From the NCBI GenBank assembly GCA_003133225.1, contig PKWL01000041.1:124151-188150 (forward strand): 64,000 nucleotides of DNA, in the 5' to 3' direction. This DNA comes from Janthinobacterium sp. GTDB lineage: Bacteria; Pseudomonadota; Gammaproteobacteria; Burkholderiales; Burkholderiaceae_D. Each line of letters begins with the position of its first letter. Position 1 is the first letter of the stretch. The notes under the pieces were generated by a model, which was given only the letters and a program-made list of their open reading frames with translations, had not been told where the DNA came from and did not search any database. Below, one piece after another: positions 1 through 64,000 of this stretch. A program made the translations under genes and the position numbers.

Positions 1-701
1 AGTTGCGGGGGGAATTCGGCCATGTCGGGCTTGAATGCGCCGACGCCGATCGCCAAGGTTTGCGCACCAATGTGAGCCGGGATGACGGGAATTTTCGATG
101 TCGTCAAGGCGATCACGACGTCCGTTTCCGGGAGCTTGGTTTGCAAATCGGCGGCGCTGACCACGATGGCCGCTACCTGCGGGTGGCGCAAAAGGAGTGC
201 ATCGCAAAACGCCTGCGCCCTGGGCGTGGCCGTGCCCGCTATCCAGAAGCGGGAGACGCCAAAAAACTCCACCAGAGCATCGGCGTGCGCGGCGGCTTGA
301 GCGCCCGTGCCGATGATCAGGGCCGACGTTGGCCGTTTGGGAGCCAAAGTCGAGATGCCCAGTAGCGTCACGGCCGCCGTGCGGCGCGCGGTCACCGTTG
401 GGCCATCGAGTAAGGCCAGGCGGCGCCCGCTTGCCGTTTCAAAAACAATCACTTCGCCCTGGATCGCGGGCAAACCGTGCTGGGCATTGTTGGCGTGTAC
501 GGTAATGAGTTTCGTGATCCCTATATCGCTGCTAATGGCCGGCATGCAAAGTAATACGCTGGCCGGGTCAATTTCAATCACTTGGCGCTCGGGCGCCCGG
601 ATTTGCTGCTCTGCCAATTCGAGCGCCGCCTGCGCGATGGCCGGCACCAGTTTGGCGTAGGGGAGCGCCTGCGCCGTTTGCGCCGCATTGAATATTTTCA
701 T
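1..701 (-). CDS. ornithine cyclodeaminase / mu-crystallin family reductase (partial; probable delta1-pyrroline-2-carboxylate reductase)
   Basis: The reading frame starts at the ATG at 701 and runs off the left edge, so about 233 N-terminal residues are present. Conceptual translation begins MKIFNAAQTAQALPYAKL and contains the family landmarks: an ITVHANNAQHGLPAIQG substrate loop, GPTVTARRTAAVT, and a Rossmann nucleotide site ALIIGTGAQAAAHADAL around residues 125-145. It lies 9 bp downstream of the trans-3-hydroxyproline dehydratase, with an AAAGG ribosome site overlapping that gene's stop, so the two are probably co-transcribed. The dehydratase product is delta1-pyrroline-2-carboxylate, and members of this family (LhpI type) reduce that imine to L-proline with NAD(P)H. 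Family membership is clear; substrate is inferred from context. True ornithine cyclodeaminase or alanine dehydrogenase activity is a less likely alternative. Confidence 0.85.
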   Translation of the reverse strand, partial: MKIFNAAQTAQALPYAKLVPAIAQAALELAEQQIRAPERQVIEIDPASVLLCMPAISSDIGITKLITVHANNAQHGLPAIQGEVIVFETASGRRLALLDGPTVTARRTAAVTLLGISTLAPKRPTSALIIGTGAQAAAHADALVEFFGVSRFWIAGTATPRAQAFCDALLLRHPQVAAIVVSAADLQTKLPETDVVIALTTSKIPVIPAHIGAQTLAIGVGAFKPDMAEFPPQ

Positions 702-710
702 GAAATGCCT

Positions 711-1721
711 TTAACGTAAAAAAAATCCATTCGGGAAAGGGTCCGACTCTTCCAGTAGCCATGTGTTGCTGCTCATGATGTGCGCGCTGCCGGTCACCTC
801 CGTCAGAGCGCCATCGAATGGGCCCACCTTGATGGGCGCCGTGACTTTGACGGCAAAGTTGCTGCCCACGATACTGCCGTTGAGGTAAGTCGTATTGAGC
901 GCCAGTTGGCCGCGCAGGAACAGTTGCGCGGCGCGCCCGGAGCTGCCGGTGCCGGTGGGGGAGCGATCCACTTCGCGGTCGGCGAAGATGCAGACGTTAG
1001 ATTGTTCGGCGCCGGGAAAATTGGGCGCACTATCGATGATGGTGCCGTAGAGTTGATCCAAGCCCGGCTCCAAAGGATGCGCGATGCGCACCTTGGCCAT
1101 GACGGCGGCCTTGGTTTCCGCGCCCAACTGGATCAGTGAGCGCACCAATTCCGGCTTTACCGTGAGCTTGGCCTGTTTTGCATTAATATAATAATAAAAC
1201 GCGCCGCCAAACACGATGTCGCCAGTAATCTTGCCAAAGCTCGGGGTGTCCACTTCCAGGTCGCGCATGAAAATAAACGACGGAACGTTTTTGAATGTCA
1301 CGTTGCCGGCGCGCTTGCCATCCCATTCGACGTGGGCTTCGATGAAACCTGCAGGCGCATCGAAGCCGATGCGGGTCAACGGGATTTGACGCTCGACATA
1401 ACCCATCTCGACTAGCACCTTGCCCAAGGCAATGATGCCGTGCCCGCACATGTCGCTATAGCCTTCATTGTGAATGAAGATGACGCCAAAATCGGCCGCG
1501 GGCGTCATCGCCGGCAGCAAATAAGCACCATACATGTCGGCGTGACCACGTGGTTCGTTCATCAAGAAACAGCGCAAGTCGTCGCGATGGGCCTTGAGCC
1601 AGGAGCGTTTTTCGAGAATCGTATTGCCTGGCACCGGCGGCATGCCGGACACCAGGATGCGCAATGGCTCACCACCCGTATGGGCATCAATGGTTTGTAT
1701 CGTGCGCGTGTAGCTAAGCAT
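711..1721 (-). CDS. trans-3-hydroxy-L-proline dehydratase (proline racemase family)
   Basis: This 336-residue cytosolic enzyme of the proline racemase fold probably removes water from trans-3-hydroxy-L-proline to give delta1-pyrroline-2-carboxylate. The first catalytic cysteine is in MCGHG (Cys92). The second site, which is SPCGTG in proline racemases and hydroxyproline epimerases, reads DRSPTGTGSSG, with Thr256 in place of cysteine. Cys/Thr pairs are the known signature of trans-3-hydroxyproline dehydratases (human L3HYPDH type), so racemase activity is unlikely. The N-terminal IDAHTGGEP motif is also typical. The start ATG follows GAGAGG at good spacing. The next gene downstream is a pyrroline-2-carboxylate-reductase-like protein, giving a two-step route from trans-3-hydroxyproline to proline. 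Confidence 0.9.
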   Translation of the reverse strand: MLSYTRTIQTIDAHTGGEPLRILVSGMPPVPGNTILEKRSWLKAHRDDLRCFLMNEPRGHADMYGAYLLPAMTPAADFGVIFIHNEGYSDMCGHGIIALGKVLVEMGYVERQIPLTRIGFDAPAGFIEAHVEWDGKRAGNVTFKNVPSFIFMRDLEVDTPSFGKITGDIVFGGAFYYYINAKQAKLTVKPELVRSLIQLGAETKAAVMAKVRIAHPLEPGLDQLYGTIIDSAPNFPGAEQSNVCIFADREVDRSPTGTGSSGRAAQLFLRGQLALNTTYLNGSIVGSNFAVKVTAPIKVGPFDGALTEVTGSAHIMSSNTWLLEESDPFPNGFFLR

Positions 1722-2047
1722 AGAACCTCTCAGTAAAATTTCGCAGGCTGCCGCTGCCGGCGCGTGGCCTCATTAGCGGCATCCGCACCAGTGTAAAAGC
1801 CTGCCGAGCGAATGGCGCCATGGCACCGAGTTAATCGATGGCAGAAGTGAGGCAGTAAGGGTGCGGCGCCAACTCTCGCGCTGCCCGCAGCGGCGGAGTA
1901 GCCGTGGCAAAGGATTGAAACCTTAGCTTCACTTTGACTGTTTACCGTCGAAGATGGGAGCATCTTACGCGCAGCGTGTCGATGCCGCGGACTCATGGGA
2001 TTTTTCTGGATCGTCTCATGGCGGCAGGACAACCCGCCCCGCTAAGG
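1722..2047. other. gene-free spacer upstream of the dehydratase operon
   Basis: I see no convincing coding sequence on either strand. The stretch should contain the promoter for the minus-strand dehydratase/reductase pair, but I cannot point to clear -35/-10 boxes. The open frame 1730-2032 on the minus strand has no recognisable protein character. Confidence 0.5.
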
Positions 2048-2086
2048 GAAAATTGGCGCCGCGGTTCGCACCGGGCGCCAATTTTC
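2048..2086 (-). terminator. intrinsic terminator of the binding-protein gene
   Basis: A perfect 13-bp inverted repeat (GAAAATTGGCGCC at 2048-2060 and its complement at 2074-2086) with a 13-nt loop. In minus-strand orientation the right arm ends in TTTTCCC. It lies about 75 bp past the stop of the periplasmic binding-protein gene, the expected place for a terminator. The AT-rich base of the stem could make it bidirectional. Confidence 0.65.
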
Positions 2087-2159
2087 GGCAAAAGTGTCAT
2101 TGACCTAGGGCCATAGCCACGTCCTATGAAAGTCGCGTATGGGCCCCAGGAGGCCTACA

Positions 2160-3296
2160 TCAATAGCTGGTCAACGGGCTCGGCTCGCCGTTCTTGAATT
2201 GATAGATGGTCACCGGCGAACTCTTCAAATCATGATTGCTGTCAAATTCGTAGACTCCGGTCACGCCCTTGTACTTGATCGCAGCTAGCGCCGGCATGTA
2301 CTGTTTCGGTTCGACGGAATTTGCCTTTGTCATGGCGTCGGCAATGGCCATCATGCCGTCATAGAAGGACACGGCGTACGTCATCGGCTTCGTGTTGTAC
2401 TGTTTCAGGTAGTTCGCGGAAAATGCCTTGCCAGCGGTTTGCGCCGCCAGAATTGAGCCCCCTTGTGTGCAATACACGTGCGCACCGACGGCGCTGCCGC
2501 CCAGCTTGCCCATTTCGGCATCACAGATCGCATCGCCTCCCAAGAGGTAGACATTGATGTCTAACTGGTGCATCTGACGGGCCATCGCTGCCGCTTGCGT
2601 GAAGTAGCCGCCGTAAAAAATGCCATCCGGGTGCTTGGCCTTGATTGACGTTAGGATGGCATTGAAATCGCTCGCCTTATCATTGGTGTACTCGCGCGCA
2701 ATGATGTCCGTGCCGTTGGCCTTGGCCGCCTTCATATATTCTTCCGCCACCCCTTGACCGTAGGAAGTGCGATCGTCGATCACCGCCACTTTTTTCAACT
2801 TCATTTCGCGCGCTGCATACAGCGCCATCTTTCCGCCCAGCTGGCTGTCGTTGGCGCCGATACGGAACACATACGGAAAGCCTTGCAAGGTGATTTTTGG
2901 GTTGGAGCCGACCGTCGCCATCACGATTCCGGCGTCGTTGTACACGCGGGAGGCCGGGATCGCTACGCCGGAATTGTACGGTCCCATCACGCCCTTGACG
3001 CCCGCATCGACCAGCTTTTGCGCCACTTGCACGCCCGACTTGGGATCGGCTTGATCGTCTTCCGCCATTATTTCGAACTTGATCTTGTTGCCGCCAATGA
3101 CCAGGCCCTTCTTATTTAACTCCTCAACCGCCATTTGCACGCCTCTTAAATTGTCCTTGCCGGCGGAAGCTTGTCCACCAGTTAAGGGGCTGCTAAAGCC
3201 AATCTTTACCACTTGATCAGCCGCGGCGCAAAGAACGGGCAGAGTGGTCAATAGGACGCCACAGCTGACCAAGGTGCGAAATAAGACTTTATTCAT
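2160..3296 (-). CDS. branched-chain-amino-acid-type ABC transporter periplasmic substrate-binding protein
   Basis: A LivJ/LivK-type (Peripla_BP_6) solute receptor of 378 residues. The N-terminus has a Sec signal (FRTLVSCGVLLTTLPVLCAAA) ahead of the typical mature start VVKIGFSSPLTGGQASAGKD. The middle shows the two-lobe pattern of the family (GVMGPYNSGVAIPASRVYND, then VAVIDDRTSYGQGVAEEYMK). The ATG at 3296 is preferred over one six bases upstream because AAAGGAG directly abuts the upstream ATG and is correctly spaced for 3296. No permease or ATPase genes are beside it, so it is either an orphan receptor or its partners lie elsewhere. Its closeness to hydroxyproline genes suggests an amino-acid ligand, but specificity cannot be read from the sequence. 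Confidence 0.9.
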   Translation of the reverse strand: MNKVLFRTLVSCGVLLTTLPVLCAAADQVVKIGFSSPLTGGQASAGKDNLRGVQMAVEELNKKGLVIGGNKIKFEIMAEDDQADPKSGVQVAQKLVDAGVKGVMGPYNSGVAIPASRVYNDAGIVMATVGSNPKITLQGFPYVFRIGANDSQLGGKMALYAAREMKLKKVAVIDDRTSYGQGVAEEYMKAAKANGTDIIAREYTNDKASDFNAILTSIKAKHPDGIFYGGYFTQAAAMARQMHQLDINVYLLGGDAICDAEMGKLGGSAVGAHVYCTQGGSILAAQTAGKAFSANYLKQYNTKPMTYAVSFYDGMMAIADAMTKANSVEPKQYMPALAAIKYKGVTGVYEFDSNHDLKSSPVTIYQFKNGEPSPLTSY

Positions 3297-4120
3297 TAAC
3301 ATCTCCTTTGAATTAATTTATAAAAAATTACAACTACTTCTGAACGGCTTTTGGGGCAAGCAAAACTTTGGCGAACATCCGATTGATTTGCGCTGCGTCA
3401 AGCGTCGCGAACCGGCTGAAGATGGGACTGTTCGTTCCAACGCATTAATTTTGTCCAACCGGCGCGACGTGCGCGGGTTGCGCGCGCGAGCGACCAACAT
3501 CGCGTGCGAATAGTTTCAAATTGTAGCGGTGATTTTTATATATTAATTCTGGTAATTATGGCCACTTCCAGAATTTTGTATTTGCCATTAACGATTGTAC
3601 CAAATATTATATTTAATACAGAGCCCTGGCGCCAAGGCCTGCAAATTCTCGCCACTGAGCAAACGAAGGTCCTGCTGGTAGTTCAGAGGATTTTATTTTT
3701 GGAGCATGAGGGGAATGGGAATTTTCGCCCCCGCTCACTAGGCCAGCCGTGAGGCCAAGGGCGGCCAATCGGCCTTCGCGATCGCCTTTTGCGATCCGGC
3801 GGAAATGGTCTTTGGCCACCTCGGCATCCGTGTTTCGCGCCCACATGTGCCAAGGTTAAATACGTCCAGCAGGCGCCGCTAGCCAATTTTGCAGGCAGAA
3901 CTTTGCCATGCGGCCGCCCCCATCCGCCGTCGCGAATGATCCTGCGCCGAGCTCTTTTGCAGCGCCCCCTGGACGTCAATCTGGCGCAACGCTGGTTGAG
4001 GTTGCGAGCTTAAATGTCATCGGACCTGCGCCAAAAACGACATAAAATTATAAATTTCCGCTCGGAAACAAAAAACAGGTACTATCTTTCTTCTTGCTCA
4101 CTTTTTTGGAAAGGGTAACT
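3297..4120. other. gene-poor spacer with an AT-rich island
   Basis: No frame here has recognisable protein character. Positions about 3510-3625 are markedly richer in A+T than the neighbourhood and include an 8-bp inverted repeat (AATTCTGG at 3545-3552, CCAGAATT at 3568-3575, 15-nt spacer). Another A/T-rich segment at 4040-4110 directly precedes the riboswitch and probably holds the promoter for the downstream transglycosylase. Small frames at 3504-3752 and 3613-3846 were judged not to be genes. Confidence 0.5.
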
Positions 4121-4208
4121 GCAGCAACATCCCGATATTGGCAAACCCGTTGAAAAGCGGGGACGCAAAGCTTCTGGTCTACGGGCTCGCCTACGACAGC
4201 AGAGCTGC
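4121..4208 (+). promoter_or_regulatory. cyclic-di-GMP-I (GEMM-I) riboswitch
   Basis: The sequence matches the GEMM-I aptamer core in order: GGCAAACC (4140-4147); a six-pair stem CCCGUU/AGCGGG closed by a GAAA tetraloop (4146-4161); the nearly invariant GGGACGCAAAGC (4160-4171); then a second helix with GUC/GAC and GGC/GCC pairs around symmetrical UAC internal loops (4177-4197). Outer arms GCAGC (4121-4125) and GCUGC (4204-4208) pair. It is in the sense direction, about 180 nt before a lytic transglycosylase lipoprotein gene. A later hairpin with GATTA/TAATC ends (about 4230-4258) may belong to the expression platform, but no U-tract follows, so translational or anti-termination control cannot be told apart. 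The direction of the response is not readable. Confidence 0.88.
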
Positions 4209-4391
4209 ACGCAGCGTTTGAAAAGGGGAGATTAGGAAAGCAACTTCCTCTTTAATCGGATACTCCGTTGGCAGTCATGCACCCGCCCCACAAAGCTCGT
4301 TCCCTGCGCTAGATCACCGATCTTTGTTCACTGTCGTGAGTTCGATGCCGCCTCACAGCGGAATCCCACACAACGCATCGTGGAGAAGATC

Positions 4392-5213
4392 ATGCCCACA
4401 ACTCAGCTATCCCACCCTGGACGGGCCCTGCTTGGGGCCCGGAAAACCGGCCCGGCAGCGCCAAAAGCGCGGCCATGGAACGCGCACCCATGGACCGTAG
4501 GCGCCGCCGCCATCGGCGCCGCTCTCTTGAGCGCCTGCTCGGGCATGCCCCCGGCTGCCCCGGCCGGCGCATCGGGCGAGGGCGGCGCGCCAATGAAAAC
4601 GCCGCCTCCAGTGCAGGTCACCGTCAAACCGGAGCGCGCGCGCGCCATGTCGGCGCGCGATATTCTTCAGGAATGGGGCGTCTATGGATTTGCCGCGAAG
4701 GGGCGTAAAGGCAAAGCTGCGGGCCCGCGCGCATTGGGGGCGATGGAGGTAACCGAGTACAGCGCTTCGATCCAGGAAATCGTGGCCAACGCGACCTGTC
4801 GCTATTGTGAGCAAAAGCCGTACCATCAAATGGTTCTTCAAGCGTCAAATCTGTATGGCGTGCCGTCCGGACTGATTCATGCCGTGATCCAGAAAGAGTC
4901 CGGCTACAATGCTGGCGCCCGCTCCCCGCGAGACGCACGCGGCCTGATGCAAGTTACGCCAGGCACGGCTAGATTTGTGGGAGTGGAAAAAAGTGACAGC
5001 CTGTACGATCCGCAAACGAACATCAACGCCGGTGCTGCCTATCTGAAATACCTGATGCATACGCACGATACCTTCGATAAACTGCTCGCCGCTTACAACT
5101 CGGGACCGGGAAATGTGCGCAAATACAAAGGGGTGCCGCCGTTCACCGAGACCAGGCGCTACGTGAGCGACGTGAAGCGCTACTACGCGATGACGTCGCG
5201 CGATGTGCCATGA
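4392..5213 (+). CDS. lytic transglycosylase lipoprotein (SLT/GH23 domain)
   Basis: A 273-residue envelope enzyme that should cleave the MurNAc-GlcNAc bond of peptidoglycan, releasing 1,6-anhydro products. A hydrophobic segment ends in the lipobox LLSAC (Cys49), after an unusually long charged N-region. A Pro/Ala-rich linker follows. The C-terminal SLT domain (about residues 150-265) has the catalytic glutamate in IQKESGYN (Glu169), then ARGLMQVTPGTA and AAYNSGPGNV. The ATG at 4392 is chosen because GGAG lies six bases upstream; a GTG at 4380 is a weaker alternative. It is a single-gene unit behind a cyclic-di-GMP riboswitch, implying wall remodelling tied to the motile/sessile switch. Such enzymes often open the wall for flagella, pili or secretion systems; which one cannot be told here. 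Confidence 0.9.
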   Translation: MPTTQLSHPGRALLGARKTGPAAPKARPWNAHPWTVGAAAIGAALLSACSGMPPAAPAGASGEGGAPMKTPPPVQVTVKPERARAMSARDILQEWGVYGFAAKGRKGKAAGPRALGAMEVTEYSASIQEIVANATCRYCEQKPYHQMVLQASNLYGVPSGLIHAVIQKESGYNAGARSPRDARGLMQVTPGTARFVGVEKSDSLYDPQTNINAGAAYLKYLMHTHDTFDKLLAAYNSGPGNVRKYKGVPPFTETRRYVSDVKRYYAMTSRDVP

Positions 5214-5492
5214 GGCTGACGGGGCACTTGGAACGGTCAGTGAGTTTTCATTTGGGCAGCCATTGCAGTGCGTGGCACTTCCTATGTTCAAGGCGGCTTC
5301 GTCACGTTTTTTGCCCCTCATTTGCTTTGGCATCAGCACACGAATAATCTCAACGATTAATCCGGGCTCGGACCCGACGGTGCCATAAACGCTGCAATCG
5401 GACTGGTGGCGCGAAATGCGCATTTGTTCGGAAGACCTTGTGGCGGGCGAAACAGTTACTGGCCCAAACGCCAAAAAACTGGCACGTTGACA

Positions 5493-5792
5493 ATGGCGCG
5501 CATCGCATCGGCCTCTGAGATGAAGGAGGATTCCAATCGCATTTTCGACCATCTCGCCCGCCACAAGATTGACGACGCTGCTGCGCGTATCGGGCAATTC
5601 GTGCAAGTCATTGCAGTGCTTGAACACAGTCCTCTCATCGGCAAACCTGCGTCAAGAAATACGACGGGGACGATCGGACGCAGCTTTTTCCGGGTATGTG
5701 GCTTTGTACCGCGACCTGGAGCAGAGCAGATCGATAGCGCGTTCGTTCTTGCCGTACGCAGCTGGCGCCAGGGTGGCTATGCCAGAACGTGA
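5493..5792 (+). pseudogene. RelE/ParE-family toxin with two compensating frameshifts
   Basis: The ends of this 99-residue frame read like a ParE/RelE-superfamily toxin: MARIASASEMKEDSNRIFDH and IGQFVQVIAVLEHSPLIGKP at the start, EQIDSAFVLAVRSWRQGGYA at the end. The middle (about residues 66-78) is nonsense in this frame, but the expected family core SGYVALYRDLEQ is present one frame over. The cause is visible: a run of five T at 5685-5689 where four would keep frame, and a perfect 5-bp tandem duplication GCAGA-GCAGA at 5721-5730. The +1 and +5 changes restore frame, leaving a full-length protein with a scrambled core. An unrecognised short frame ends at 5490, three bases before the ATG, and could be an antitoxin remnant. 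Toxin activity is probably lost. Confidence 0.7.
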
Positions 5793-6152
5793 GTTCAAGC
5801 CCCAGGAAGAAGGGAAGCCGATTCGATGCGAGCAAGGAGGTCCACTGTCAAAAGTCATTTTCCGCAACGGCGGCCTGGTTAGCCTGCATGGCCGCCGCGC
5901 CGCGGTTTTAAAGCCTACAAAAAGCTGGTTATAAAACTGCAGCACAGTCTGTCTGATGACACAAAACTCCTTGCTAAACGGCAGGCATTCGTAGGGCAAC
6001 GGGGAACGCGTTGTGGGTCTGATAAAGATCAAGTCGGTTGTTGAGGCAATGATAATAATGAAGGCGTGGAGCTCATGTGTTGCGAGTCTTCCCGCCGGAA
6101 TCTGCAGCATGTCCAGCCACTTTAGTTGCAGCGTTAACCTTGCGAGGCGATC
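5793..6152. other. gene-free spacer
   Basis: No protein-like frame, RNA gene or strong hairpin was recognised. A long minus-strand open frame across 5652-6221 overlaps the toxin remnant and has no family resemblance. Confidence 0.45.
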
Positions 6153-6305
6153 ATGGTACAAACGACGCATCCGACCAAAGAACAGGTGAGGGCGCTGATG
6201 CTGCGCCGCACGCGAGACCACACACCTCCGCCGACGCCCGAACAGATACGCAGCGAGCTTGGCTGGAAATTGATACAGGCAGACCTAGACACCAGAAAGC
6301 CGTGA
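6153..6305 (+). CDS. small conserved-looking hypothetical protein (50 aa)
   Basis: A 50-residue frame starting with ATG behind a good ribosome site (GAGG, six bases away). The product begins MVQTTHPTKEQVRALMLRR and continues with a Pro-rich turn and TPEQIRSELGWKLIQAD, a hydrophilic helix-turn-helix-like arrangement with a balanced, protein-like composition. The pattern 'PTKEQVR ... PPPTPEQIR.ELGW' resembles short uncharacterised proteins I associate with Burkholderiales, but I cannot name a family. It sits alone in a gene-poor stretch between a toxin remnant and the VIT transporter. Function unknown; coding status is inferred from the ribosome site and composition. Confidence 0.55.
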   Translation: MVQTTHPTKEQVRALMLRRTRDHTPPPTPEQIRSELGWKLIQADLDTRKP

Positions 6306-6579
6306 ACCGGGGGCGACGATTTAGCCGCGCCTCGTGCGCGGAAATGGGGATGAGGCCAGAGCCGGTAGTGAGAACGCGTGCCGGAATGGCGAGATGCCTG
6401 CAAACAGTCGATACCTCGCCATCCGGCCAAGCTCTAAGGGCCTTGGAAAAAACAGCCCAATTTGATCAGGCTAATTCGGGACCAGCACGCGCTCTCCCAT
6501 GCAACATGTCGAGCGCGGCAGGCCCTAGTGCGATGGCGTTAGCCGGCGTGATTTGCCGGGTGCACCGTGGCATGCAGCG

Positions 6580-7269
6580 TTAGGCAGTTGCACCGAAAAG
6601 CGCGCCCACCGCGCTGGTGGCACTCATCGCCAGCGTGCCCCAGATTAGGACGCGCGCCGCGCCGCGCAAGATAGGGGCCCCCCCCGCGCTTGCGGCGAAG
6701 GCCCCCAGCGCGGCAAGAAAAACGAAGGAGATGGCCGCTATCGTGGGAATTAGGAATTTTCCGGGCGCAAAAATGCTCGCCAGAAGTGGAATCATGCCGC
6801 CAAGTACGAAGCTGACGGAGGATGCAAAGGCGGCCTGCATTGGCCTTGCGCTTAGGGCTTCCGTGATGCCGATGTCGTCGCGCGCGTGCGCCCCCAAGGC
6901 ATCGCGCGCCATGAGCTGGCGCGCGACAGCGGTGGCGAGTGCCGCTTCGAGACCGCGCCCGATATAGATGTCGCGCAGTTCCGCGTGCTCGGCATCATAG
7001 TCACGCTGCAACGAGCTTCGTTCAAGCTCGAGGTCGGCGCGTTCCGTATCCGCCTGGGAACTAACGGAGACATACTCGCCGGCGGCCATCGAGAAGGCAC
7101 CGGCGACGAGGCCGGCAAATCCCGTAATCAGGATCCCCCGTGAGCCCATGTGCGCCGCCGCAACGCCGAGTAGCAAGCTCGAGATCGACAGTACGCCGTC
7201 ATTGGCGCCCAGTACGCCGGCGCGCAGCCATCCGGAGCGGTGCGTGCGGTGAACATGTGATGTCATCAT
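6580..7269 (-). CDS. VIT1/CCC1 family iron/manganese transporter
   Basis: A 229-residue inner-membrane protein of the vacuolar-iron-transporter family, which moves Fe2+ or Mn2+ across membranes. The N-terminus has the family signature WLRAGVLGANDGVLSISSLL followed by AGAFSMAAGEYVSVSSQ. A charged cytoplasmic segment rich in Glu/Asp (about 75-135) corresponds to the metal-binding region, and three further membrane helices follow (ASSVSFVLGGMIPLLASIF, FLIPTIAAISFVFLAALGAF and the C-terminus). No ferritin-like domain is attached. Several in-frame starts exist; the adjacent ATGs at 7269 and 7266 best suit the family N-terminus, with a weak AAGG 12 bases upstream. A start at 7311 would add 14 unlikely residues. 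It seems to be transcribed alone. Confidence 0.87.
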   Translation of the reverse strand: MMTSHVHRTHRSGWLRAGVLGANDGVLSISSLLLGVAAAHMGSRGILITGFAGLVAGAFSMAAGEYVSVSSQADTERADLELERSSLQRDYDAEHAELRDIYIGRGLEAALATAVARQLMARDALGAHARDDIGITEALSARPMQAAFASSVSFVLGGMIPLLASIFAPGKFLIPTIAAISFVFLAALGAFAASAGGAPILRGAARVLIWGTLAMSATSAVGALFGATA

Positions 7270-7401
7270 TGATCGCCATTGCCTTATAGATGAAGTCCGC
7301 AGAATTGGCATTACTTTAGCGCAAGTTTATGCCAGCGGAGAATTTTCGACGAAACGACGGTGACGCTGGGCCTGGATTACAAGGTGTGGCGGCCTTTGCC
7401 A

Positions 7402-9555
7402 TCAGTGCTTCAAGTAATGATCGAGCCAGTCGAGCACAGTATGATGCCAGAGCACGGAGTTGGCCGGCTTGAGTACCCAGTGGTTTTCGTCGGGAAAAAT
7501 CAAGAGTTTGCTTTCTATGCCTTGCCTTTGCAAGGCCGTAAATGCGCCCAGAGCCTGGGTGGTGGGGATGCGGAAATCGAGCTCGCCTTGGACCACCAGC
7601 ATCGGCGTCTTCCATTGGTGGACGGTATTGACGGGATTGAATTTCTCGTGTTTTTTCGGAGCCGCGTAATAGGCGCCGCCGTTTTCCCATTCGTCGAACC
7701 AGAGTTCGTCCGTCGAGTAATACATCGCACGATTGTCGAAGACGCCGTCGTGATTGACGATGCAGCGGAAGCCGTCCGCCCAATTGCCTTCGATCCAGTT
7801 CATCATATAGCCGCCGTAAGAGGCGCCCAGCGCGCAACTATGTTCGCGGTCGAGCCAGGGGAATTTCTTGGCGGCCGCCGCCAAGCCTTTTTTCAAGTCT
7901 TCCAGCGGCTTGCCGCCCCAGTCGCCACTGATGGAATCCGTAAATGCCTGGCCATACCCGGTTGAACCATGAAAATCGATAAAGACGGTGGCATAACCGG
8001 CACCCGCGTACACCTGGGGATTCCAGCGATAGCCCCAGGCGTTGCCGAAACTGCTCTGCGGGCCTCCGTGCACGAGAAAGGCGACCGGGTACACGCCGCC
8101 AGCCACCGCGTTCCACGGCTTCATCGCATAGCCATACACGGTTTCGCCCTTGGCGCCAAGGAAGGAAAACTGCTCATACGCGCCAAAACGCACATTTGCC
8201 AGCGCTTCGCCGTTTTGCTGCGTGAGCTGGGTCATCGCCCCGGCGCCCGCGTCGACATTAAGCTTGAACAGCTGCGCAGCGGACGCGAGGTTGGCCTGGG
8301 TCAAGACGAGCGTGTCGCCTTGTACGTCAAATTCGTTGACCCAGCCTTGGCCAGTCATGGGCGTGACGTTGCCGTTGTCGGCATCCATGGAAAACAAGCG
8401 ATGCTGGCCAAGGTCGTCGGCGCCAACGAGCAGCGCCTTGCCGTCCGGCCGCCAGCGAAATTCCGATATCGAGCGGTCCCAGTTCTGTGCCAGATTGCGT
8501 TTCTTGCCGCTGGCTAGGTCCAGCAGGACCATATGCATGCGGTCCGCTTCAAATCCGGGTCGGGCCGTGGCCAGATAGGCCAAGGTTCGGCCATCCGGCG
8601 CATAGGCCGGTTTCGTGTCCGTTGCTTTGTTGCCGGCGGTGAGGTTGCGCGGCGTGCCGCCTGCTGCAGCGACTTCGTAGAGGTCAAAGTTGGTTGACCA
8701 CGGTTCCGATTGGCCGGCGATGCGGGCGGCGAAAACAATCGTCTTGCCATCCGGGCTGAAGCGATATTCGTCGCGCTCGCCATACGGCTTTGACGGCACA
8801 TCGGCGTCAAGCGATCCGGTCAAGCTGACGATCGCCCCGCTTAGTTGCCCGTTGCCGTCGAGCGCGCCCGAGTACAGCACCGCATTGCGCCCATCGGCCC
8901 AGGAATCCCAGTGGCGCACGAACAGTCGATCATAGAGGCGGCCGCTGGCTTTGTTTTTCATGCGCTCGGCCAGGCGCGAGCGGGTGCACGCCAAATCCGC
9001 ACATTGGCGAAATACGTCCAGGCTCATCACCAGCCGATCGCCCTTCGGCGACAGGCGGAAATTATCGACATCAAGTGGCAGGTCGGTGACCTTCATCGCT
9101 TCGCCGCCGCTAAGGGGCAAACGCCATACCTGCGACGTGCCCGAGCGTGCCGATAAAAAGAAAATGGCGTCCCCGGCCGCAGACCATTCTGGATCGCTGC
9201 CGCCAGCGTCGCTTTGCGTCAGGCGTCGCGGCAGTGCCCTTTCCGCGCGTAGGTCAAGCATCCAAAGTTCGCTATGGCCGCGATTTTTATTCATCTCCGT
9301 GGTCCGTACCGTATACACCACCCGCGACGCATCGGGCGACAGGGCTGGGCTCGCGACGCGCTCCATGTTGACCATGTCTTCCACCGTAAAGCCGCGTGGC
9401 GCCGCCTGTGTGTTGGCAGCGGCCATCGCCGCCCCCAGAATTAGCGAATGTAATATCATGCGCATGCCCGCAGCGGCAAGCAAGCGCCGCCTCTTCAAGT
9501 CTTGGACCAGCACTTGCGGCCACCGCCGCACCCACGGCCCTTTTTCCGTCGCCAT
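7402..9555 (-). CDS. S9 family prolyl oligopeptidase-like peptidase, exported
   Basis: An acylaminoacyl-peptidase/DPP4-like serine peptidase, about 717 residues from this start. The N-terminal half is a WD/TolB-like beta-propeller (repeats such as SPDASRVVYTV, SPDGKTIVFAA, APDGRTLAYLA). The C-terminal alpha/beta hydrolase domain has the triad: Ser in GASYGGYMM (about 580), Asp in VQGELDFRIP (about 660) and His in PDENHWV (about 692). It probably trims peptides in the periplasm. The start is uncertain: the ATG at 9555 has a good GAGG site and gives an N-region with RRRLLAAAG before the hydrophobic stretch, reminiscent of a Tat signal; the ATG at 9465 lacks a ribosome site but gives an ordinary Sec signal (MRMILHSLILGAAMAAANTQA) and 687 residues. 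Confidence 0.88.
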   Translation of the reverse strand: MATEKGPWVRRWPQVLVQDLKRRRLLAAAGMRMILHSLILGAAMAAANTQAAPRGFTVEDMVNMERVASPALSPDASRVVYTVRTTEMNKNRGHSELWMLDLRAERALPRRLTQSDAGGSDPEWSAAGDAIFFLSARSGTSQVWRLPLSGGEAMKVTDLPLDVDNFRLSPKGDRLVMSLDVFRQCADLACTRSRLAERMKNKASGRLYDRLFVRHWDSWADGRNAVLYSGALDGNGQLSGAIVSLTGSLDADVPSKPYGERDEYRFSPDGKTIVFAARIAGQSEPWSTNFDLYEVAAAGGTPRNLTAGNKATDTKPAYAPDGRTLAYLATARPGFEADRMHMVLLDLASGKKRNLAQNWDRSISEFRWRPDGKALLVGADDLGQHRLFSMDADNGNVTPMTGQGWVNEFDVQGDTLVLTQANLASAAQLFKLNVDAGAGAMTQLTQQNGEALANVRFGAYEQFSFLGAKGETVYGYAMKPWNAVAGGVYPVAFLVHGGPQSSFGNAWGYRWNPQVYAGAGYATVFIDFHGSTGYGQAFTDSISGDWGGKPLEDLKKGLAAAAKKFPWLDREHSCALGASYGGYMMNWIEGNWADGFRCIVNHDGVFDNRAMYYSTDELWFDEWENGGAYYAAPKKHEKFNPVNTVHQWKTPMLVVQGELDFRIPTTQALGAFTALQRQGIESKLLIFPDENHWVLKPANSVLWHHTVLDWLDHYLKH

Positions 9556-10455
9556 CGACGCCTCAACGGCAAGGACTGGCCCCGGGGCGACGGTGCCACA
9601 GGGGTTCGTGCTGGGCAAATTGGTGCGCGGCGGCGACCTCCAGGGCGCGCTGTTTGCCAAGAGCGCCGCAGGTAGCGAGACCCATGCTTTCAAGGGCCGC
9701 TCTACCTTACCTCTCTTGAACGGGCGCAGTAGCGCCGTTAGCGCAGCGGGTTTTGCGCCAGGCTTGGCACGCCGTTTGCCCGTGCCCATCAGGGCACCTC
9801 ATGGGCAGCAGCCGACGCCAAGGACATCAGGGCCCCCCTTTTCCTGGTCCCTTGCGCGAACGGGATTGCCGTCATGAAAACAAGCAGTCAATGGCCGCAT
9901 GTCCCGCCCCGTGTCCCGCGGCGATAGCGTCGCTCTTGGCCCCGCGCCAACGGGCGCGATCCACAGGAGGCGAATTTGCAGCAGCCGGCCCGCGCGGGTA
10001 GCGCATACGCCCATGCCAAGGGCCCGGCGCCATTAAAGGATTGCGCTGGTGCTTGCGGCGGGAACCGATCTCCGTTAATAGGTTAATCACACCACACCTT
10101 TTGCAAATGGTTGCCGCAACTTGACGCTTCAGGCCGCTTGGTGCGGGCCTGAGATAGGCGCGCAGCGACGATCAACTCAGCGGGCGCCTCTTGAACCTGT
10201 GCCGGGCGCCGTCTGGAAATGGGATCGTCCCCCAAACGGGGCCTTGCCCAATGCAAAGAGTATGAGCCCAATCGGATCAAATTACGTCCAGCTAGCGCAA
10301 TATCTGGCTGAAAGTAAACTCAGCTTTGCCTTATAATCGATCCCGCACGTTGTATGCTCTTTTCGATTTTTGCTCCGTCCTCCATTCTCTCTATCGACCA
10401 GCAACTTGAACCGTTGCCGCGGTAGAATCCACCACACTATTATGAAGTAGAAATC
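9556..10455. other. gene-poor spacer with one promoter candidate
   Basis: About 900 bp without a recognisable gene. Several frames are open because of high GC, none with family resemblance. Near the right end a promoter-like pair lies upstream of the next gene: CTGAAA at 10308-10313 and TATAAT at 10332-10337 with an 18-bp spacer, giving a leader of roughly 110 nt before the ATG at 10456. Confidence 0.45.
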
Positions 10456-10851
10456 ATGGACAAACTGATCTATATCCCTTTAGCCATTGGCATTTTCGGC
10501 GGCGCCTACCTTGGTTACTGGTCGAGCAAGGCCCTTGTCTTAAGGCTGAGCAAGGGCTCTCACCCTTCTCGTCTTGTGCTGTGGTGCGCGGCCATTGGGG
10601 CACTGCTCGCGGCGCTGCCATCAATTGTCCTCGCTTTCATTATTGGTGCTAATTTTGGAGGTACACTAGGCGACGCCGCTCGCTTTAGTCCGGCTCTGCG
10701 CGCGGCCGCCGTGCCGTCCGGAATCGCCTTTGGGATCACGGTTGTCTTGGGCGGCGGACTCGCCATTGGCGTTGTGGTGGGAGCCCTGATGGGAAGATTG
10801 ATCGCTTATGTTATGCGAAAGTTGGCCCCAACCACGAGCGGGACGCTATAA
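10456..10851 (+). CDS. small hypothetical inner-membrane protein
   Basis: A 131-residue protein that I cannot assign to a family. It has three clear hydrophobic segments: residues about 4-22 (LIYIPLAIGIFGGAYLGYW), 43-68 (VLWCAAIGALLAALPSIVLA onwards) and 92-117, the last very Gly/Val rich with GGGLAIGVVVGALMGRL. Gly-zipper-like GG spacing in the first and third segments suggests helix packing or oligomerisation. The loops are short and the termini basic. No strong ribosome site precedes the ATG, but a TATAAT promoter candidate lies about 120 bp upstream. It is convergent with the GGDEF-EAL gene, so no operon partner hints at function. Confidence 0.65.
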   Translation: MDKLIYIPLAIGIFGGAYLGYWSSKALVLRLSKGSHPSRLVLWCAAIGALLAALPSIVLAFIIGANFGGTLGDAARFSPALRAAAVPSGIAFGITVVLGGGLAIGVVVGALMGRLIAYVMRKLAPTTSGTL

Positions 10852-10880
10852 AGCGGGCAGGACCGTTTCTAACCCGGCCG

Positions 10881-13046
10881 TCACCCGCCAACGGGGGCGC
10901 CTTGCGCGGCCATCGGGCCGCGCCGCTTGGGGGGTGGTAACGTTTTTTCTTCCAGCAGCATCTGTTCGAGTTCCGGCACGGACACGGGCGGGCTGAAATA
11001 ATACCCCTGGATTTGATCGCAGCAGTGGCGTCGCAGATAAGCCAGTTGCGCCGCCGTTTCCACCCCTTCTGCGATCACGTCCAGCTTTAAGCTATGAGCC
11101 ATGCGGATGATCGTCAAAGCAATGGCGGCATCGTCCGGGTTGCTCGTGATGTCGCGGATAAAGGCGATGTCGATCTTCAATTTATCGATGGGGAAACGGC
11201 GCAAATAGGCCAGGCTGGAATAGCCTGTGCCGAAATCGTCGATGGAAATCTGCACCCCGCGCTTCTTTAAATTGCGCAAACTGGCAATGGTGCGTTCCGT
11301 GTTGACCATGAGAGTGCTCTCCGTCAATTCCAGTTCCAACAGATTGGCCGTGATGCCATTGTCAAAGAGGCCATTGCCGACATCCCGATCCAGATCCCCT
11401 TCAACGAATTGGCGTCCAGAGGCGTTCACCGAGACTTGAACCGGGCCAATCGGGGAGCGCATCCATAGCCCGATTTGCTTGCACGCGCTGGCGATGACCC
11501 AACTTCCCACCCGCACGATGAGCCCGGTCTCTTCCAAGACGTGGATGAACTCTTGCGGCGGCACCAGGCCGTGGCCGGGCCGCTGCCAGCGGATCAAGGC
11601 TTCGAGGCCGGCGATGCGGCCGCTATTGAGTTTCACCTTGGGTTGGTAGTGCAAAACGAATTCACCTTGTTCGACTGCCTTGCGCAAGGCCGTCTCCAAG
11701 TCGCGCCGGGCCAATACTTCGACATTCATTTGCGCCGTGAAAAAACGGTAAGCGTCGCGTCCGGCCTGTTTGGCCCGGTACATCGCCGTGTCCGCGTATT
11801 TGATCAAGGTTTCAGGGTCCGATGCATCATCGGGATGGACCGTGATGCCGATGCTGGCGGTCACGCTCACCTCGTGGCCTCGCAGCTCGAACGGCGCGCG
11901 TAGCACATCGCGGATTTTATCGGCGACCTGGGCGGCGTCTTGGCGGCCGTCTTGCATCACCAGGATCAGGGCAAACTCATCCCCACCGAGGCGCCCGACC
12001 GTATCGCGGATGCGCACGCATTGGATCAAGCGGTTGCTGAACTGGCCCAGTAGTTCGTCGCCAATGGCGTGCCCCAGCGTGTCGTTTACGTTTTTGAAGT
12101 GATCCAAGTCGATGAACAGGACGGCGACCAGCCAGCCGCCATCCGCGGCCTGGGTCAAGGTCTTTTTCAAGGTCTGATAGAACAGCATGCGGTTGGGCAA
12201 TCCCGTTAAGGCATCGTAATGGGCCATATGATGCAAGCGTTGCTCCGCTTCCTTGCGCTCGGTGATGTCGCGCAGCACGCTCACGATGATCCAGTCGGCG
12301 CCGCAGCGTTGGGCATGCCGATGCACTTCGACTTGCAAGTGAGAACCGTCCTTGCGCCGGATCTGGGTTTCTGTCAATTCGTTTGCACTTTCGCCGGCGA
12401 TGATGGCATCGTACAGGCTCTCTAGCTGCGCCGGCGTGGCCGCGCCCAGCTGCGTCGGGCCGAGCTGGAATAATTGCTCGCGCGTGCAGCCGAGCATGTC
12501 GCAGGCGGTCGCATTGACCTCGACAAAGCGCATGGTGCTGCGGTTGACGAGGAAAATCGCATCGGCGCTGACGTCCATCGCCGTGCGGAAACGTTGCAAG
12601 GCGACCGTGCGCGCCTGCACCTGCTGCTCTAAGATCGCGCTATGGTTTTGCAGAAAATCGCCGTATTCCTTCAGGCGCAATAAATTACGCACCCTCAGCC
12701 ACAATTCGGCGCGGTCGACGGGCTTCGTCAAAAACTCCTCCGCGCCCGCATTCAGGCCGGCCAGGCGGGCGCTGCGGTCGATTTGCGCCGTCACCATGAT
12801 GATCGGAATATTCGAGGTGGCGGGGCGGGCCTTGAGGATGTTGGCCACCTGGTAGCCGTCCATGCCGGGCATCATGATGTCGAGCAAAATCAAGTCCGGC
12901 GCCCGCTCCCCGATCAGGGCCAAGGCTTGTTCGCCGTTGGCAGCGCACACGGTGACATAGCCTTCGGGGCGCAGCAACGCTTCGAGCAGCTTGCGGTTTT
13001 GGACCTCGTCATCGACGATGAGGATGGTGGCCGGCAGGGTGCTCAT
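10881..13046 (-). CDS. response regulator with REC-PAS-GGDEF-EAL domains (cyclic-di-GMP turnover)
   Basis: A 721-residue signalling protein. Residues 1-130 are a receiver domain (phospho-acceptor Asp56 in LILLDIMMPG, conserved Lys in LTKPVDR); a PAS domain covers about 150-270; the diguanylate cyclase domain (about 280-445) has an intact GRLGGDEFAL active site; the EAL phosphodiesterase domain (about 450-700) has EALIRW, NASGRQF, ELTEST, DDFGTGYSSL, KIDIAFI and EGVET, all consistent with catalysis. Both activities look intact, so net output cannot be predicted. Its ATG overlaps the TGA of the upstream CheY-like gene (ATGA), so it is translationally coupled to the kinase operon and probably phosphorylated by it. 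The product nucleotide is the ligand of the riboswitch at 4.1 kb. Confidence 0.93.
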   Translation of the reverse strand: MSTLPATILIVDDEVQNRKLLEALLRPEGYVTVCAANGEQALALIGERAPDLILLDIMMPGMDGYQVANILKARPATSNIPIIMVTAQIDRSARLAGLNAGAEEFLTKPVDRAELWLRVRNLLRLKEYGDFLQNHSAILEQQVQARTVALQRFRTAMDVSADAIFLVNRSTMRFVEVNATACDMLGCTREQLFQLGPTQLGAATPAQLESLYDAIIAGESANELTETQIRRKDGSHLQVEVHRHAQRCGADWIIVSVLRDITERKEAEQRLHHMAHYDALTGLPNRMLFYQTLKKTLTQAADGGWLVAVLFIDLDHFKNVNDTLGHAIGDELLGQFSNRLIQCVRIRDTVGRLGGDEFALILVMQDGRQDAAQVADKIRDVLRAPFELRGHEVSVTASIGITVHPDDASDPETLIKYADTAMYRAKQAGRDAYRFFTAQMNVEVLARRDLETALRKAVEQGEFVLHYQPKVKLNSGRIAGLEALIRWQRPGHGLVPPQEFIHVLEETGLIVRVGSWVIASACKQIGLWMRSPIGPVQVSVNASGRQFVEGDLDRDVGNGLFDNGITANLLELELTESTLMVNTERTIASLRNLKKRGVQISIDDFGTGYSSLAYLRRFPIDKLKIDIAFIRDITSNPDDAAIALTIIRMAHSLKLDVIAEGVETAAQLAYLRRHCCDQIQGYYFSPPVSVPELEQMLLEEKTLPPPKRRGPMAAQGAPVGG

Positions 13047-13453
13047 GGCGTCCCAAAAAGGTAGGCGTGCGCTTGACTATCCTCGGCCGACCCGGCCAGG
13101 AGGGCGTCGACGGCGGCATACAATTGCTGATAGCGCAAGGGCTTGGCGATGTACGCGTCGCAACCGGCGGCCTGGCTTTTTTCCTCATCCGTTTTCATGG
13201 CGAGAGCGGTCAAGGCAATGACGGGAATGCCGGCCGTGGCCGGATCCTGTTTCAGCAAAGACGTCGCCGCCAAACCGTCCATGCCCGGCAGCTGGATATC
13301 CATCAGGATCAAATCGGGCCGCTCGCCCCGCACTAAGGTCAAGCCCGTCTCGGCATCCACGGCGCACTGCACGGTATGGCCCGCGTTACGCAGGAGGAGC
13401 GACGCCAGTTTCATGTTCGCCGGATTATCCTCGATGATTAATATTCTGGCCAT
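13043..13453 (-). CDS. single-domain (CheY-like) response regulator
   Basis: A stand-alone receiver domain of 136 residues beginning MARILIIEDNPANMKLASLL, with phospho-acceptor Asp52 in LILMDIQLPGMDG, a Thr/Ser switch residue in VIALTALAM and the conserved lysine in AYIAKPLRY. It resembles DivK/CheY-like phosphate shuttles rather than DNA-binding regulators, since no output domain follows. The ATG at 13453 has AAAGGAG five to six bases upstream. It lies 10 bp downstream of the hybrid kinase and overlaps the GGDEF-EAL gene by four bases. A phosphorelay from the kinase through this protein, or parallel phosphorylation of both regulators, is the natural inference. Confidence 0.9.
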   Translation of the reverse strand: MARILIIEDNPANMKLASLLLRNAGHTVQCAVDAETGLTLVRGERPDLILMDIQLPGMDGLAATSLLKQDPATAGIPVIALTALAMKTDEEKSQAAGCDAYIAKPLRYQQLYAAVDALLAGSAEDSQAHAYLFGTP

Positions 13454-13463
13454 GCGGTCTCCT

Positions 13464-15971
13464 TTAATGGGGGAGCGGCAGCAACGCGCGCCTGACTTCT
13501 GCGATAAAACGGGCGCGATTGAAGCGCGCCTTTTCGACGATATGGATGACTTTGTCCGGATTGCAATTGAGCGCGGCACGGTCTTGCGCCGTGACTTGTT
13601 TGGCCGTGACCACCAGGATCGGAATGCGCGCCGTATCGGAATTGCGCTGCAGCGCTTCAACGACATCGAAGCCGCTCACGTCCGGCATCATCAAATCGAG
13701 CAAAATCAAATCCGGACGCAGCCGCTGCGCCAGGGTGATTGCCTCGCTGCCGCCGTACGCGCGCACGACTGCGTAGGCCGGGCTGGGTAAGAAGGCAGCA
13801 ATCACCTCGACCGCCTTCTGGTCGTCATCGACAACGAGTACCGTGTGCGTGCGTTCCGGGGCCGGATGCAGACCCAGATTGGCCAGCGTCGCTTTCAGCT
13901 GGGAGCGGCTGATCGGCTTTTGCAATACGGCAGCGGCGCCGCCGCTCAGCGCCATATTGTGCTCGGCAGGACCGGCGATCAGCACCACCGGCACGTGGGC
14001 GAGGGCGCTGTTTTCTCGTATTTGCAGGAGAAACTCCCAGCCGTCGATGCCCGGTAAATGCAGATCGAGCGTGATCAAGCTGAGGGTTTGCTGCGGCGCC
14101 AACAGGAGTGCGGCCTCGGCCGTGGCGGCGCGCAAGACCGTGAAGCCCTCTTCCTCGAGCAAGAGGCGGACCAGGTCGGCCGCGCGCTCGTCGTCCTCGA
14201 CGACTAAGGCAATGCGTTCCGCGGTGGGCGCGGGTGCGGGCTTGGCGGCGCCCGCACCCGCCAAGCTGGCAGCAGATTGCAGCGGCGTGCGCAGCGGCAA
14301 CCAGACGGCGAAGCGGGCCCCCTCGCCCTCCGCGCTGGCCACGGCGACGGTGCCTCCATGCAGTTCGGCCAGCTGTTTGACCATCGCCAAACCGAGACCG
14401 GTACCTTCGAATTTGCGCGCCAGGCTGCTGTCGATTTGGCTGAAAGGCTGGAACAATTTCGTCATGTTTTCTTGAGAGATGCCGATGCCGTAATCGCTGA
14501 CACAGATTTCTAGAAATTCTTCGTAGCCATTGTCATTCAAGGGAAAGGAGTGCACCGGCCACGCGCCAGGCAGGGTGCCAACGGCGGAGCGCGCGACGCG
14601 GCGCGCGCGCAAGGTCACGCGCCCGCCGACGGCACTAAATTTGACGGCATTTGAGAGCAGGTTGTAGACAATTTGCTTGGTCTTGCGCATGTCCAATTGC
14701 GGTTGGCCCAAGTTGTCGCCGACATCGAACTCGAGATGGATGCGTTGCGAGACCGCCATTTCCCTCACGATCGACTGGCTGTTCAAGAGCAATTCGTGCA
14801 AGTCGACGGCTTCCAGTTCGATGGCCATCATGCCCGCTTCCACCTTCGACAAATCGAGAATGTCATTGATGAGGGACAGCAAGTGCTGGCCGCTGCTGAA
14901 AATATCGCCGATGTATTCATGCTGGATATCGCTCATCTGACCCATCAAGCCATCCTTCAGCGCTTCGGAAAAGCCTATGATGGCGTTCAGGGGCGTGCGC
15001 AATTCGTGCGACATGGTGGCCAGGAACTCGGACTTCATGCGGCTGGCATGCTCCAACTCGATATTTTTTTCCTGCAAGGCGCGTTCGAAGCGCTTGCGTT
15101 CTGTCACATCGCGCGCCGCCGCGAAGACGCCTTGCAGCCGGTGGTCGCGGTCGTAGAAAGTGACTGCATTGTAGGAAACGACCGTTTCCTCGCCATTTTG
15201 GGCGCGCACGGTCAGTTCGTAGTCGCTCACCTTGTTCGCGGCGAGAACTTGTTTGATCGCGGCGTCGGCCCGCACCGGATCGGTAAAGAAATTCTTGCAT
15301 GGCGCACCGATCAATTCGTCGCGCCTGCGCCCCGTTAGCGCCACCATCTGACAGTTGACGTCCGTGATGGTGCCGCGCGGGTCGGTCGCCATGAGCGCGT
15401 CGATATTTGATTCGATCAGGGAGCGCGTATAAAATTGCTGGTCACGCAGGCGTTGATCGAGTAGGGCCTGGGCCGCCTCGACGTGTTTGCGCGCCGTGTT
15501 GTCGGTCCCAATCAACAGATAACCGATGATGTTGTCTTGCGCATCACGCAGTGCCGTCACCGAGACGATGGCTGGGAAGCGGCTGCCATTCTTGCGCACC
15601 TTGGTCAGTTCGTAAATATCTTCGATGCCGCGCGAGGCCTTAAACACGAGCGCATCGAAGCCGGCCGCGATCGGCGTCGCAAATTCCACGCTGAGGGCCG
15701 CCGCGCGCGCCAGCAATTCTTGCGGATCCGAGATCTCGGCCGGAGTGATCTTGTTGACGACATCGGTGGCCGCATAGCCGAGCATGCGCTCGGCGCCGAC
15801 ATTGAAAATCTGAATCACGCCTTTTTCATCCGTGGCAATGCAGGAAAAGTAAGCGCTGTGGAAAATGGCGTCTTGCAACGCGCTCATCTTGAGTAGCGAT
15901 TTCTGGCGCCGAAATGTGCCGTCGGCGCCCCCTTGCTTGTCGAATACGCCATCACGAGTGCCGGTTTTCAA
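13464..15971 (-). CDS. hybrid sensor histidine kinase, PAS-PAS-HisKA-HATPase-REC-REC
   Basis: An 835-residue soluble-looking kinase with no membrane segment. Two PAS sensor domains (about 30-165 and 180-295, each ending in a PAC-like segment) precede the dimerisation domain with phospho-acceptor His322 in MSHELRTPLNAI. The ATP domain shows the N box (NLLSNAVKFS), DYGIGIS and GTGLGLAM. Two receiver domains follow: the first with LITLDLHLPGIDG, the second with LILLDLMMPDVSG. A TTG at 15971 is preferred as start because GGGAGGA lies six bases upstream; the ATG at 15998 would place that ribosome site inside the gene. It heads a three-gene operon with a CheY-like regulator and a GGDEF-EAL protein, so cytosolic or redox/light-type cues probably set cyclic-di-GMP. 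Confidence 0.92.
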   Translation of the reverse strand: MKTGTRDGVFDKQGGADGTFRRQKSLLKMSALQDAIFHSAYFSCIATDEKGVIQIFNVGAERMLGYAATDVVNKITPAEISDPQELLARAAALSVEFATPIAAGFDALVFKASRGIEDIYELTKVRKNGSRFPAIVSVTALRDAQDNIIGYLLIGTDNTARKHVEAAQALLDQRLRDQQFYTRSLIESNIDALMATDPRGTITDVNCQMVALTGRRRDELIGAPCKNFFTDPVRADAAIKQVLAANKVSDYELTVRAQNGEETVVSYNAVTFYDRDHRLQGVFAAARDVTERKRFERALQEKNIELEHASRMKSEFLATMSHELRTPLNAIIGFSEALKDGLMGQMSDIQHEYIGDIFSSGQHLLSLINDILDLSKVEAGMMAIELEAVDLHELLLNSQSIVREMAVSQRIHLEFDVGDNLGQPQLDMRKTKQIVYNLLSNAVKFSAVGGRVTLRARRVARSAVGTLPGAWPVHSFPLNDNGYEEFLEICVSDYGIGISQENMTKLFQPFSQIDSSLARKFEGTGLGLAMVKQLAELHGGTVAVASAEGEGARFAVWLPLRTPLQSAASLAGAGAAKPAPAPTAERIALVVEDDERAADLVRLLLEEEGFTVLRAATAEAALLLAPQQTLSLITLDLHLPGIDGWEFLLQIRENSALAHVPVVLIAGPAEHNMALSGGAAAVLQKPISRSQLKATLANLGLHPAPERTHTVLVVDDDQKAVEVIAAFLPSPAYAVVRAYGGSEAITLAQRLRPDLILLDLMMPDVSGFDVVEALQRNSDTARIPILVVTAKQVTAQDRAALNCNPDKVIHIVEKARFNRARFIAEVRRALLPLPH

Positions 15972-16409
15972 CAGATATCCTCCCGCGCCACACTTCAATT
16001 GCTAAGCCACTTTTGGAGCGCGGCTTAGAGCTCACGCCGTCTCTTAGCCCCTTAGACGCGAAAAAGACGGTGCAAGGAGATTATCATAGGTCGTTTTTCT
16101 TTGCTCACAGCGGGCCGCCTAATGTGCTCTGGCAATGGGTCCTGGCCGAGGCGCGCCCGGCGCCCGCCTCGAGCAACAGCCGGAAGTTGCCAGGCAAGAA
16201 AAGATGGCTGCGCGCGGCAGGGCGCCCGGGCCCGGGTGGGAGGGGGAAACAGATGGCCACGCCCGCTCACAGCGCGCGCATGCGAATGATCATGCGCCGA
16301 TGTGAGAAAATGGACAAAACAGGGAAAATAGCGCCAATAATGATAGGTGGCATAGCGCTATGGCCTCCGAGGCGGGCATGGAAATCTTCACTTTTTTCGG
16401 GACTGCAAC
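15972..16409. other. divergent spacer between kinase operon and M14 gene
   Basis: No gene recognised. It must hold the promoters for the minus-strand kinase operon and the plus-strand carboxypeptidase gene. A GC-rich inverted-repeat-like stretch (GAGGCGCGCCCGGCGCCCGCCTC) occurs around 16150, and a purine-rich segment around 16305-16340, but no consensus promoter can be assigned. Confidence 0.4.
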
Positions 16410-17534
16410 ATGAGCATTAAAATCAGCCAAAACTTCGACTCCGGCGCCATCGACGTCGTCAGCTGCGCTAGCGCCGGCGCCATCGATCTCCAAATTCGCA
16501 AGGATACGCAGGCCGAAATTCACCAGTGGTTCCATTTTCGCCTGCAAGGCGGGCGCGGCCAAGCCTGCACCATCCGCTTCCTGAACGCGGGCCAGGCCAC
16601 GTATGCGAACGGTTTCGAGCAGTATCAGGTCACGGCCAGCTACGACCGGGAAAACTGGTTTCGCGTGCCGACCTCGTTCGACGGCCAGGTATTGACCGTG
16701 ACCCATACTCCTAAACAAGACAGCGTCTATTACGCCTACTTCGAGCCGTATTCATGGGAGCGCCATCTGCATCGCCTGGGCGAAGTGGCGCAACATCCCT
16801 TGGTGCGGGTGCAAGACATCGGCAGCAGCGTCGACGGGCGCGACATGAACCTGGTCGTCGTCGGCGATGCGGCCGCCGCCACCAAAATCTGGTTCATCGC
16901 GCGCCAGCATCCGGGCGAGGCGATGGCCGAGTGGTTCATCGAAGGCTTGCTCGATGCCTTGTTAGACGATAGCAATCCATGCGCGCGCAAGTTGCTTGCG
17001 CGCGCCGTCTTCTACATTGTGCCCAACATGAATCCGGACGGCTCCGTGCGCGGCAATTTGCGCACCAACGCGGCTGGCGCCAACCTCAATCGCGAATGGA
17101 TGACGCCGACTTTGGCGCGCAGCCCCGAAGTGCTGTGCGTCAAGGAAAAAATCCACGCCACCGGCTGCGACATGTTCTTCGACATCCATGGCGACGAAGC
17201 TCTGCCCTACAACTTTGTGGCCGGCAACGAGATGCTGAGCAATTTTAGCGCCGCGCGAGCGGCCAAGCAGAGGGCCTTTATCGAGTTCTACAAACAGGCG
17301 AGCCCGGACTTTCAAGACAAGGTGGGCTACGCCGCCAGCAAATACCATGACGACATGCTGACCTTGGCCTCGAAATACATTGGCCACACCTTCGAATGCT
17401 TGGCGCTGACCTTGGAAATGCCATTCAAGGACAACGCCGACCTGCCCGACCCGCAGGTGGGCTGGAACGGTGCGCGCAGCGCGCAGCTGGGCGCGGCGAT
17501 CCTGCAGCCGATCTTGCTATCCATGGAAAACTGA
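16410..17534 (+). CDS. M14 family zinc carboxypeptidase (cytosolic carboxypeptidase-like)
   Basis: A 374-residue protein without signal peptide. The first 120 residues form an N-terminal beta-rich domain typical of bacterial relatives of cytosolic carboxypeptidases. The peptidase domain starts near residue 130 and has the zinc motif ARQHPGEAMAEWF (HxxE), the substrate arginine region VPNMNPDGSVRGNLRTNAAG and the third zinc ligand in FFDIHGDEALP. A late Glu in ALTLEMPFKD matches the general base. The family removes C-terminal residues, often glutamates, from peptides or proteins; the bacterial substrate is generally unknown. Its stop overlaps the ATG of a CYTH-domain gene (TGATG), so the two are translationally coupled. 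Confidence 0.9.
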   Translation: MSIKISQNFDSGAIDVVSCASAGAIDLQIRKDTQAEIHQWFHFRLQGGRGQACTIRFLNAGQATYANGFEQYQVTASYDRENWFRVPTSFDGQVLTVTHTPKQDSVYYAYFEPYSWERHLHRLGEVAQHPLVRVQDIGSSVDGRDMNLVVVGDAAAATKIWFIARQHPGEAMAEWFIEGLLDALLDDSNPCARKLLARAVFYIVPNMNPDGSVRGNLRTNAAGANLNREWMTPTLARSPEVLCVKEKIHATGCDMFFDIHGDEALPYNFVAGNEMLSNFSAARAAKQRAFIEFYKQASPDFQDKVGYAASKYHDDMLTLASKYIGHTFECLALTLEMPFKDNADLPDPQVGWNGARSAQLGAAILQPILLSMEN

Positions 17535-17998
17535 TGGGCGTCGAAATCGAACGTAAATTTTTGTTGCGAGGCCATGCCTGGCGCTCCCTCGGCCAGCCGG
17601 CCCTGCTGCGCCAAGGTTACCTCTCGTTGGCACCCGAACGCGTGGTGCGCGTGCGCATCGAGGGCGAACAGGCGTTCTTGACCATCAAGGGGCCGAGCGT
17701 GGGCGCCGCGCGCGGCGAGTGGGAATACCCGATTCCGCTGGCCGACGCGCAATTTTTCCTAGATCATTTGTGCGAACAGCCGATCCTCGAAAAGTACCGG
17801 CGCCGCATCCCCTTCGGCGGCATGACGTGGGAGGTCGATGAATTTCTCGGCGTCAATGCCGGTCTGGTCGTGGCCGAAATCGAGTTGACCTCGGAGAACC
17901 AAGCCTTTGCCAAGCCGGACTGGATCGGTGCCGAGGTCACGTCCGATGCGCGTTTCTATAACGTCAATCTGACCAAACACCCGTTTTCCGTTTGGTAA
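17534..17998 (+). CDS. CYTH domain protein (probable inorganic triphosphatase / class IV cyclase fold)
   Basis: A 154-residue CYTH protein. The defining EIERKFLL (ExExK) motif is at the very N-terminus, and the tunnel-lining basic and acidic residues follow: RQGYLS, RVRIEGEQAFLTIKG, EWEYPI, LEKYRRRI, WEVDEFLG and VAEIELTSE. In bacteria most such single-domain proteins hydrolyse inorganic triphosphate with divalent metal; adenylate cyclase or thiamine-triphosphatase activity is possible in the same fold. The ATG shares its A with the stop of the upstream M14 peptidase gene. A CGGGC/GCCCG palindrome (18007-18020) follows the stop without a U-tract. Confidence 0.9.
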   Translation: MGVEIERKFLLRGHAWRSLGQPALLRQGYLSLAPERVVRVRIEGEQAFLTIKGPSVGAARGEWEYPIPLADAQFFLDHLCEQPILEKYRRRIPFGGMTWEVDEFLGVNAGLVVAEIELTSENQAFAKPDWIGAEVTSDARFYNVNLTKHPFSVW

Positions 17999-18301
17999 GG
18001 GGCGCGCCCGCTAGCGGGCTTGACGGTTGTTGTGTCCACATGAGTCTGGATGTTAAACAAGAGCCCGCACTGACATCGACAAGGCGGGTTACGCTTGAAC
18101 GGTAACGCCGAAAATGATGGTCGTTTCGTGGCCCTCGGTAGCTCTGGGGGCAAGCCTACTCGCCATACAAATCCGTACGCCTGCCTGTCACGGCTACAAT
18201 AAATTGTGCTTGGCGGAATACTTGCGCCCGACAAGTCGCCGCTGCCCTGTCTCAGGGCAAATACGGGTGGCGCAGCGGTTTCTCGCCCATCAGTGCCAGC
18301 G
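17999..18301. other. gene-free spacer
   Basis: No protein-like frame recognised on either strand. It leads into a toxin remnant on the minus strand. Confidence 0.4.
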
Positions 18302-18520
18302 TCATTCGTTAAACAGCTCGGCGTGAGTGCCAGCGCGCACAAAGTTGATCGCGTTGCCCTCGACCTGATAGATTGACACTCCCGATGATCGGCCCAATCG
18401 CCCTTGAGCGGGTGGTCGAGCCATCATTCTGGGCCGAGCGGCGCATCGTTCGCGATCAGCTCTTCGCTTTTGACAAGCGACCTCGCCCTGCGCTCTAACT
18501 GCTCTAGTGTGCGAACCGCT
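18302..18520 (-). pseudogene. YafQ/RelE-type mRNA interferase toxin remnant
   Basis: Three minus-strand pieces assemble into a YafQ-like toxin. The first reads LIANDAPLGPE and stops at a TGA (18424-18426). Past the stop, in the same frame, comes WLDHPLKGDWADHREC, the usual middle of the family. After a frame change and an apparent loss of about eight codons the C-terminus reads IYQVEGNAINFVRAGTHAELF and ends at 18302. The stop arose by a visible 3-bp tandem duplication (CATCAT on the plus strand, 18422-18427): removing one copy restores PEWLDHPL. The N-terminal third is not readable with confidence, so the right boundary is approximate. No antitoxin gene is recognised. The 18521-18755 segment holds nothing else I can name. 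Confidence 0.7.
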
Positions 18521-18755
18521 CTGACGCCCTCAATGGGGCGTGTGGACACCAGAGGTGTCCAGCTTGCAGCTTTTACCAGACTGGATGCCGCACGCTCTAG
18601 TAGCGGGTACGCAACCGCCCAAGCATTTTGCACCTGGGATGCGGCCTTTGGCAGCATCGCTGTTTCAGCGAAAGCGGTTGAGCGTGCGCTACGGGCAATC
18701 CTGTGATCCTGCGTAACGGGAAGAATGCCTTTCGTCCCAGTCGCCAGCGGCGCTT

Positions 18756-20018
18756 CTAGTGGAAATGTTCGCTGCCTTGGGGGGTATCTTCCGGCATTTC
18801 CGCATGCACCAGTTCGCCCACAGGATCGGCAAACAGGGGGGCGCCGCAGTCATCGCAAAATTCGGCGGCGTAGCGCTCGCTGTGACGCTTAACTTGCGTG
18901 ACGCCGGCCGCCTTCAAGTGCTCGAGGATGTCGTCAAGCGGCGCCTTGGGCTCGGCGCCGGCCACGCCCGCATGGATCAAGCCTTCGGCCGACGTGCCGT
19001 CCTCGTCCTCCTGGCCGTACAAAGGCCAGACGATGCCATAGATGACGTCCGGCGTTTGGCGCAGCGTGAAGGCGACGCGGTATTCGTCGATTTGGCCGTC
19101 GCCCACTTCTTCGCCAAAACCGGCGATCACGGCGCGCAGCTCGGCCGCCTCGATGCCCAGCGTGTGCGTCAGATAGTGGACGGCGGCGCGGATCGAGACC
19201 GGACGTATCAGCTTGTCCGCTTCCCGGCACGCCACATAATAGGCTTCCGGCAGCAGCAGCTCGATGCCGCAGCCGGGCAATAAACGGGTGATGGTCGGTG
19301 TCGCCTGGGTGCGCCATTGCTCCAGCGCGCTCGCGCGCTCGGCAATGAAGTTGCTCTGGCTGGCGACGCTCTGCCAGCGAAACAGGGGTTCGCCCGAGGG
19401 CGCCACCACCACCGCCAAAAGGTAACGCGTGTCGGCTAGGAAGGGCGCCGTTTCGGGCGCCTTGGCAGCCGACTTCAGTGGCGCTCCTTTCAGTGCGGCT
19501 TGCGCTAGCTTGAGCGTCTTGGTGTAGGTTTCCGCGTGCGTGCGCGGCAACTGGTCGATCGAGAACAGGGTCGGTGCCATCGCAACTTGCGTGCCTTCGG
19601 CCAATAAGTGGGCGCCGAAGTGGGCCGACAGCGTCGCCAACTGGTCGGGGGGGATGGCCCCGGAGGCGATGGAAAAGCGGGTCCAGGCCAGGATCGGCAC
19701 GGCCACCAGCAGCGCGTCGTAGCGCACCGTCACGCCATTTTCTTCCTGGCTGACGAGGCTAGATTCGCTGGCGGCCTCAACGCAGTCCATGAGCACATCG
19801 TAAGCGTTAAGGTCGTCCTTGAACAGGCTGGCCAAGGTGGCGTCTATGGTGTCCTGATGGCCGCTCTTGAGCAACTTTTGGAGCTGCGCATCCAGGCCGC
19901 GCTCCCAGGCCCGTTCTTCAATGCGGCTGGCCGCTTGCACGATCGCTTGGGCAAAAGTGGCGAGGCGCTGGCTATCGGCCGACAGTTTTTGGGATGAATC
20001 TTTGGATGGACGACGCAT
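18756..20018 (-). CDS. DUF2863 family protein
   Basis: A 420-residue cytosolic protein of the betaproteobacterial DUF2863 family, of unknown function. The N-terminus (RLATFAQAIVQAASRIEERAWE) is helical; the rest alternates amphipathic helices and strands. A cysteine pair near the C-terminus (EFCDDCGAPLFADPVGELVH) could bind a metal such as zinc. The gene lies downstream of acnA but is separated from it by a good terminator, so it is probably transcribed independently from the AT-rich stretch at 20020-20100. Its position next to acnA recurs in Burkholderiales from memory. A function in TCA metabolism would be only guilt by association. Confidence 0.85.
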   Translation of the reverse strand: MRRPSKDSSQKLSADSQRLATFAQAIVQAASRIEERAWERGLDAQLQKLLKSGHQDTIDATLASLFKDDLNAYDVLMDCVEAASESSLVSQEENGVTVRYDALLVAVPILAWTRFSIASGAIPPDQLATLSAHFGAHLLAEGTQVAMAPTLFSIDQLPRTHAETYTKTLKLAQAALKGAPLKSAAKAPETAPFLADTRYLLAVVVAPSGEPLFRWQSVASQSNFIAERASALEQWRTQATPTITRLLPGCGIELLLPEAYYVACREADKLIRPVSIRAAVHYLTHTLGIEAAELRAVIAGFGEEVGDGQIDEYRVAFTLRQTPDVIYGIVWPLYGQEDEDGTSAEGLIHAGVAGAEPKAPLDDILEHLKAAGVTQVKRHSERYAAEFCDDCGAPLFADPVGELVHAEMPEDTPQGSEHFH

Positions 20019-20175
20019 GGCGGTATAAGAGTCCTTATAAATTGAAAAAATGGATTGATACCGATAACCAATGATAAACCCTTATCAGGCTATTGTAGTA
20101 GATTCGGCTCTTGTCCACGCACAAGGGAATAAAAGATCAGTGCGCTTTGCCTATTTGGCCCGAGCTGAGCAACCG

Positions 20176-20202
20176 AAAAAAAACGCCGGAACAAATCCGG
20201 CG
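20176..20202 (-). terminator. intrinsic terminator of acnA
   Basis: A seven-pair GC-rich stem (CGCCGGA at 20184-20190 with TCCGGCG at 20196-20202) and 5-nt loop; on the minus strand it is followed by eight T (20176-20183 read as A on the plus strand). It sits 26 bp beyond the acnA stop. Confidence 0.9.
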
Positions 20203-20228
20203 TTTTGCATTGCAGCTAACGGCGTGCT

Positions 20229-22949
<2,721 letters not shown>

Positions 22950-23058
22950 GACCTCTCCTTATGGGTGTCGTCTGTTGCATGTGACTGCGGGGGAAAGAAA
23001 GCCGTGCTGGGCGGCGCCCCTGGCAAGGGCGCCGCCCAATCAGGAAGATCAGCCGGGA

Positions 23059-23517
23059 TCAGCTTTTTTTGGCCGCTGCCGGCGCCTCGACGCCTGACGG
23101 CTTTATCTGATCGGCGTTTTTGCACTCGTTGGCCAACTGGCGGTTCTGTTTCGAGTCGAGCAACATGCCTTTGGCCGGGATGCCGATCCAAATCAAGCCA
23201 TAGCGGTGATTTTCGAAGCGCAGGGCGCCCGTCGTAGTGCCTACCCGGGTCAGGCGGTGCAAGCGCTTTTTCCAGCGCAGCGCAATGTGCGCCTGGTCGT
23301 CGGCATTGCTAAAGATCGTGATCTTATTGCCCAGTTCGCAGTTAAACTCGGTGACAATCGAACCCGACGTCTCCGGTTCCGCTTCGTCAGGCTCCGCTTC
23401 CTTGGCGGCGGCGCTCTTGTGTTTGGCCGCATTGTCGGCCTGCGTCAATGGACTAAGGCACAGCGTGATGGCGCCCAGAGTCAAGCTGCAGGCGAGGGCG
23501 AATTTCGAGATGGACAT
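23059..23517 (-). CDS. secreted MliC-like (lysozyme-inhibitor fold) protein
   Basis: A 152-residue exported protein: a Sec signal (KFALACSLTLGAITLCLSPL, cleavage near TQA-DN), an acidic Lys/Glu/Ala-rich linker (about 30-52), then a compact domain (about 55-138). The domain has the MliC/PliC hallmarks, a first cysteine in EFNCELGNKITIF, alternating beta strands, a GALRFENHRYGLIWIGIP segment, and a last cysteine in LANECKNA that would close the disulfide. MliC-type proteins inhibit C-type lysozymes or act as periplasmic beta-barrel modules. The similarity is moderate and inhibitory activity is not proven by the motifs. It sits between acnA and a CoA-ester lyase gene, an unexpected place; its stop-to-start gap to the lyase is only 2 bp, suggesting co-transcription. 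Confidence 0.65.
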   Translation of the reverse strand: MSISKFALACSLTLGAITLCLSPLTQADNAAKHKSAAAKEAEPDEAEPETSGSIVTEFNCELGNKITIFSNADDQAHIALRWKKRLHRLTRVGTTTGALRFENHRYGLIWIGIPAKGMLLDSKQNRQLANECKNADQIKPSGVEAPAAAKKS

Positions 23518-23519
23518 GG

Positions 23520-24521
23520 TTAACTCCGGTCGGTGTGCGTCGGGGGGGCGTTCAACATCGCCAAGACCGCTTCGCTCAGGGGCAAGCCGGCCAGTCTAGC
23601 GCGTTGTAATACGGTCCAATAATACCGGTAGCTGGCGCGGTCGTGCAAGCGTCCGTTTTGCGCAATCGGACCCCATTGGGCGCGTTCGGCTTCGTGCAAG
23701 ATCGTCGCCGCTTCGTTGACTTCCGACAGGCGCGGCGTGAAGGCCTTGATCACGGGCTTGATCTGGTTCGGGTGGATGCTCCACATGCGCGTAAAGCCAA
23801 ATTCGGCGGCGGCGCGCTGGGCGTCGTTGGCCACCACTGCCGTGTCCTTGATTTCGGTCGTCACGTTGTGCGCGGGCACCTTGCCGTGGGCGTGGCAGGC
23901 GGCGGCAATTTCCAGTTTGGCGCGCACGACGAGCGGGTGCGCGAACTGGCCCGGGGTGCGCATGGCGTTGCCGGGGATGGCGCCGTAATGGGCGGAGACG
24001 AAGTCCATGATGCCAAACGACAGGCACTGCACTTGCGGCAGTGCGGCAATGGCGAACGCGTCGCGCAGCGCGCCGTGGGTTTCGATCAGCACGTGCACGG
24101 GCAGGGCGTCGCGGCCGGCGCGCACGGCATGGGTGTTGATGAGGTCAATGGCGAGTATCACCTCCTGCGCGCTGTTGACCTTCGGGATCGAAAGATATGC
24201 CAGTTTGGTGGCGGCAGCGGCGCAGATGATGCCGACGTCTTGGGCGAAAAATGGGCTGCCGACATCGTGCACGCGGGCGCCGATGCGGTTAAATTTATTG
24301 GACTGGTCTTGCAGCAGGGAAGCGACCAGGCGCGCATGCGCTTCTTCGCCGCCGACGTTGGCGCCGTCCTCGCAGTCGAAGGTGATGTCAAACAAGGGTC
24401 CGATCTCTTGCTGCAAGGCAACCGACTTGCGCATCAGCTTTTCGGAACCGGCGTAATGCTCGCAGGCCGGGAGCAGCACGGGCTGGCGTTTGCCTTGGAA
24501 TAAAACCTCGGAGGGGTGCAT
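23520..24521 (-). CDS. CitE-like CoA ester lyase (HpcH/HpaI aldolase / citrate lyase beta family)
   Basis: A 333-residue TIM-barrel enzyme. Motifs of the CitE/malyl-CoA lyase group are visible: FDCEDGANVGG (metal and substrate region), RIGARVHDVGSPFF, LSIPKVNSAQEV, the ALPVHVLIETHGAL strand with the metal-binding Glu, and RMWSIHPNQIKPVIKAF. No citrate lyase alpha or gamma genes are nearby, so it is a stand-alone lyase cleaving or condensing an acyl-CoA such as (3S)-malyl-CoA, citramalyl-CoA or similar. It lies between acnA and mdh on the same strand, an arrangement I recall from other Burkholderiales, which hints at a role around malate/acetyl-CoA or at repair of a wrong CoA ester. Exact substrate is not readable. 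Confidence 0.88.
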   Translation of the reverse strand: MHPSEVLFQGKRQPVLLPACEHYAGSEKLMRKSVALQQEIGPLFDITFDCEDGANVGGEEAHARLVASLLQDQSNKFNRIGARVHDVGSPFFAQDVGIICAAAATKLAYLSIPKVNSAQEVILAIDLINTHAVRAGRDALPVHVLIETHGALRDAFAIAALPQVQCLSFGIMDFVSAHYGAIPGNAMRTPGQFAHPLVVRAKLEIAAACHAHGKVPAHNVTTEIKDTAVVANDAQRAAAEFGFTRMWSIHPNQIKPVIKAFTPRLSEVNEAATILHEAERAQWGPIAQNGRLHDRASYRYYWTVLQRARLAGLPLSEAVLAMLNAPPTHTDRS

Positions 24522-24562
24522 GCTTAGGGCATTTCTGAAGAGTAGTCGTCCTAATGAATGAA

Positions 24563-24591
24563 GCGCCGCGCTGCCAGTGGCAGCGCGGCGC
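24563..24591 (-). terminator. strong hairpin after mdh
   Basis: A perfect 13-bp stem (GCGCCGCGCTGCC at 24563-24575 and complement at 24579-24591) with a 3-nt loop, 60 bp past the mdh stop. On the minus strand it is followed by TTCATTCATTAG rather than a continuous U-tract, so it may work as a weak terminator or as a 3'-end stabiliser. Confidence 0.55.
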
Positions 24592-24650
24592 AGGCTGATA
24601 TAGCTTGGTGTGCCTGGCGCCGTAGGGCTAGCCCAGTCGGGCCGACCCGA

Positions 24651-25640
24651 CTAGCCTAACAGGTGCTTGACGCCGTTTTGCTCTTCCAGCAATTCATTGA
24701 GCGTGACGTTGATGCGCTCTTGCGAGAAGGCGTCGACGGACAAACCCTGGATGATCTTGTATTCGCCGTTCTCGGTGGTGACGGGAAAGCCGAAGATGAT
24801 GCCTTCGGGAATGCCGTAGGAGCCGTCGGACGCAATACCCATCGTCGTCCATTTGCCGTTCGTGCCCAGAACCCAGTCGTGCACGTGGTCGATGGCGGCG
24901 TTGGCGGCCGAGGCGGCCGAGGACAGGCCACGCGCTTCGATGATAGCGGCGCCGCGCTTGCCGACCGTTGGCAAGAATACGTCGCGGTTCCAGGCATCGT
25001 CGCCGATCATGTCCTTGACTGATTTGCCGTCGATTTGCGCGTAGCGGTAATCAGCGTACATGGTGGGTGAATGGTTGCCCCAGACAAACAGCTTCTCGAT
25101 GGAGGCGACCGGCTTGCCGGTCTTGGCTGCGATTTGCGACAGAGCGCGGTTGTGATCCAAACGCAGCATGGCGGTGAAGTTTTTGGCAGGCAGGGCCGGC
25201 GCCGATTTCATGGCAATGTAGGCGTTGGTGTTGGCCGGGTTGCCCACCACCAGAACCTTGACGTTGCGCGATGCCACGGCATTTAGCGCCTTGCCTTGCA
25301 CCGTGAAAATTTGTGCATTCGCTTCGAGCAAGTCCTTGCGTTCCATGCCAGGGCCGCGTGGGCGCGCGCCCACCAAGAGGGCCACGTCGGCATCCTTGAA
25401 CGCTGTCATGGGATCGGCGTGCGCTGTCATGCCAGCTAACAGCGGGAAGGCGCAGTCATCTACTTCCATCATGACACCCTTTAGGGCTTTTTGCGCCCTT
25501 TCGTCCGCTATTTCAAGCAGTTGCAAGATAACAGGCTGGTCCTTGCCGAGCATGTCGCCGTTGGCAATGCGAAACAGAAGTGAATACCCGATCTGGCCGG
25601 CAGCGCCGGTGACAGCAACACGCATTGGGGTTTTAACCAT
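24651..25640 (-). CDS. mdh: malate dehydrogenase
   Basis: A 329-residue NAD-dependent malate dehydrogenase of the cytosolic-type (MDH1-like) lineage used by betaproteobacteria; it oxidises malate to oxaloacetate. Visible features: Rossmann motif [18 protein letters not shown], the mobile-loop arginines in [39 protein letters not shown] and the catalytic histidine in [12 protein letters not shown]. The ATG at 25640 is chosen because GGAG lies seven bases upstream and the product then matches family length; a longer frame to 25721 adds an unlikely N-terminus. It is divergent from gntR, with a palindromic site in between, and is followed by a strong hairpin. Confidence 0.97.
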
Positions 25641-25889
25641 GATGAATCTCCAAAGTGGGAAAGGTCTGAAAGCTGAATCTACGCTGGTCCGTAAACAGTA
25701 ATGATACCAAACCGGGGCCATGGCAGGCTGTTATGCTGTGGCCCCGAATCGATTGCATTGACGCCTGCGGCCCGGAATGGGCATTTTTCCGTAGCCGCAA
25801 CCGCGCCACGCTGAAAATAGCGGGGTGGCGCGAAATTTATGGAAGAAGAGTTTAGGCGGCTAATTCTTTTCTGTCAATCCATATCTTAT

Positions 25890-25903
25890 GTCTTATATAA
25901 GAC
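25890..25903. promoter_or_regulatory. candidate operator palindrome in the mdh-gntR divergent region
   Basis: A perfect 14-bp palindrome, GTCTTATATAAGAC, flanked by further CTTAT (left) and ATAAG (right) half-elements one base out of exact symmetry. It lies 54 bp upstream of the GntR start and about 250 bp upstream of mdh. Winged-helix GntR proteins bind short A/T-cored palindromes and usually autoregulate, so this is the natural operator for the adjacent regulator. I saw no second copy before sdhC, gltA or acnA by eye. Confidence 0.6.
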
Positions 25904-25956
25904 AGATAAGTTATCACTGAATTACTGGACGTGCGGTAAGTTTTGTGGTGAAATCT

Positions 25957-26760
25957 ATGGCTATGAATCCTGCCCCGCCCAACTCGACCAACAACGCCAA
26001 CGCGAGCAGCGGCACGCTGCGGGCGATGCCAAGCGTGCCAGGCTCGCCCACCTTCAGTCCCCTGTATCGGCAAATCAAGGCGCTCATCACGAAAAGCTTG
26101 CAGTCGGGCGAATGGAAGCCGGGCGAATTAATTCCCAGCGAAGTCGAGCTGGCCAACCGCTTCAAGGTCAGCCAGGGCACGGTGCGCAAGGCGATTGATG
26201 AATTGGCCGCGGAGAACTTGGTCATGCGGCGCCAGGGCAAGGGCACTTTTGTCGCGACCCACCAGGAGGCGCGCGCCCATTTCCGTTTCCTGCGCTTGGT
26301 GCCCGATGAAGGCGTTCCCCATTATCCGGCAAGCAAATTTATTGAAGTCAAGCGCGTGCGCGCGCCGGCCGACGTGGCGCGCCTGCTCGACTTGAAGTCG
26401 GGCGATGCCGTCATCTTCATCAAGCGCGTGCAATCGTTTGACGGTGTGCCCACTATTGTCGAGGAGTTGTGGCTGCCGGGCCTGATTTTCAAGGGCTTGA
26501 CGGCGGAGCGCATGGTTGAATACAAGGGCCCGATGTATGGCTTGTTCGAATCCGAATTTGCCACCCACATGATCCGCGCTTCCGAAAAGCTGCGCGCCGT
26601 GGTGGCCGACGCCGACGCCGCAGAACTACTCCAAGTCGCGCCCGGGACCCCGTTGTTGTCTGCCGAGCGCGTCTCATTAACCTACGGCGACAAGGCGGTC
26701 GAGCTGCGGCGCGGCCTGTATTTGACGGCGCAGCACCATTACGAGAATGAATTGAATTGA
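25957..26760 (+). CDS. GntR family transcriptional regulator (HutC/UTRA subfamily)
   Basis: A 267-residue regulator. After a Pro/Asn/Ser-rich N-tail, a winged helix-turn-helix domain covers about 35-105 (LIPSEVELANRFKVSQGTVR and AIDELAAENLVMRRQGKGTF), followed by a UTRA ligand-binding domain (about 115-260; DAVIFIKRVQSFDGVPTIVE and the terminal LRRGLYLTAQHHYENELN). UTRA domains sense small metabolites. Placed between mdh and sdhCDAB and directly upstream of the latter, it probably controls succinate dehydrogenase/TCA genes; this is contextual. Start is uncertain among two GTG (25945, 25948) and two ATG codons (25957, 25963); no strong ribosome site decides. A palindrome at 25890-25903 is a likely autoregulatory site. 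Confidence 0.9.
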   Translation: MAMNPAPPNSTNNANASSGTLRAMPSVPGSPTFSPLYRQIKALITKSLQSGEWKPGELIPSEVELANRFKVSQGTVRKAIDELAAENLVMRRQGKGTFVATHQEARAHFRFLRLVPDEGVPHYPASKFIEVKRVRAPADVARLLDLKSGDAVIFIKRVQSFDGVPTIVEELWLPGLIFKGLTAERMVEYKGPMYGLFESEFATHMIRASEKLRAVVADADAAELLQVAPGTPLLSAERVSLTYGDKAVELRRGLYLTAQHHYENELN

Positions 26761-26776
26761 GACAGTTGGCAAAAAA

Positions 26777-26849
26777 GTGCGCTACCGTCGGCTGGGTTTG
26801 ATGGCATGATGGCACAAAAAAATACGTTGAACTACGGAAAGTAGCGCAC
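26777..26849 (+). repeat. spaced inverted repeat in the gntR-sdhC leader
   Basis: GTGCGCTAC (26777-26785) and its exact complement GTAGCGCAC (26841-26849) are separated by 55 nt. The pair lies after the gntR stop and about 110 bp before sdhC. It could base-pair in the sdhC 5' leader or be a pair of protein-binding half-sites; no U-tract follows, so a terminator is unlikely. Confidence 0.4.
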
Positions 26850-26956
26850 AGGGTGGTAAAACACGTTTTTTATATGAAAAAAATAATATTGGTGACACCC
26901 GCAAAATCGGCGAAAATTGCAGGTTCAATATTGATTAAGCGTAAGGGGATCTTATT

Positions 26957-27379
26957 ATGTCTGAAGCCGTAAGAGAAACGCCAAGAAAAGAACGGCCGCA
27001 ATTTTGGAATATTCACGTTACGCAATTGGCCAACTATCGCTTGCCGATCGCCGGCATGGTGTCCATTTTGCACCGCATCAGCGGTTTTTTAATGTTTTTG
27101 CTGCTCCCGTTTGTGCTGTATTTGATGGAGCTGAGCATCCGTTCTGAAATCTCGTTTTCCTATTTCCAGGGCATCGCGTCGTACTGGCTCGTCAAGCTCG
27201 TCTTGCTGGCGCTGGTGTGGGCTTACCTGCAGCACTTGTGCTCCGGCGTGCGCCATGTGTTCATGGATGCGCATTTCGGGGTCGAACTAGATGCTGCGCG
27301 CAAGTCCGCTTTAATCGTGCTGGCCGTTACCCTGGTGCCAACGGCGCTAGTGGGTTTGAAATTGTTTGGAGTATTCTGA
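26957..27379 (+). CDS. sdhC: succinate dehydrogenase cytochrome b556 subunit
   Basis: The 140-residue membrane anchor of complex II. It shows the SdhC signature SILHRISGFLMFLLLPFVL, where Ser/Arg contact ubiquinone and the helix follows, and the haem-ligand histidine region LQHLCSGVRHVFMD. Three transmembrane helices are predicted (about 32-55, 70-90, 112-135). A purine-rich AAGGGG site precedes the ATG. Its TGA overlaps the sdhD start (TGATG), typical of translational coupling in sdhCDAB. Confidence 0.95.
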   Translation: MSEAVRETPRKERPQFWNIHVTQLANYRLPIAGMVSILHRISGFLMFLLLPFVLYLMELSIRSEISFSYFQGIASYWLVKLVLLALVWAYLQHLCSGVRHVFMDAHFGVELDAARKSALIVLAVTLVPTALVGLKLFGVF

Positions 27380-27744
27380 TGGCAAATAATAATATCGGAC
27401 CCAAGCGTCTCGTTGTGGGCGCCCATTACGGCCTGAAAGACTGGCTGGTACAGCGCGTCACTGCCATCGTGATGGTGATCTATACGGCAGCGCTCTTGAT
27501 TTCTTTTTTGACCGGCAGCAACTTCACTTATGAAGGCTGGGCCGGTTTGTTCGCACAGCAGTGCTTCAAATTGTTCAGCGTGGTGACCTTTTTTGCGCTG
27601 TTCTACCACGCCTGGGTGGGCATGCGCGACATCTGGATGGACTACGTGAAACCCGTTTCCATTCGCCTCACCTTGCAAATTGCCACGCTGCTGTGGTTGA
27701 TCGCTTGCGCCGCCTGGACGGTGCAGATACTCTGGAGTGTGTAA
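27379..27744 (+). CDS. sdhD: succinate dehydrogenase hydrophobic membrane anchor subunit
   Basis: A 121-residue second anchor of complex II with three membrane helices. The N-terminal VVGAHYGLKDWLVQRVTAI and the central FALFYHAWVGMRDIWMDYV match SdhD, the latter with the haem-ligand histidine and the Asp-Tyr pair near the quinone site. The ATG shares a base with the sdhC stop; sdhA starts two bases beyond the TAA. Confidence 0.95.
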   Translation: MANNNIGPKRLVVGAHYGLKDWLVQRVTAIVMVIYTAALLISFLTGSNFTYEGWAGLFAQQCFKLFSVVTFFALFYHAWVGMRDIWMDYVKPVSIRLTLQIATLLWLIACAAWTVQILWSV

Positions 27745-27746
27745 TC

Positions 27747-29525
<1,779 letters not shown>

Positions 29526-29535
29526 GGGTCAGAAC

Positions 29536-30246
29536 ATGGCACGCACAGTTAAATTTCAAATCTACCGCTACGATCCCGATAAGGACGCGAAGCCGTACAT
29601 GCAGCACCTGACAGTCGAGCTGCAAGACACTGACAAGATGTTGCTCGATGCGCTGCAACGCATCAAGGCCGACGTCGACGATTCGCTGGCTCTGCGCCGC
29701 TCCTGCCGCGAAGGCGTCTGCGGCTCGGACGCGATGAACATCAACGGCAAAAATGGACTGGCTTGCACCACCAACTTGAACGAGTTGAAACAGCCTATCG
29801 TGCTGCGTCCTTTGCCGGGCCTGCCAGTGATCCGCGACTTGATCGTCGATATGACCTTGTTCTTCAAGCAATACGAGTCGGTCAAGCCGTTCCTGATCAA
29901 CGAATCGATCGCGCCTGAAAAGGAGCGTTTGCAATCGCCCCTCGAACGCGAAGAGCTCGACGGTCTGTACGAGTGCATCTTGTGCGCTTGCTGCTCGACA
30001 TCGTGCCCATCGTTCTGGTGGAACCCGGACAAGTTTGTCGGCCCCGCTGGCCTCTTGCAAGCCTACCGCTTCATCGCCGACAGCCGGGACGAAGCGACCG
30101 GCGAGCGCTTGGACAATCTGGAAGACCCGTATCGCCTGTTCCGCTGCCACTCGATCATGAACTGCGTCGACGTTTGCCCGAAAAGCTTAAATCCGAACAA
30201 GGCAATCGGCAAGATCAAGGAATTGATGGTGCGGCGCGCAGTCTAG
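29536..30246 (+). CDS. sdhB: succinate dehydrogenase iron-sulfur subunit
   Basis: A 236-residue electron-transfer subunit. The plant-type ferredoxin domain has the [2Fe-2S] cysteines in [20 protein letters not shown] and the following AC. The C-terminal domain carries [16 protein letters not shown] for the [4Fe-4S] cluster and [18 protein letters not shown] for the [3Fe-4S] cluster. It passes electrons from FAD to ubiquinone in SdhCD. The ATG lies 10 bp after sdhA. A GC-rich hairpin follows the stop before sdhE. Confidence 0.97.
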
Positions 30247-30263
30247 ACGACTAGAATCAAAGA

Positions 30264-30298
30264 AAGGCGGGCGCGTTGGGGGCGCCGAGGCCCGCCTT
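30264..30298 (+). terminator. hairpin between sdhB and sdhE
   Basis: AAGGCGGGC (30264-30272) pairs with GCCCGCCTT (30290-30298), nine pairs, with a GC-rich 17-nt loop. The downstream sequence GTATGTG lacks a U-tract, so it looks like an attenuator or mRNA-processing/stability element that would lower sdhE and gltA read-through relative to sdhCDAB. Confidence 0.5.
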
Positions 30299-30357
30299 GT
30301 ATGTGATGCCAATGGCCCATGGGGCTCGGCGCCCAGCTACTGTACAGTGTGACCTAA

Positions 30358-30639
30358 ATGACCGAATCAAGTTTGCCCCCGCATCAATCCGACCCGGCCA
30401 GGCGCGCGCGCTTGCGCTGGCGGGCCCGCCGCGGCCTGCTGGAAAATGATCTGATTTTAACGCGTTTTCTCGATGCGAACGAGACCGGCTTGACTGACAA
30501 GGAGGTGGACGCGCTAACGCGCCTGCTCGATTTGTCAGATAATGCATTGATGGATCTGGTGCTGGCCCGCAAGGAGCCGGAAGGCGAGGTCGATCTGCCG
30601 CAAGTGCATGCACTGCTGGAGCGACTGCGCTCCGCCTAG
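30358..30639 (+). CDS. sdhE: FAD assembly factor SdhE (SDHAF2/YgfY family)
   Basis: A 93-residue all-helical protein that promotes covalent attachment of FAD to SdhA. The essential RGxxE-type motif is present in WRARRGLLENDLILTRFL, followed by the acidic DALTRLLDLSDNALMDLV segment typical of the family. The N-terminal tail is slightly longer than in E. coli. It sits 111 bp after sdhB, behind a hairpin, and 69 bp before gltA, so it may be read through from sdhCDAB. Confidence 0.92.
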   Translation: MTESSLPPHQSDPARRARLRWRARRGLLENDLILTRFLDANETGLTDKEVDALTRLLDLSDNALMDLVLARKEPEGEVDLPQVHALLERLRSA

Positions 30640-30708
30640 GGCGGCGCAGGCGTATCTTGAATATTGTGATTTCCTTTGTTTTCTCTCACCTCCACGAAGC
30701 AATAGCCC

Positions 30709-32013
<1,305 letters not shown>

Positions 32014-32040
32014 GTTTGAAAAGCTAGCGCTACACAAAAA

Positions 32041-32065
32041 ACGGGCTTCGTAGCCCGTTTTTTTT
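32041..32065 (+). terminator. intrinsic terminator of gltA
   Basis: A seven-pair stem ACGGGCT/AGCCCGT (32041-32047 with 32052-32058), 4-nt loop and eight T (32058-32065), located 27 bp after the gltA stop. An A-run before the stem makes it potentially bidirectional. Confidence 0.92.
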
Positions 32066-32370
32066 GGTCCGTTTTTCAGGCGCCGACTTTTGCGCCAAGG
32101 CGGACACCGGGCCTCCCGCGCGCAGCTCGGCGCGCGGCTTCCCCGGCGCCCTGTTGCGCGCGCCGCCGGCACGCCGAACGTAATTTCGGCGACGGACTGA
32201 TGGTTGTTGCGTTACAATACCGAGTGCTATTCTTAACCGCTTTTGGAATGCCGAACGCAATACAGCCCTTCCCCACAACTTGATGTGCAATCCGCTAACC
32301 GGTCAGGCCGTGTCGCGGAAGGTTAGATTAACCCGCTAATCTCGCGAAACGCGAAGAAAGGTGAGCAATA
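32066..32370. other. gltA-odhA spacer, promoter region of the odh genes
   Basis: No gene recognised. As gltA ends in a strong terminator, the promoter of odhA-odhB-lpd must be here; sequence around 32205-32240 (GTTGCGTTACAATACCGAGTGCTATTCTT) is the most promoter-like, with imperfect boxes. The segment before odhA includes an AAAGGTGAG ribosome site. Confidence 0.45.
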
Positions 32371-35226
32371 ATGATGCAGCAATTTAGCGACAACTCCTAC
32401 CTGTTTGGTGGCAATGCGCCGTACGTAGAAGACTTGTATGAAGCCTATCTGAATAATCCCGGCTCGGTGCCGGACAACTGGCGTGCGTATTTCGACGCCA
32501 TGCAAAACGTGCCGGCCGTCGATGGCTCGGACAAGCGCGACGTCGGCCACGCTTCAGTGATCGCCTCCTTCGCCGAGCGCGCCAAAGCCGGCCCGATCCG
32601 CGTCGTCGTGGCCTCGACCGACGTTGAAATGGGCCGCAAACGCGTCGCCGCCACCCAGCTCATCGCGGCCTACCGCTACCTCGGCACGCACTGGGCCAAT
32701 TTAGATCCGCTGCAACGCCAGGAGCGGCCCTCGATCCCGGAATTAGAACCGAGCTTCTACGGCTTCACCGATGCCGACATGGATACGGTTTTTAATATCA
32801 GCAACACGTATTTCGGCGTCGAAACGGCGACCTTGCGCGATCTGATCAATTTTCTGCGCGACACCTATTGCCGTTCCATCGGCGCCGAGTTCATGTACAT
32901 TAGCGACCCTGCGGAAAAACGCTGGTTGCAGGAAAAACTGGAATCGATTCGCTCCACCCCGAGCTTTAACGCGGACAAGAAAGTGCATATCCTGGAACGC
33001 TTGACCGCGGCCGAGGGCTTGGAGCGCTATTTGCACACCAAATATGTGGGCCAGAAGCGCTTCTCCCTTGAGGGCGGCGAGACCTTCATCAACTCGATGG
33101 ACGAGACCATCCAGCGCGCCGGCGAAAAAGGAATCCAGGAAATCGTGATCGGCATGGCCCACCGCGGCCGCCTGAACGTGCTGGTCAACACCTTGGGCAA
33201 GAGCCCGCAAGAACTGTTCGAAGAATTCGAAGGCCGGCACGGCGAGGAACTGCCGTCGGGCGACGTCAAATATCACCAGGGTTTCTCCAGCGATATTTCG
33301 ACGGCCGGCGGCCCAGTCCACCTGTCGCTCGCCTTCAATCCGTCGCATCTCGAGATCGTCAACCCGGTCGTCGAAGGTTCGGTTAAGGCGCGCATGGACC
33401 GGCGCGGCGACAAGGAAGGCAAGGAAGTGCTGCCGATCCTGGTGCATGGCGACGCCGCATTCGCCGGCCAAGGCGTGGTCATGGAAACCTTGAACCTGGC
33501 GCAAACGCGCGGTTACGGCACCGGCGGCACACTGCATATCGTGATCAACAACCAGATCGGCTTCACCACCTCCGATCCGCGCGATTCGCGCTCGACCCTG
33601 TATTGCTCGGACGTGGTCAAGATGATCGAAGCGCCGGTGCTGCACGTCAACGGCGACGACCCTGAAGTCGTGGTGCTGGCGACCCAGATTGCGCTCGACT
33701 TCCGCATGGAGTTCAAGAAGGACATCGTCGTCGACATCATTTGCTACCGCAAGCTCGGCCACAACGAGCAAGATACGCCGGCCCTGACGCAGCCTTTGAT
33801 GTACAAAAAAATCGCCCAGCACCCGGGCACCCGCAAGCTGTACGCGGACAAACTGGCAGCGCAAGGCATCATTCCCGCCAACGGCGGCGACGCCATGGTG
33901 GCGTCGTATCGCGACGCCATGGATGCCGGCAAGCATACGGTCGATCCCGTCATTTCGAACTTCAAGAACAAATACGCGGTGGACTGGCTGCCGTTTCTGA
34001 ACCGCAAATGGACCGACGTGGCCGACACCGCCGTGCCGATGACGGAACTAAAGCGCTTGGCGACCCGCATCACCACCGTGCCGGAACACTTTAAGGTCCA
34101 CTCGCTGGTCGAAAAGGTGCTCGCTGACCGCGCCGCCATGGGGCGCGGCGAAGTCAATCTGGACTGGGGCATGGGCGAGCACATGGCTTACGCCACGCTG
34201 GTGTCGTCCGGTTACGCGATCCGCCTGACCGGCCAGGATGCCGGCCGCGGCACGTTCGTGCATCGCCACGCCGTGCTGCACGATCAAAACCGCGAGCGCT
34301 GGGATGCCGGATATTACATCCCCCTGGAAAATGTGTCGGACGGCCAAGCGCCGTTTACCGTCATCGACTCGGTCTTGTCGGAAGAGGCGGTACTGGCCTT
34401 TGAATACGGCTATTCAACCGCTGAACCGAATACCTTGACGATCTGGGAAGCCCAGTTTGGCGATTTTGCCAATGGCGCGCAAGTGGTGATCGACCAGTTC
34501 ATCAGCAGCGGCGAAGTGAAGTGGGGCCGCGCCACGGGCTTGGTGATGATGCTGCCGCATGGTTACGAGGGTCAAGGACCGGAGCACTCGTCGGCGCGTC
34601 CTGAGCGTTTCCTTCAGCTATGTGCCGACAACAATATGCAGGTGGTGCAGCCGTCTTCCGCGGCGCAGATTTTCCACGTGCTGCGGCGCCAGATGGTGCG
34701 CCAGTTCCGCAAGCCCTTGGTGATCCTGACACCGAAGTCGCTGCTGCGCAACAAGGATGCCGGCTCGCCCCTGACCGACCTGGCCAAAGGCGGTTTCCAT
34801 ACCGTGATCGGCGAAGTCGATGACAAGATCGACGCGAAAAAGGTTAAGCGCGTCGTGGCCTGTTCCGGCAAGGTGTATTACGACCTGGTCAACGCGCGCA
34901 AAGCGCGCGGCCAAAATGACACCGCCATCATCCGCGTCGAGCAGCTGTATCCGTTCCCGCACAAGTCGTTCGCCGCGGAACTGAAAAAATTCCCGGCCTT
35001 GAACGAAGTGGTGTGGGCCCAGGACGAGCCGCAAAATCAGGGGCCATGGTTCGCTCTGCAACACAATATCTTGGAAAACCTGGAGGCAGGGCAACGCCTG
35101 GCGTATGCTGGTCGTCCCGCTTCCGCCTCGCCTGCGGTCGGTTACTACGACAAGCACTATGCGCAGCAAAAGGAATTGTTGGATACGGCTTTTTCGAAGT
35201 TAAAAGGTTTTATCCTGACCAAATAA
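32371..35226 (+). CDS. odhA: 2-oxoglutarate dehydrogenase E1 component
   Basis: A 951-residue thiamine-diphosphate enzyme (SucA type) that decarboxylates 2-oxoglutarate and passes the succinyl group to the E2 lipoyl arm. The N-terminal E2-binding segment NSYLFGGNAPYVEDLYEAYL is intact. TPP-domain motifs: GMAHRGRLNVLVNTLG, HGDAAFAGQGVVMETLN and INNQIGFTTSDPRDSRST; the C-terminal transketolase-like part contains the LPHGYEGQGPEHSSARPERF loop. The ATG has a ribosome site AAAGGTGAG. It begins the odhA-odhB-pspC-like-lpd unit. Confidence 0.97.
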   Translation: MMQQFSDNSYLFGGNAPYVEDLYEAYLNNPGSVPDNWRAYFDAMQNVPAVDGSDKRDVGHASVIASFAERAKAGPIRVVVASTDVEMGRKRVAATQLIAAYRYLGTHWANLDPLQRQERPSIPELEPSFYGFTDADMDTVFNISNTYFGVETATLRDLINFLRDTYCRSIGAEFMYISDPAEKRWLQEKLESIRSTPSFNADKKVHILERLTAAEGLERYLHTKYVGQKRFSLEGGETFINSMDETIQRAGEKGIQEIVIGMAHRGRLNVLVNTLGKSPQELFEEFEGRHGEELPSGDVKYHQGFSSDISTAGGPVHLSLAFNPSHLEIVNPVVEGSVKARMDRRGDKEGKEVLPILVHGDAAFAGQGVVMETLNLAQTRGYGTGGTLHIVINNQIGFTTSDPRDSRSTLYCSDVVKMIEAPVLHVNGDDPEVVVLATQIALDFRMEFKKDIVVDIICYRKLGHNEQDTPALTQPLMYKKIAQHPGTRKLYADKLAAQGIIPANGGDAMVASYRDAMDAGKHTVDPVISNFKNKYAVDWLPFLNRKWTDVADTAVPMTELKRLATRITTVPEHFKVHSLVEKVLADRAAMGRGEVNLDWGMGEHMAYATLVSSGYAIRLTGQDAGRGTFVHRHAVLHDQNRERWDAGYYIPLENVSDGQAPFTVIDSVLSEEAVLAFEYGYSTAEPNTLTIWEAQFGDFANGAQVVIDQFISSGEVKWGRATGLVMMLPHGYEGQGPEHSSARPERFLQLCADNNMQVVQPSSAAQIFHVLRRQMVRQFRKPLVILTPKSLLRNKDAGSPLTDLAKGGFHTVIGEVDDKIDAKKVKRVVACSGKVYYDLVNARKARGQNDTAIIRVEQLYPFPHKSFAAELKKFPALNEVVWAQDEPQNQGPWFALQHNILENLEAGQRLAYAGRPASASPAVGYYDKHYAQQKELLDTAFSKLKGFILTK

Positions 35227-35283
35227 GCACAAGGCGCGGCGCCCGCAGCGGCGCCGCCATCACCAAATAGACTGGAGTTTTAC

Positions 35284-36522
35284 ATGGCACAAATTGAAGT
35301 CAAGGTTCCCCAATTGTCGGAATCGGTCGCGGAAGCGACCCTGTTGCAATGGCACAAAAAAATCGGAGAAGCGGTCGCCCGCGACGAAAACCTGATTGAC
35401 GTTGAAACCGACAAGGTCGTTTTGGAATTGCCCGCGCCCCATGCCGGCGTGATCATCCAGATCCTCAAGGGCGACGGCAGCATCGTCGTTGCCGGCGAAG
35501 TGATCGCGATCATCGATACCGAAGCATCGGCCAAAGTGAGCCCGATGGAAGTGGTGGCGGCGGCGATGCCGGCCGCGCCAGCTGGCGCTGGCGCCAGCAA
35601 GGGCGACGTGGCGATGCCAGCTGCTGCCAAGCTGTTGGCCGAAGCGAGCATGAACGCGGTGCAGGTGGCCGGCAGCGGGCGCGACGGGCGCGTGACCAAA
35701 GGTGACGTGCTTGGCGCCTTGGCCACCCGGCCGCCAGTGGCGGCCCCGGCGCAGCTGGCATTAGTTGCCGCCAAGCCGGCGCTGCGGCCGGTGGCCGCGC
35801 CCCCGTTGGCCAATTTGGGTGAGCGGCCGGAACAACGCGTGCCGATGAGCCGCCTGCGCGCCCGCATCGCCGAGCGCCTGTTGCAGTCGCAAGCGACGAA
35901 CGCGATCCTGACCACATTTAATGAAGTCAATATGCAGCCGGTGATCGACCTGCGCAACAAGTACAAGGACAAGTTCGAAAAGGAGCATGGCGTCAAGCTC
36001 GGCTTCATGTCCTTCTTCGTTAAGGCCGCCGTCGCCGCGCTGAAGAAGTACCCGGTCATCAACGCTTCGGTCGATGGCAATGACATCATCTACCATGGTT
36101 ATTTCGACATCGGCATCGCCGTCGGTTCGCCGCGCGGGCTGGTCGTGCCTATCATTCGCGACGCCGACCAGCTGTCGATTGCCGACATCGAAAAGAAAAT
36201 CGGCGAATTCGGCGCCAAGGCCAAGGATGGCAAGCTGACGCTGGAAGACTTGACCGGTGGCACATTTTCGATCTCGAACGGAGGTACTTTCGGTTCCATG
36301 TTGTCGACCCCGATCATCAATCCGCCGCAATCGGCGATCTTGGGCGTGCATGCGACCAAGGACCGCGCCGTGGTGGAAAACGGTCAGATCGTGGTGCGCC
36401 CGATGAACTACCTGGCGATGTCTTACGACCATCGAGTCATCGACGGGCGCGAAGCCGTGCTCGGCCTGGTGGCCATGAAGGATGCGCTGGAAGACCCGGC
36501 CCGCCTGTTGCTCGATCTGTAA
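35284..36522 (+). CDS. odhB: 2-oxoglutarate dehydrogenase E2 component (dihydrolipoyl succinyltransferase)
   Basis: A 412-residue E2. One lipoyl domain (1-75) with the modified lysine in [13 protein letters not shown]; an Ala/Pro linker; a peripheral subunit-binding domain (about 113-150, [20 protein letters not shown]); a second Ala/Pro linker; then the catalytic core from about 185 with [20 protein letters not shown] and the active-site [15 protein letters not shown]. Start ATG follows GGAG by six bases. It forms the complex core with OdhA and the downstream Lpd. Confidence 0.97.
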
Positions 36523-36590
36523 GCGTCGCTGGTAAGTTGCCAGAGTTTCGCGGCGCCCCGTTTGGTCGCCGTCTAAGCGAAAGGTTGCCC

Positions 36591-36935
36591 ATGCTGGTCT
36601 CGGAAGAAATCAAGCGTTTACACGAGCTGCACCAGGCGGGCGCCTTGACGGACGCGGAATTCGCGCAGGCCAAGGCCAAGCTGCTAAACGGCGTCGGCCT
36701 CGGGTCGCTCGCCGGCGGCGCTGGGCCGGACCTGGTGCAACGCTTTAGTCGTCTGCGCCGCGCGCGCGGCGACCGTTGGCTGGGCGGCGTCTGCGGTGGC
36801 TTGGGTCAGTTGTCCGGCACGGCCTCCTGGATGTGGCGTCTCGCTTTCGCGCTGTTTTCGCTGTCGTTCGGGCTCGGCCTGGTGATTTATATTTTGTTGT
36901 GGATCTTCGTTCCAGAAGAAGAAATTGGAAATTAA
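36591..36935 (+). CDS. small SHOCT-like/PspC-domain membrane protein
   Basis: A 114-residue protein inserted between odhB and lpd. The N-terminus (SEEIKRLHELHQAGALTDAE and FAQAKAKLLNG) is a SHOCT-type short helical domain; a PspC domain follows with RARGDRWLGGVCGGLGQ and a single membrane segment, LAFALFSLSFGLGLVIYILL, ending in VPEE. PspC proteins respond to envelope stress; SHOCT modules are oligomerisation or membrane-targeting elements. The ATG at 36591 has AAGG seven bases upstream, and lpd starts 3 bp after the stop, so it is co-transcribed with the 2-oxoglutarate dehydrogenase genes. A link between complex and membrane is only speculation. Confidence 0.8.
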   Translation: MLVSEEIKRLHELHQAGALTDAEFAQAKAKLLNGVGLGSLAGGAGPDLVQRFSRLRRARGDRWLGGVCGGLGQLSGTASWMWRLAFALFSLSFGLGLVIYILLWIFVPEEEIGN

Positions 36936-36938
36936 ATA

Positions 36939-38375
36939 ATGAGTAATGCAAAACAATTTGACGTCGTCGTTATCGGCGCCGGCCCCGGCGGCTACATCGC
37001 GGCTATCCGCGCCGCGCAACTGGGTTTTTCCGTCGCTTGCGTCGATGAGTGGGCCAACGCCAAGGGCGGGCCGGCACCGGGTGGCACCTGCACCAATGTC
37101 GGCTGCATCCCCTCCAAGGCGCTGCTGCAGTCGTCCGAGCATTTCGAGCACGCCGGGCATAGTTTTGCCGAGCATGGCATCGACGTTGCCGGCCTCAAGC
37201 TCAACCTGGGCCAGATGTTAAAGCGCAAGGATAGCGTCGTTAAACAAAACAATGAAGGCATCTTGTTCCTGTTCAAAAAGAACAAGATCGCTTTCTTCCA
37301 CGGCCGTGCCGCTTTTTCCGGCGCCGCCACCGCTCTTGGGTATCCCATCGCCGTCACTGGCAGCACGCCGGAGTTGCTAAGCGCCAAGCATGTGATCGTT
37401 GCCACCGGTTCCAACGCAAGGGAACTGCCGGGCGCGCCGTTCGATGAAAAACTGATCCTGTCCAATACCGGCGCTCTGGCCATCGAGGCCGTACCGGCCC
37501 GGCTGGGCGTGATTGGCGCCGGCGTGATCGGCTTGGAAATGGGCAGCGTGTGGCGCCGCCTGGGTTCCGCCGTGACGGTGCTAGAAGCCTTGCCGGTATT
37601 TCTTGGTGCGGTCGATGAGCAGATCGCCAAGGAAGGGGCTAAGCTGTTCGCCAAGCAGGGCCTAGATATTCACCTCGGCTGCAATATCGGCAAAATCACG
37701 AGCGGCAAAAACGACGTCACGGTGGAGTATGCCGATGCCAAGGGGGCCGCGCACAAGGTCGTGTTCGACAAGCTGATCATTTCGATCGGGCGCATACCCA
37801 ACAGCATCGGCCTGGGCGCAGAGCAGGTCGGGCTGACCCTAAATGAGCGCGGCTTCATCGTCGTCGATGACGACTGCAAGACCAATTTGCCCAACGTGTG
37901 GGCGGTGGGCGATGTGGTGCGCGGTCCGATGTTGGCGCACAAGGCCGAAGAGGAGGGCGTCGCCGTAGCCGAGCGCATCGCCGGCCAGCATGGCCACACG
38001 AACTTCAAGACCATTCCCTGGGTCATCTACACGGCGCCGGAAATCGCATGGGTCGGCCAGACCGAGCAGCAGTTGAAGGCAGCCGGCACGGCTTACAAGG
38101 CGGGCACCTTCCCCTTCATGGCTAACGGTCGCGCCCGTGCCCTGGGGGACACGGCGGGCATGGTCAAAATGATCTCCGACGCCGTTACCGATGAGATCTT
38201 AGGCGTGCATATCATTGGCCCCATGGCCTCGGAGCTGATTTCAGAAGCGGTGGTGGCGATGGAGTTCCGTGCTTCGGCCGAGGACATCGCCCGCATCTGC
38301 CACGCCCATCCGTCTTTGTCGGAAGCGACCAAGGAAGCGGCCTTGGCAGTTGACAAGCGCACCTTGAATTTCTAA
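36939..38375 (+). CDS. lpd: dihydrolipoyl dehydrogenase (E3)
   Basis: A 478-residue FAD disulfide oxidoreductase that re-oxidises the lipoyl arm of OdhB with NAD+. FAD site VVIGAGPGGYIAAIRAAQLG; redox disulfide GGTCTNVGCIPSKALLQ; NAD site LGVIGAGVIGLEMGSVWRRL; FAD second site NVWAVGDVVRGPMLAHKAEE; catalytic base in CHAHPSLSEATKEAAL. It is 3 bp downstream of the PspC-like gene and followed by a nine-pair hairpin. Confidence 0.97.
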   Translation: MSNAKQFDVVVIGAGPGGYIAAIRAAQLGFSVACVDEWANAKGGPAPGGTCTNVGCIPSKALLQSSEHFEHAGHSFAEHGIDVAGLKLNLGQMLKRKDSVVKQNNEGILFLFKKNKIAFFHGRAAFSGAATALGYPIAVTGSTPELLSAKHVIVATGSNARELPGAPFDEKLILSNTGALAIEAVPARLGVIGAGVIGLEMGSVWRRLGSAVTVLEALPVFLGAVDEQIAKEGAKLFAKQGLDIHLGCNIGKITSGKNDVTVEYADAKGAAHKVVFDKLIISIGRIPNSIGLGAEQVGLTLNERGFIVVDDDCKTNLPNVWAVGDVVRGPMLAHKAEEEGVAVAERIAGQHGHTNFKTIPWVIYTAPEIAWVGQTEQQLKAAGTAYKAGTFPFMANGRARALGDTAGMVKMISDAVTDEILGVHIIGPMASELISEAVVAMEFRASAEDIARICHAHPSLSEATKEAALAVDKRTLNF

Positions 38376-38379
38376 GCGC

Positions 38380-38400
38380 GGGGCGGATGGAATCCGCCCC
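38380..38400 (+). terminator. hairpin after lpd
   Basis: GGGGCGGAT (38380-38388) pairs perfectly with ATCCGCCCC (38392-38400) around a 3-nt loop; only TTCC follows, so termination before zapE may be partial. Confidence 0.55.
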
Positions 38401-38469
38401 TTCCAGACTATGGTAATGTCTTGCGCAGGGCGCCCTGCGCTGTCCGCAGCCTGGCCGAATCGAATTTCC

Positions 38470-39567
38470 ATGAATGTTCAACAATTTTATCAAGACGCCT
38501 TGCAGCAGCATGGCTTTAAGGCCGATGCGGCCCAGCGCCGCGCAGTCGCGCGCTTGCAGAACGCGTATGAGGAATGGACCCGCTTCAAGAAGTGTCGCTC
38601 CAACGGCTTCAAGCGCTTGATCAACCGTCCCCATGTGCCGCGCGGCGTCTATCTTTGGGGCGGGGTCGGGCGCGGCAAGTCGTTTTTGATGGACAGCTTT
38701 TATTCGGTGGTGCCGGTGGTGCGTAAGACCCGGCTCCATTTCCATGAATTCATGCGCGGCGTGCATCGCCAGCTCGACGAATTAAAGGGCGTGGCCGATC
38801 CGCTAGACGAGGTGGCAGCCCGGATCGCCCGCAAATTCCGCTTGATCTGCTTTGACGAGTTCCACGTGTCCGATATTGCCGACGCGATGATCCTGTATAA
38901 CCTCCTAAATGCCTTGTTCGCGCACGGCGTCAGCTTTATCATGACGTCGAACTACGATCCGGACAAGTTGTACCCGGACGGTTTGCACCGCGACCGCATG
39001 CTGCCCACCATCGCTTTACTCAAGGGTAATCTCGACATCATGAACGTCGATGCCGGCATCGACTATCGCAGCCGGGCCTTGGAGCAAATCGAGTCGTATT
39101 ACACGCCCCTGGGCGCGCTCGCCGACAAGGCCCTGCGCCACGCCTACGCCAGGGTGGCCGAGACGGCCGACGACGACCCGCGCCTCCTGATAGAGGCGCG
39201 CGAGATCAAGGCCCTGCGCCGCGCTGGCGGCATCATCTGGTTCGATTTTGCGACCCTTTGCGGCGGCCCCCGTTCGCAAAACGACTATCTTGAAATCGCC
39301 AGCCGCTTCCATACAGTGATATTGTCTGGGATTCCGGCGATGTCGGCTGCCGCGTCGTCCGAGGCGCGCCGCTTTACCTGGCTGATCGATGTGTTTTACG
39401 ATCGCCAGATCAAGCTGCTAGTGTCGGCGCAAGTGGCGCCCGAACTTCTCTACACCAACGGAGTTTTGTCGAACGAGTTTCGGCGCACCGTCTCGCGCTT
39501 GGTCGAAATGCAGTCGCGCGAGTATATGGAAAAAGGGCAGCGCGGCGCTGCCGCACCGATCGTTTAA
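38470..39567 (+). CDS. zapE: cell division protein ZapE / AFG1-like ATPase
   Basis: A 365-residue AAA-like ATPase. Walker A is in YLWGGVGRGKSFLMDSF and Walker B in RLICFDEFHVSDIADAM; the sensor region reads FIMTSNYDPDKLYPDGLHRD and the C-terminal RRFTWLIDVFYDRQIKLLVS is typical of AFG1/ZapE. In E. coli it modulates FtsZ ring dynamics under stress. The ATG at 38470 gives the family-typical N-terminus MNVQQFYQDALQ. Position after the odh genes is usual in Burkholderiales and does not prove a metabolic role. Confidence 0.93.
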   Translation: MNVQQFYQDALQQHGFKADAAQRRAVARLQNAYEEWTRFKKCRSNGFKRLINRPHVPRGVYLWGGVGRGKSFLMDSFYSVVPVVRKTRLHFHEFMRGVHRQLDELKGVADPLDEVAARIARKFRLICFDEFHVSDIADAMILYNLLNALFAHGVSFIMTSNYDPDKLYPDGLHRDRMLPTIALLKGNLDIMNVDAGIDYRSRALEQIESYYTPLGALADKALRHAYARVAETADDDPRLLIEAREIKALRRAGGIIWFDFATLCGGPRSQNDYLEIASRFHTVILSGIPAMSAAASSEARRFTWLIDVFYDRQIKLLVSAQVAPELLYTNGVLSNEFRRTVSRLVEMQSREYMEKGQRGAAAPIV

Positions 39568-39574
39568 GGAAATA

Positions 39575-40390
39575 ATGAGCCAAATTACTCAAAAAGCAAT
39601 CCTAACGTTAGCGCTGGTCATCGGGGCGGGGGCCGCGGGATCGGCCGCGGCCGTGGCGCCGGTGGCCGACGCGCCACTGGCGGCGACGTCCACGGCACCC
39701 CAGGCCGAGCCTAAGCGGGCCGAGGCACTGGCGGGGTCGACGCCCACGGCACCCCAGGTCGAGCCTAAGCGGGCCGACGCACTGGCGGGGCCGACGCCGA
39801 CGGCGAGCCCGGCCGACGCCAAGCTGACCGACGCAGCACTGGCAGCACCCACCCACACCGTGCCAGTGGCTGACGCCAAGCTGCTTGAAGTAACCAGGCG
39901 GCGCGCTCTGGTCGAAGCGCAGTTCGCCGCGAGCGAGCAGGTGTGTTACACCCAGTTTTTTGCCAACAGATGCCTCGACAAGGCCAAGGAAAAGCGCCGC
40001 GTCACGCTGGCCGTCCTGCGCCGCGTTGAAAATGAGGCGAACCATTTCAAGCGTGCCGATTCCGTCGATAAGCGCGACCTCGCCTTGGCCGAGCAAAACG
40101 CCAAAAGCGTAGCCGATGCGGCGCGGCGCGGCGCGCTGCCGCCCAAGGCGGTAGCGCCAGCGCGCGCGAATGCCGCGCCCGTGGCTAGAGCCCAGAGCGA
40201 ACACGCAGCGAAGGCGCGCCGCCAGCAGGAGCTGGACGCGGCCAAGGTCGGCCAGCGCGCATCCAACGTGGCGGCCTATGAAAAAAAGCAGCGCGACGCG
40301 GCCGAACGGCAACGTCAGGTGGCGGCCAAACTTGCGGCCAAGGCAGAAAAAGCGCGCCAAGCAGCGGCAGCGGCGGCCGCATCCAAGTAG
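39575..40390 (+). CDS. exported Ala-rich repeat / coiled-coil protein, unknown function
   Basis: A 271-residue protein with an N-terminal signal (KAILTLALVIGAGAAGSAAA). Two tandem 18-residue repeats (TAPQAEPKRAEALAGSTP type) and a degenerate third follow at about 40-90. The central part has two cysteines (SEQVCYTQFFANRCLDKAKE), spaced to form a disulfide, then a Lys/Arg/Ala/Glu-rich helical tail to the end that should form a long coiled coil. The Cys region resembles uncharacterised Burkholderiales periplasmic proteins. It is 8 bp after zapE, in the same direction, and ends before the convergent PP2C gene. Function unknown; low-complexity composition makes similarity searches treacherous. Confidence 0.7.
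   Translation: MSQITQKAILTLALVIGAGAAGSAAAVAPVADAPLAATSTAPQAEPKRAEALAGSTPTAPQVEPKRADALAGPTPTASPADAKLTDAALAAPTHTVPVADAKLLEVTRRRALVEAQFAASEQVCYTQFFANRCLDKAKEKRRVTLAVLRRVENEANHFKRADSVDKRDLALAEQNAKSVADAARRGALPPKAVAPARANAAPVARAQSEHAAKARRQQELDAAKVGQRASNVAAYEKKQRDAAERQRQVAAKLAAKAEKARQAAAAAAASK
39692..39799 (+). repeat. two tandem 54-bp coding repeats
   Basis: Two adjacent 54-bp units (39692-39745 and 39746-39799), nearly identical at the base level, encode the 18-residue repeats of the surrounding gene; a third, diverged partial unit follows. The low divergence suggests recent duplication or repeat-number slippage. Confidence 0.8.
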
Positions 40391-40413
40391 AACCTAGTGC
40401 CGCAGTACGCGCC

Positions 40414-41220
40414 TCACACGGCGCTTCCCATTTTTTGTACCGTATAAGCGGGCGCTGCCGCGCGTGGCTTGACCAGCTTGACGATGGCCATCGAACAGTT
40501 GTCGCCACGGCCGGCAGCACGCTCGCGCGCCTTGTTGATCAGCATTTCGGCGGCTTGGCGCGGGGTGTTTTTGGCGATGACGGCGGCCAGCTCCGCATCC
40601 GTGAAAAATTGCCACAAGCCGTCCGAGCATAACAAAAACGCATCGCCCGCCTGCAAGTCCTCGCGCGTGCCTATGCAAAGGACGGGCTGCTTGAGGTGGC
40701 CGCCGACGCTGTTATTGAGCAATTTTGAATGGCGGTGTTTGCGCGCTGCGGCGGGCGCTAGCTTGTCGCTATGGATCAGGTGCTCGACATACGTCGCATC
40801 GCTGGTGCGCAGCGCACATTGACTGTTGGAAAAAAGATACAGGCGCGAGTCGCCCACGTGGGCCCAGATCGCTTGTCCGGCCGGCGTTAGCACCAGCAGC
40901 ACGAGCGTGGTTTGCGGCTCGCTGTGGGCGGCAATCGGGTTCATCTTGATGATGGTGTGCACTTCGTCGATAATGGCGCGCAGCAGATCGGCCACGAGCT
41001 GCAGGTCGGGCACGTCGCCGGCGGAGAATTCGTCGAACAATTGCTTGCTGGTATGGAGCGCCTGCTCGGAGGCGAGGCTGCCGCCGCTGATGCCGTCGGC
41101 CAGCACGGCCATCATGTAGCCGGGCGCGCGCGCCCCCCCGAACAGAGCCGTCCGGTCATTTTGTCGCGCCCGGTCACCGATGTGCTGGGCAGTGCCGGCT
41201 TCGATCTGATATAAGCTCAT
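40414..41220 (-). CDS. PP2C-family protein serine/threonine phosphatase
   Basis: A 268-residue Mg2+/Mn2+-dependent phosphatase domain without membrane segments. Motifs in order: QNDRTALFGG (first metal Asp), VLADGISGGSLASEQA, IWAHVGDSRLYLF, LLCSDGLWQFFTDAEL and RGDNCSMAIVKLV; all metal-binding aspartates appear present. Prokaryotic PP2C proteins commonly reverse Hanks-type kinase phosphorylation; no kinase gene is adjacent. The ATG at 41220 gives the family start SLYQIEAGTAQHIGDRARQN. It is divergent from the YdcH-like gene, with about 225 bp between. Confidence 0.9.
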   Translation of the reverse strand: MSLYQIEAGTAQHIGDRARQNDRTALFGGARAPGYMMAVLADGISGGSLASEQALHTSKQLFDEFSAGDVPDLQLVADLLRAIIDEVHTIIKMNPIAAHSEPQTTLVLLVLTPAGQAIWAHVGDSRLYLFSNSQCALRTSDATYVEHLIHSDKLAPAAARKHRHSKLLNNSVGGHLKQPVLCIGTREDLQAGDAFLLCSDGLWQFFTDAELAAVIAKNTPRQAAEMLINKARERAAGRGDNCSMAIVKLVKPRAAAPAYTVQKMGSAV

Positions 41221-41446
41221 AACGTCCACTCTATCCTTGGCTGCGCGAGACGAATATTGCGCCTGCCCCACAATCAAGGTTGGCGCCGGCGCCGGTGTGG
41301 ATTAGACTACGCACCGGTAAAGAGTTTTTCAACGCGACATAGTTTGCGGCAAGCCCAAATGAATCAGGAAATTGCTGAAAACGATTGTAGGCGATACGGC
41401 CCGTTTTCCCTGAACTATTTGTAACAAATTGCTTAGAATGCGACAC

Positions 41447-41647
41447 ATGACTGATGCACAGGAAATTGAGCGGCGTCTGCTGGAACTCGACGTAGAACAT
41501 CGCGATCTCGATGCAGTGATCGCCTTGTTAATACTAGATGGTCACCACGACCAGCTGCAATTGCAGCGACTCAAGAAGCGCAAGCTGCAGCTCAAGGACT
41601 ATATCACCTTGCTGAAAATGCAATTAGTGCCCGATGTCCCCGCTTAA
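41447..41647 (+). CDS. YdcH/DUF465 family small protein
   Basis: A 66-residue helical protein (TDAQEIERRLLELDVEHRDL then LKKRKLQLKDYITLLKMQL), matching the short two-helix coiled-coil YdcH/DUF465 family. Function unknown; homologues are abundant small cytosolic proteins. It lies 32 bp before the helicase gene and may share its transcript. Confidence 0.8.
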   Translation: MTDAQEIERRLLELDVEHRDLDAVIALLILDGHHDQLQLQRLKKRKLQLKDYITLLKMQLVPDVPA

Positions 41648-41679
41648 CGGGCTGCGCCCACGCCCCATCAAGGCATAAT

Positions 41680-43713
41680 TTGAGTCAACAACCTATCTCC
41701 CCCGTGCCTGCCGGCGCGGGCGCTGGCACGCCGCTTCCCGAAACGCGAAAACACGACGCCGAGATCGAGCGCCTGTTTGGCGCGGCCGGCCCCTTGAGCC
41801 CGGCCGTGGGGGTTTATCGCCCGCGCCAATCGCAAATGGAGATGGCCAAGGCCATCGCGCACGCGATCGACGGGCAAAAAACGCTGATCGCGGAAGCGGG
41901 CACGGGCACGGGCAAGACCTTCGCCTACCTCGTGCCGGCGTTATTGTGGGGAGGCAAGACCATCGTCTCGACGGGAACCAAGAACTTGCAGGATCAATTG
42001 TTTTTGCGTGACATCCCGGCCGTGCGCGCCGCTTTGCAAGCGCCCGTCTCAGTGGCCCTCCTGAAGGGGCGCGCGAACTATGTCTGCCATTACCATCTGG
42101 AACGGACGCTGCAAAACGGGCGCCTGACGTCGCGCGACGACATCGGCCATTTGCGCGAGATTTCCCGCTTCATCAAGATGACCCGTTCCGGCGACAAGGC
42201 CGAGCTGTCAAAAGTGCCGGAAAATGCCTTGATCTGGAATCTCGTCACCTCTACGCGCGACACCTGCCTGGGCGCAGAATGCCAGTATTATCAGGATTGC
42301 TTCGTGATGAAGGCGCGCAAAGAAGCGCAGCAGGCCGATGTGGTGGTCGTCAATCACCATCTGTTTTTCGCCGACGTCGCCCTGAAGGACAATGGCGTGG
42401 CCGAGCTGTTGCCTTCGGCTAACACCATCATTTTCGATGAGGCGCACCAGCTGCCGGACACCGCTACTCTCTTTTTCGGCAATACGGTGTCCACCTCGCA
42501 CGTGCTCGAACTGTGCCGCGATGTGCTCGCCGAGGGCTTGGTGCATGCGCGCGACGGGGCCGACTGGGCCAAAGTGGTCACCGTAGTGGAAAAGGCGGCG
42601 CGCGACTTGCGCCTGACATTCCCGCAAGACATCGTGCGCCTGTCACTGCCGCAGATCGCGCCATCGAGCGGTTTCTTCCCCGCGCTCGAGACGCTGAAAG
42701 ACGAGCTCGAAGGCATGATCAGCGTGCTCGAGACTCAAGCTGAGCGGGCTGAGACGCTCGAGCAATGCCGCACCCGCGCCGTCGAACTGGGTGGGCAGAT
42801 TCAGGCATGGCAGCGCGAGCCCAAGGCCAACGTGACGCCAGGCCAAGAAGCCGTGTTCTGGGTCGAGGCCTTTGCGGCCTCGCTGCACTTGCATCAGACG
42901 CCGTTGTCGATCGCGCCGATCTTTAACAGCCAGCGCGAAGGCGTGCCGCGCAGCTGGATTTTCACTTCGGCCACCTTGGCTGTCAAGAACGACTTCAAGC
43001 ATTTCGCTTCCCAGATGGGACTGTCGGACGAGCCGGCCCGTTCGTGGCCGAGCCCGTTCGACTATGAGAAGCAGGGCTTGTTGTACGTGCCGCACAACCT
43101 GCCGCAACCCAATGCGCCAGGCTTCACGGATGCCGTGATCGACTGCGCCTTGCCCATGATCGAGGCGGCCGGAGGGCGCACTTTCCTTCTATGCACGACG
43201 ATCCGGGCCGTGAACCGCGCTGCCGAGCGCTTGCGCGACGAATTTTCCAAACGCAACTTGCCCTACCCGCTGTTGGTGCAAGGCGAGCGCGGGCGCACTG
43301 AACTGCTGGAGCGCTTTCGCGCCGCCGGCAACGCGGTCCTGATCGGCAGCCAGAGTTTCTGGGAAGGCGTCGACGTGCGCGGTGACGCCTTGTCGCTGGT
43401 CATCATCGACAAGTTGCCGTTCGCGCCACCGGACGATCCGGTACTCGCCGCGCGCATCGAGGTCATGGAAAAGCAGGGCTTAAACGGCTTCATGCACCGC
43501 TCTTTGCCGGAAGCGATCATCAACCTCAAGCAGGGCGCCGGACGCCTGATTCGCGACGAAGGCGATCGCGGCGTCCTGATGATTTGCGACCCGCGCCTGA
43601 TCTCCAAGCCTTACGGCAAGCGCATCTGGCAAAGCCTGCCGCCGTTCAAGCGCACGCGCGCAGCGGAAGAGGTGATTGCCTTTTTCAAAGACGAGCATCC
43701 GCTCGCCTCCTGA
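41680..43713 (+). CDS. ATP-dependent DNA helicase, YoaA/DinG (XPD-like) family
   Basis: A 677-residue superfamily-2 iron-sulfur helicase. Walker A is IAEAGTGTGKTFAYLVPALL; the four cluster cysteines lie between about 125 and 205 (NYVCHYHL, DTCLGAECQYYQDC); DEAH box IIFDEAHQLPDTATLFF; later motifs GSQSFWEGVDVRGDALS and INLKQGAGRLIRDEGDRG. It probably unwinds forked or damaged DNA as YoaA does with the replisome. The start is a TTG at 41680 with AAGG six bases upstream, giving MSQQPISPVPAG; the nearest ATG (41836) would drop the N-terminal 52 residues including the Q-motif. Confidence 0.92.
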   Translation: MSQQPISPVPAGAGAGTPLPETRKHDAEIERLFGAAGPLSPAVGVYRPRQSQMEMAKAIAHAIDGQKTLIAEAGTGTGKTFAYLVPALLWGGKTIVSTGTKNLQDQLFLRDIPAVRAALQAPVSVALLKGRANYVCHYHLERTLQNGRLTSRDDIGHLREISRFIKMTRSGDKAELSKVPENALIWNLVTSTRDTCLGAECQYYQDCFVMKARKEAQQADVVVVNHHLFFADVALKDNGVAELLPSANTIIFDEAHQLPDTATLFFGNTVSTSHVLELCRDVLAEGLVHARDGADWAKVVTVVEKAARDLRLTFPQDIVRLSLPQIAPSSGFFPALETLKDELEGMISVLETQAERAETLEQCRTRAVELGGQIQAWQREPKANVTPGQEAVFWVEAFAASLHLHQTPLSIAPIFNSQREGVPRSWIFTSATLAVKNDFKHFASQMGLSDEPARSWPSPFDYEKQGLLYVPHNLPQPNAPGFTDAVIDCALPMIEAAGGRTFLLCTTIRAVNRAAERLRDEFSKRNLPYPLLVQGERGRTELLERFRAAGNAVLIGSQSFWEGVDVRGDALSLVIIDKLPFAPPDDPVLAARIEVMEKQGLNGFMHRSLPEAIINLKQGAGRLIRDEGDRGVLMICDPRLISKPYGKRIWQSLPPFKRTRAAEEVIAFFKDEHPLAS

Positions 43714-43827
43714 TGGGCCAGTTGCCGGCCCCGTGGCGGGCCGGAGCGACCGGTCGCAACTTGAAACCTCTGCAAATTTATCTGCTGCTGCGCGCTTCGC
43801 TTTGCGCAGCGCGGGCATTGCTTCGGG

Positions 43828-43839
43828 TAAAATCCAAGT
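43828..43839 (+). promoter_or_regulatory. -10 element directly abutting surE
   Basis: TAAAAT at 43828-43833 is a good -10 hexamer ending just six bases before the surE ATG (43840), and no ribosome site lies between. If used, transcription would begin at or next to the ATG, giving a leaderless mRNA. No convincing -35 box is present at 16-18 bp. Confidence 0.35.
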
Positions 43840-44577
43840 ATGAGAATCCTAATTAGTAACGACGATGGTTACCTCGCGCCTGGCATCATCGCGCTGGCCG
43901 AAGCGTTGGCAACGATCGCCGACATTGTCGTGGTGGCGCCCGACAGCAATCGCTCAGGTGCGTCCAATTCCCTGTCCCTGGACCGACCTCTGTCGGTGCA
44001 GCAGGCCGCCAATGGCTTTTACTTCGTCAACGGCACGCCGACCGACTGCGTCCACGTCGCCCTCACTGGCATGCTAGTCGATAAGCCCGATCTGGTGGTC
44101 GCGGGCATCAACGACGGCCCCAATATGGGCGACGATACGCTCTATTCGGGGACGGTGGCGGCGGCGACGGAAGGATTTCTATTTGGTATTCCCTCCATCG
44201 CTTTTTCGCAGGGTTCCTGCGGCTGGGCCAATGTCGATTCGGCTGCGCGCCTGGCGCGCGACCTGGTGCTGCGCCATTTCGACGAGCTTGAACGCCCGTT
44301 CTTGCTGAACGTGAATATCCCGAACTTGCCTTATGCGCAATTGACGGAGATCGTGCCCACGCGCCTGGGACGGCGCCATTCGGCCGAACCGGTGATCAGG
44401 GCATTCGATCCGCGCGGGCGCGAGATTTTTTGGATCGGTCCGCCCGGCAAGACCCGGGATGCCGGCGCAGGGACGGATTTTTTTGCGCTGGCCCAGGGCC
44501 AGGTGTCGGTCACGCCGTTGCAGATCGACTTGACCCACAAGAGCCAACTCGACGCTCTGACCCAGGCCCTGGCATGA
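43840..44577 (+). CDS. surE: 5'/3'-nucleotidase (survival protein SurE)
   Basis: A 245-residue metal-dependent nucleoside-monophosphate phosphatase. The N-terminal [15 protein letters not shown] carries the metal-binding aspartates; the active-site loop [21 protein letters not shown] is intact. It is the first gene of the stationary-phase block surE-pcm-nlpD-rpoS; its TGA overlaps the pcm ATG (ATGA). Confidence 0.96.
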
Positions 44578-45455
44578 ACGACAAGAACCGTCGTTTCCCG
44601 CTGTCACTGGCAGCGCTGGCCGACAAACCGCTCAAGAAAGCCCTTGCATTTTCGCCGGCCAAGGTGGCGACGCCGCAGACGGCGACGCAAAATGCGGCGC
44701 GCAGCGCGGCCCAGAATGCGTTTGCGGAGGCGCGTCAAGCCGCGTCGCCATCCAAAGCGCATGCCTATGCGCAAGAACGCGCCCACTTGGCATTGGCGGC
44801 GGGCGCACCGCGGCAAAACCCTTTGGTGTCAGATGGCGTGCGGCGCGCCATGGTGGCCAGGGTGGCGCAACAAGGTGTCAAGGATCTTCTCGTGTTGGGC
44901 GCGCTGCAAGGCGTGCCGCGCCATCTATTTATGGACGAGGCGTTGGCCTCGCAAGCCTATATCGATGCCTCGCTGCCGATCGGCCATCATCAGACTATCT
45001 CTCAGCCCTACATCGTGGCGCGCATGATCGAAGTGATGCGCAACGGGCGCGAGCTCAAGCGCGTGCTTGAAATCGGTACCGGCTGCGGTTACCAGGCGGC
45101 CGTGCTGGCACGGGTGGCGCAAGAGGTCTTTTCGATCGAGCGCATCAAGCCGCTGCACGAGCTGGCCAAGGCCAATTTGCGCCCGATGCGCGTGCCAAAC
45201 CTGCGTCTGCAGTACGGAGATGGTATGCTAGGCTTGGCGCAGGCCGCTCCGTTCGATGGCATCATCCTGGCCGCCGCTGGCCTCGAAGTGCCCCATGCGT
45301 TGCTGGAACAACTAACAATAGGCGGGCGCCTGGTAGCGCCAGTCGGTTCCCGTCAGCAGCATCTGCAATTGATCTCCCGTGTCGGGAACAAGGAGTGGGT
45401 CAGCGAAAGCCTGGAAGGCTGCCACTTCGTGCCGCTGCGCTCGGGTACGGTGTAG
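44574..45455 (+). CDS. pcm: protein-L-isoaspartate O-methyltransferase
   Basis: A 293-residue repair enzyme methylating isoaspartyl residues in aged proteins. The AdoMet site [19 protein letters not shown] and the substrate motif [14 protein letters not shown] are present, as is [19 protein letters not shown]. Compared with E. coli (208 residues) it has an extra Ala/Lys/Arg-rich N-terminal tail of about 80 residues, which recurs in Burkholderiales. The ATG overlaps the surE stop. Confidence 0.95.
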
Positions 45456-45479
45456 CACACCACCGACAACTCAAATTAC

Positions 45480-46424
45480 ATGACGAGAATGCATAAAAAA
45501 AGCCCCTTACCCTCAGTAATAATGGCCCTGTCGCTCGGTTTGTTGAGCGCATGCAGCACCACCCCCAACCGCGCCCCCGTGGTCGAGCGGGGCCCTCAAT
45601 CGAACGCGCGCCCGGAACCGGTCGCGCCAGCGCGCGAGCGCGACGAGCGCGGCACATACACGGTCAAAAAAGGCGACACCCTGATCCGCGTTGCGCTTGA
45701 GCACGGTCAAAATTACCGCGACCTTGTGCTTTGGAACAACTTATCCAACCCGAACGACATCAAAGTGGACCAGGTGCTGCGGGTGCAGGCACCAGACGTG
45801 GCCGCGCCCGCTTCCGGCGTGCAAACCTCGGCCGTGATCATGCCGCCCTCGGAACGGGTGCTCAAAAAGACCACGCCGCGCGCCGACAAGCGTCCCGATG
45901 CTGCGCCGGCCGATTTGCAGCATCCCGACAGCAGCGCGGCAGCCCGCGACACCAAATTGGTCGATAAGAATGGCGCCGCCCCCGCCGGCGCGCCCGTGCT
46001 CGTGGCCAAGGCCGCGCCGCTGCAAGTCACCTTGGCCGCGCCCCTTGCCGATGAAGAAAGGCTGAGCTGGATATGGCCGACCGATGGCAAGGTGATCGCG
46101 ACCTTTGACGAAGGCAAGAACAAGGGCATCGATATTGCCGGCAGGGCGGGCCAGCAGGTGATGGCCGCCGGCGCCGGTAAAGTCATGTATGCCGGTAGCG
46201 GAATCCGCGGATATGGTAATCTCGTGATTGTGAAGCACAACAGCACCTTGCTATCGGCCTACGCCCACAATCGCAGTATCCTTGTCAAGGAGGGCCAAAG
46301 TGTCAGTAAGGGACAAGCGATCGCCGAGATGGGTGACTCCGATGCCGACGGCGTCAAGCTGCACTTTGAAATCCGGCAGCAGGGCAAGCCGGTCGATCCT
46401 TCGAAATTTTTGCCGAACCGCTAG
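45480..46424 (+). CDS. nlpD: murein hydrolase activator NlpD (LysM-M23 lipoprotein)
   Basis: A 314-residue outer-membrane lipoprotein: lipobox [10 protein letters not shown] (Cys25), LysM peptidoglycan-binding domain (about 60-105, [20 protein letters not shown]) and a C-terminal M23/LytM domain (about 195-312). The HxGxD metal motif of active M23 enzymes is altered to NKGIDIAG (His replaced), as in E. coli NlpD, so it is an activator of amidases (AmiC type) rather than a hydrolase. It is 24 bp after pcm and 8 bp before rpoS; in relatives the main rpoS promoter lies inside nlpD. Confidence 0.95.
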
Positions 46425-46432
46425 AAATTGCA

Positions 46433-47446
46433 ATGACACAAACGCCGCACGATCAATCGGATGACGACTCGGCACCGGACGGATTCCCCGACGAGCCGAT
46501 TGATGAGGTTGGCATCGACGCGCTCGAACCGGCAAGCGGCGAGGCACCGCTCGAAGTGGAGGCGGCGTCGGAAAGCGTCGATGAACTGAAAAAAGTGCTG
46601 GCGGCCGAGTTGTCGACCGACACCACGCAGCATTATCTGAACCAGATCGGCACCCGTCCGTTGCTGACCGCGCCGCAGGAAGTGCACTACGCCACGCTGG
46701 CCAAACAGGGCGACTTCCAGGCCCGCCAAACCATGGTGGAACACAATTTGCGCTTGGTCGTGTCCATCGCCAAGCATTACATCAACCGCGGCGTGGTCTT
46801 GCTCGACATGATAGAGGAGGGCAACATCGGCCTGATGCGCGCGATCGACAAGTTCGAGCCGGAGCGCGGTTTTCGTTTTTCCACGTATGCGACCTGGTGG
46901 ATCCGCCAGAGCATCGAACGGGCCATCATGAACCAGGCCAGGACCGTGCGCCTGCCCGTGCACATGGTGCGCGAGCTAAACCAGATCTTGCGCGGCAAAT
47001 ACCACTTGGAGGCGCAGCTCCACAACGGCAAAGATGCGACCGTCGAGGACATCGCTCACTTGGTCGGACGCCCGGTGGAAGAAGTGCAAGACATATTGGC
47101 CTTGTCCGAGCATGCCACGTCGCTCGACGCGCCGCTCGACAATGACCCCCAGTCATCGCTGATGGATATGCTGCCAGGCGACAGTGAGGAGAGCCCGGAC
47201 GCGCGCGCCGAACACCATGAAATGACGGTGCTGGTGCGCGACTGGCTCGCCAAACTGCCGGAAAAGCAGCGCCTCGTCATCATGCGCCGCTTCGGCCTCG
47301 ACAATGATGATCCAGCCACGCTCGAAACCTTGGCAGAGGAAATGGGCGTCACGCGCGAGCGCGTGCGCCAGATCCAGCAGGAGGCTTTAATCAAGCTCAA
47401 GCGGGCCATGGCGGCGCGCGGCGTCGTGCGCGATTCCCTGTTGTAA
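46433..47446 (+). CDS. rpoS: RNA polymerase sigma factor RpoS
   Basis: A 337-residue stationary-phase/general-stress sigma factor. Order: acidic N-tail; region 1.2 ([20 protein letters not shown]); region 2 ([40 protein letters not shown]); region 3 ([12 protein letters not shown]); region 4 with [20 protein letters not shown]. Synteny with surE-pcm-nlpD distinguishes it from RpoH and RpoD. A GC-rich hairpin (GGCGCCGG/CCGGCGCC, 47449-47470) follows without a U-tract. Confidence 0.95.
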
Positions 47447-47520
47447 GGGGCGCCGGCCATGCCCGGCGCCGAATCGCTGCCCGTATAACAGCGGCCCGCT
47501 TGTCTCTTCCCTTCTTTTTA

Positions 47521-48873
47521 ATGGTCCCTATGCAAGAAAATATCATCGAAATCGAATCGCTCGACATGGACGCGCGTGGCATCGGCCATTTGCACAACGA
47601 GGACGGCACAGCGGGCAAGGTCGTCTTTGTTGAGGGCGCCTTGCCGGGCGAGCGGGTCAGTTTCGTCAGTGTCAAAAAAAAGAAAAACTGGGAATTGGCG
47701 CGCATGACCGAGCTGCTCCGTGAATCTGCGATGCGGGTCGTGCCCAAATGCGCGCATTTCGACATTTGTGGCGGTTGTTCCATGCAGCATCTGGAAGCGT
47801 CGGCCCAAGTGGCGATGAAGCAACGCGTGTTGGAAGACAATCTGTGGCATATCGGCAAGGTCAAAGCGGAAATGGTGATGCGCCCCATGTACGGTCCCAC
47901 TTGGGGCTACCGTTACCGGGCACGCCTGTCGGTGCGTCACGTCCAGAAAAAACAAGCGGTTCTGGTGGGCTTCCATGAAAAAAAATCGGCGTTCGTGGCC
48001 GACTTGAACAGCTGCGAGATCCTGCCGCCGCACGTCTCTATGATGCTGCTGCCACTGCGCGAACTGATCGGCGCGCTGTCCATCATCGAGCAAGTGCCAC
48101 AAATCGAACTGGCCGTGGGCGAGGACATGACGGCGCTGGTGCTGCGCATCATGGCGCCATTAACGAGCGCCGACGAGAATTTGCTCAAAGCCTTTGCCGA
48201 TGCGTGGGCCGTGCAATGGTGGTTGCAGACCAAGGGACCGGAAACGGCCTTACCCTTTTATCCACTGAACCGGCAATTGCATTATCTGTTGCCCGAATTC
48301 GGCGTCAAAATGCCATTCAAACCGGTCGACTTCACCCAAGTCAACCACCACATCAATCGCCTGCTAGTGGCGTCTGCTTTGCGCCTGCTAGGCGTGCGCG
48401 CGGGCGAGCGCGTGGCCGACCTGTTCTGTGGCATAGGCAACTTTACCTTGCCCCTGGCAACGCGCGGCGGCGCCGTGGTGGGTATCGAGGGCAGCCCGAC
48501 CTTGACCGCGCGCGCCATGGAAAATGCACTGCTCAATGGATTGGCGGACAAGACGTCGTTTTTAACGCGCAACCTGTTTGAGGTGACGACGGACGATTTG
48601 ATCGCGCTTGGCAAATTTGAACGGATGCTGATCGACCCGCCGCGCGACGGCGCCATGGCCGTATGTGAGGCGTTAGCTGGCCTGCGCCAGAGCCGGCCCC
48701 AGATGCGACCCCAGCGTATCGTCTACGTTTCTTGCAGCCCGTCCACGCTGGCGCGCGATGCCGCCATCTTGACCAGCGCAGCCGGTTACGTTTTGAAAAA
48801 GGCGGGCGTGGTCAATATGTTCCCGCACACTTCGCATGTCGAATCGATGGCCGTGTTCGACTTGCCGCAATGA
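47521..48873 (+). CDS. rlmD: 23S rRNA (uracil(1939)-C(5))-methyltransferase
   Basis: A 450-residue AdoMet enzyme making m5U1939 in 23S rRNA. A TRAM-like RNA-binding N-domain is followed by the iron-sulfur motif CAHFDICGGCSMQHLE with the fourth cysteine in LNSCEILPP; the methyltransferase domain has VADLFCGIGNFTLPLA, and the catalytic cysteine is in IVYVSCSPSTLARD. Start ambiguous: ATG at 47521 or 47530 (MQENIIEIESLDMDARG); neither has a clear ribosome site. Confidence 0.93.
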   Translation: MVPMQENIIEIESLDMDARGIGHLHNEDGTAGKVVFVEGALPGERVSFVSVKKKKNWELARMTELLRESAMRVVPKCAHFDICGGCSMQHLEASAQVAMKQRVLEDNLWHIGKVKAEMVMRPMYGPTWGYRYRARLSVRHVQKKQAVLVGFHEKKSAFVADLNSCEILPPHVSMMLLPLRELIGALSIIEQVPQIELAVGEDMTALVLRIMAPLTSADENLLKAFADAWAVQWWLQTKGPETALPFYPLNRQLHYLLPEFGVKMPFKPVDFTQVNHHINRLLVASALRLLGVRAGERVADLFCGIGNFTLPLATRGGAVVGIEGSPTLTARAMENALLNGLADKTSFLTRNLFEVTTDDLIALGKFERMLIDPPRDGAMAVCEALAGLRQSRPQMRPQRIVYVSCSPSTLARDAAILTSAAGYVLKKAGVVNMFPHTSHVESMAVFDLPQ

Positions 48874-48934
48874 TGGCGCGCGCCAAGTTCAAGCGGGCCG
48901 CACCCTCGCGGGGGCGGAAAACGGTGTGGCATTA

Positions 48935-48961
48935 AAAAAGCCGACCTGCGGCCGGCTTTTT
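48935..48961. terminator. bidirectional terminator between rlmD and the BI-1 gene
   Basis: AAAAAGCCG (48935-48943) and CGGCTTTTT (48953-48961) pair; the stem continues with CC/GG after one mismatch and a TGC loop. A- and T-runs on the two sides allow termination of both convergent genes, rlmD (+) and the Bax-inhibitor gene (-). Confidence 0.88.
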
Positions 48962-48979
48962 ACCAGGACCGGGATTCCC

Positions 48980-49666
48980 CTAGTCGCGGCTGCCGCCACC
49001 CAAGCCCAGCAGGGCCAGCAGGTTGACGAAAATGTTGTAGACGTCGAGATAGATGCGCAAGGTGGCACTGATGTAGTTGGTCTCGCCGCCGTTGACGATT
49101 TGCTGCACGTCGAACAGGATGTAGGCCGAGAAAATCGCCACGGCCATCACCGAGACCACGATCGACAGCGCCGATAGACCTAGGAAAATGTTGGCGAGCG
49201 AGGCCAGTATGAGCACGATGACCCCGGCGAACAGCCACTTGCCCAGGGCCGAAAAATCACGCTTGGAGACCGTGGCGACGCTGGCCATGACGGCCAGGAT
49301 GCTGGCCGTGCCGCCAAAAGCGGTCATGATCAAAGTGCCGCCGTTGGAAAAACCCAGCGTGCGGGTCAAAATCGGCGTCAGCATGAGGCCCATGAAGAAA
49401 GTGAAGGCGAGCAAAATCGCCACCCCGGCGCTGGAGTCCTTGGTTTTTTCGATCGCAAAAATGAAGCCAAAGGCAATTGCCATGAATAGCAACATGCCCA
49501 TGCCGCCGCCCATCATGGGCAAATGCAGCTGCACCCCGACGAAGGCACCGAGCACGGTGGGAATCATGGACAGGGCCAGCAACCAATAGGTATTGCGCAG
49601 CACGCGATGGCGCACCAACTGGGTATTGCCCAACATGTCATAGGTTTGTTGGATGTTTTGGTTCAT
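48980..49666 (-). CDS. Bax inhibitor-1 / YccA family integral membrane protein
   Basis: A 228-residue inner-membrane protein with seven hydrophobic segments. It begins MNQNIQQTYDMLGNTQ and shows family landmarks such as LRNTYWLLALSMIPTVLGAF and the C-terminal AYILFDVQQIVNGGETNYIS with the conserved aspartate implicated in pH-dependent ion leak. In E. coli YccA modulates FtsH proteolysis; here hflK/hflC, FtsH partners, are encoded 12 kb away. The ATG at 49666 has a GGAGG site five bases upstream. Confidence 0.92.
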   Translation of the reverse strand: MNQNIQQTYDMLGNTQLVRHRVLRNTYWLLALSMIPTVLGAFVGVQLHLPMMGGGMGMLLFMAIAFGFIFAIEKTKDSSAGVAILLAFTFFMGLMLTPILTRTLGFSNGGTLIMTAFGGTASILAVMASVATVSKRDFSALGKWLFAGVIVLILASLANIFLGLSALSIVVSVMAVAIFSAYILFDVQQIVNGGETNYISATLRIYLDVYNIFVNLLALLGLGGGSRD

Positions 49667-49897
49667 AATGCCTCCGGTAGATTGGTTCAAGATCCCGCTA
49701 GCCAAAAGCATAGCATGTCTATGGAAAATCACAAAAAATCCCGCTTAAGTCTGGCTTAAACGTCATGATAAAATTGCCAGCGCAAGGCTGGAATGGCCAT
49801 GTTTTCGGGAATCTGGGGTGTTGTATGATAGAATAAAAGGTTGATTGAGTCATCATTTTTGAGTCTTAAACCTTTCTTTTTATTGGAGTTTTTACAA

Positions 49898-50323
49898 ATG
49901 GCAATCGAACGCACCCTGTCGATCATCAAACCAGACGCAGTTGCAAAAAACGTCATCGGGCAAATCTATAGCCGTTTCGAAGGCGCTCGCTTGAAGATCA
50001 TCGCGGCCCGCATGCTGCACCTGTCGCGCGCCGAAGCCGAAGGCTTCTACGCCGTGCACGCTGGCCGCCCGTTTTTCAAGGACTTGGTCGAATTCATGAT
50101 CTCCGGACCCGTCATGGTGCAAGCCCTGGAAGGCGAGAATGCGATCGCCACCCATCGTGACTTGATGGGCGCGACCGATCCGAAGAAGGCAGAAAAAGGC
50201 ACCATTCGCGCCGATTTTGCCGATTCGATCGACGCTAATGCGGTCCACGGTTCCGATGCCGCTGAAACCGCTGCCGTTGAAATCGCCTATTTCTTTCCAA
50301 CGCTAAACGTGTATTCCCGGTAA
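49898..50323 (+). CDS. ndk: nucleoside diphosphate kinase
   Basis: A 141-residue enzyme equilibrating NTP and dNTP pools by a phospho-histidine relay. It starts [20 protein letters not shown] and has the active-site histidine in [20 protein letters not shown]. Length and ends match the family. Ribosome site TTGGAG lies upstream of the ATG, and a strong terminator follows 30 bp after the stop. Confidence 0.97.
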
Positions 50324-50353
50324 TTACCATCGCTCAGCCTTAAAGCACAAAAG

Positions 50354-50385
50354 CCGTTCGCCCGAGCCGGGTGAACGGAATTTTT
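50354..50385 (+). terminator. intrinsic terminator after ndk
   Basis: CCGTTCGCCC (50354-50363) pairs with GGGTGAACGG (50369-50378), one G-T pair, 5-nt loop, followed by AATTTTT (to 50385). It separates ndk from rlmN, whose start lies only 14 bp further on. Confidence 0.85.
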
Positions 50386-50398
50386 ACCATAGAAGAAC

Positions 50399-51571
50399 AT
50401 GATGACGACGCTCACCAATTTGCTGGACTTCGATCCCGCGCAACTCGTCGCTTATTGCGCCCAGTTGGGTGAGAAGCCGTTCCGAGCTAAGCAGTTGCAG
50501 CGCTGGATACACCAGTTCGGCGCCTCCGATTTTGCGGCCATGACCGACCTTGCCAAGTCGCTGCGCGACAAGCTCGCCACGCGCGCCGTGGTGCGCTCGC
50601 CGTCCGTCATTAGCGACCATGTCTCGAGCGATGGCACGCGCAAGTGGTTGCTCGATGTCGGTCAAGGCAATGCCGTCGAGACGGTGTTCATTCCTGAGGA
50701 CAATCGCGGCACTCTCTGTATTTCGACCCAGGCCGGTTGCGCCGTCAACTGCCGCTTTTGTTCGACCGGCAAGCAGGGCTTCAACCGCAATTTGACGGTG
50801 GCAGAGATTATCGGCCAGCTGTGGATGGCGGAATTTGAATTGCGCAAAAGCTCGGGCATCGAAGCGGGCCCGAAAGGCGAGCGCCAAATTACCAATGTGG
50901 TGATGATGGGAATGGGCGAGCCGCTCTTGAATTTTGACGCGACCGTCACCGCGCTCAAGCTGATGCTAGACGATAACGCCTACGGCCTGTCGCGCCGGCG
51001 CGTAACTTTGTCGACTTCGGGCGTGGTGCCGATGATAGACAAGCTGGCGCAGGAAGTGCCGGTGGCGCTGGCTGTATCGCTGCACGCGTCCAACGATGTT
51101 TTGCGCGACAGCGTGGTTCCACTCAACAAGAAATACCCGCTGGCCGAATTGATGGCTGCGTGTCGGCGCTATTTGGCGTTCGCGCCGCGCGACTTCATCA
51201 CGTTTGAATATTGCATGCTCGATGGCGTCAACGACAGCGATTTGCAGGCGCGCGAACTGGTGGCGCTGGTGCGCCACCCTGAACTGGGCGTGCCCTGCAA
51301 AATCAACCTCATCCCGTTCAATCCGTTCCTGGAATCGGGTCTGCGGCGTTCGAAAAATCCCCGCATCAAGGCGTTCGCTCAGATCTTGATGGATGCCGGC
51401 ATCGTGACTACCGTGCGCAAAACGCGCGGCGACGATATCGACGCCGCCTGTGGCCAGCTGGCCGGCGAAGTGCAGGACCGCACGCGGGTGCAGCAGCGGA
51501 TGGAAAAAATGGTTGAGTATCAACAGAAGTTCGGCGCTAACTTCGGCAAATTCGTCGAGATCCATTCATGA
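50399..51571 (+). CDS. rlmN: dual-specificity 23S rRNA/tRNA adenine-C2 methyltransferase
   Basis: A 390-residue radical-AdoMet enzyme making m2A2503 in 23S rRNA and m2A37 in some tRNAs. The cluster motif is [19 protein letters not shown] (CxxxCxxC). The two catalytic cysteines are the one in [10 protein letters not shown] near the C-terminus and one in the [12 protein letters not shown]-containing core region. Adjacent ATGs at 50399 and 50402 both fit. Its stop overlaps the pilW-like ATG (ATGA), opening the conserved rlmN-to-der operon. Confidence 0.96.
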
Positions 51572-52374
51572 TGGGCTTCGCTCGGCGCTACTGCCCCGCA
51601 TTGGCCGCGTGCTGCCTTGCCGCTGTGCTGGGCGCTTGCGCCTCGGGCCGCGGCGGCAACGCCGAACTGGCGACCAGCTCGGAACAGACCCCGGGCCAAA
51701 AGCGGGCCGCGATCCGCCTGCAGTTGGCCAGCGGGTATTATGAGCAGGGCCAGCTGAAAGTGGCGCTCGACGAAGTCAAACAGGCGGTGCAGGCAGAACC
51801 CGACAATGCTGAAGCCTACGGCATGGGGGCGCTGATCTATATGCGCTTGGGCCAGCCGGCGCTGGCCGAAGAAAATTTTTTGCGGGCCCTAAAATTGGCG
51901 CCGCAGAATGCGGATCTGAGCAATAATTACGGCTCGTTTTTGTGCCAGGACGGGCGCGCCGCCCAGTCAATACCCTATTTTGATGCGGCCCTGAAAAGCC
52001 GCGCCTACGATTCGCCCGCCAAGGCATTGAATAATGCGGGCGCATGCAGCTTGAAAATCAAGGACAATGCGGGCGCCGAACGTTATTTGTTGCGGGCGCT
52101 GCAGATTAACCCGGATCAGCCGGTGACCAACGCCAATCTGGCGCGGGTCTATTATGAGCGGCGCAACTATGTGCAGGCCGGTGTTTTTATCTCACGGCTT
52201 CGCAAAACGGCAAAAATGGAGAGCCTGACGGCCGACGTGCTGTGGCTTGCGATTAAAGTGCAGCATAAGTTAGGGGATGCCGGCACGGAGGCCGGTTGGG
52301 TGACGCAGTTGCGACGCCACCATTCCGGCTCGCCCGAGTATGCTGCTTATGAACGTGGGGCGTTTGATGAGTGA
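51568..52374 (+). CDS. pilW: type IV pilus biogenesis/stability lipoprotein PilW (PilF), TPR
   Basis: A 268-residue outer-membrane lipoprotein: signal with lipobox AVLGACASG (Cys24), then six TPR-like helical repeats (for example [60 protein letters not shown]). PilF/PilW escorts the PilQ secretin to the outer membrane. The location between rlmN and rodZ is the same as in many proteobacteria. ATG overlaps the rlmN stop. Confidence 0.92.
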
Positions 52375-52387
52375 GACAGGGATACCA

Positions 52388-53311
52388 ATGAATTCAGAAT
52401 GGGCAGAACCGCCGCAGCCTCAGGGCAACTTGGGCTTGGCCGGCGCACAATTAAAAGCCCAGCGCGAAAAATTGGGCTGGAGCGTCGACCAGTTGGCCGA
52501 TAAGCTCAAGCTGGCGCCGCGCCAGGTGGTCGGGCTGGAAGAAGGCGATGCTGCGGCCTTGCCCAACATGGCAGTGGTGCGCGGCTTTATCCGCGCTTAC
52601 GCCAAGGTGGTCAAGCTCGATGCCGCGCCGCTGGTGGCGATGATTGAAGTCAATCCGCCGAGCGCGACCGCGCAGCCAGCGCGGCGCGAGATTTCCGCCC
52701 GCTTTTCGGAAGCGCGTTTTCCGTCCCTGACGCAGCGCTCGTCCCGGTCCAAGGGCTGGATCGTCGCGGCCGGGATGGTGGTGGCCGCGGCGGCGCTGGG
52801 CGCATACAAGCTGGGTTTCATTTCGCCGTCCCTGTTGCTGCGTGTCGACAAGGCCGGCAACACATCGCTCACGCCCGCGGCGTTGCTCGCGCCCGGCTCC
52901 GCGCCGCAAGACACGGCGCTCGCCAAGCCGGGCCAGGAAGTGGTGCCGTTGCAGTCGCCATTGACACCGACGGCACCATCGGTGCCGCTGATCTCGGTGC
53001 CGCCGTCCGCCGCTAGCGCGCGCGCGGCCGCCGCGCCGGACGTGGTGGCGCCGGCGGCCACGGTGCCGTCCGCCAGCAATGTTCTGGTGTTGGTCGCGCA
53101 CGAGGATTCATGGGTTGAGCTGCGCCGCGTCGGCGCCACACCGCTGATTGCGCGCATCGTCAAGGCCGGCAGCACCGAGACCTTCAAGGTCACCGAACCG
53201 ATGCTCTTGATCGTTGGCAAGCCGGCCGGTGTGGAAGTGAGCCTGCGCGGGGCGCCGCTTGAACTGCCGCCGGCGGCGGACGGCAAATCGACCCGGGTAA
53301 ATATCAAATAA
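52388..53311 (+). CDS. rodZ: RodZ-like helix-turn-helix membrane protein
   Basis: About 307 residues. An N-terminal Xre-type helix-turn-helix ([20 protein letters not shown] to about residue 80), a basic juxtamembrane stretch, one membrane helix ([20 protein letters not shown]), a Pro/Ala/Ser-rich periplasmic linker, and a C-terminal DUF4115 beta domain ([20 protein letters not shown] onward). RodZ links MreB to the elongation machinery. The ATG at 52388 has AGGG six bases upstream; the ATG at 52367, overlapping the pilW end, is an alternative. Confidence 0.88.
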
Positions 53312-53312
53312 T

Positions 53313-54584
53313 ATGCTTTCTTCGAATGACGCAATCGTCTCCGGTCCCTGGCGCCGGCGTGACAGCCAGCGGGTTCTCATCGCGCATGGACAGCACCAGA
53401 TTCATGTGGGCGGGGGCGCCCCCGTGGTCGTGCAATCGATGACCAATACCGATACGGCGGACGCGATTGGCACCGCGATTCAAGTCAAGGAACTGGCGCG
53501 CGCCGGCTCCGAATTGGTGCGCTTGACCGTCGACCGGCCAGAAGCGGCGGCGGCCGTGCCGTACATCCGCGAGCAGCTCGACAAGATGGGCATCGAGGTG
53601 CCGCTGGTGGGCGACTTCCATTACAATGGCCACACCTTGCTAGGCGACTATCCCGCGTGCGCGCGCGCGCTCTCGAAATACCGTATCAACCCGGGCAACG
53701 TGGGCCAGGGCGCCAAGCGCGACACGCAGTTCGCGCAAATGATCGAAGTGGCGCTCAAGTACGACAAGCCGGTGCGCATCGGCGTCAACTGGGGCAGCCT
53801 CGATCAAGCCCTGCTGGCGCGCCTGATGGACCAGAACGCCGCCCGGACGGCGCCATTGAGTGCGCCGTCCGTGATGTACGAAGCACTGGTGAGCTCGGCC
53901 ATTGAAAGCGCGGCCCGCGCCGAAGAGCTGGGACTGGGCCGTGACCGCATCATCTTGTCTTGCAAGGTGTCGGGCGTGCAGGACTTGATCGCCGTGTACC
54001 GTGCTCTTGGGCGCCGCTGCGAGTATGCGCTCCACCTCGGCCTGACCGAGGCCGGCATGGGCAGCAAGGGCATCGTTGCCTCCAGCGCCGCGCTGTCGGT
54101 GCTGCTGCAAGAGGGCATCGGCGACACCATTCGTATTTCGCTCACGCCGGAACCGGGCGGCGAGCGCACCAGGGAAGTGGTGGTGGGACAGGAAATTTTG
54201 CAAACCATGGGCCTGCGCAAGTTCGCGCCGATGGTGATTGCCTGCCCAGGCTGCGGGCGTACGACCTCGACCACGTTCCAGGAACTGGCCGACAAAATAC
54301 AGAGCTATCTGCGGGCTCAGATGCCGCAATGGAAGCTGGCCTATCCGGGCGTCGAAGGCATGAACGTGGCCGTGATGGGTTGCATCGTCAACGGCCCGGG
54401 CGAATCGAAACATGCCAACATCGGCATCAGCTTGCCGGGCACAGGCGAGTCGCCGGCGGCGCCCGTTTTTGTCGACGGCCAAAAAACGGTGACTTTGCGC
54501 GGCGACCATATTGTCGAGCAGTTCGAGGCCATCGTGCTAGCGTACGTCAAGAGCCACTATGGCCAGCACAGTGTCACCATTTGA
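53313..54584 (+). CDS. ispG: 4-hydroxy-3-methylbut-2-en-1-yl diphosphate synthase (ferredoxin/flavodoxin)
   Basis: A 423-residue iron-sulfur enzyme of the MEP isoprenoid pathway. The TIM-barrel part has [20 protein letters not shown] and [13 protein letters not shown]; the C-terminal ferredoxin-reductase-like part supplies the three cluster cysteines in [19 protein letters not shown] and [17 protein letters not shown]. The insert present in plant-type enzymes is lacking. It begins one base after the rodZ stop codon. Confidence 0.96.
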
Positions 54585-54610
54585 ATTTCAAGTTAGAATT
54601 GAAGAACACC

Positions 54611-55948
54611 ATGCCAGAAAACAAAAAACCGGAAAAAATCTACGCCGTTAAGGGCATGAACGATATTCTGCCAGCCGATGCGCCTTTGTGGGAACTGTTC
54701 GAAAACACGGCCCAATCGGTCCTGCAGAGCTACGGCTTCCAGCAAATTCGCACCCCGCTCGTGGAAGAGACCAAGCTGTTCGCGCGCGCCATCGGCGCCG
54801 TCACCGATATTGTTGAAAAGGAAATGTATTCCTTCACCGATGCCATGAATGGCGACCAGCTGACGTTGCGCCCGGAAGGGACGGCCGGCGTGGTGCGTGC
54901 GGTGCTCGAGCACAACTTGGTCTACGATGGCCCGAAACGCCTATGGTACAAAGGGCAGATGTTCCGCCACGAGCGCCCGCAGCGCGGTCGTTACCGCCAG
55001 TTTTACCAGTTCGGCGCGGAAGCGGTCGGCTTCAAGGGACCCGACATCGATGCTGAAATGATCTTGCTATGCCGTCGCCTGTGGGATGACCTGGGCTTAG
55101 AGAACATTCGCCTGGAACTCAATTCGATCGGCGACGCGGCCGAACGGGGCCGCCATCGCACCGATCTGATCGCCTATTTTGAAGCGCATGACGACGTGCT
55201 CGACGCGGAGGCGAAACGCCGTTTGCATACGAATCCGCTGCGCATCCTCGATACCAAAAATCCGTTCATGCAAGACTTGGTCAATCGCGCGCCCAAGCTG
55301 CTCGACTATCTGGAAGCGGAATCGCTGGAGCATTTTGAAGGCGTGCAGAAAGTGTTGCGGCACAACAATATCCCCTATACGATCAACCCCCGTCTGGTGC
55401 GCGGGATCGATTATTACAACCGCACGGTGTTTGAGTGGATCAGTGATGAACTGGGCGCTCAAGGCACGGTATGCGCCGGCGGCCGTTACGATCCCCTCAT
55501 CGAAATGTTTGGCGGCAAACCGACGCCGGCGGTCGGTTTCGCGATGGGCATCGAGCGTTTGATCGAGCTGATGAAGGCGGCCGGCGAACCGGACGCGCCG
55601 AACCAGTGCGACGTCTATCTCGTGCATCAAGGCGAAGCCGCGCAGTTGCAGGCGTTTGTGCTGGCCGAGCGGATTCGCGATGCGGGCCTAGATGTCGTAC
55701 TCCATTGTTCTGCCAGCAGCGCTGGCGCCAGCTTCAAGACACAGATGAAAAAGGCCGATGGCAGCGGCGCCGCATTTGCCGTGATCCTCGGCGAGGACGA
55801 GGTCCGCGAGCATGTCGCCACGGTCAAGGCGCTACGCTCGCCTGAGCCCGGCCAGCAGCAAAACACGGTGCCGTTCGACGCCGTCGTCGACTATTTGGTC
55901 GACCAGATCGTCGGCGCCGACCACGACCACGTGCATTACCACCATTGA
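54611..55948 (+). CDS. hisS: histidyl-tRNA synthetase
   Basis: A 445-residue class II synthetase. Motif 2 appears in [20 protein letters not shown], the histidine-A loop in [17 protein letters not shown], motif 3 in [13 protein letters not shown], and a C-terminal anticodon-binding domain from about 335. The tail is His/Asp-rich ([11 protein letters not shown]), unusual for the family and possibly metal-binding. A HisS paralogue, hisZ, begins at 63315. Confidence 0.96.
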
Positions 55949-55996
55949 TTTTTTATCATCCAGCGCGACCCCTTAACCATTACAACTATTATCCTC

Positions 55997-56650
55997 ATGG
56001 CATACGATCTCGAAGAACAAGAACAGCTAGCTACCCTCAAGGCGTGGTGGAATCAGTATGGCAACCTGACATCGTGGGTGTTGATCACGGCGCTGCTCGC
56101 CTACACCGGCTGGACCGGATGGAATTACTATCAGCGCACCCAATCGAATCAGGCGTCGCAGCTGTACGACCAATTGCAAGGCGACATGGCGGCGAAAGAC
56201 GACGCCAAGGTGCAGCGTGACGCGGCCAGCATGGAAAGTCGCTACGGCAGCACGGCGTACGCCCAGATGAGCGCACTGGCGGCGGCGAAAAGCGCGTTTG
56301 AGGGGAACGATTTGAAAACGGCCAAAGTCCAGCTGCAGTGGACCATAGACCATGGCAGCGAGGCCTACGCGGCCATTGCCAAATTGCGCCTGGCAGGGGT
56401 ACTGCTCGACGAAAAGGCTTACAACGAAGCGTTAAGCGTGCTCGCCGGTGACACCTTGCCGCAGTTTGCCGGCGCCGTAGCCGAGCGCAAGGGGGACATC
56501 TTGCTAGCGCAAGACAAAATGGCCGAGGCCCGTGCCGCCTATCAGGCAGCGCTGGCGACCACGGACAAGAAAAATCCCGGGCGTCAGCTAATCGAGTTGA
56601 AGCTGGAAGCGGTGGGCGCTGGCGCGGCGGCGCAAAAACCTGCGGCCTAA
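55997..56650 (+). CDS. YfgM-like tetratricopeptide membrane protein
   Basis: A 217-residue protein with a cytosolic N-terminus (MAYDLEEQEQLATLKAWWN), one membrane helix (LTSWVLITALLAYTGWTGW) and a periplasmic TPR domain (YAQMSALAAAKSAFEGNDLK, ADAR-like helices to the end). This is the YfgM/TPR_21 family, an ancillary SecYEG component linked to periplasmic chaperones and, in E. coli, to RcsB stress control. It stands between hisS and bamB as in E. coli. Confidence 0.9.
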   Translation: MAYDLEEQEQLATLKAWWNQYGNLTSWVLITALLAYTGWTGWNYYQRTQSNQASQLYDQLQGDMAAKDDAKVQRDAASMESRYGSTAYAQMSALAAAKSAFEGNDLKTAKVQLQWTIDHGSEAYAAIAKLRLAGVLLDEKAYNEALSVLAGDTLPQFAGAVAERKGDILLAQDKMAEARAAYQAALATTDKKNPGRQLIELKLEAVGAGAAAQKPAA

Positions 56651-56789
56651 GAGGACGTTTTGCAGTGAGGCCCCGACGGTTTTGGTGCCGGTTGGGGCCG
56701 TGTCTTCTGTAATTTGGCAGGCTGCGGGCGAGCCGGCCCTGCTCCTTGCCCGCTCACTCCATTTAATCAGTAAAGATCAAGGTACCCCT

Positions 56790-57944
56790 ATGCGCATGAC
56801 CGAACAGCTTGTTGGATTGAGTTTGCTGGCCCTGATGGCCGGCTGCAGTACCATGAAGTCGTTGAATCCGTTTTCGGCGAAAGAGAGCAAGACGCCGCCG
56901 GCCGCGCTGGCAGAATTTAAACCGAGCCTGGCCGTACGCACCGTCTGGAAACAATCGATCGGCAAGTCTGGCGCCTACGTTTTTTCGCCTGCGCTGGCCG
57001 ACAACAGCCTGTTCGTGGCCGCCGCCGACGGCGCCTTAGCGCGCCTAGACGCTGCTTCCGGGCGGACGATTTGGAGCATCAAAGCCGGCTCCGAGCTGAC
57101 GGCCGGTGTCGGCAGCGATGGCAGCGTCGTCGCCGTGGGGGCGGCCAAGGGCGGGATCTTGGCCTTTGATGGCGCCGGCAAGCTGTTGTGGAAAGGGCAG
57201 GCATCGAGCGAAATTCTGTCGTCGCCCGTCGTGGGCCAAGATGTGGTGGTGGTGCGCAGCGTCGATAACCGTATTACCGCGTTCGATGCGAAAACCGGCA
57301 CTAAAAAATGGACCGTGCTGCGCACCACCCCGGCTTTGACACTGCGCAACGCGCCGGGCATGACCATTAGCGGCAGCAACGTGTACGTGGCGCAGCCGGG
57401 CGGCAAATTGCTGGCCCTGACACTGGGCGCCGGCTTGCCGCGCTGGGAAATTGCGGTCGGCGAACCGCGCGGCGCGACCGAATTGGAGCGGGTCACCGAC
57501 ATCGCCGGCACGCCGGTGGTGTTTGACCAAGACGTGTGCGCCGTGTCCTACCAGGGCCGGGTCGGCTGCTACGACGCGGCCACGGGCGCGACCCGCTGGA
57601 CCAAGGAACAGTCGTCTGATGTCGGCGTCGCGGTCGATCAGCGCTTCGTGTTTGCCGTCGACGAAAAGAGCGCGCTCACGGCGTTTAGCCGCGACGGCGG
57701 ACAAAGCGCCTGGAAAAACGACAAGCTCGCTTACCGCCGCTTGTCGACCCCGGTCTCCTACGAGCGCGCGGTCGCTGTCGGCGACTATCAAGGTTACATC
57801 CACTTCCTGTCACGGGAAGATGGGGCATTTATAGGTCGGATCAGCACCGACGGCAGTCCGATCATTTCGGTTCCCGTCATCGCTGGCTCGAATTTGATTT
57901 TCCAAACGCAATCAGGGACAGTGACCGCTCTCGCGGTCGAGTAA
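56790..57944 (+). CDS. bamB: outer membrane protein assembly factor BamB
   Basis: A 384-residue lipoprotein (lipobox [11 protein letters not shown], Cys19) forming an eight-bladed PQQ-type beta-propeller; repeats such as [35 protein letters not shown] and [14 protein letters not shown] are visible. It supports BamA in folding outer-membrane proteins. The ATG at 56790 has AAGG seven bases upstream. A GGCCCC/GGGGCC hairpin lies in the 140-bp spacer before it, which could separate it from yfgM. der follows after 4 bp. Confidence 0.94.
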
Positions 57945-57948
57945 CAAA

Positions 57949-59286
57949 ATGAAGCCGGTAATCGCACTTGTAGGTCGACCCAATGTTGGGAAATCGACTT
58001 TATTTAATCGCTTGACCCGCTCGCGCGATGCGCTGGTGGCCGACTTGCCCGGACTGACGCGCGATCGTCACTACGGCGAAGGTCGCGTCGGCGAACGCCC
58101 TTTCCTCGTCATCGACACGGGCGGGTTCGAGCCCGTCGCGAAGGAAGGCATCATGCACCAGATGGCACTGCAGACCAAGCAGGCCGTCGCCGAGGCGGAC
58201 GTGGTCGTGTTCATCGTCGATGGCCGCCAAGGCTTGACGCCGCACGACAAGACCATCACCGACTTCCTGCGCAAGAGCGGACGCCCGGTACTGCTGGTGG
58301 TCAACAAGACCGAAGGCATGCGTTACACGGCCGTCGTCTCCGAATTTTATGAACTGGGCATGGGCGACCCGTATGCGATCTCGTCGGCCCATGGCGACGG
58401 CGTGACCGACCTGGTGGAAGTGGCGCTCGACCTGGCTTTTTCCCAGCGTCCGCCGCAAGAAGACGAGCTCGATCCGGTGGCGCGCGGCATCAAGATCGCC
58501 ATCGTTGGGCGCCCGAATGTGGGCAAGTCGACGCTGGTCAACACGCTCTTGGGCGAAGAGCGTGTGATCGCGTTTGATATGCCGGGCACGACGCGCGACT
58601 CGATCGAGATCCCGTTCGAGCGCGACGGCCAGCTCTACACGCTGATCGACACGGCCGGCATTCGCCGGCGCGGCAAGGTGTTCGAGACGATCGAAAAATT
58701 CTCGGTGGTGAAAACGCTGCAATCGATCTCGGAAGCGAACGTGGTGCTGTTGCTGCTCGATGCGCAGCAAGATATTTCCGAGCAGGACGCGCACATTGCC
58801 GGCTTCGTGCTCGAGACAGGCCGCGCTCTCGTCGTGGCGGTCAACAAATGGGACGGCTTGCAGTCGGACCAGCGCGACGAAATCAAGATCGACATTGACC
58901 GCAAACTCGATTTTTTGTCTTTTGCCAAAACCCACTTCATCTCGGCGCTGAAGGGGACCAACATCGGCCCGCTCATGAAGTCGATCGATGCGGCATACGC
59001 GGCCGCCATGTGCGACCTGTCGACGCCGAAGTTGACGCGGGCTTTGATTGAAGCGGTCGAAAAGCAGGAGCCGCGCCGCAAGGGCTCGATTCGGCCGAAG
59101 CTGCGCTATGCTCATCAGGGCGGCATGAATCCTCCCATCATCGTCATTCACGGCAACGCCTTGGACGCGGTCGGCGAACCGTACAAGCGCTACCTGGAAA
59201 AGCATTTCCGCGACACCTTCGCGCTGGTCGGCACGCCGCTGCGCATTGAATTTCGCATGGGCAAGAATCCATTTGCCAAGAAATAG
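57949..59286 (+). CDS. der: ribosome biogenesis GTPase Der (EngA)
   Basis: A 445-residue double-GTPase for 50S subunit assembly. First G domain: [35 protein letters not shown]. Second: [44 protein letters not shown]-like C-terminal domain (from about 355) ends KNPFAKK. Start ATG is 4 bp after bamB. No obvious terminator in the 140-bp gap to hfq. Confidence 0.97.
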
Positions 59287-59426
59287 TCGCGCTCGGGGCA
59301 ACAGACAATGCGAAAACAGGTTACAGTAGCTTACGAGCATCATTGTCTTGCCGAAGTCGTGTTTCAGCACTTGAAATCACGCGAGTCGCCTCCAATTCCT
59401 AACTACAACATCATCACGGAGCTGTT

Positions 59427-59666
59427 ATGAGCAACAACAAAGGGCAACTGTTACAAGACCCATTCCTCAATGCATTGCGCAAAGAGCATGTGCCAGTGTC
59501 GATCTACCTGGTCAACGGCATCAAGCTGCAAGGGCATATCGAATCGTTCGATCAATACGTCGTTTTGCTGCGCAACACGGTCACGCAAATGGTATACAAA
59601 CACGCGATCTCGACTGTGGTGCCAGCGCGCGCCGTCAACCTCAACCTTGAAGTCGAAGCGGAATAA
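59427..59666 (+). CDS. hfq: RNA chaperone Hfq
   Basis: A 79-residue Sm-fold protein forming hexamers that pair small RNAs with mRNAs. Sm1: [20 protein letters not shown] and [20 protein letters not shown]; Sm2: [14 protein letters not shown], including the KH pair of the proximal face. A short acidic C-tail (NLNLEVEAE) replaces the long E. coli tail, as usual in betaproteobacteria. GGAG lies five bases before the ATG. Confidence 0.97.
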
Positions 59667-59708
59667 GGCCTTGCGCCACCCCTTTGTGCCAAGCTGCCTG
59701 AGCGTCGT

Positions 59709-60929
59709 ATGCGCGCAGCGCTAGTCGGCGTCGATTTCGGCCAAGGCGACTTTAGCGCCAGCGTCGAGGAATTGCTCCTGCTCGCGCGTTCCGCCGGAGT
59801 CGAGCCCATCACGACCATCACGGCCAAACGCTCGAGTCCCGATGCGGCGTATTTTGTCGGCAGCGGCAAGGTCGACGAAATCGGTCAGGAGGCGCAAGAC
59901 AACGCGTTGGAAATCGTCATTTTCAATCACGCCCTGTCGCCGGCCCAGCAGCGCAACCTGGAAAAACGCCTGAACATTCGGGTGCTTGACCGCACCAGCT
60001 TGATCCTCGACATTTTTGCCCAGCGCGCCAAAAGCCATGAAGGCAAGCTGCAAGTCGAATTGGCCCAGCTGCAGCACCTGGCTACGCGCCTGATCCGCGG
60101 CTGGACCCATCTGGAGCGGCAAAAAGGCGGCATCGGCTTGCGCGGCCCCGGCGAAACGCAGCTCGAGACTGATCGTCGCTTGATCGGCGACCGCGTCAAG
60201 GCCTTGCGCGCGCGCCTGGAAAAGCTGGAGCGACAGCGCGCAACCCAGCGCCGCGCGCGCGGGCGCAGTCATACTTTCTCCGTCTCCCTAGTCGGCTATA
60301 CGAACGCTGGCAAGTCGACCCTGTTTAACGCCCTGACCAAGGCCGGCGTGTATGTCGCCGACCAGCTGTTCGCCACCCTCGATACCACCTCGCGTCGCAT
60401 CTACCTGGGCCCGGATGCGGGCAACGTCGTCATTTCCGACACCGTCGGTTTTGTGCGCGAATTGCCGCATCAGCTGGTCGCGGCGTTTCGCGCCACGCTC
60501 GAAGAAACCATCCATGCCGATCTGCTGTTGCATGTCGTGGACGCTGCCTCGCCCGTGCGCATGGAGCAGATCGAACAGGTCAACATCGTTTTGAAAGAGA
60601 TCGGGGCGGACCACATTCCGCAGATCTTGGTATGGAACAAGATCGACGCGGCCGGGCTCGAGCCGGCCGTCGAGCGCGACGAAGGGGCAAAAGTCCACCG
60701 CGTCTTTGTCAGTGCCCAGAAGGGCACGGGCCTCGACTTGCTGCGCCAGGCGATCGTGGAATCGGCGCAAAATGCGCCCGCCTCGAGCCACCTGGTCGAT
60801 GCCGCGGCGGAGCGCTTCGCGGCACAACAATTACAGTATGCTGAGCAGGACGATGCCGGCGCGGATCAGGCTTTTGACGCCGACCCGGCAGATAGTATTC
60901 CAACCTCCACCCATGTCGGATCACGCTAG
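59709..60929 (+). CDS. hflX: ribosome-splitting GTPase HflX
   Basis: A 406-residue GTPase that rescues stalled or heat-damaged ribosomes by splitting 70S. HflX domain with PDAAYFVGSGKVDEIGQEA and GGIGLRGPGETQLETDRRL, coiled coil, then G domain with VGYTNAGKSTLFNALTKAGV, DTVGFVRELPHQLVAAF and WNKID. The ATG is 42 bp after hfq. A C-terminal Asp/Ala-rich tail follows the G domain. Confidence 0.95.
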   Translation: MRAALVGVDFGQGDFSASVEELLLLARSAGVEPITTITAKRSSPDAAYFVGSGKVDEIGQEAQDNALEIVIFNHALSPAQQRNLEKRLNIRVLDRTSLILDIFAQRAKSHEGKLQVELAQLQHLATRLIRGWTHLERQKGGIGLRGPGETQLETDRRLIGDRVKALRARLEKLERQRATQRRARGRSHTFSVSLVGYTNAGKSTLFNALTKAGVYVADQLFATLDTTSRRIYLGPDAGNVVISDTVGFVRELPHQLVAAFRATLEETIHADLLLHVVDAASPVRMEQIEQVNIVLKEIGADHIPQILVWNKIDAAGLEPAVERDEGAKVHRVFVSAQKGTGLDLLRQAIVESAQNAPASSHLVDAAAERFAAQQLQYAEQDDAGADQAFDADPADSIPTSTHVGSR

Positions 60930-60930
60930 T

Positions 60931-62223
60931 ATGTTTGTTTCCCTATTAAGAAAAATACGCTTGAAATTGGCGCTAAATAACCCCCGCCGGGCAAACCAAA
61001 AGGGCGACCATCAATACGCCCAAGGCAAGAAGCCGGGCGACGGCCCGCCTGATCTGGAACAGATCTGGCGCGACTTCAACGCCCGCCTGACTGCCTTCTT
61101 CGGCCAGAAAAACCGCCCCGACAGTGGCGGTGGCGGCCTGCGCCCCGACATGAAGGGCGCCGGCATCACGGTTGGTGCGATCGCTGTGATCGCGCTCTTG
61201 ATCTGGCTCGTCAGCGGCGCCTTCATCGTGCAGGAAGGACAGACCGGCGTCGTGCTCACGTTCGGCAAATACAGCCACACGACGCTGCCCGGTTTCAACT
61301 GGCGCTGGCCGTACCCGTTCCAGACCGACGAGACGGTCAACGTGTCGCAGGTGCGCACCGTCGAAGTGGGCTACCGCACCAGCGTCAAGAATAAGGAGGG
61401 CAGGGAGTCTTTGATGCTGACCGACGATGAGAACATCATCGACATCCAGTTTGCCGTGCAATACAAGCTGAAAGATCCGCGCGCCTGGCTGTTTAACAAC
61501 CGCGAACCGGAAGAGGCCTTGCGCCAGGTGGCCGAATCGGCCATCCGCGAGATCGTCGGGCGCAGCAAGATGGACTTCGTGCTCTACGAAGGGCGCGAGA
61601 AGGTGGCCTACGACGTGCAGCGTTTGATGCAGCAAATTCTCGACCGCTACGCTTCCGGTGCACAAATTACCAATGTCACGATGCAAGGTGTACAGCCGCC
61701 CGAGCAGGTGCAGGCCGCCTTTGACGACGCCGTCAAGGCCGGACAGGACCGCGAGCGTCAGAAAAACGAGGGCGAGGCCTACGCCAACGACGTCATTCCG
61801 AAGGCGCGCGGCGCCGCATTCCGCCTGATGCAAGAAGCGGAGGCCTACCGTTCCTTGGTGACCGACAACGCAGTCGGCAACGCGTCGCGTTTCCGCCAGG
61901 TGCTGACCGAATATCAAAAAGCGCCGGGCGTGACACGCGACCGGATGTACCTGGAAACCATGCAGCAGATTTTCGCCAGCGCGAGCAAAGTGATGATAGA
62001 CACCAAGACGGGCAGCAATTTGCTGTACCTGCCGCTCGACAAACTGATCGCCCAAACGGCGGCCAACGATGCAGCGGCCGCAGCCGCCAAGGCCGCCACG
62101 GCGGCCGCCGTAGCACCGCCGCTAAGCGCGGTGTTGCCGGCCGACGCGCTGCAAGCGCTGGAGGCGGTGCGTCAGCACGACAGTCGTTCCCGCGACAATT
62201 CACGTGAACGGGAGAGCCGCTAA
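60931..62223 (+). CDS. hflK: FtsH protease modulator HflK
   Basis: About 430 residues. A Gly-rich cytosolic N-tail, one membrane helix (ITVGAIAVIALLIWLVSGAF), then an SPFH/prohibitin domain (VQEGQTGVVLTFGKYSHTTL, MLTDDENIIDIQFAVQYKL) and a coiled-coil C-part. With HflC it forms the cage around FtsH. Start uncertain: ATG at 60931, right after the hflX stop, or 60913 overlapping hflX; neither has a ribosome site, so coupling is likely. The stop overlaps the hflC start (TAATG). Confidence 0.95.
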   Translation: MFVSLLRKIRLKLALNNPRRANQKGDHQYAQGKKPGDGPPDLEQIWRDFNARLTAFFGQKNRPDSGGGGLRPDMKGAGITVGAIAVIALLIWLVSGAFIVQEGQTGVVLTFGKYSHTTLPGFNWRWPYPFQTDETVNVSQVRTVEVGYRTSVKNKEGRESLMLTDDENIIDIQFAVQYKLKDPRAWLFNNREPEEALRQVAESAIREIVGRSKMDFVLYEGREKVAYDVQRLMQQILDRYASGAQITNVTMQGVQPPEQVQAAFDDAVKAGQDRERQKNEGEAYANDVIPKARGAAFRLMQEAEAYRSLVTDNAVGNASRFRQVLTEYQKAPGVTRDRMYLETMQQIFASASKVMIDTKTGSNLLYLPLDKLIAQTAANDAAAAAAKAATAAAVAPPLSAVLPADALQALEAVRQHDSRSRDNSRERESR

Positions 62224-63110
62224 TGAACCGTATCGCCACAGCTCTGATCGCGGGCTTTATCGCACTCATGCTCTTGTCATCGACCGTGTTCATCGTCGAT
62301 CAGCGCAAATACGCCATCGTCTTTGCCTTGGGCGAAGTCAAGCAAGTCATCAGCGAACCGGGCCTGCATTTCAAACTGCCGCCCCCCTTCCAGAACGTGC
62401 TGTACCTCGACAAGCGCATCTTGACCATCGAATCGCCGGAAGCCGACCGCTTCATCACGGCTGAGAAGAAAAACATCCTGGTCGATGCCTTCGTCAAGTG
62501 GCGCATCATCGAACCGCGCCTCTACTTCGTCAGCTTTGGCGGCGACGAAGGCCGGGCGCGCGACCGCCTGGGCCAAATCGTGAAGGCGGCGCTGAACGAC
62601 GAAATCACCAAGCGCACCGTGCGTGAAGTTATTTCCGGCGAGCGCGGCAAGGTAATGGAAGCGATTCGCACTAAGGTCGTGGCCGAAGCCAATCTGATCG
62701 GCGTCGAGATTGTCGACGTGCGCCTAAAGCGGGTTGATTATGTCGAGCAGATCAACAATTCGGTGTATGACCGCATGAAGTCCGAGCGCGTGCGGGTCGC
62801 CAATGAACTGCGTTCGACCGGTTCGGCCGACTCCGAAAAAATCCGCGCCGACGCCGACAAACAGCGCACCGTGATCTTGGCCGAAGCGTACAGTGACGCT
62901 GAAAAAATCCGCGGCGAAGGCGACGCCAAGGCATCGCAGACGTATGCCGAGGCGTTTGGCAAGAACCCAGAGTTCTACAAGTTCTACCGCAGCTTGGAAG
63001 CCTATCGCGCCACCTTCAAGACCCACGGCGACGTGATGGTGATCGACTCGAGCTCCGACTTCTTCAAATACTTCAAGAATTCCGGCGCCGCCGCTGGTGC
63101 CAAAAAGTAG
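62223..63110 (+). CDS. hflC: FtsH protease modulator HflC
   Basis: A 295-residue SPFH protein: signal anchor (IATALIAGFIALMLLSSTVF), FALGEVKQVISEPGLHFKLP, KKNILVDAFVKWRIIEPRLY, then a long charged helix (ADSEKIRADADKQRTVILAE) and a C-terminal segment ending VIDSSSDFFKYFKNSG. Partner of HflK in the FtsH-modulating complex. The DUF2065 gene that often follows hflC in relatives is not present in the 204-bp gap to hisZ. Confidence 0.96.
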   Translation: MNRIATALIAGFIALMLLSSTVFIVDQRKYAIVFALGEVKQVISEPGLHFKLPPPFQNVLYLDKRILTIESPEADRFITAEKKNILVDAFVKWRIIEPRLYFVSFGGDEGRARDRLGQIVKAALNDEITKRTVREVISGERGKVMEAIRTKVVAEANLIGVEIVDVRLKRVDYVEQINNSVYDRMKSERVRVANELRSTGSADSEKIRADADKQRTVILAEAYSDAEKIRGEGDAKASQTYAEAFGKNPEFYKFYRSLEAYRATFKTHGDVMVIDSSSDFFKYFKNSGAAAGAKK

Positions 63111-63153
63111 AACTTGCAGCGGGGCATAGGACAGGCGCATGGTCGATGTGCCG

Positions 63154-63178
63154 GAGCGGCCCCGTTTCAGGGCCGCTC
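63154..63178 (+). terminator. hairpin after hflC
   Basis: GAGCGGCCC (63154-63162) pairs with GGGCCGCTC (63170-63178), nine pairs, loop of seven. No U-tract follows, so it may be a weak or Rho-assisted terminator. Confidence 0.5.
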
Positions 63179-63193
63179 TGGCACGCGAACTTG

Positions 63194-63223
63194 TTGCCAT
63201 TGTTGTCTTTTTTCGCGTAAAAT
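63194..63223 (+). promoter_or_regulatory. promoter candidate for hisZ
   Basis: TTGCCA (63194-63199) and TAAAAT (63218-63223) with an 18-bp spacer, about 90 bp before the hisZ start and just after the hflC hairpin. Two mismatches from consensus in the two boxes together. Confidence 0.55.
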
Positions 63224-63314
63224 ATTAGGCTCGGCTTTTTGCTTGGTATGAACACTGCTGCCAAACATTATTCATTTTAATTTCATTTTTTCCACTTTCT
63301 TTCCGTATTTCCCC

Positions 63315-64000
63315 ATGCCGAATTGGCTTTTGCCCGAAAATATTGCCGACGTTTTACCGTCGGAAGCGCGCAAGATTGAAGAGTTGCGTCGTCTCATGCT
63401 CGACAATTTCCGTCTCTACGGTTACGAGCTGGTCATGCCGCCGCTGCTGGAGTATCTTGAATCGCTGCTGACTGGCGCCGGCAAGGATACCGATCTGCGC
63501 ACCTTTAAACTGGTGGATCAGATTTCCGGGCGCATGCTTGGCTTGCGCGCCGATATGACGATCCAGGTGACCCGCATCGATGCCCACTTGCTAAACCGCG
63601 CTTCCGTGACGCGCCTGTGCTACGCCGGCAGCGTGCTGCACACGCGCCCGTCCGGCCTGCACGCGACGCGCGAGCCGTTGCAAATCGGCGCCGAGATTTA
63701 CGGCCATGCCGGCCTCGAAGCCGATGCCGAGATCCAGGAGCTGGCGCTCGCCTCGCTCGCGCTCGCCGGATTTGCCGAGGTGCGCCTGGATTTGTCGCAC
63801 GTCGGCGTGCTGCGCGCCATCATCGCCGGCGACGCGGCCGCCCGCCTGGACGAGGCGGCGTTGTACGCGTTGCTGCGCGCCAAGGACAAGCCCGGTCTCC
63901 TGGAACTGACCGCCGGCTACGAAGCGCAGACGCGAATTGCCCTGTTGGCTTTGCCCGAATTGTACGGCGACATCGAGGTGCTGAAACGGGCCCGCGAAGT
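63315..64000 (+). CDS. hisZ: ATP phosphoribosyltransferase regulatory subunit HisZ (partial, runs off the right end)
   Basis: The first 228 residues of a HisS-like protein lacking synthetase activity that activates short-form HisG in histidine biosynthesis. It starts [20 protein letters not shown], with [20 protein letters not shown] and [20 protein letters not shown] in the motif-2 position, where the sequence departs from true histidyl-tRNA synthetases. Start ATG at 63315 follows a T-rich leader without a strong ribosome site. purA is commonly next in relatives but lies outside the window. Confidence 0.94.

Follow-up and report, generated by a model that had tools for sequence, protein, structure and literature searches.

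A predicted c-di-GMP-I riboswitch aptamer conserved upstream of a lytic transglycosylase gene in three related bacterial genera

The RNA element described here shares the consensus, the tetraloop, the pocket bases and the secondary structure of the c-di-GMP-I riboswitch class (Rfam RF01051), but differs from the described members in the gene that it precedes. The enzyme encoded by that gene has an SLT domain and a catalytic glutamate in common with Slt70 and MltC and is presumably lipid-anchored, as is MltC; it differs from both in its length of 273 aa and in scoring below the NCBIfam cutoff for all eight subfamilies or domains that it matched. In Clostridioides difficile, the PPEP-1 riboswitch belongs to the same aptamer class and likewise lies before an exported, envelope-acting enzyme, but PPEP-1 is a secreted protease that cuts surface proteins rather than peptidoglycan, and its host is Gram-positive (PMC11477304). 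The YjbJ motif (WRC-39-1) of Streptococcus is likewise an RNA candidate upstream of a predicted lytic transglycosylase, although it is a different motif with no known ligand and stands among its authors' weak candidates (PMC11109978). A wall hydrolase under c-di-GMP influence is represented by EagA of Erwinia amylovora, a peptidoglycan hydrolase whose action is c-di-GMP-dependent; EagA is, however, a DD-endopeptidase, the c-di-GMP pathway involved is called uncharacterised, and the available parts of that paper claim no riboswitch (PMC7705223). An earlier report pairing a c-di-GMP riboswitch with a lytic transglycosylase was not found in the available portions of the open-access literature, and an earlier listing is possible. 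The riboswitch class is known, then, while the SLT target is lineage-specific, conserved and apparently new.

The window, a stretch of 64,000 nucleotides from a Janthinobacterium sp. contig (PKWL01000041.1), carries the aptamer on its forward strand at 4130..4212, where RF01051 matches with 72.6 bits (E 2.7e-12) over model positions 1-87 of 87, the gathering score being 35 bits. The first-pass annotation had proposed GEMM-I signatures upstream of the gene, and this score places the proposal well above the threshold that could have undone it. All of the signatures are present within 4140-4206 and follow the GEMM-I order, namely GGCAAACC (4140-4147), a six-pair stem with a GAAA cap, GGGACGCAAAGC (4160-4171) and a second helix (4169-4206). 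The capped stem is the P2 hairpin (4146..4161, forward strand), in which 4146-4151 pair with 4156-4161, and the second helix is P3 (4169..4206, forward strand); both are delineated by the RF01051 match and the consensus fold, and P3 by the orthologue alignment as well. A consensus fold of the 12 orthologous aptamers holds 21 pairs, none of them broken and three with compensatory change, and since the 12 sequences are very alike, covariation adds little beyond the Rfam match. The P3 tip is shorter in the window than in the 11 other aligned orthologues, and the innermost P3 pair, which would close a loop of 2 nt, is probably open. One part of the original description did not hold, namely that outer arms close the element. 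The putative arms, TGCAGC at 4120-4125 and GCTGCA at 4204-4209, run into the 3' strand of P3, and in the 12 orthologous leaders the aptamer flanks pair no better than shuffled sequence (mean z +0.41). No P1 closing helix was detected in these leaders, and outer arms acting as the switching helix were not supported. P1 is poorly conserved across the c-di-GMP-I class.

G20 of the Vc2 aptamer is a selectivity factor among cyclic dinucleotides, with G20A producing a shift toward cGAMP, and C75 of the pilM aptamer pairs with a ligand base (PMC6274999, PMC9262584). The window aptamer has both the ligand-selecting G (rather than A) and the ligand-pairing C, as G4140, G4141 and C4208 on the forward strand, and the pocket positions are invariant across the 12 orthologous aptamers aligned, among them the G by which c-di-GMP sensors are told apart from cGAMP sensors, a base that had been singled out for inspection. 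We take 4140 to be the probable place of G20 and presume C4208, the counterpart of C75 of pilM, to be equivalent to C92 of Vc2; given that 4140 and its neighbour 4141 are both G in all 12 aptamers, the assignment to c-di-GMP is independent of the exact position of G20. By sequence, the leader element belongs to the c-di-GMP-I aptamers and its pocket is of the c-di-GMP type; binding of c-di-GMP is predicted.

The gene downstream occupies 4392..5213 on the forward strand, with ATG 4392 as the preferred start (an in-frame GTG at 4380 is the alternative), a stop ending at 5213 and a Shine-Dalgarno (SD) sequence, GGAGAAG, at 4382..4388 on the same strand. An SLT domain (PF01464) spans residues 148-250 with 90.6 bits (cutoff 21.3; E 6.5e-26), and the best relatives of solved structure are Slt70 (E 2.1e-13), other soluble lytic transglycosylases and MltC. 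Glu169 (codon 4896-4898) aligns with the glutamate of the Slt70 ES motif, which we take to be catalytic. By eye, a lipobox, LLSAC, can be read at residues 45-49 (Cys49) behind a hydrophobic stretch, with an unusually long n-region, and a CxxC pair (C136/C139) precedes the SLT domain; an orthologue from another genus (G055) that is 53% identical retains the lipobox and a CxxC pair likewise ahead of the domain, as well as the catalytic region. An AlphaFold model of the enzyme built from five sequences had a mean pLDDT of 40.8 and was discarded. These features uphold the first-pass reading of the gene as a lytic transglycosylase lipoprotein, and its product is predicted to be a lipid-anchored periplasmic lytic transglycosylase.

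When 245 genomes of the family were searched with the protein at E 1e-40 or better, relatives were found in 15, the genome of origin included, and in 4 of 44 genera. An aptamer of the c-di-GMP-I clan lies upstream in 12 of these 15 loci, which leaves 11 of 14 outside the genome of origin and bears out the suggestion that the leader should recur in relatives. RF01051 is the best model in 11 of the 12 aptamer-bearing loci (71.5 to 87.2 bits). In the remaining locus, L044, the sister model RF03167 (c-di-GMP-I-GGC) scores best at 62.6 bits, and the RF01051 search also finds the element with 71.3 bits; its pocket bases match those of the other aptamers, and we set aside a separate identity as clan competition. 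Named hits to the protein fall in Noviherbaspirillum (L048-L050) and in a Herminiimonas MAG (L051), and genus g63 was read as Noviherbaspirillum from the protein stretches that L034, L035 and L041 share with L048-L050. Of 15 Noviherbaspirillum genomes searched, 12 have the gene and 10 of those 12 have an RF01051 match just upstream. The four named loci, inspected by eye, have other flanking genes than the window, which indicates that the leader and the gene have been kept together while their surroundings changed. In three loci (L043, L046 and L047) no aptamer was found upstream of the transglycosylase at E 0.01, so the link between aptamer and gene is not obligatory. The genes without an aptamer are scattered over a poorly resolved tree on which the label requires three changes, and loss of the aptamer in L043, L046 and L047 is likely. 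The aptamer is conserved with this transglycosylase family in three genera.

At E 1e-40, the transglycosylase was absent from the other sampled genomes of the same genus, 18 of which are listed among the misses. The nearest relatives of the window copy in the tree are two Noviherbaspirillum copies, with a support of 86/84 that falls under the tool's 95/80 mark. SucA, encoded on the same contig, shares 91-92% identity with its counterparts in the five other same-genus genomes sampled and 86-88% with those in five sampled Noviherbaspirillum genomes, and its closeness to the former indicates that the contig belongs to this genome. Transfer of the transglycosylase into this species is likely, the alternative being loss elsewhere in the genus. 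As a separate observation, just one more RNA family exceeds its cutoff in the window, the sucA RNA motif (RF01070) at 32285-32367 (84.8 bits, cutoff 40). It directly precedes an ORF (32371-35226), and full-length relatives of the encoded protein occur throughout the family.

We gauged how unusual the target is through a census of 227 c-di-GMP-I loci drawn from the genome of origin, its relatives, Noviherbaspirillum, the order and the phylum, which became 222 once shared centres were merged; many are mutually orthologous and a few are cut by contig ends. The census covers the fetched loci; most of the other c-di-GMP-I matches listed, and any unlisted ones, lie outside it. An SLT gene lies downstream in 12 of the 222, all belonging to the one orthologous family and including the window's own, as judged with a profile that was built from the 12 transglycosylases and would miss unrelated wall hydrolases. 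One further SLT gene (L079) lies upstream of its aptamer on the other strand. Among 170 loci outside the transglycosylase family, a DNA profile located the aptamer in 165, and for 153 an ORF of 90 aa or more was present close by; the longest ORF was taken, so that some will be in the wrong frame. Pfam assigned these 153 downstream ORFs to DUF1631 (47), subtilase (12), DUF3718 (10), TfoX (8) and LPMO_10 (5), among other families, and no SLT family was found in the 19 of 19 entries of the first list or the 25 of 34 shown of the second. In Vibrio, c-di-GMP-I riboswitches are established upstream of TfoX and GbpA genes, and recovery of such target types suggests that the census behaves as expected. 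The first-pass annotation had contrasted the target with the usual pilus, flagellum or chitin genes, and this stands in part: very few of these loci lead into an SLT gene, but the other targets seen in this order and phylum are not confined to those three classes, as DUF1631 proteins, subtilases and TfoX testify.

Several other loci in the census deserve mention in their own right. Genes for DUF1631 proteins adjoin the c-di-GMP-I aptamers seen here more often than any other kind. The genome of origin has two c-di-GMP-I matches, the second of which (L002:316-403, contig C67) lies 141 nt upstream of a gene for a putative exported, kumamolisin-like (S53) serine protease (E 7.2e-23); proteins resembling this protease follow the aptamer in most of the same-genus loci inspected, and were missed by Pfam in four of four cases tested and by NCBIfam in two of two. 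In Noviherbaspirillum, four loci (L066, L068, L072 and L074) have c-di-GMP-I aptamers of a different appearance (CGCAGGGCAAACC..) ahead of short proteins (89 to 111 residues) that resemble one another and seem to be exported, and three more (L064, L075 and L076) have unusually long c-di-GMP-I matches of 109 to 111 nt ahead of proteins that by eye are subtilase-like.

We consider it probable that the leader acts as a c-di-GMP-sensing riboswitch governing production of the lipid-anchored periplasmic lytic transglycosylase. Binding of c-di-GMP would change transglycosylase output by way of the linker between the aptamer and the start codon (4213..4391, forward strand), the presumed expression platform, which ranges from 83 to 179 nt among the 12 leaders. 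The SD sequence may be occluded by this linker, mostly through an upstream strand, and ligand binding would then shift SD pairing, so that control would fall on translation initiation, with Rho perhaps acting afterwards. In the window, the candidate anti-SD strand lies at 4319..4331 (forward strand), with predicted pairing probabilities of 0.65-0.95 at eight of nine SD positions, and the duplex taken alone is not exceptional (z -0.97, p 0.157). Across the 12 full folds, the SD sequence is under half unpaired in 10 (mean 0.31), and in seven it pairs best with a strand 39-77 nt upstream; in the remaining five the best partner is nearby, within the coding sequence, or weak. Compared with shuffles, the duplexes of SD and upstream strand have a mean z of -0.96 (Stouffer -3.33, for 12 related leaders and uncorrected for kinship), with p <0.05 in two leaders and a positive z in another two. 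Removal of the aptamer altered SD access from 0.31 to 0.21, which was not significant (Wilcoxon p 0.077). Pairing of the 3' aptamer flank with the linker was not above chance in the 12 leaders (mean z -0.16), leaving that alternative pairing unsupported as the switch, and a hairpin just past the aptamer proved too weak (mean z -0.67 and -0.71 in two runs over the 12 leaders, against -0.28 to 0.41 further on). No intrinsic terminator was found in the window leader by a scan of 3900-4450, and T-runs of at least five occur in two of the 12 orthologous linkers, directly behind a hairpin in one (L038), so an intrinsic terminator was rejected as the platform. We lean towards translational control by SD occlusion over intrinsic termination and, by the slightest of inclinations, towards a switch that is OFF at high c-di-GMP.

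The strongest competitor to SD occlusion is Rho-dependent termination in a C-rich, G-poor linker, with the ligand exposing or hiding a rut-like stretch. The C/G ratio of the 12 linkers is 1.11-1.87, nine of them exceeding the control 90th percentile of 1.22 (control median 0.94), and the finding of a hairpin followed by a T-run in a single linker also counts in its favour; the control consists of 41 upstream regions in the window taken from mechanically called ORFs, however, and is rough. The C-rich linkers keep Rho-dependent control live, and we regard it as a minority prospect of some substance. These ratios, together with the pairing results, lead us to limit the claim to the sensor and its target, with translational control as a lean. 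It is improbable that the aptamer acts on another target, such as a small RNA or a short ORF within the leader, and that the transglycosylase has its own downstream promoter: the linker is long and yielded no switching strand, which would suit such an arrangement, but the order of aptamer and gene is the same in 12 loci despite varying linker sequence, length and neighbours, and the consensus scan found no promoter-like site in the leader. Least probable is a cGAMP-sensing aptamer or a degenerate relic, for although cGAMP sensors were initially annotated as c-di-GMP sensors, so that an RF01051 match alone is insufficient to exclude one (PMC9262584), and the shortened P3 tip of the window copy also counts that way, both candidates for the selecting base are G throughout and the consensus pairs are intact in every aptamer. 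Sensing of c-di-GMP ahead of the transglycosylase gene remains our preferred reading. Its proposed support from a nearby GGDEF-EAL operon was dropped, as the GGDEF-EAL gene (10881-13046), which lies behind histidine kinase and response regulator genes, is 5.7 kb away on the reverse strand and adds nothing.

Upstream of the aptamer, a palindrome, TTTCC-GCTC-GGAAA (4055..4068, forward strand), may be an operator overlapping the -35 region, and TACTAT (4080..4085, forward strand) is a probable -10 element, in the place where, by eye, the orthologues have TATnCT; the clearer leaders have such an element 9 to 11 bases past the palindrome. A consensus scan of 3900-4450 returned no sigma-70 promoter. 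By eye, the palindrome is exact (TTTCC-N4-GGAAA) in seven of the 12 transglycosylase leaders and degenerate in five, and was not seen in the 75 nt inspected at each of 16 other c-di-GMP-I loci. TTTCCN{3,6}GGAAA matches the window once, against a chance mean of 0.42 and with 35 of 100 shuffles giving one match or more, and genome-wide TTTCC-N4/5-GGAAA has 17 sites against nine for a reversed control, which makes the palindrome weak on its own; we did not accept it as a genome-wide operator and retain it as a lead. A long shot is a portable cassette, acquired from a Noviherbaspirillum-like donor and made up of the palindrome, the aptamer and the transglycosylase, in which c-di-GMP directly gates the cleavage of periplasmic glycan strands. 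If such a cassette exists, it would open a passage through the wall for a surface structure or control how wall fragments are released. In Vibrio cholerae, c-di-GMP rises when wall fragments are supplied from outside (PMC11726461), which makes a feedback loop conceivable.

That aptamer and gene have been kept together in relatives suggests that the signal sets the amount of the enzyme directly. If the switch works as proposed, a second messenger known to govern surface life would control a wall-cutting enzyme at the level of its mRNA, without a protein receptor in between. This would be a simple link from c-di-GMP to wall remodelling, for which the three orthologues that have no aptamer would offer a natural control.
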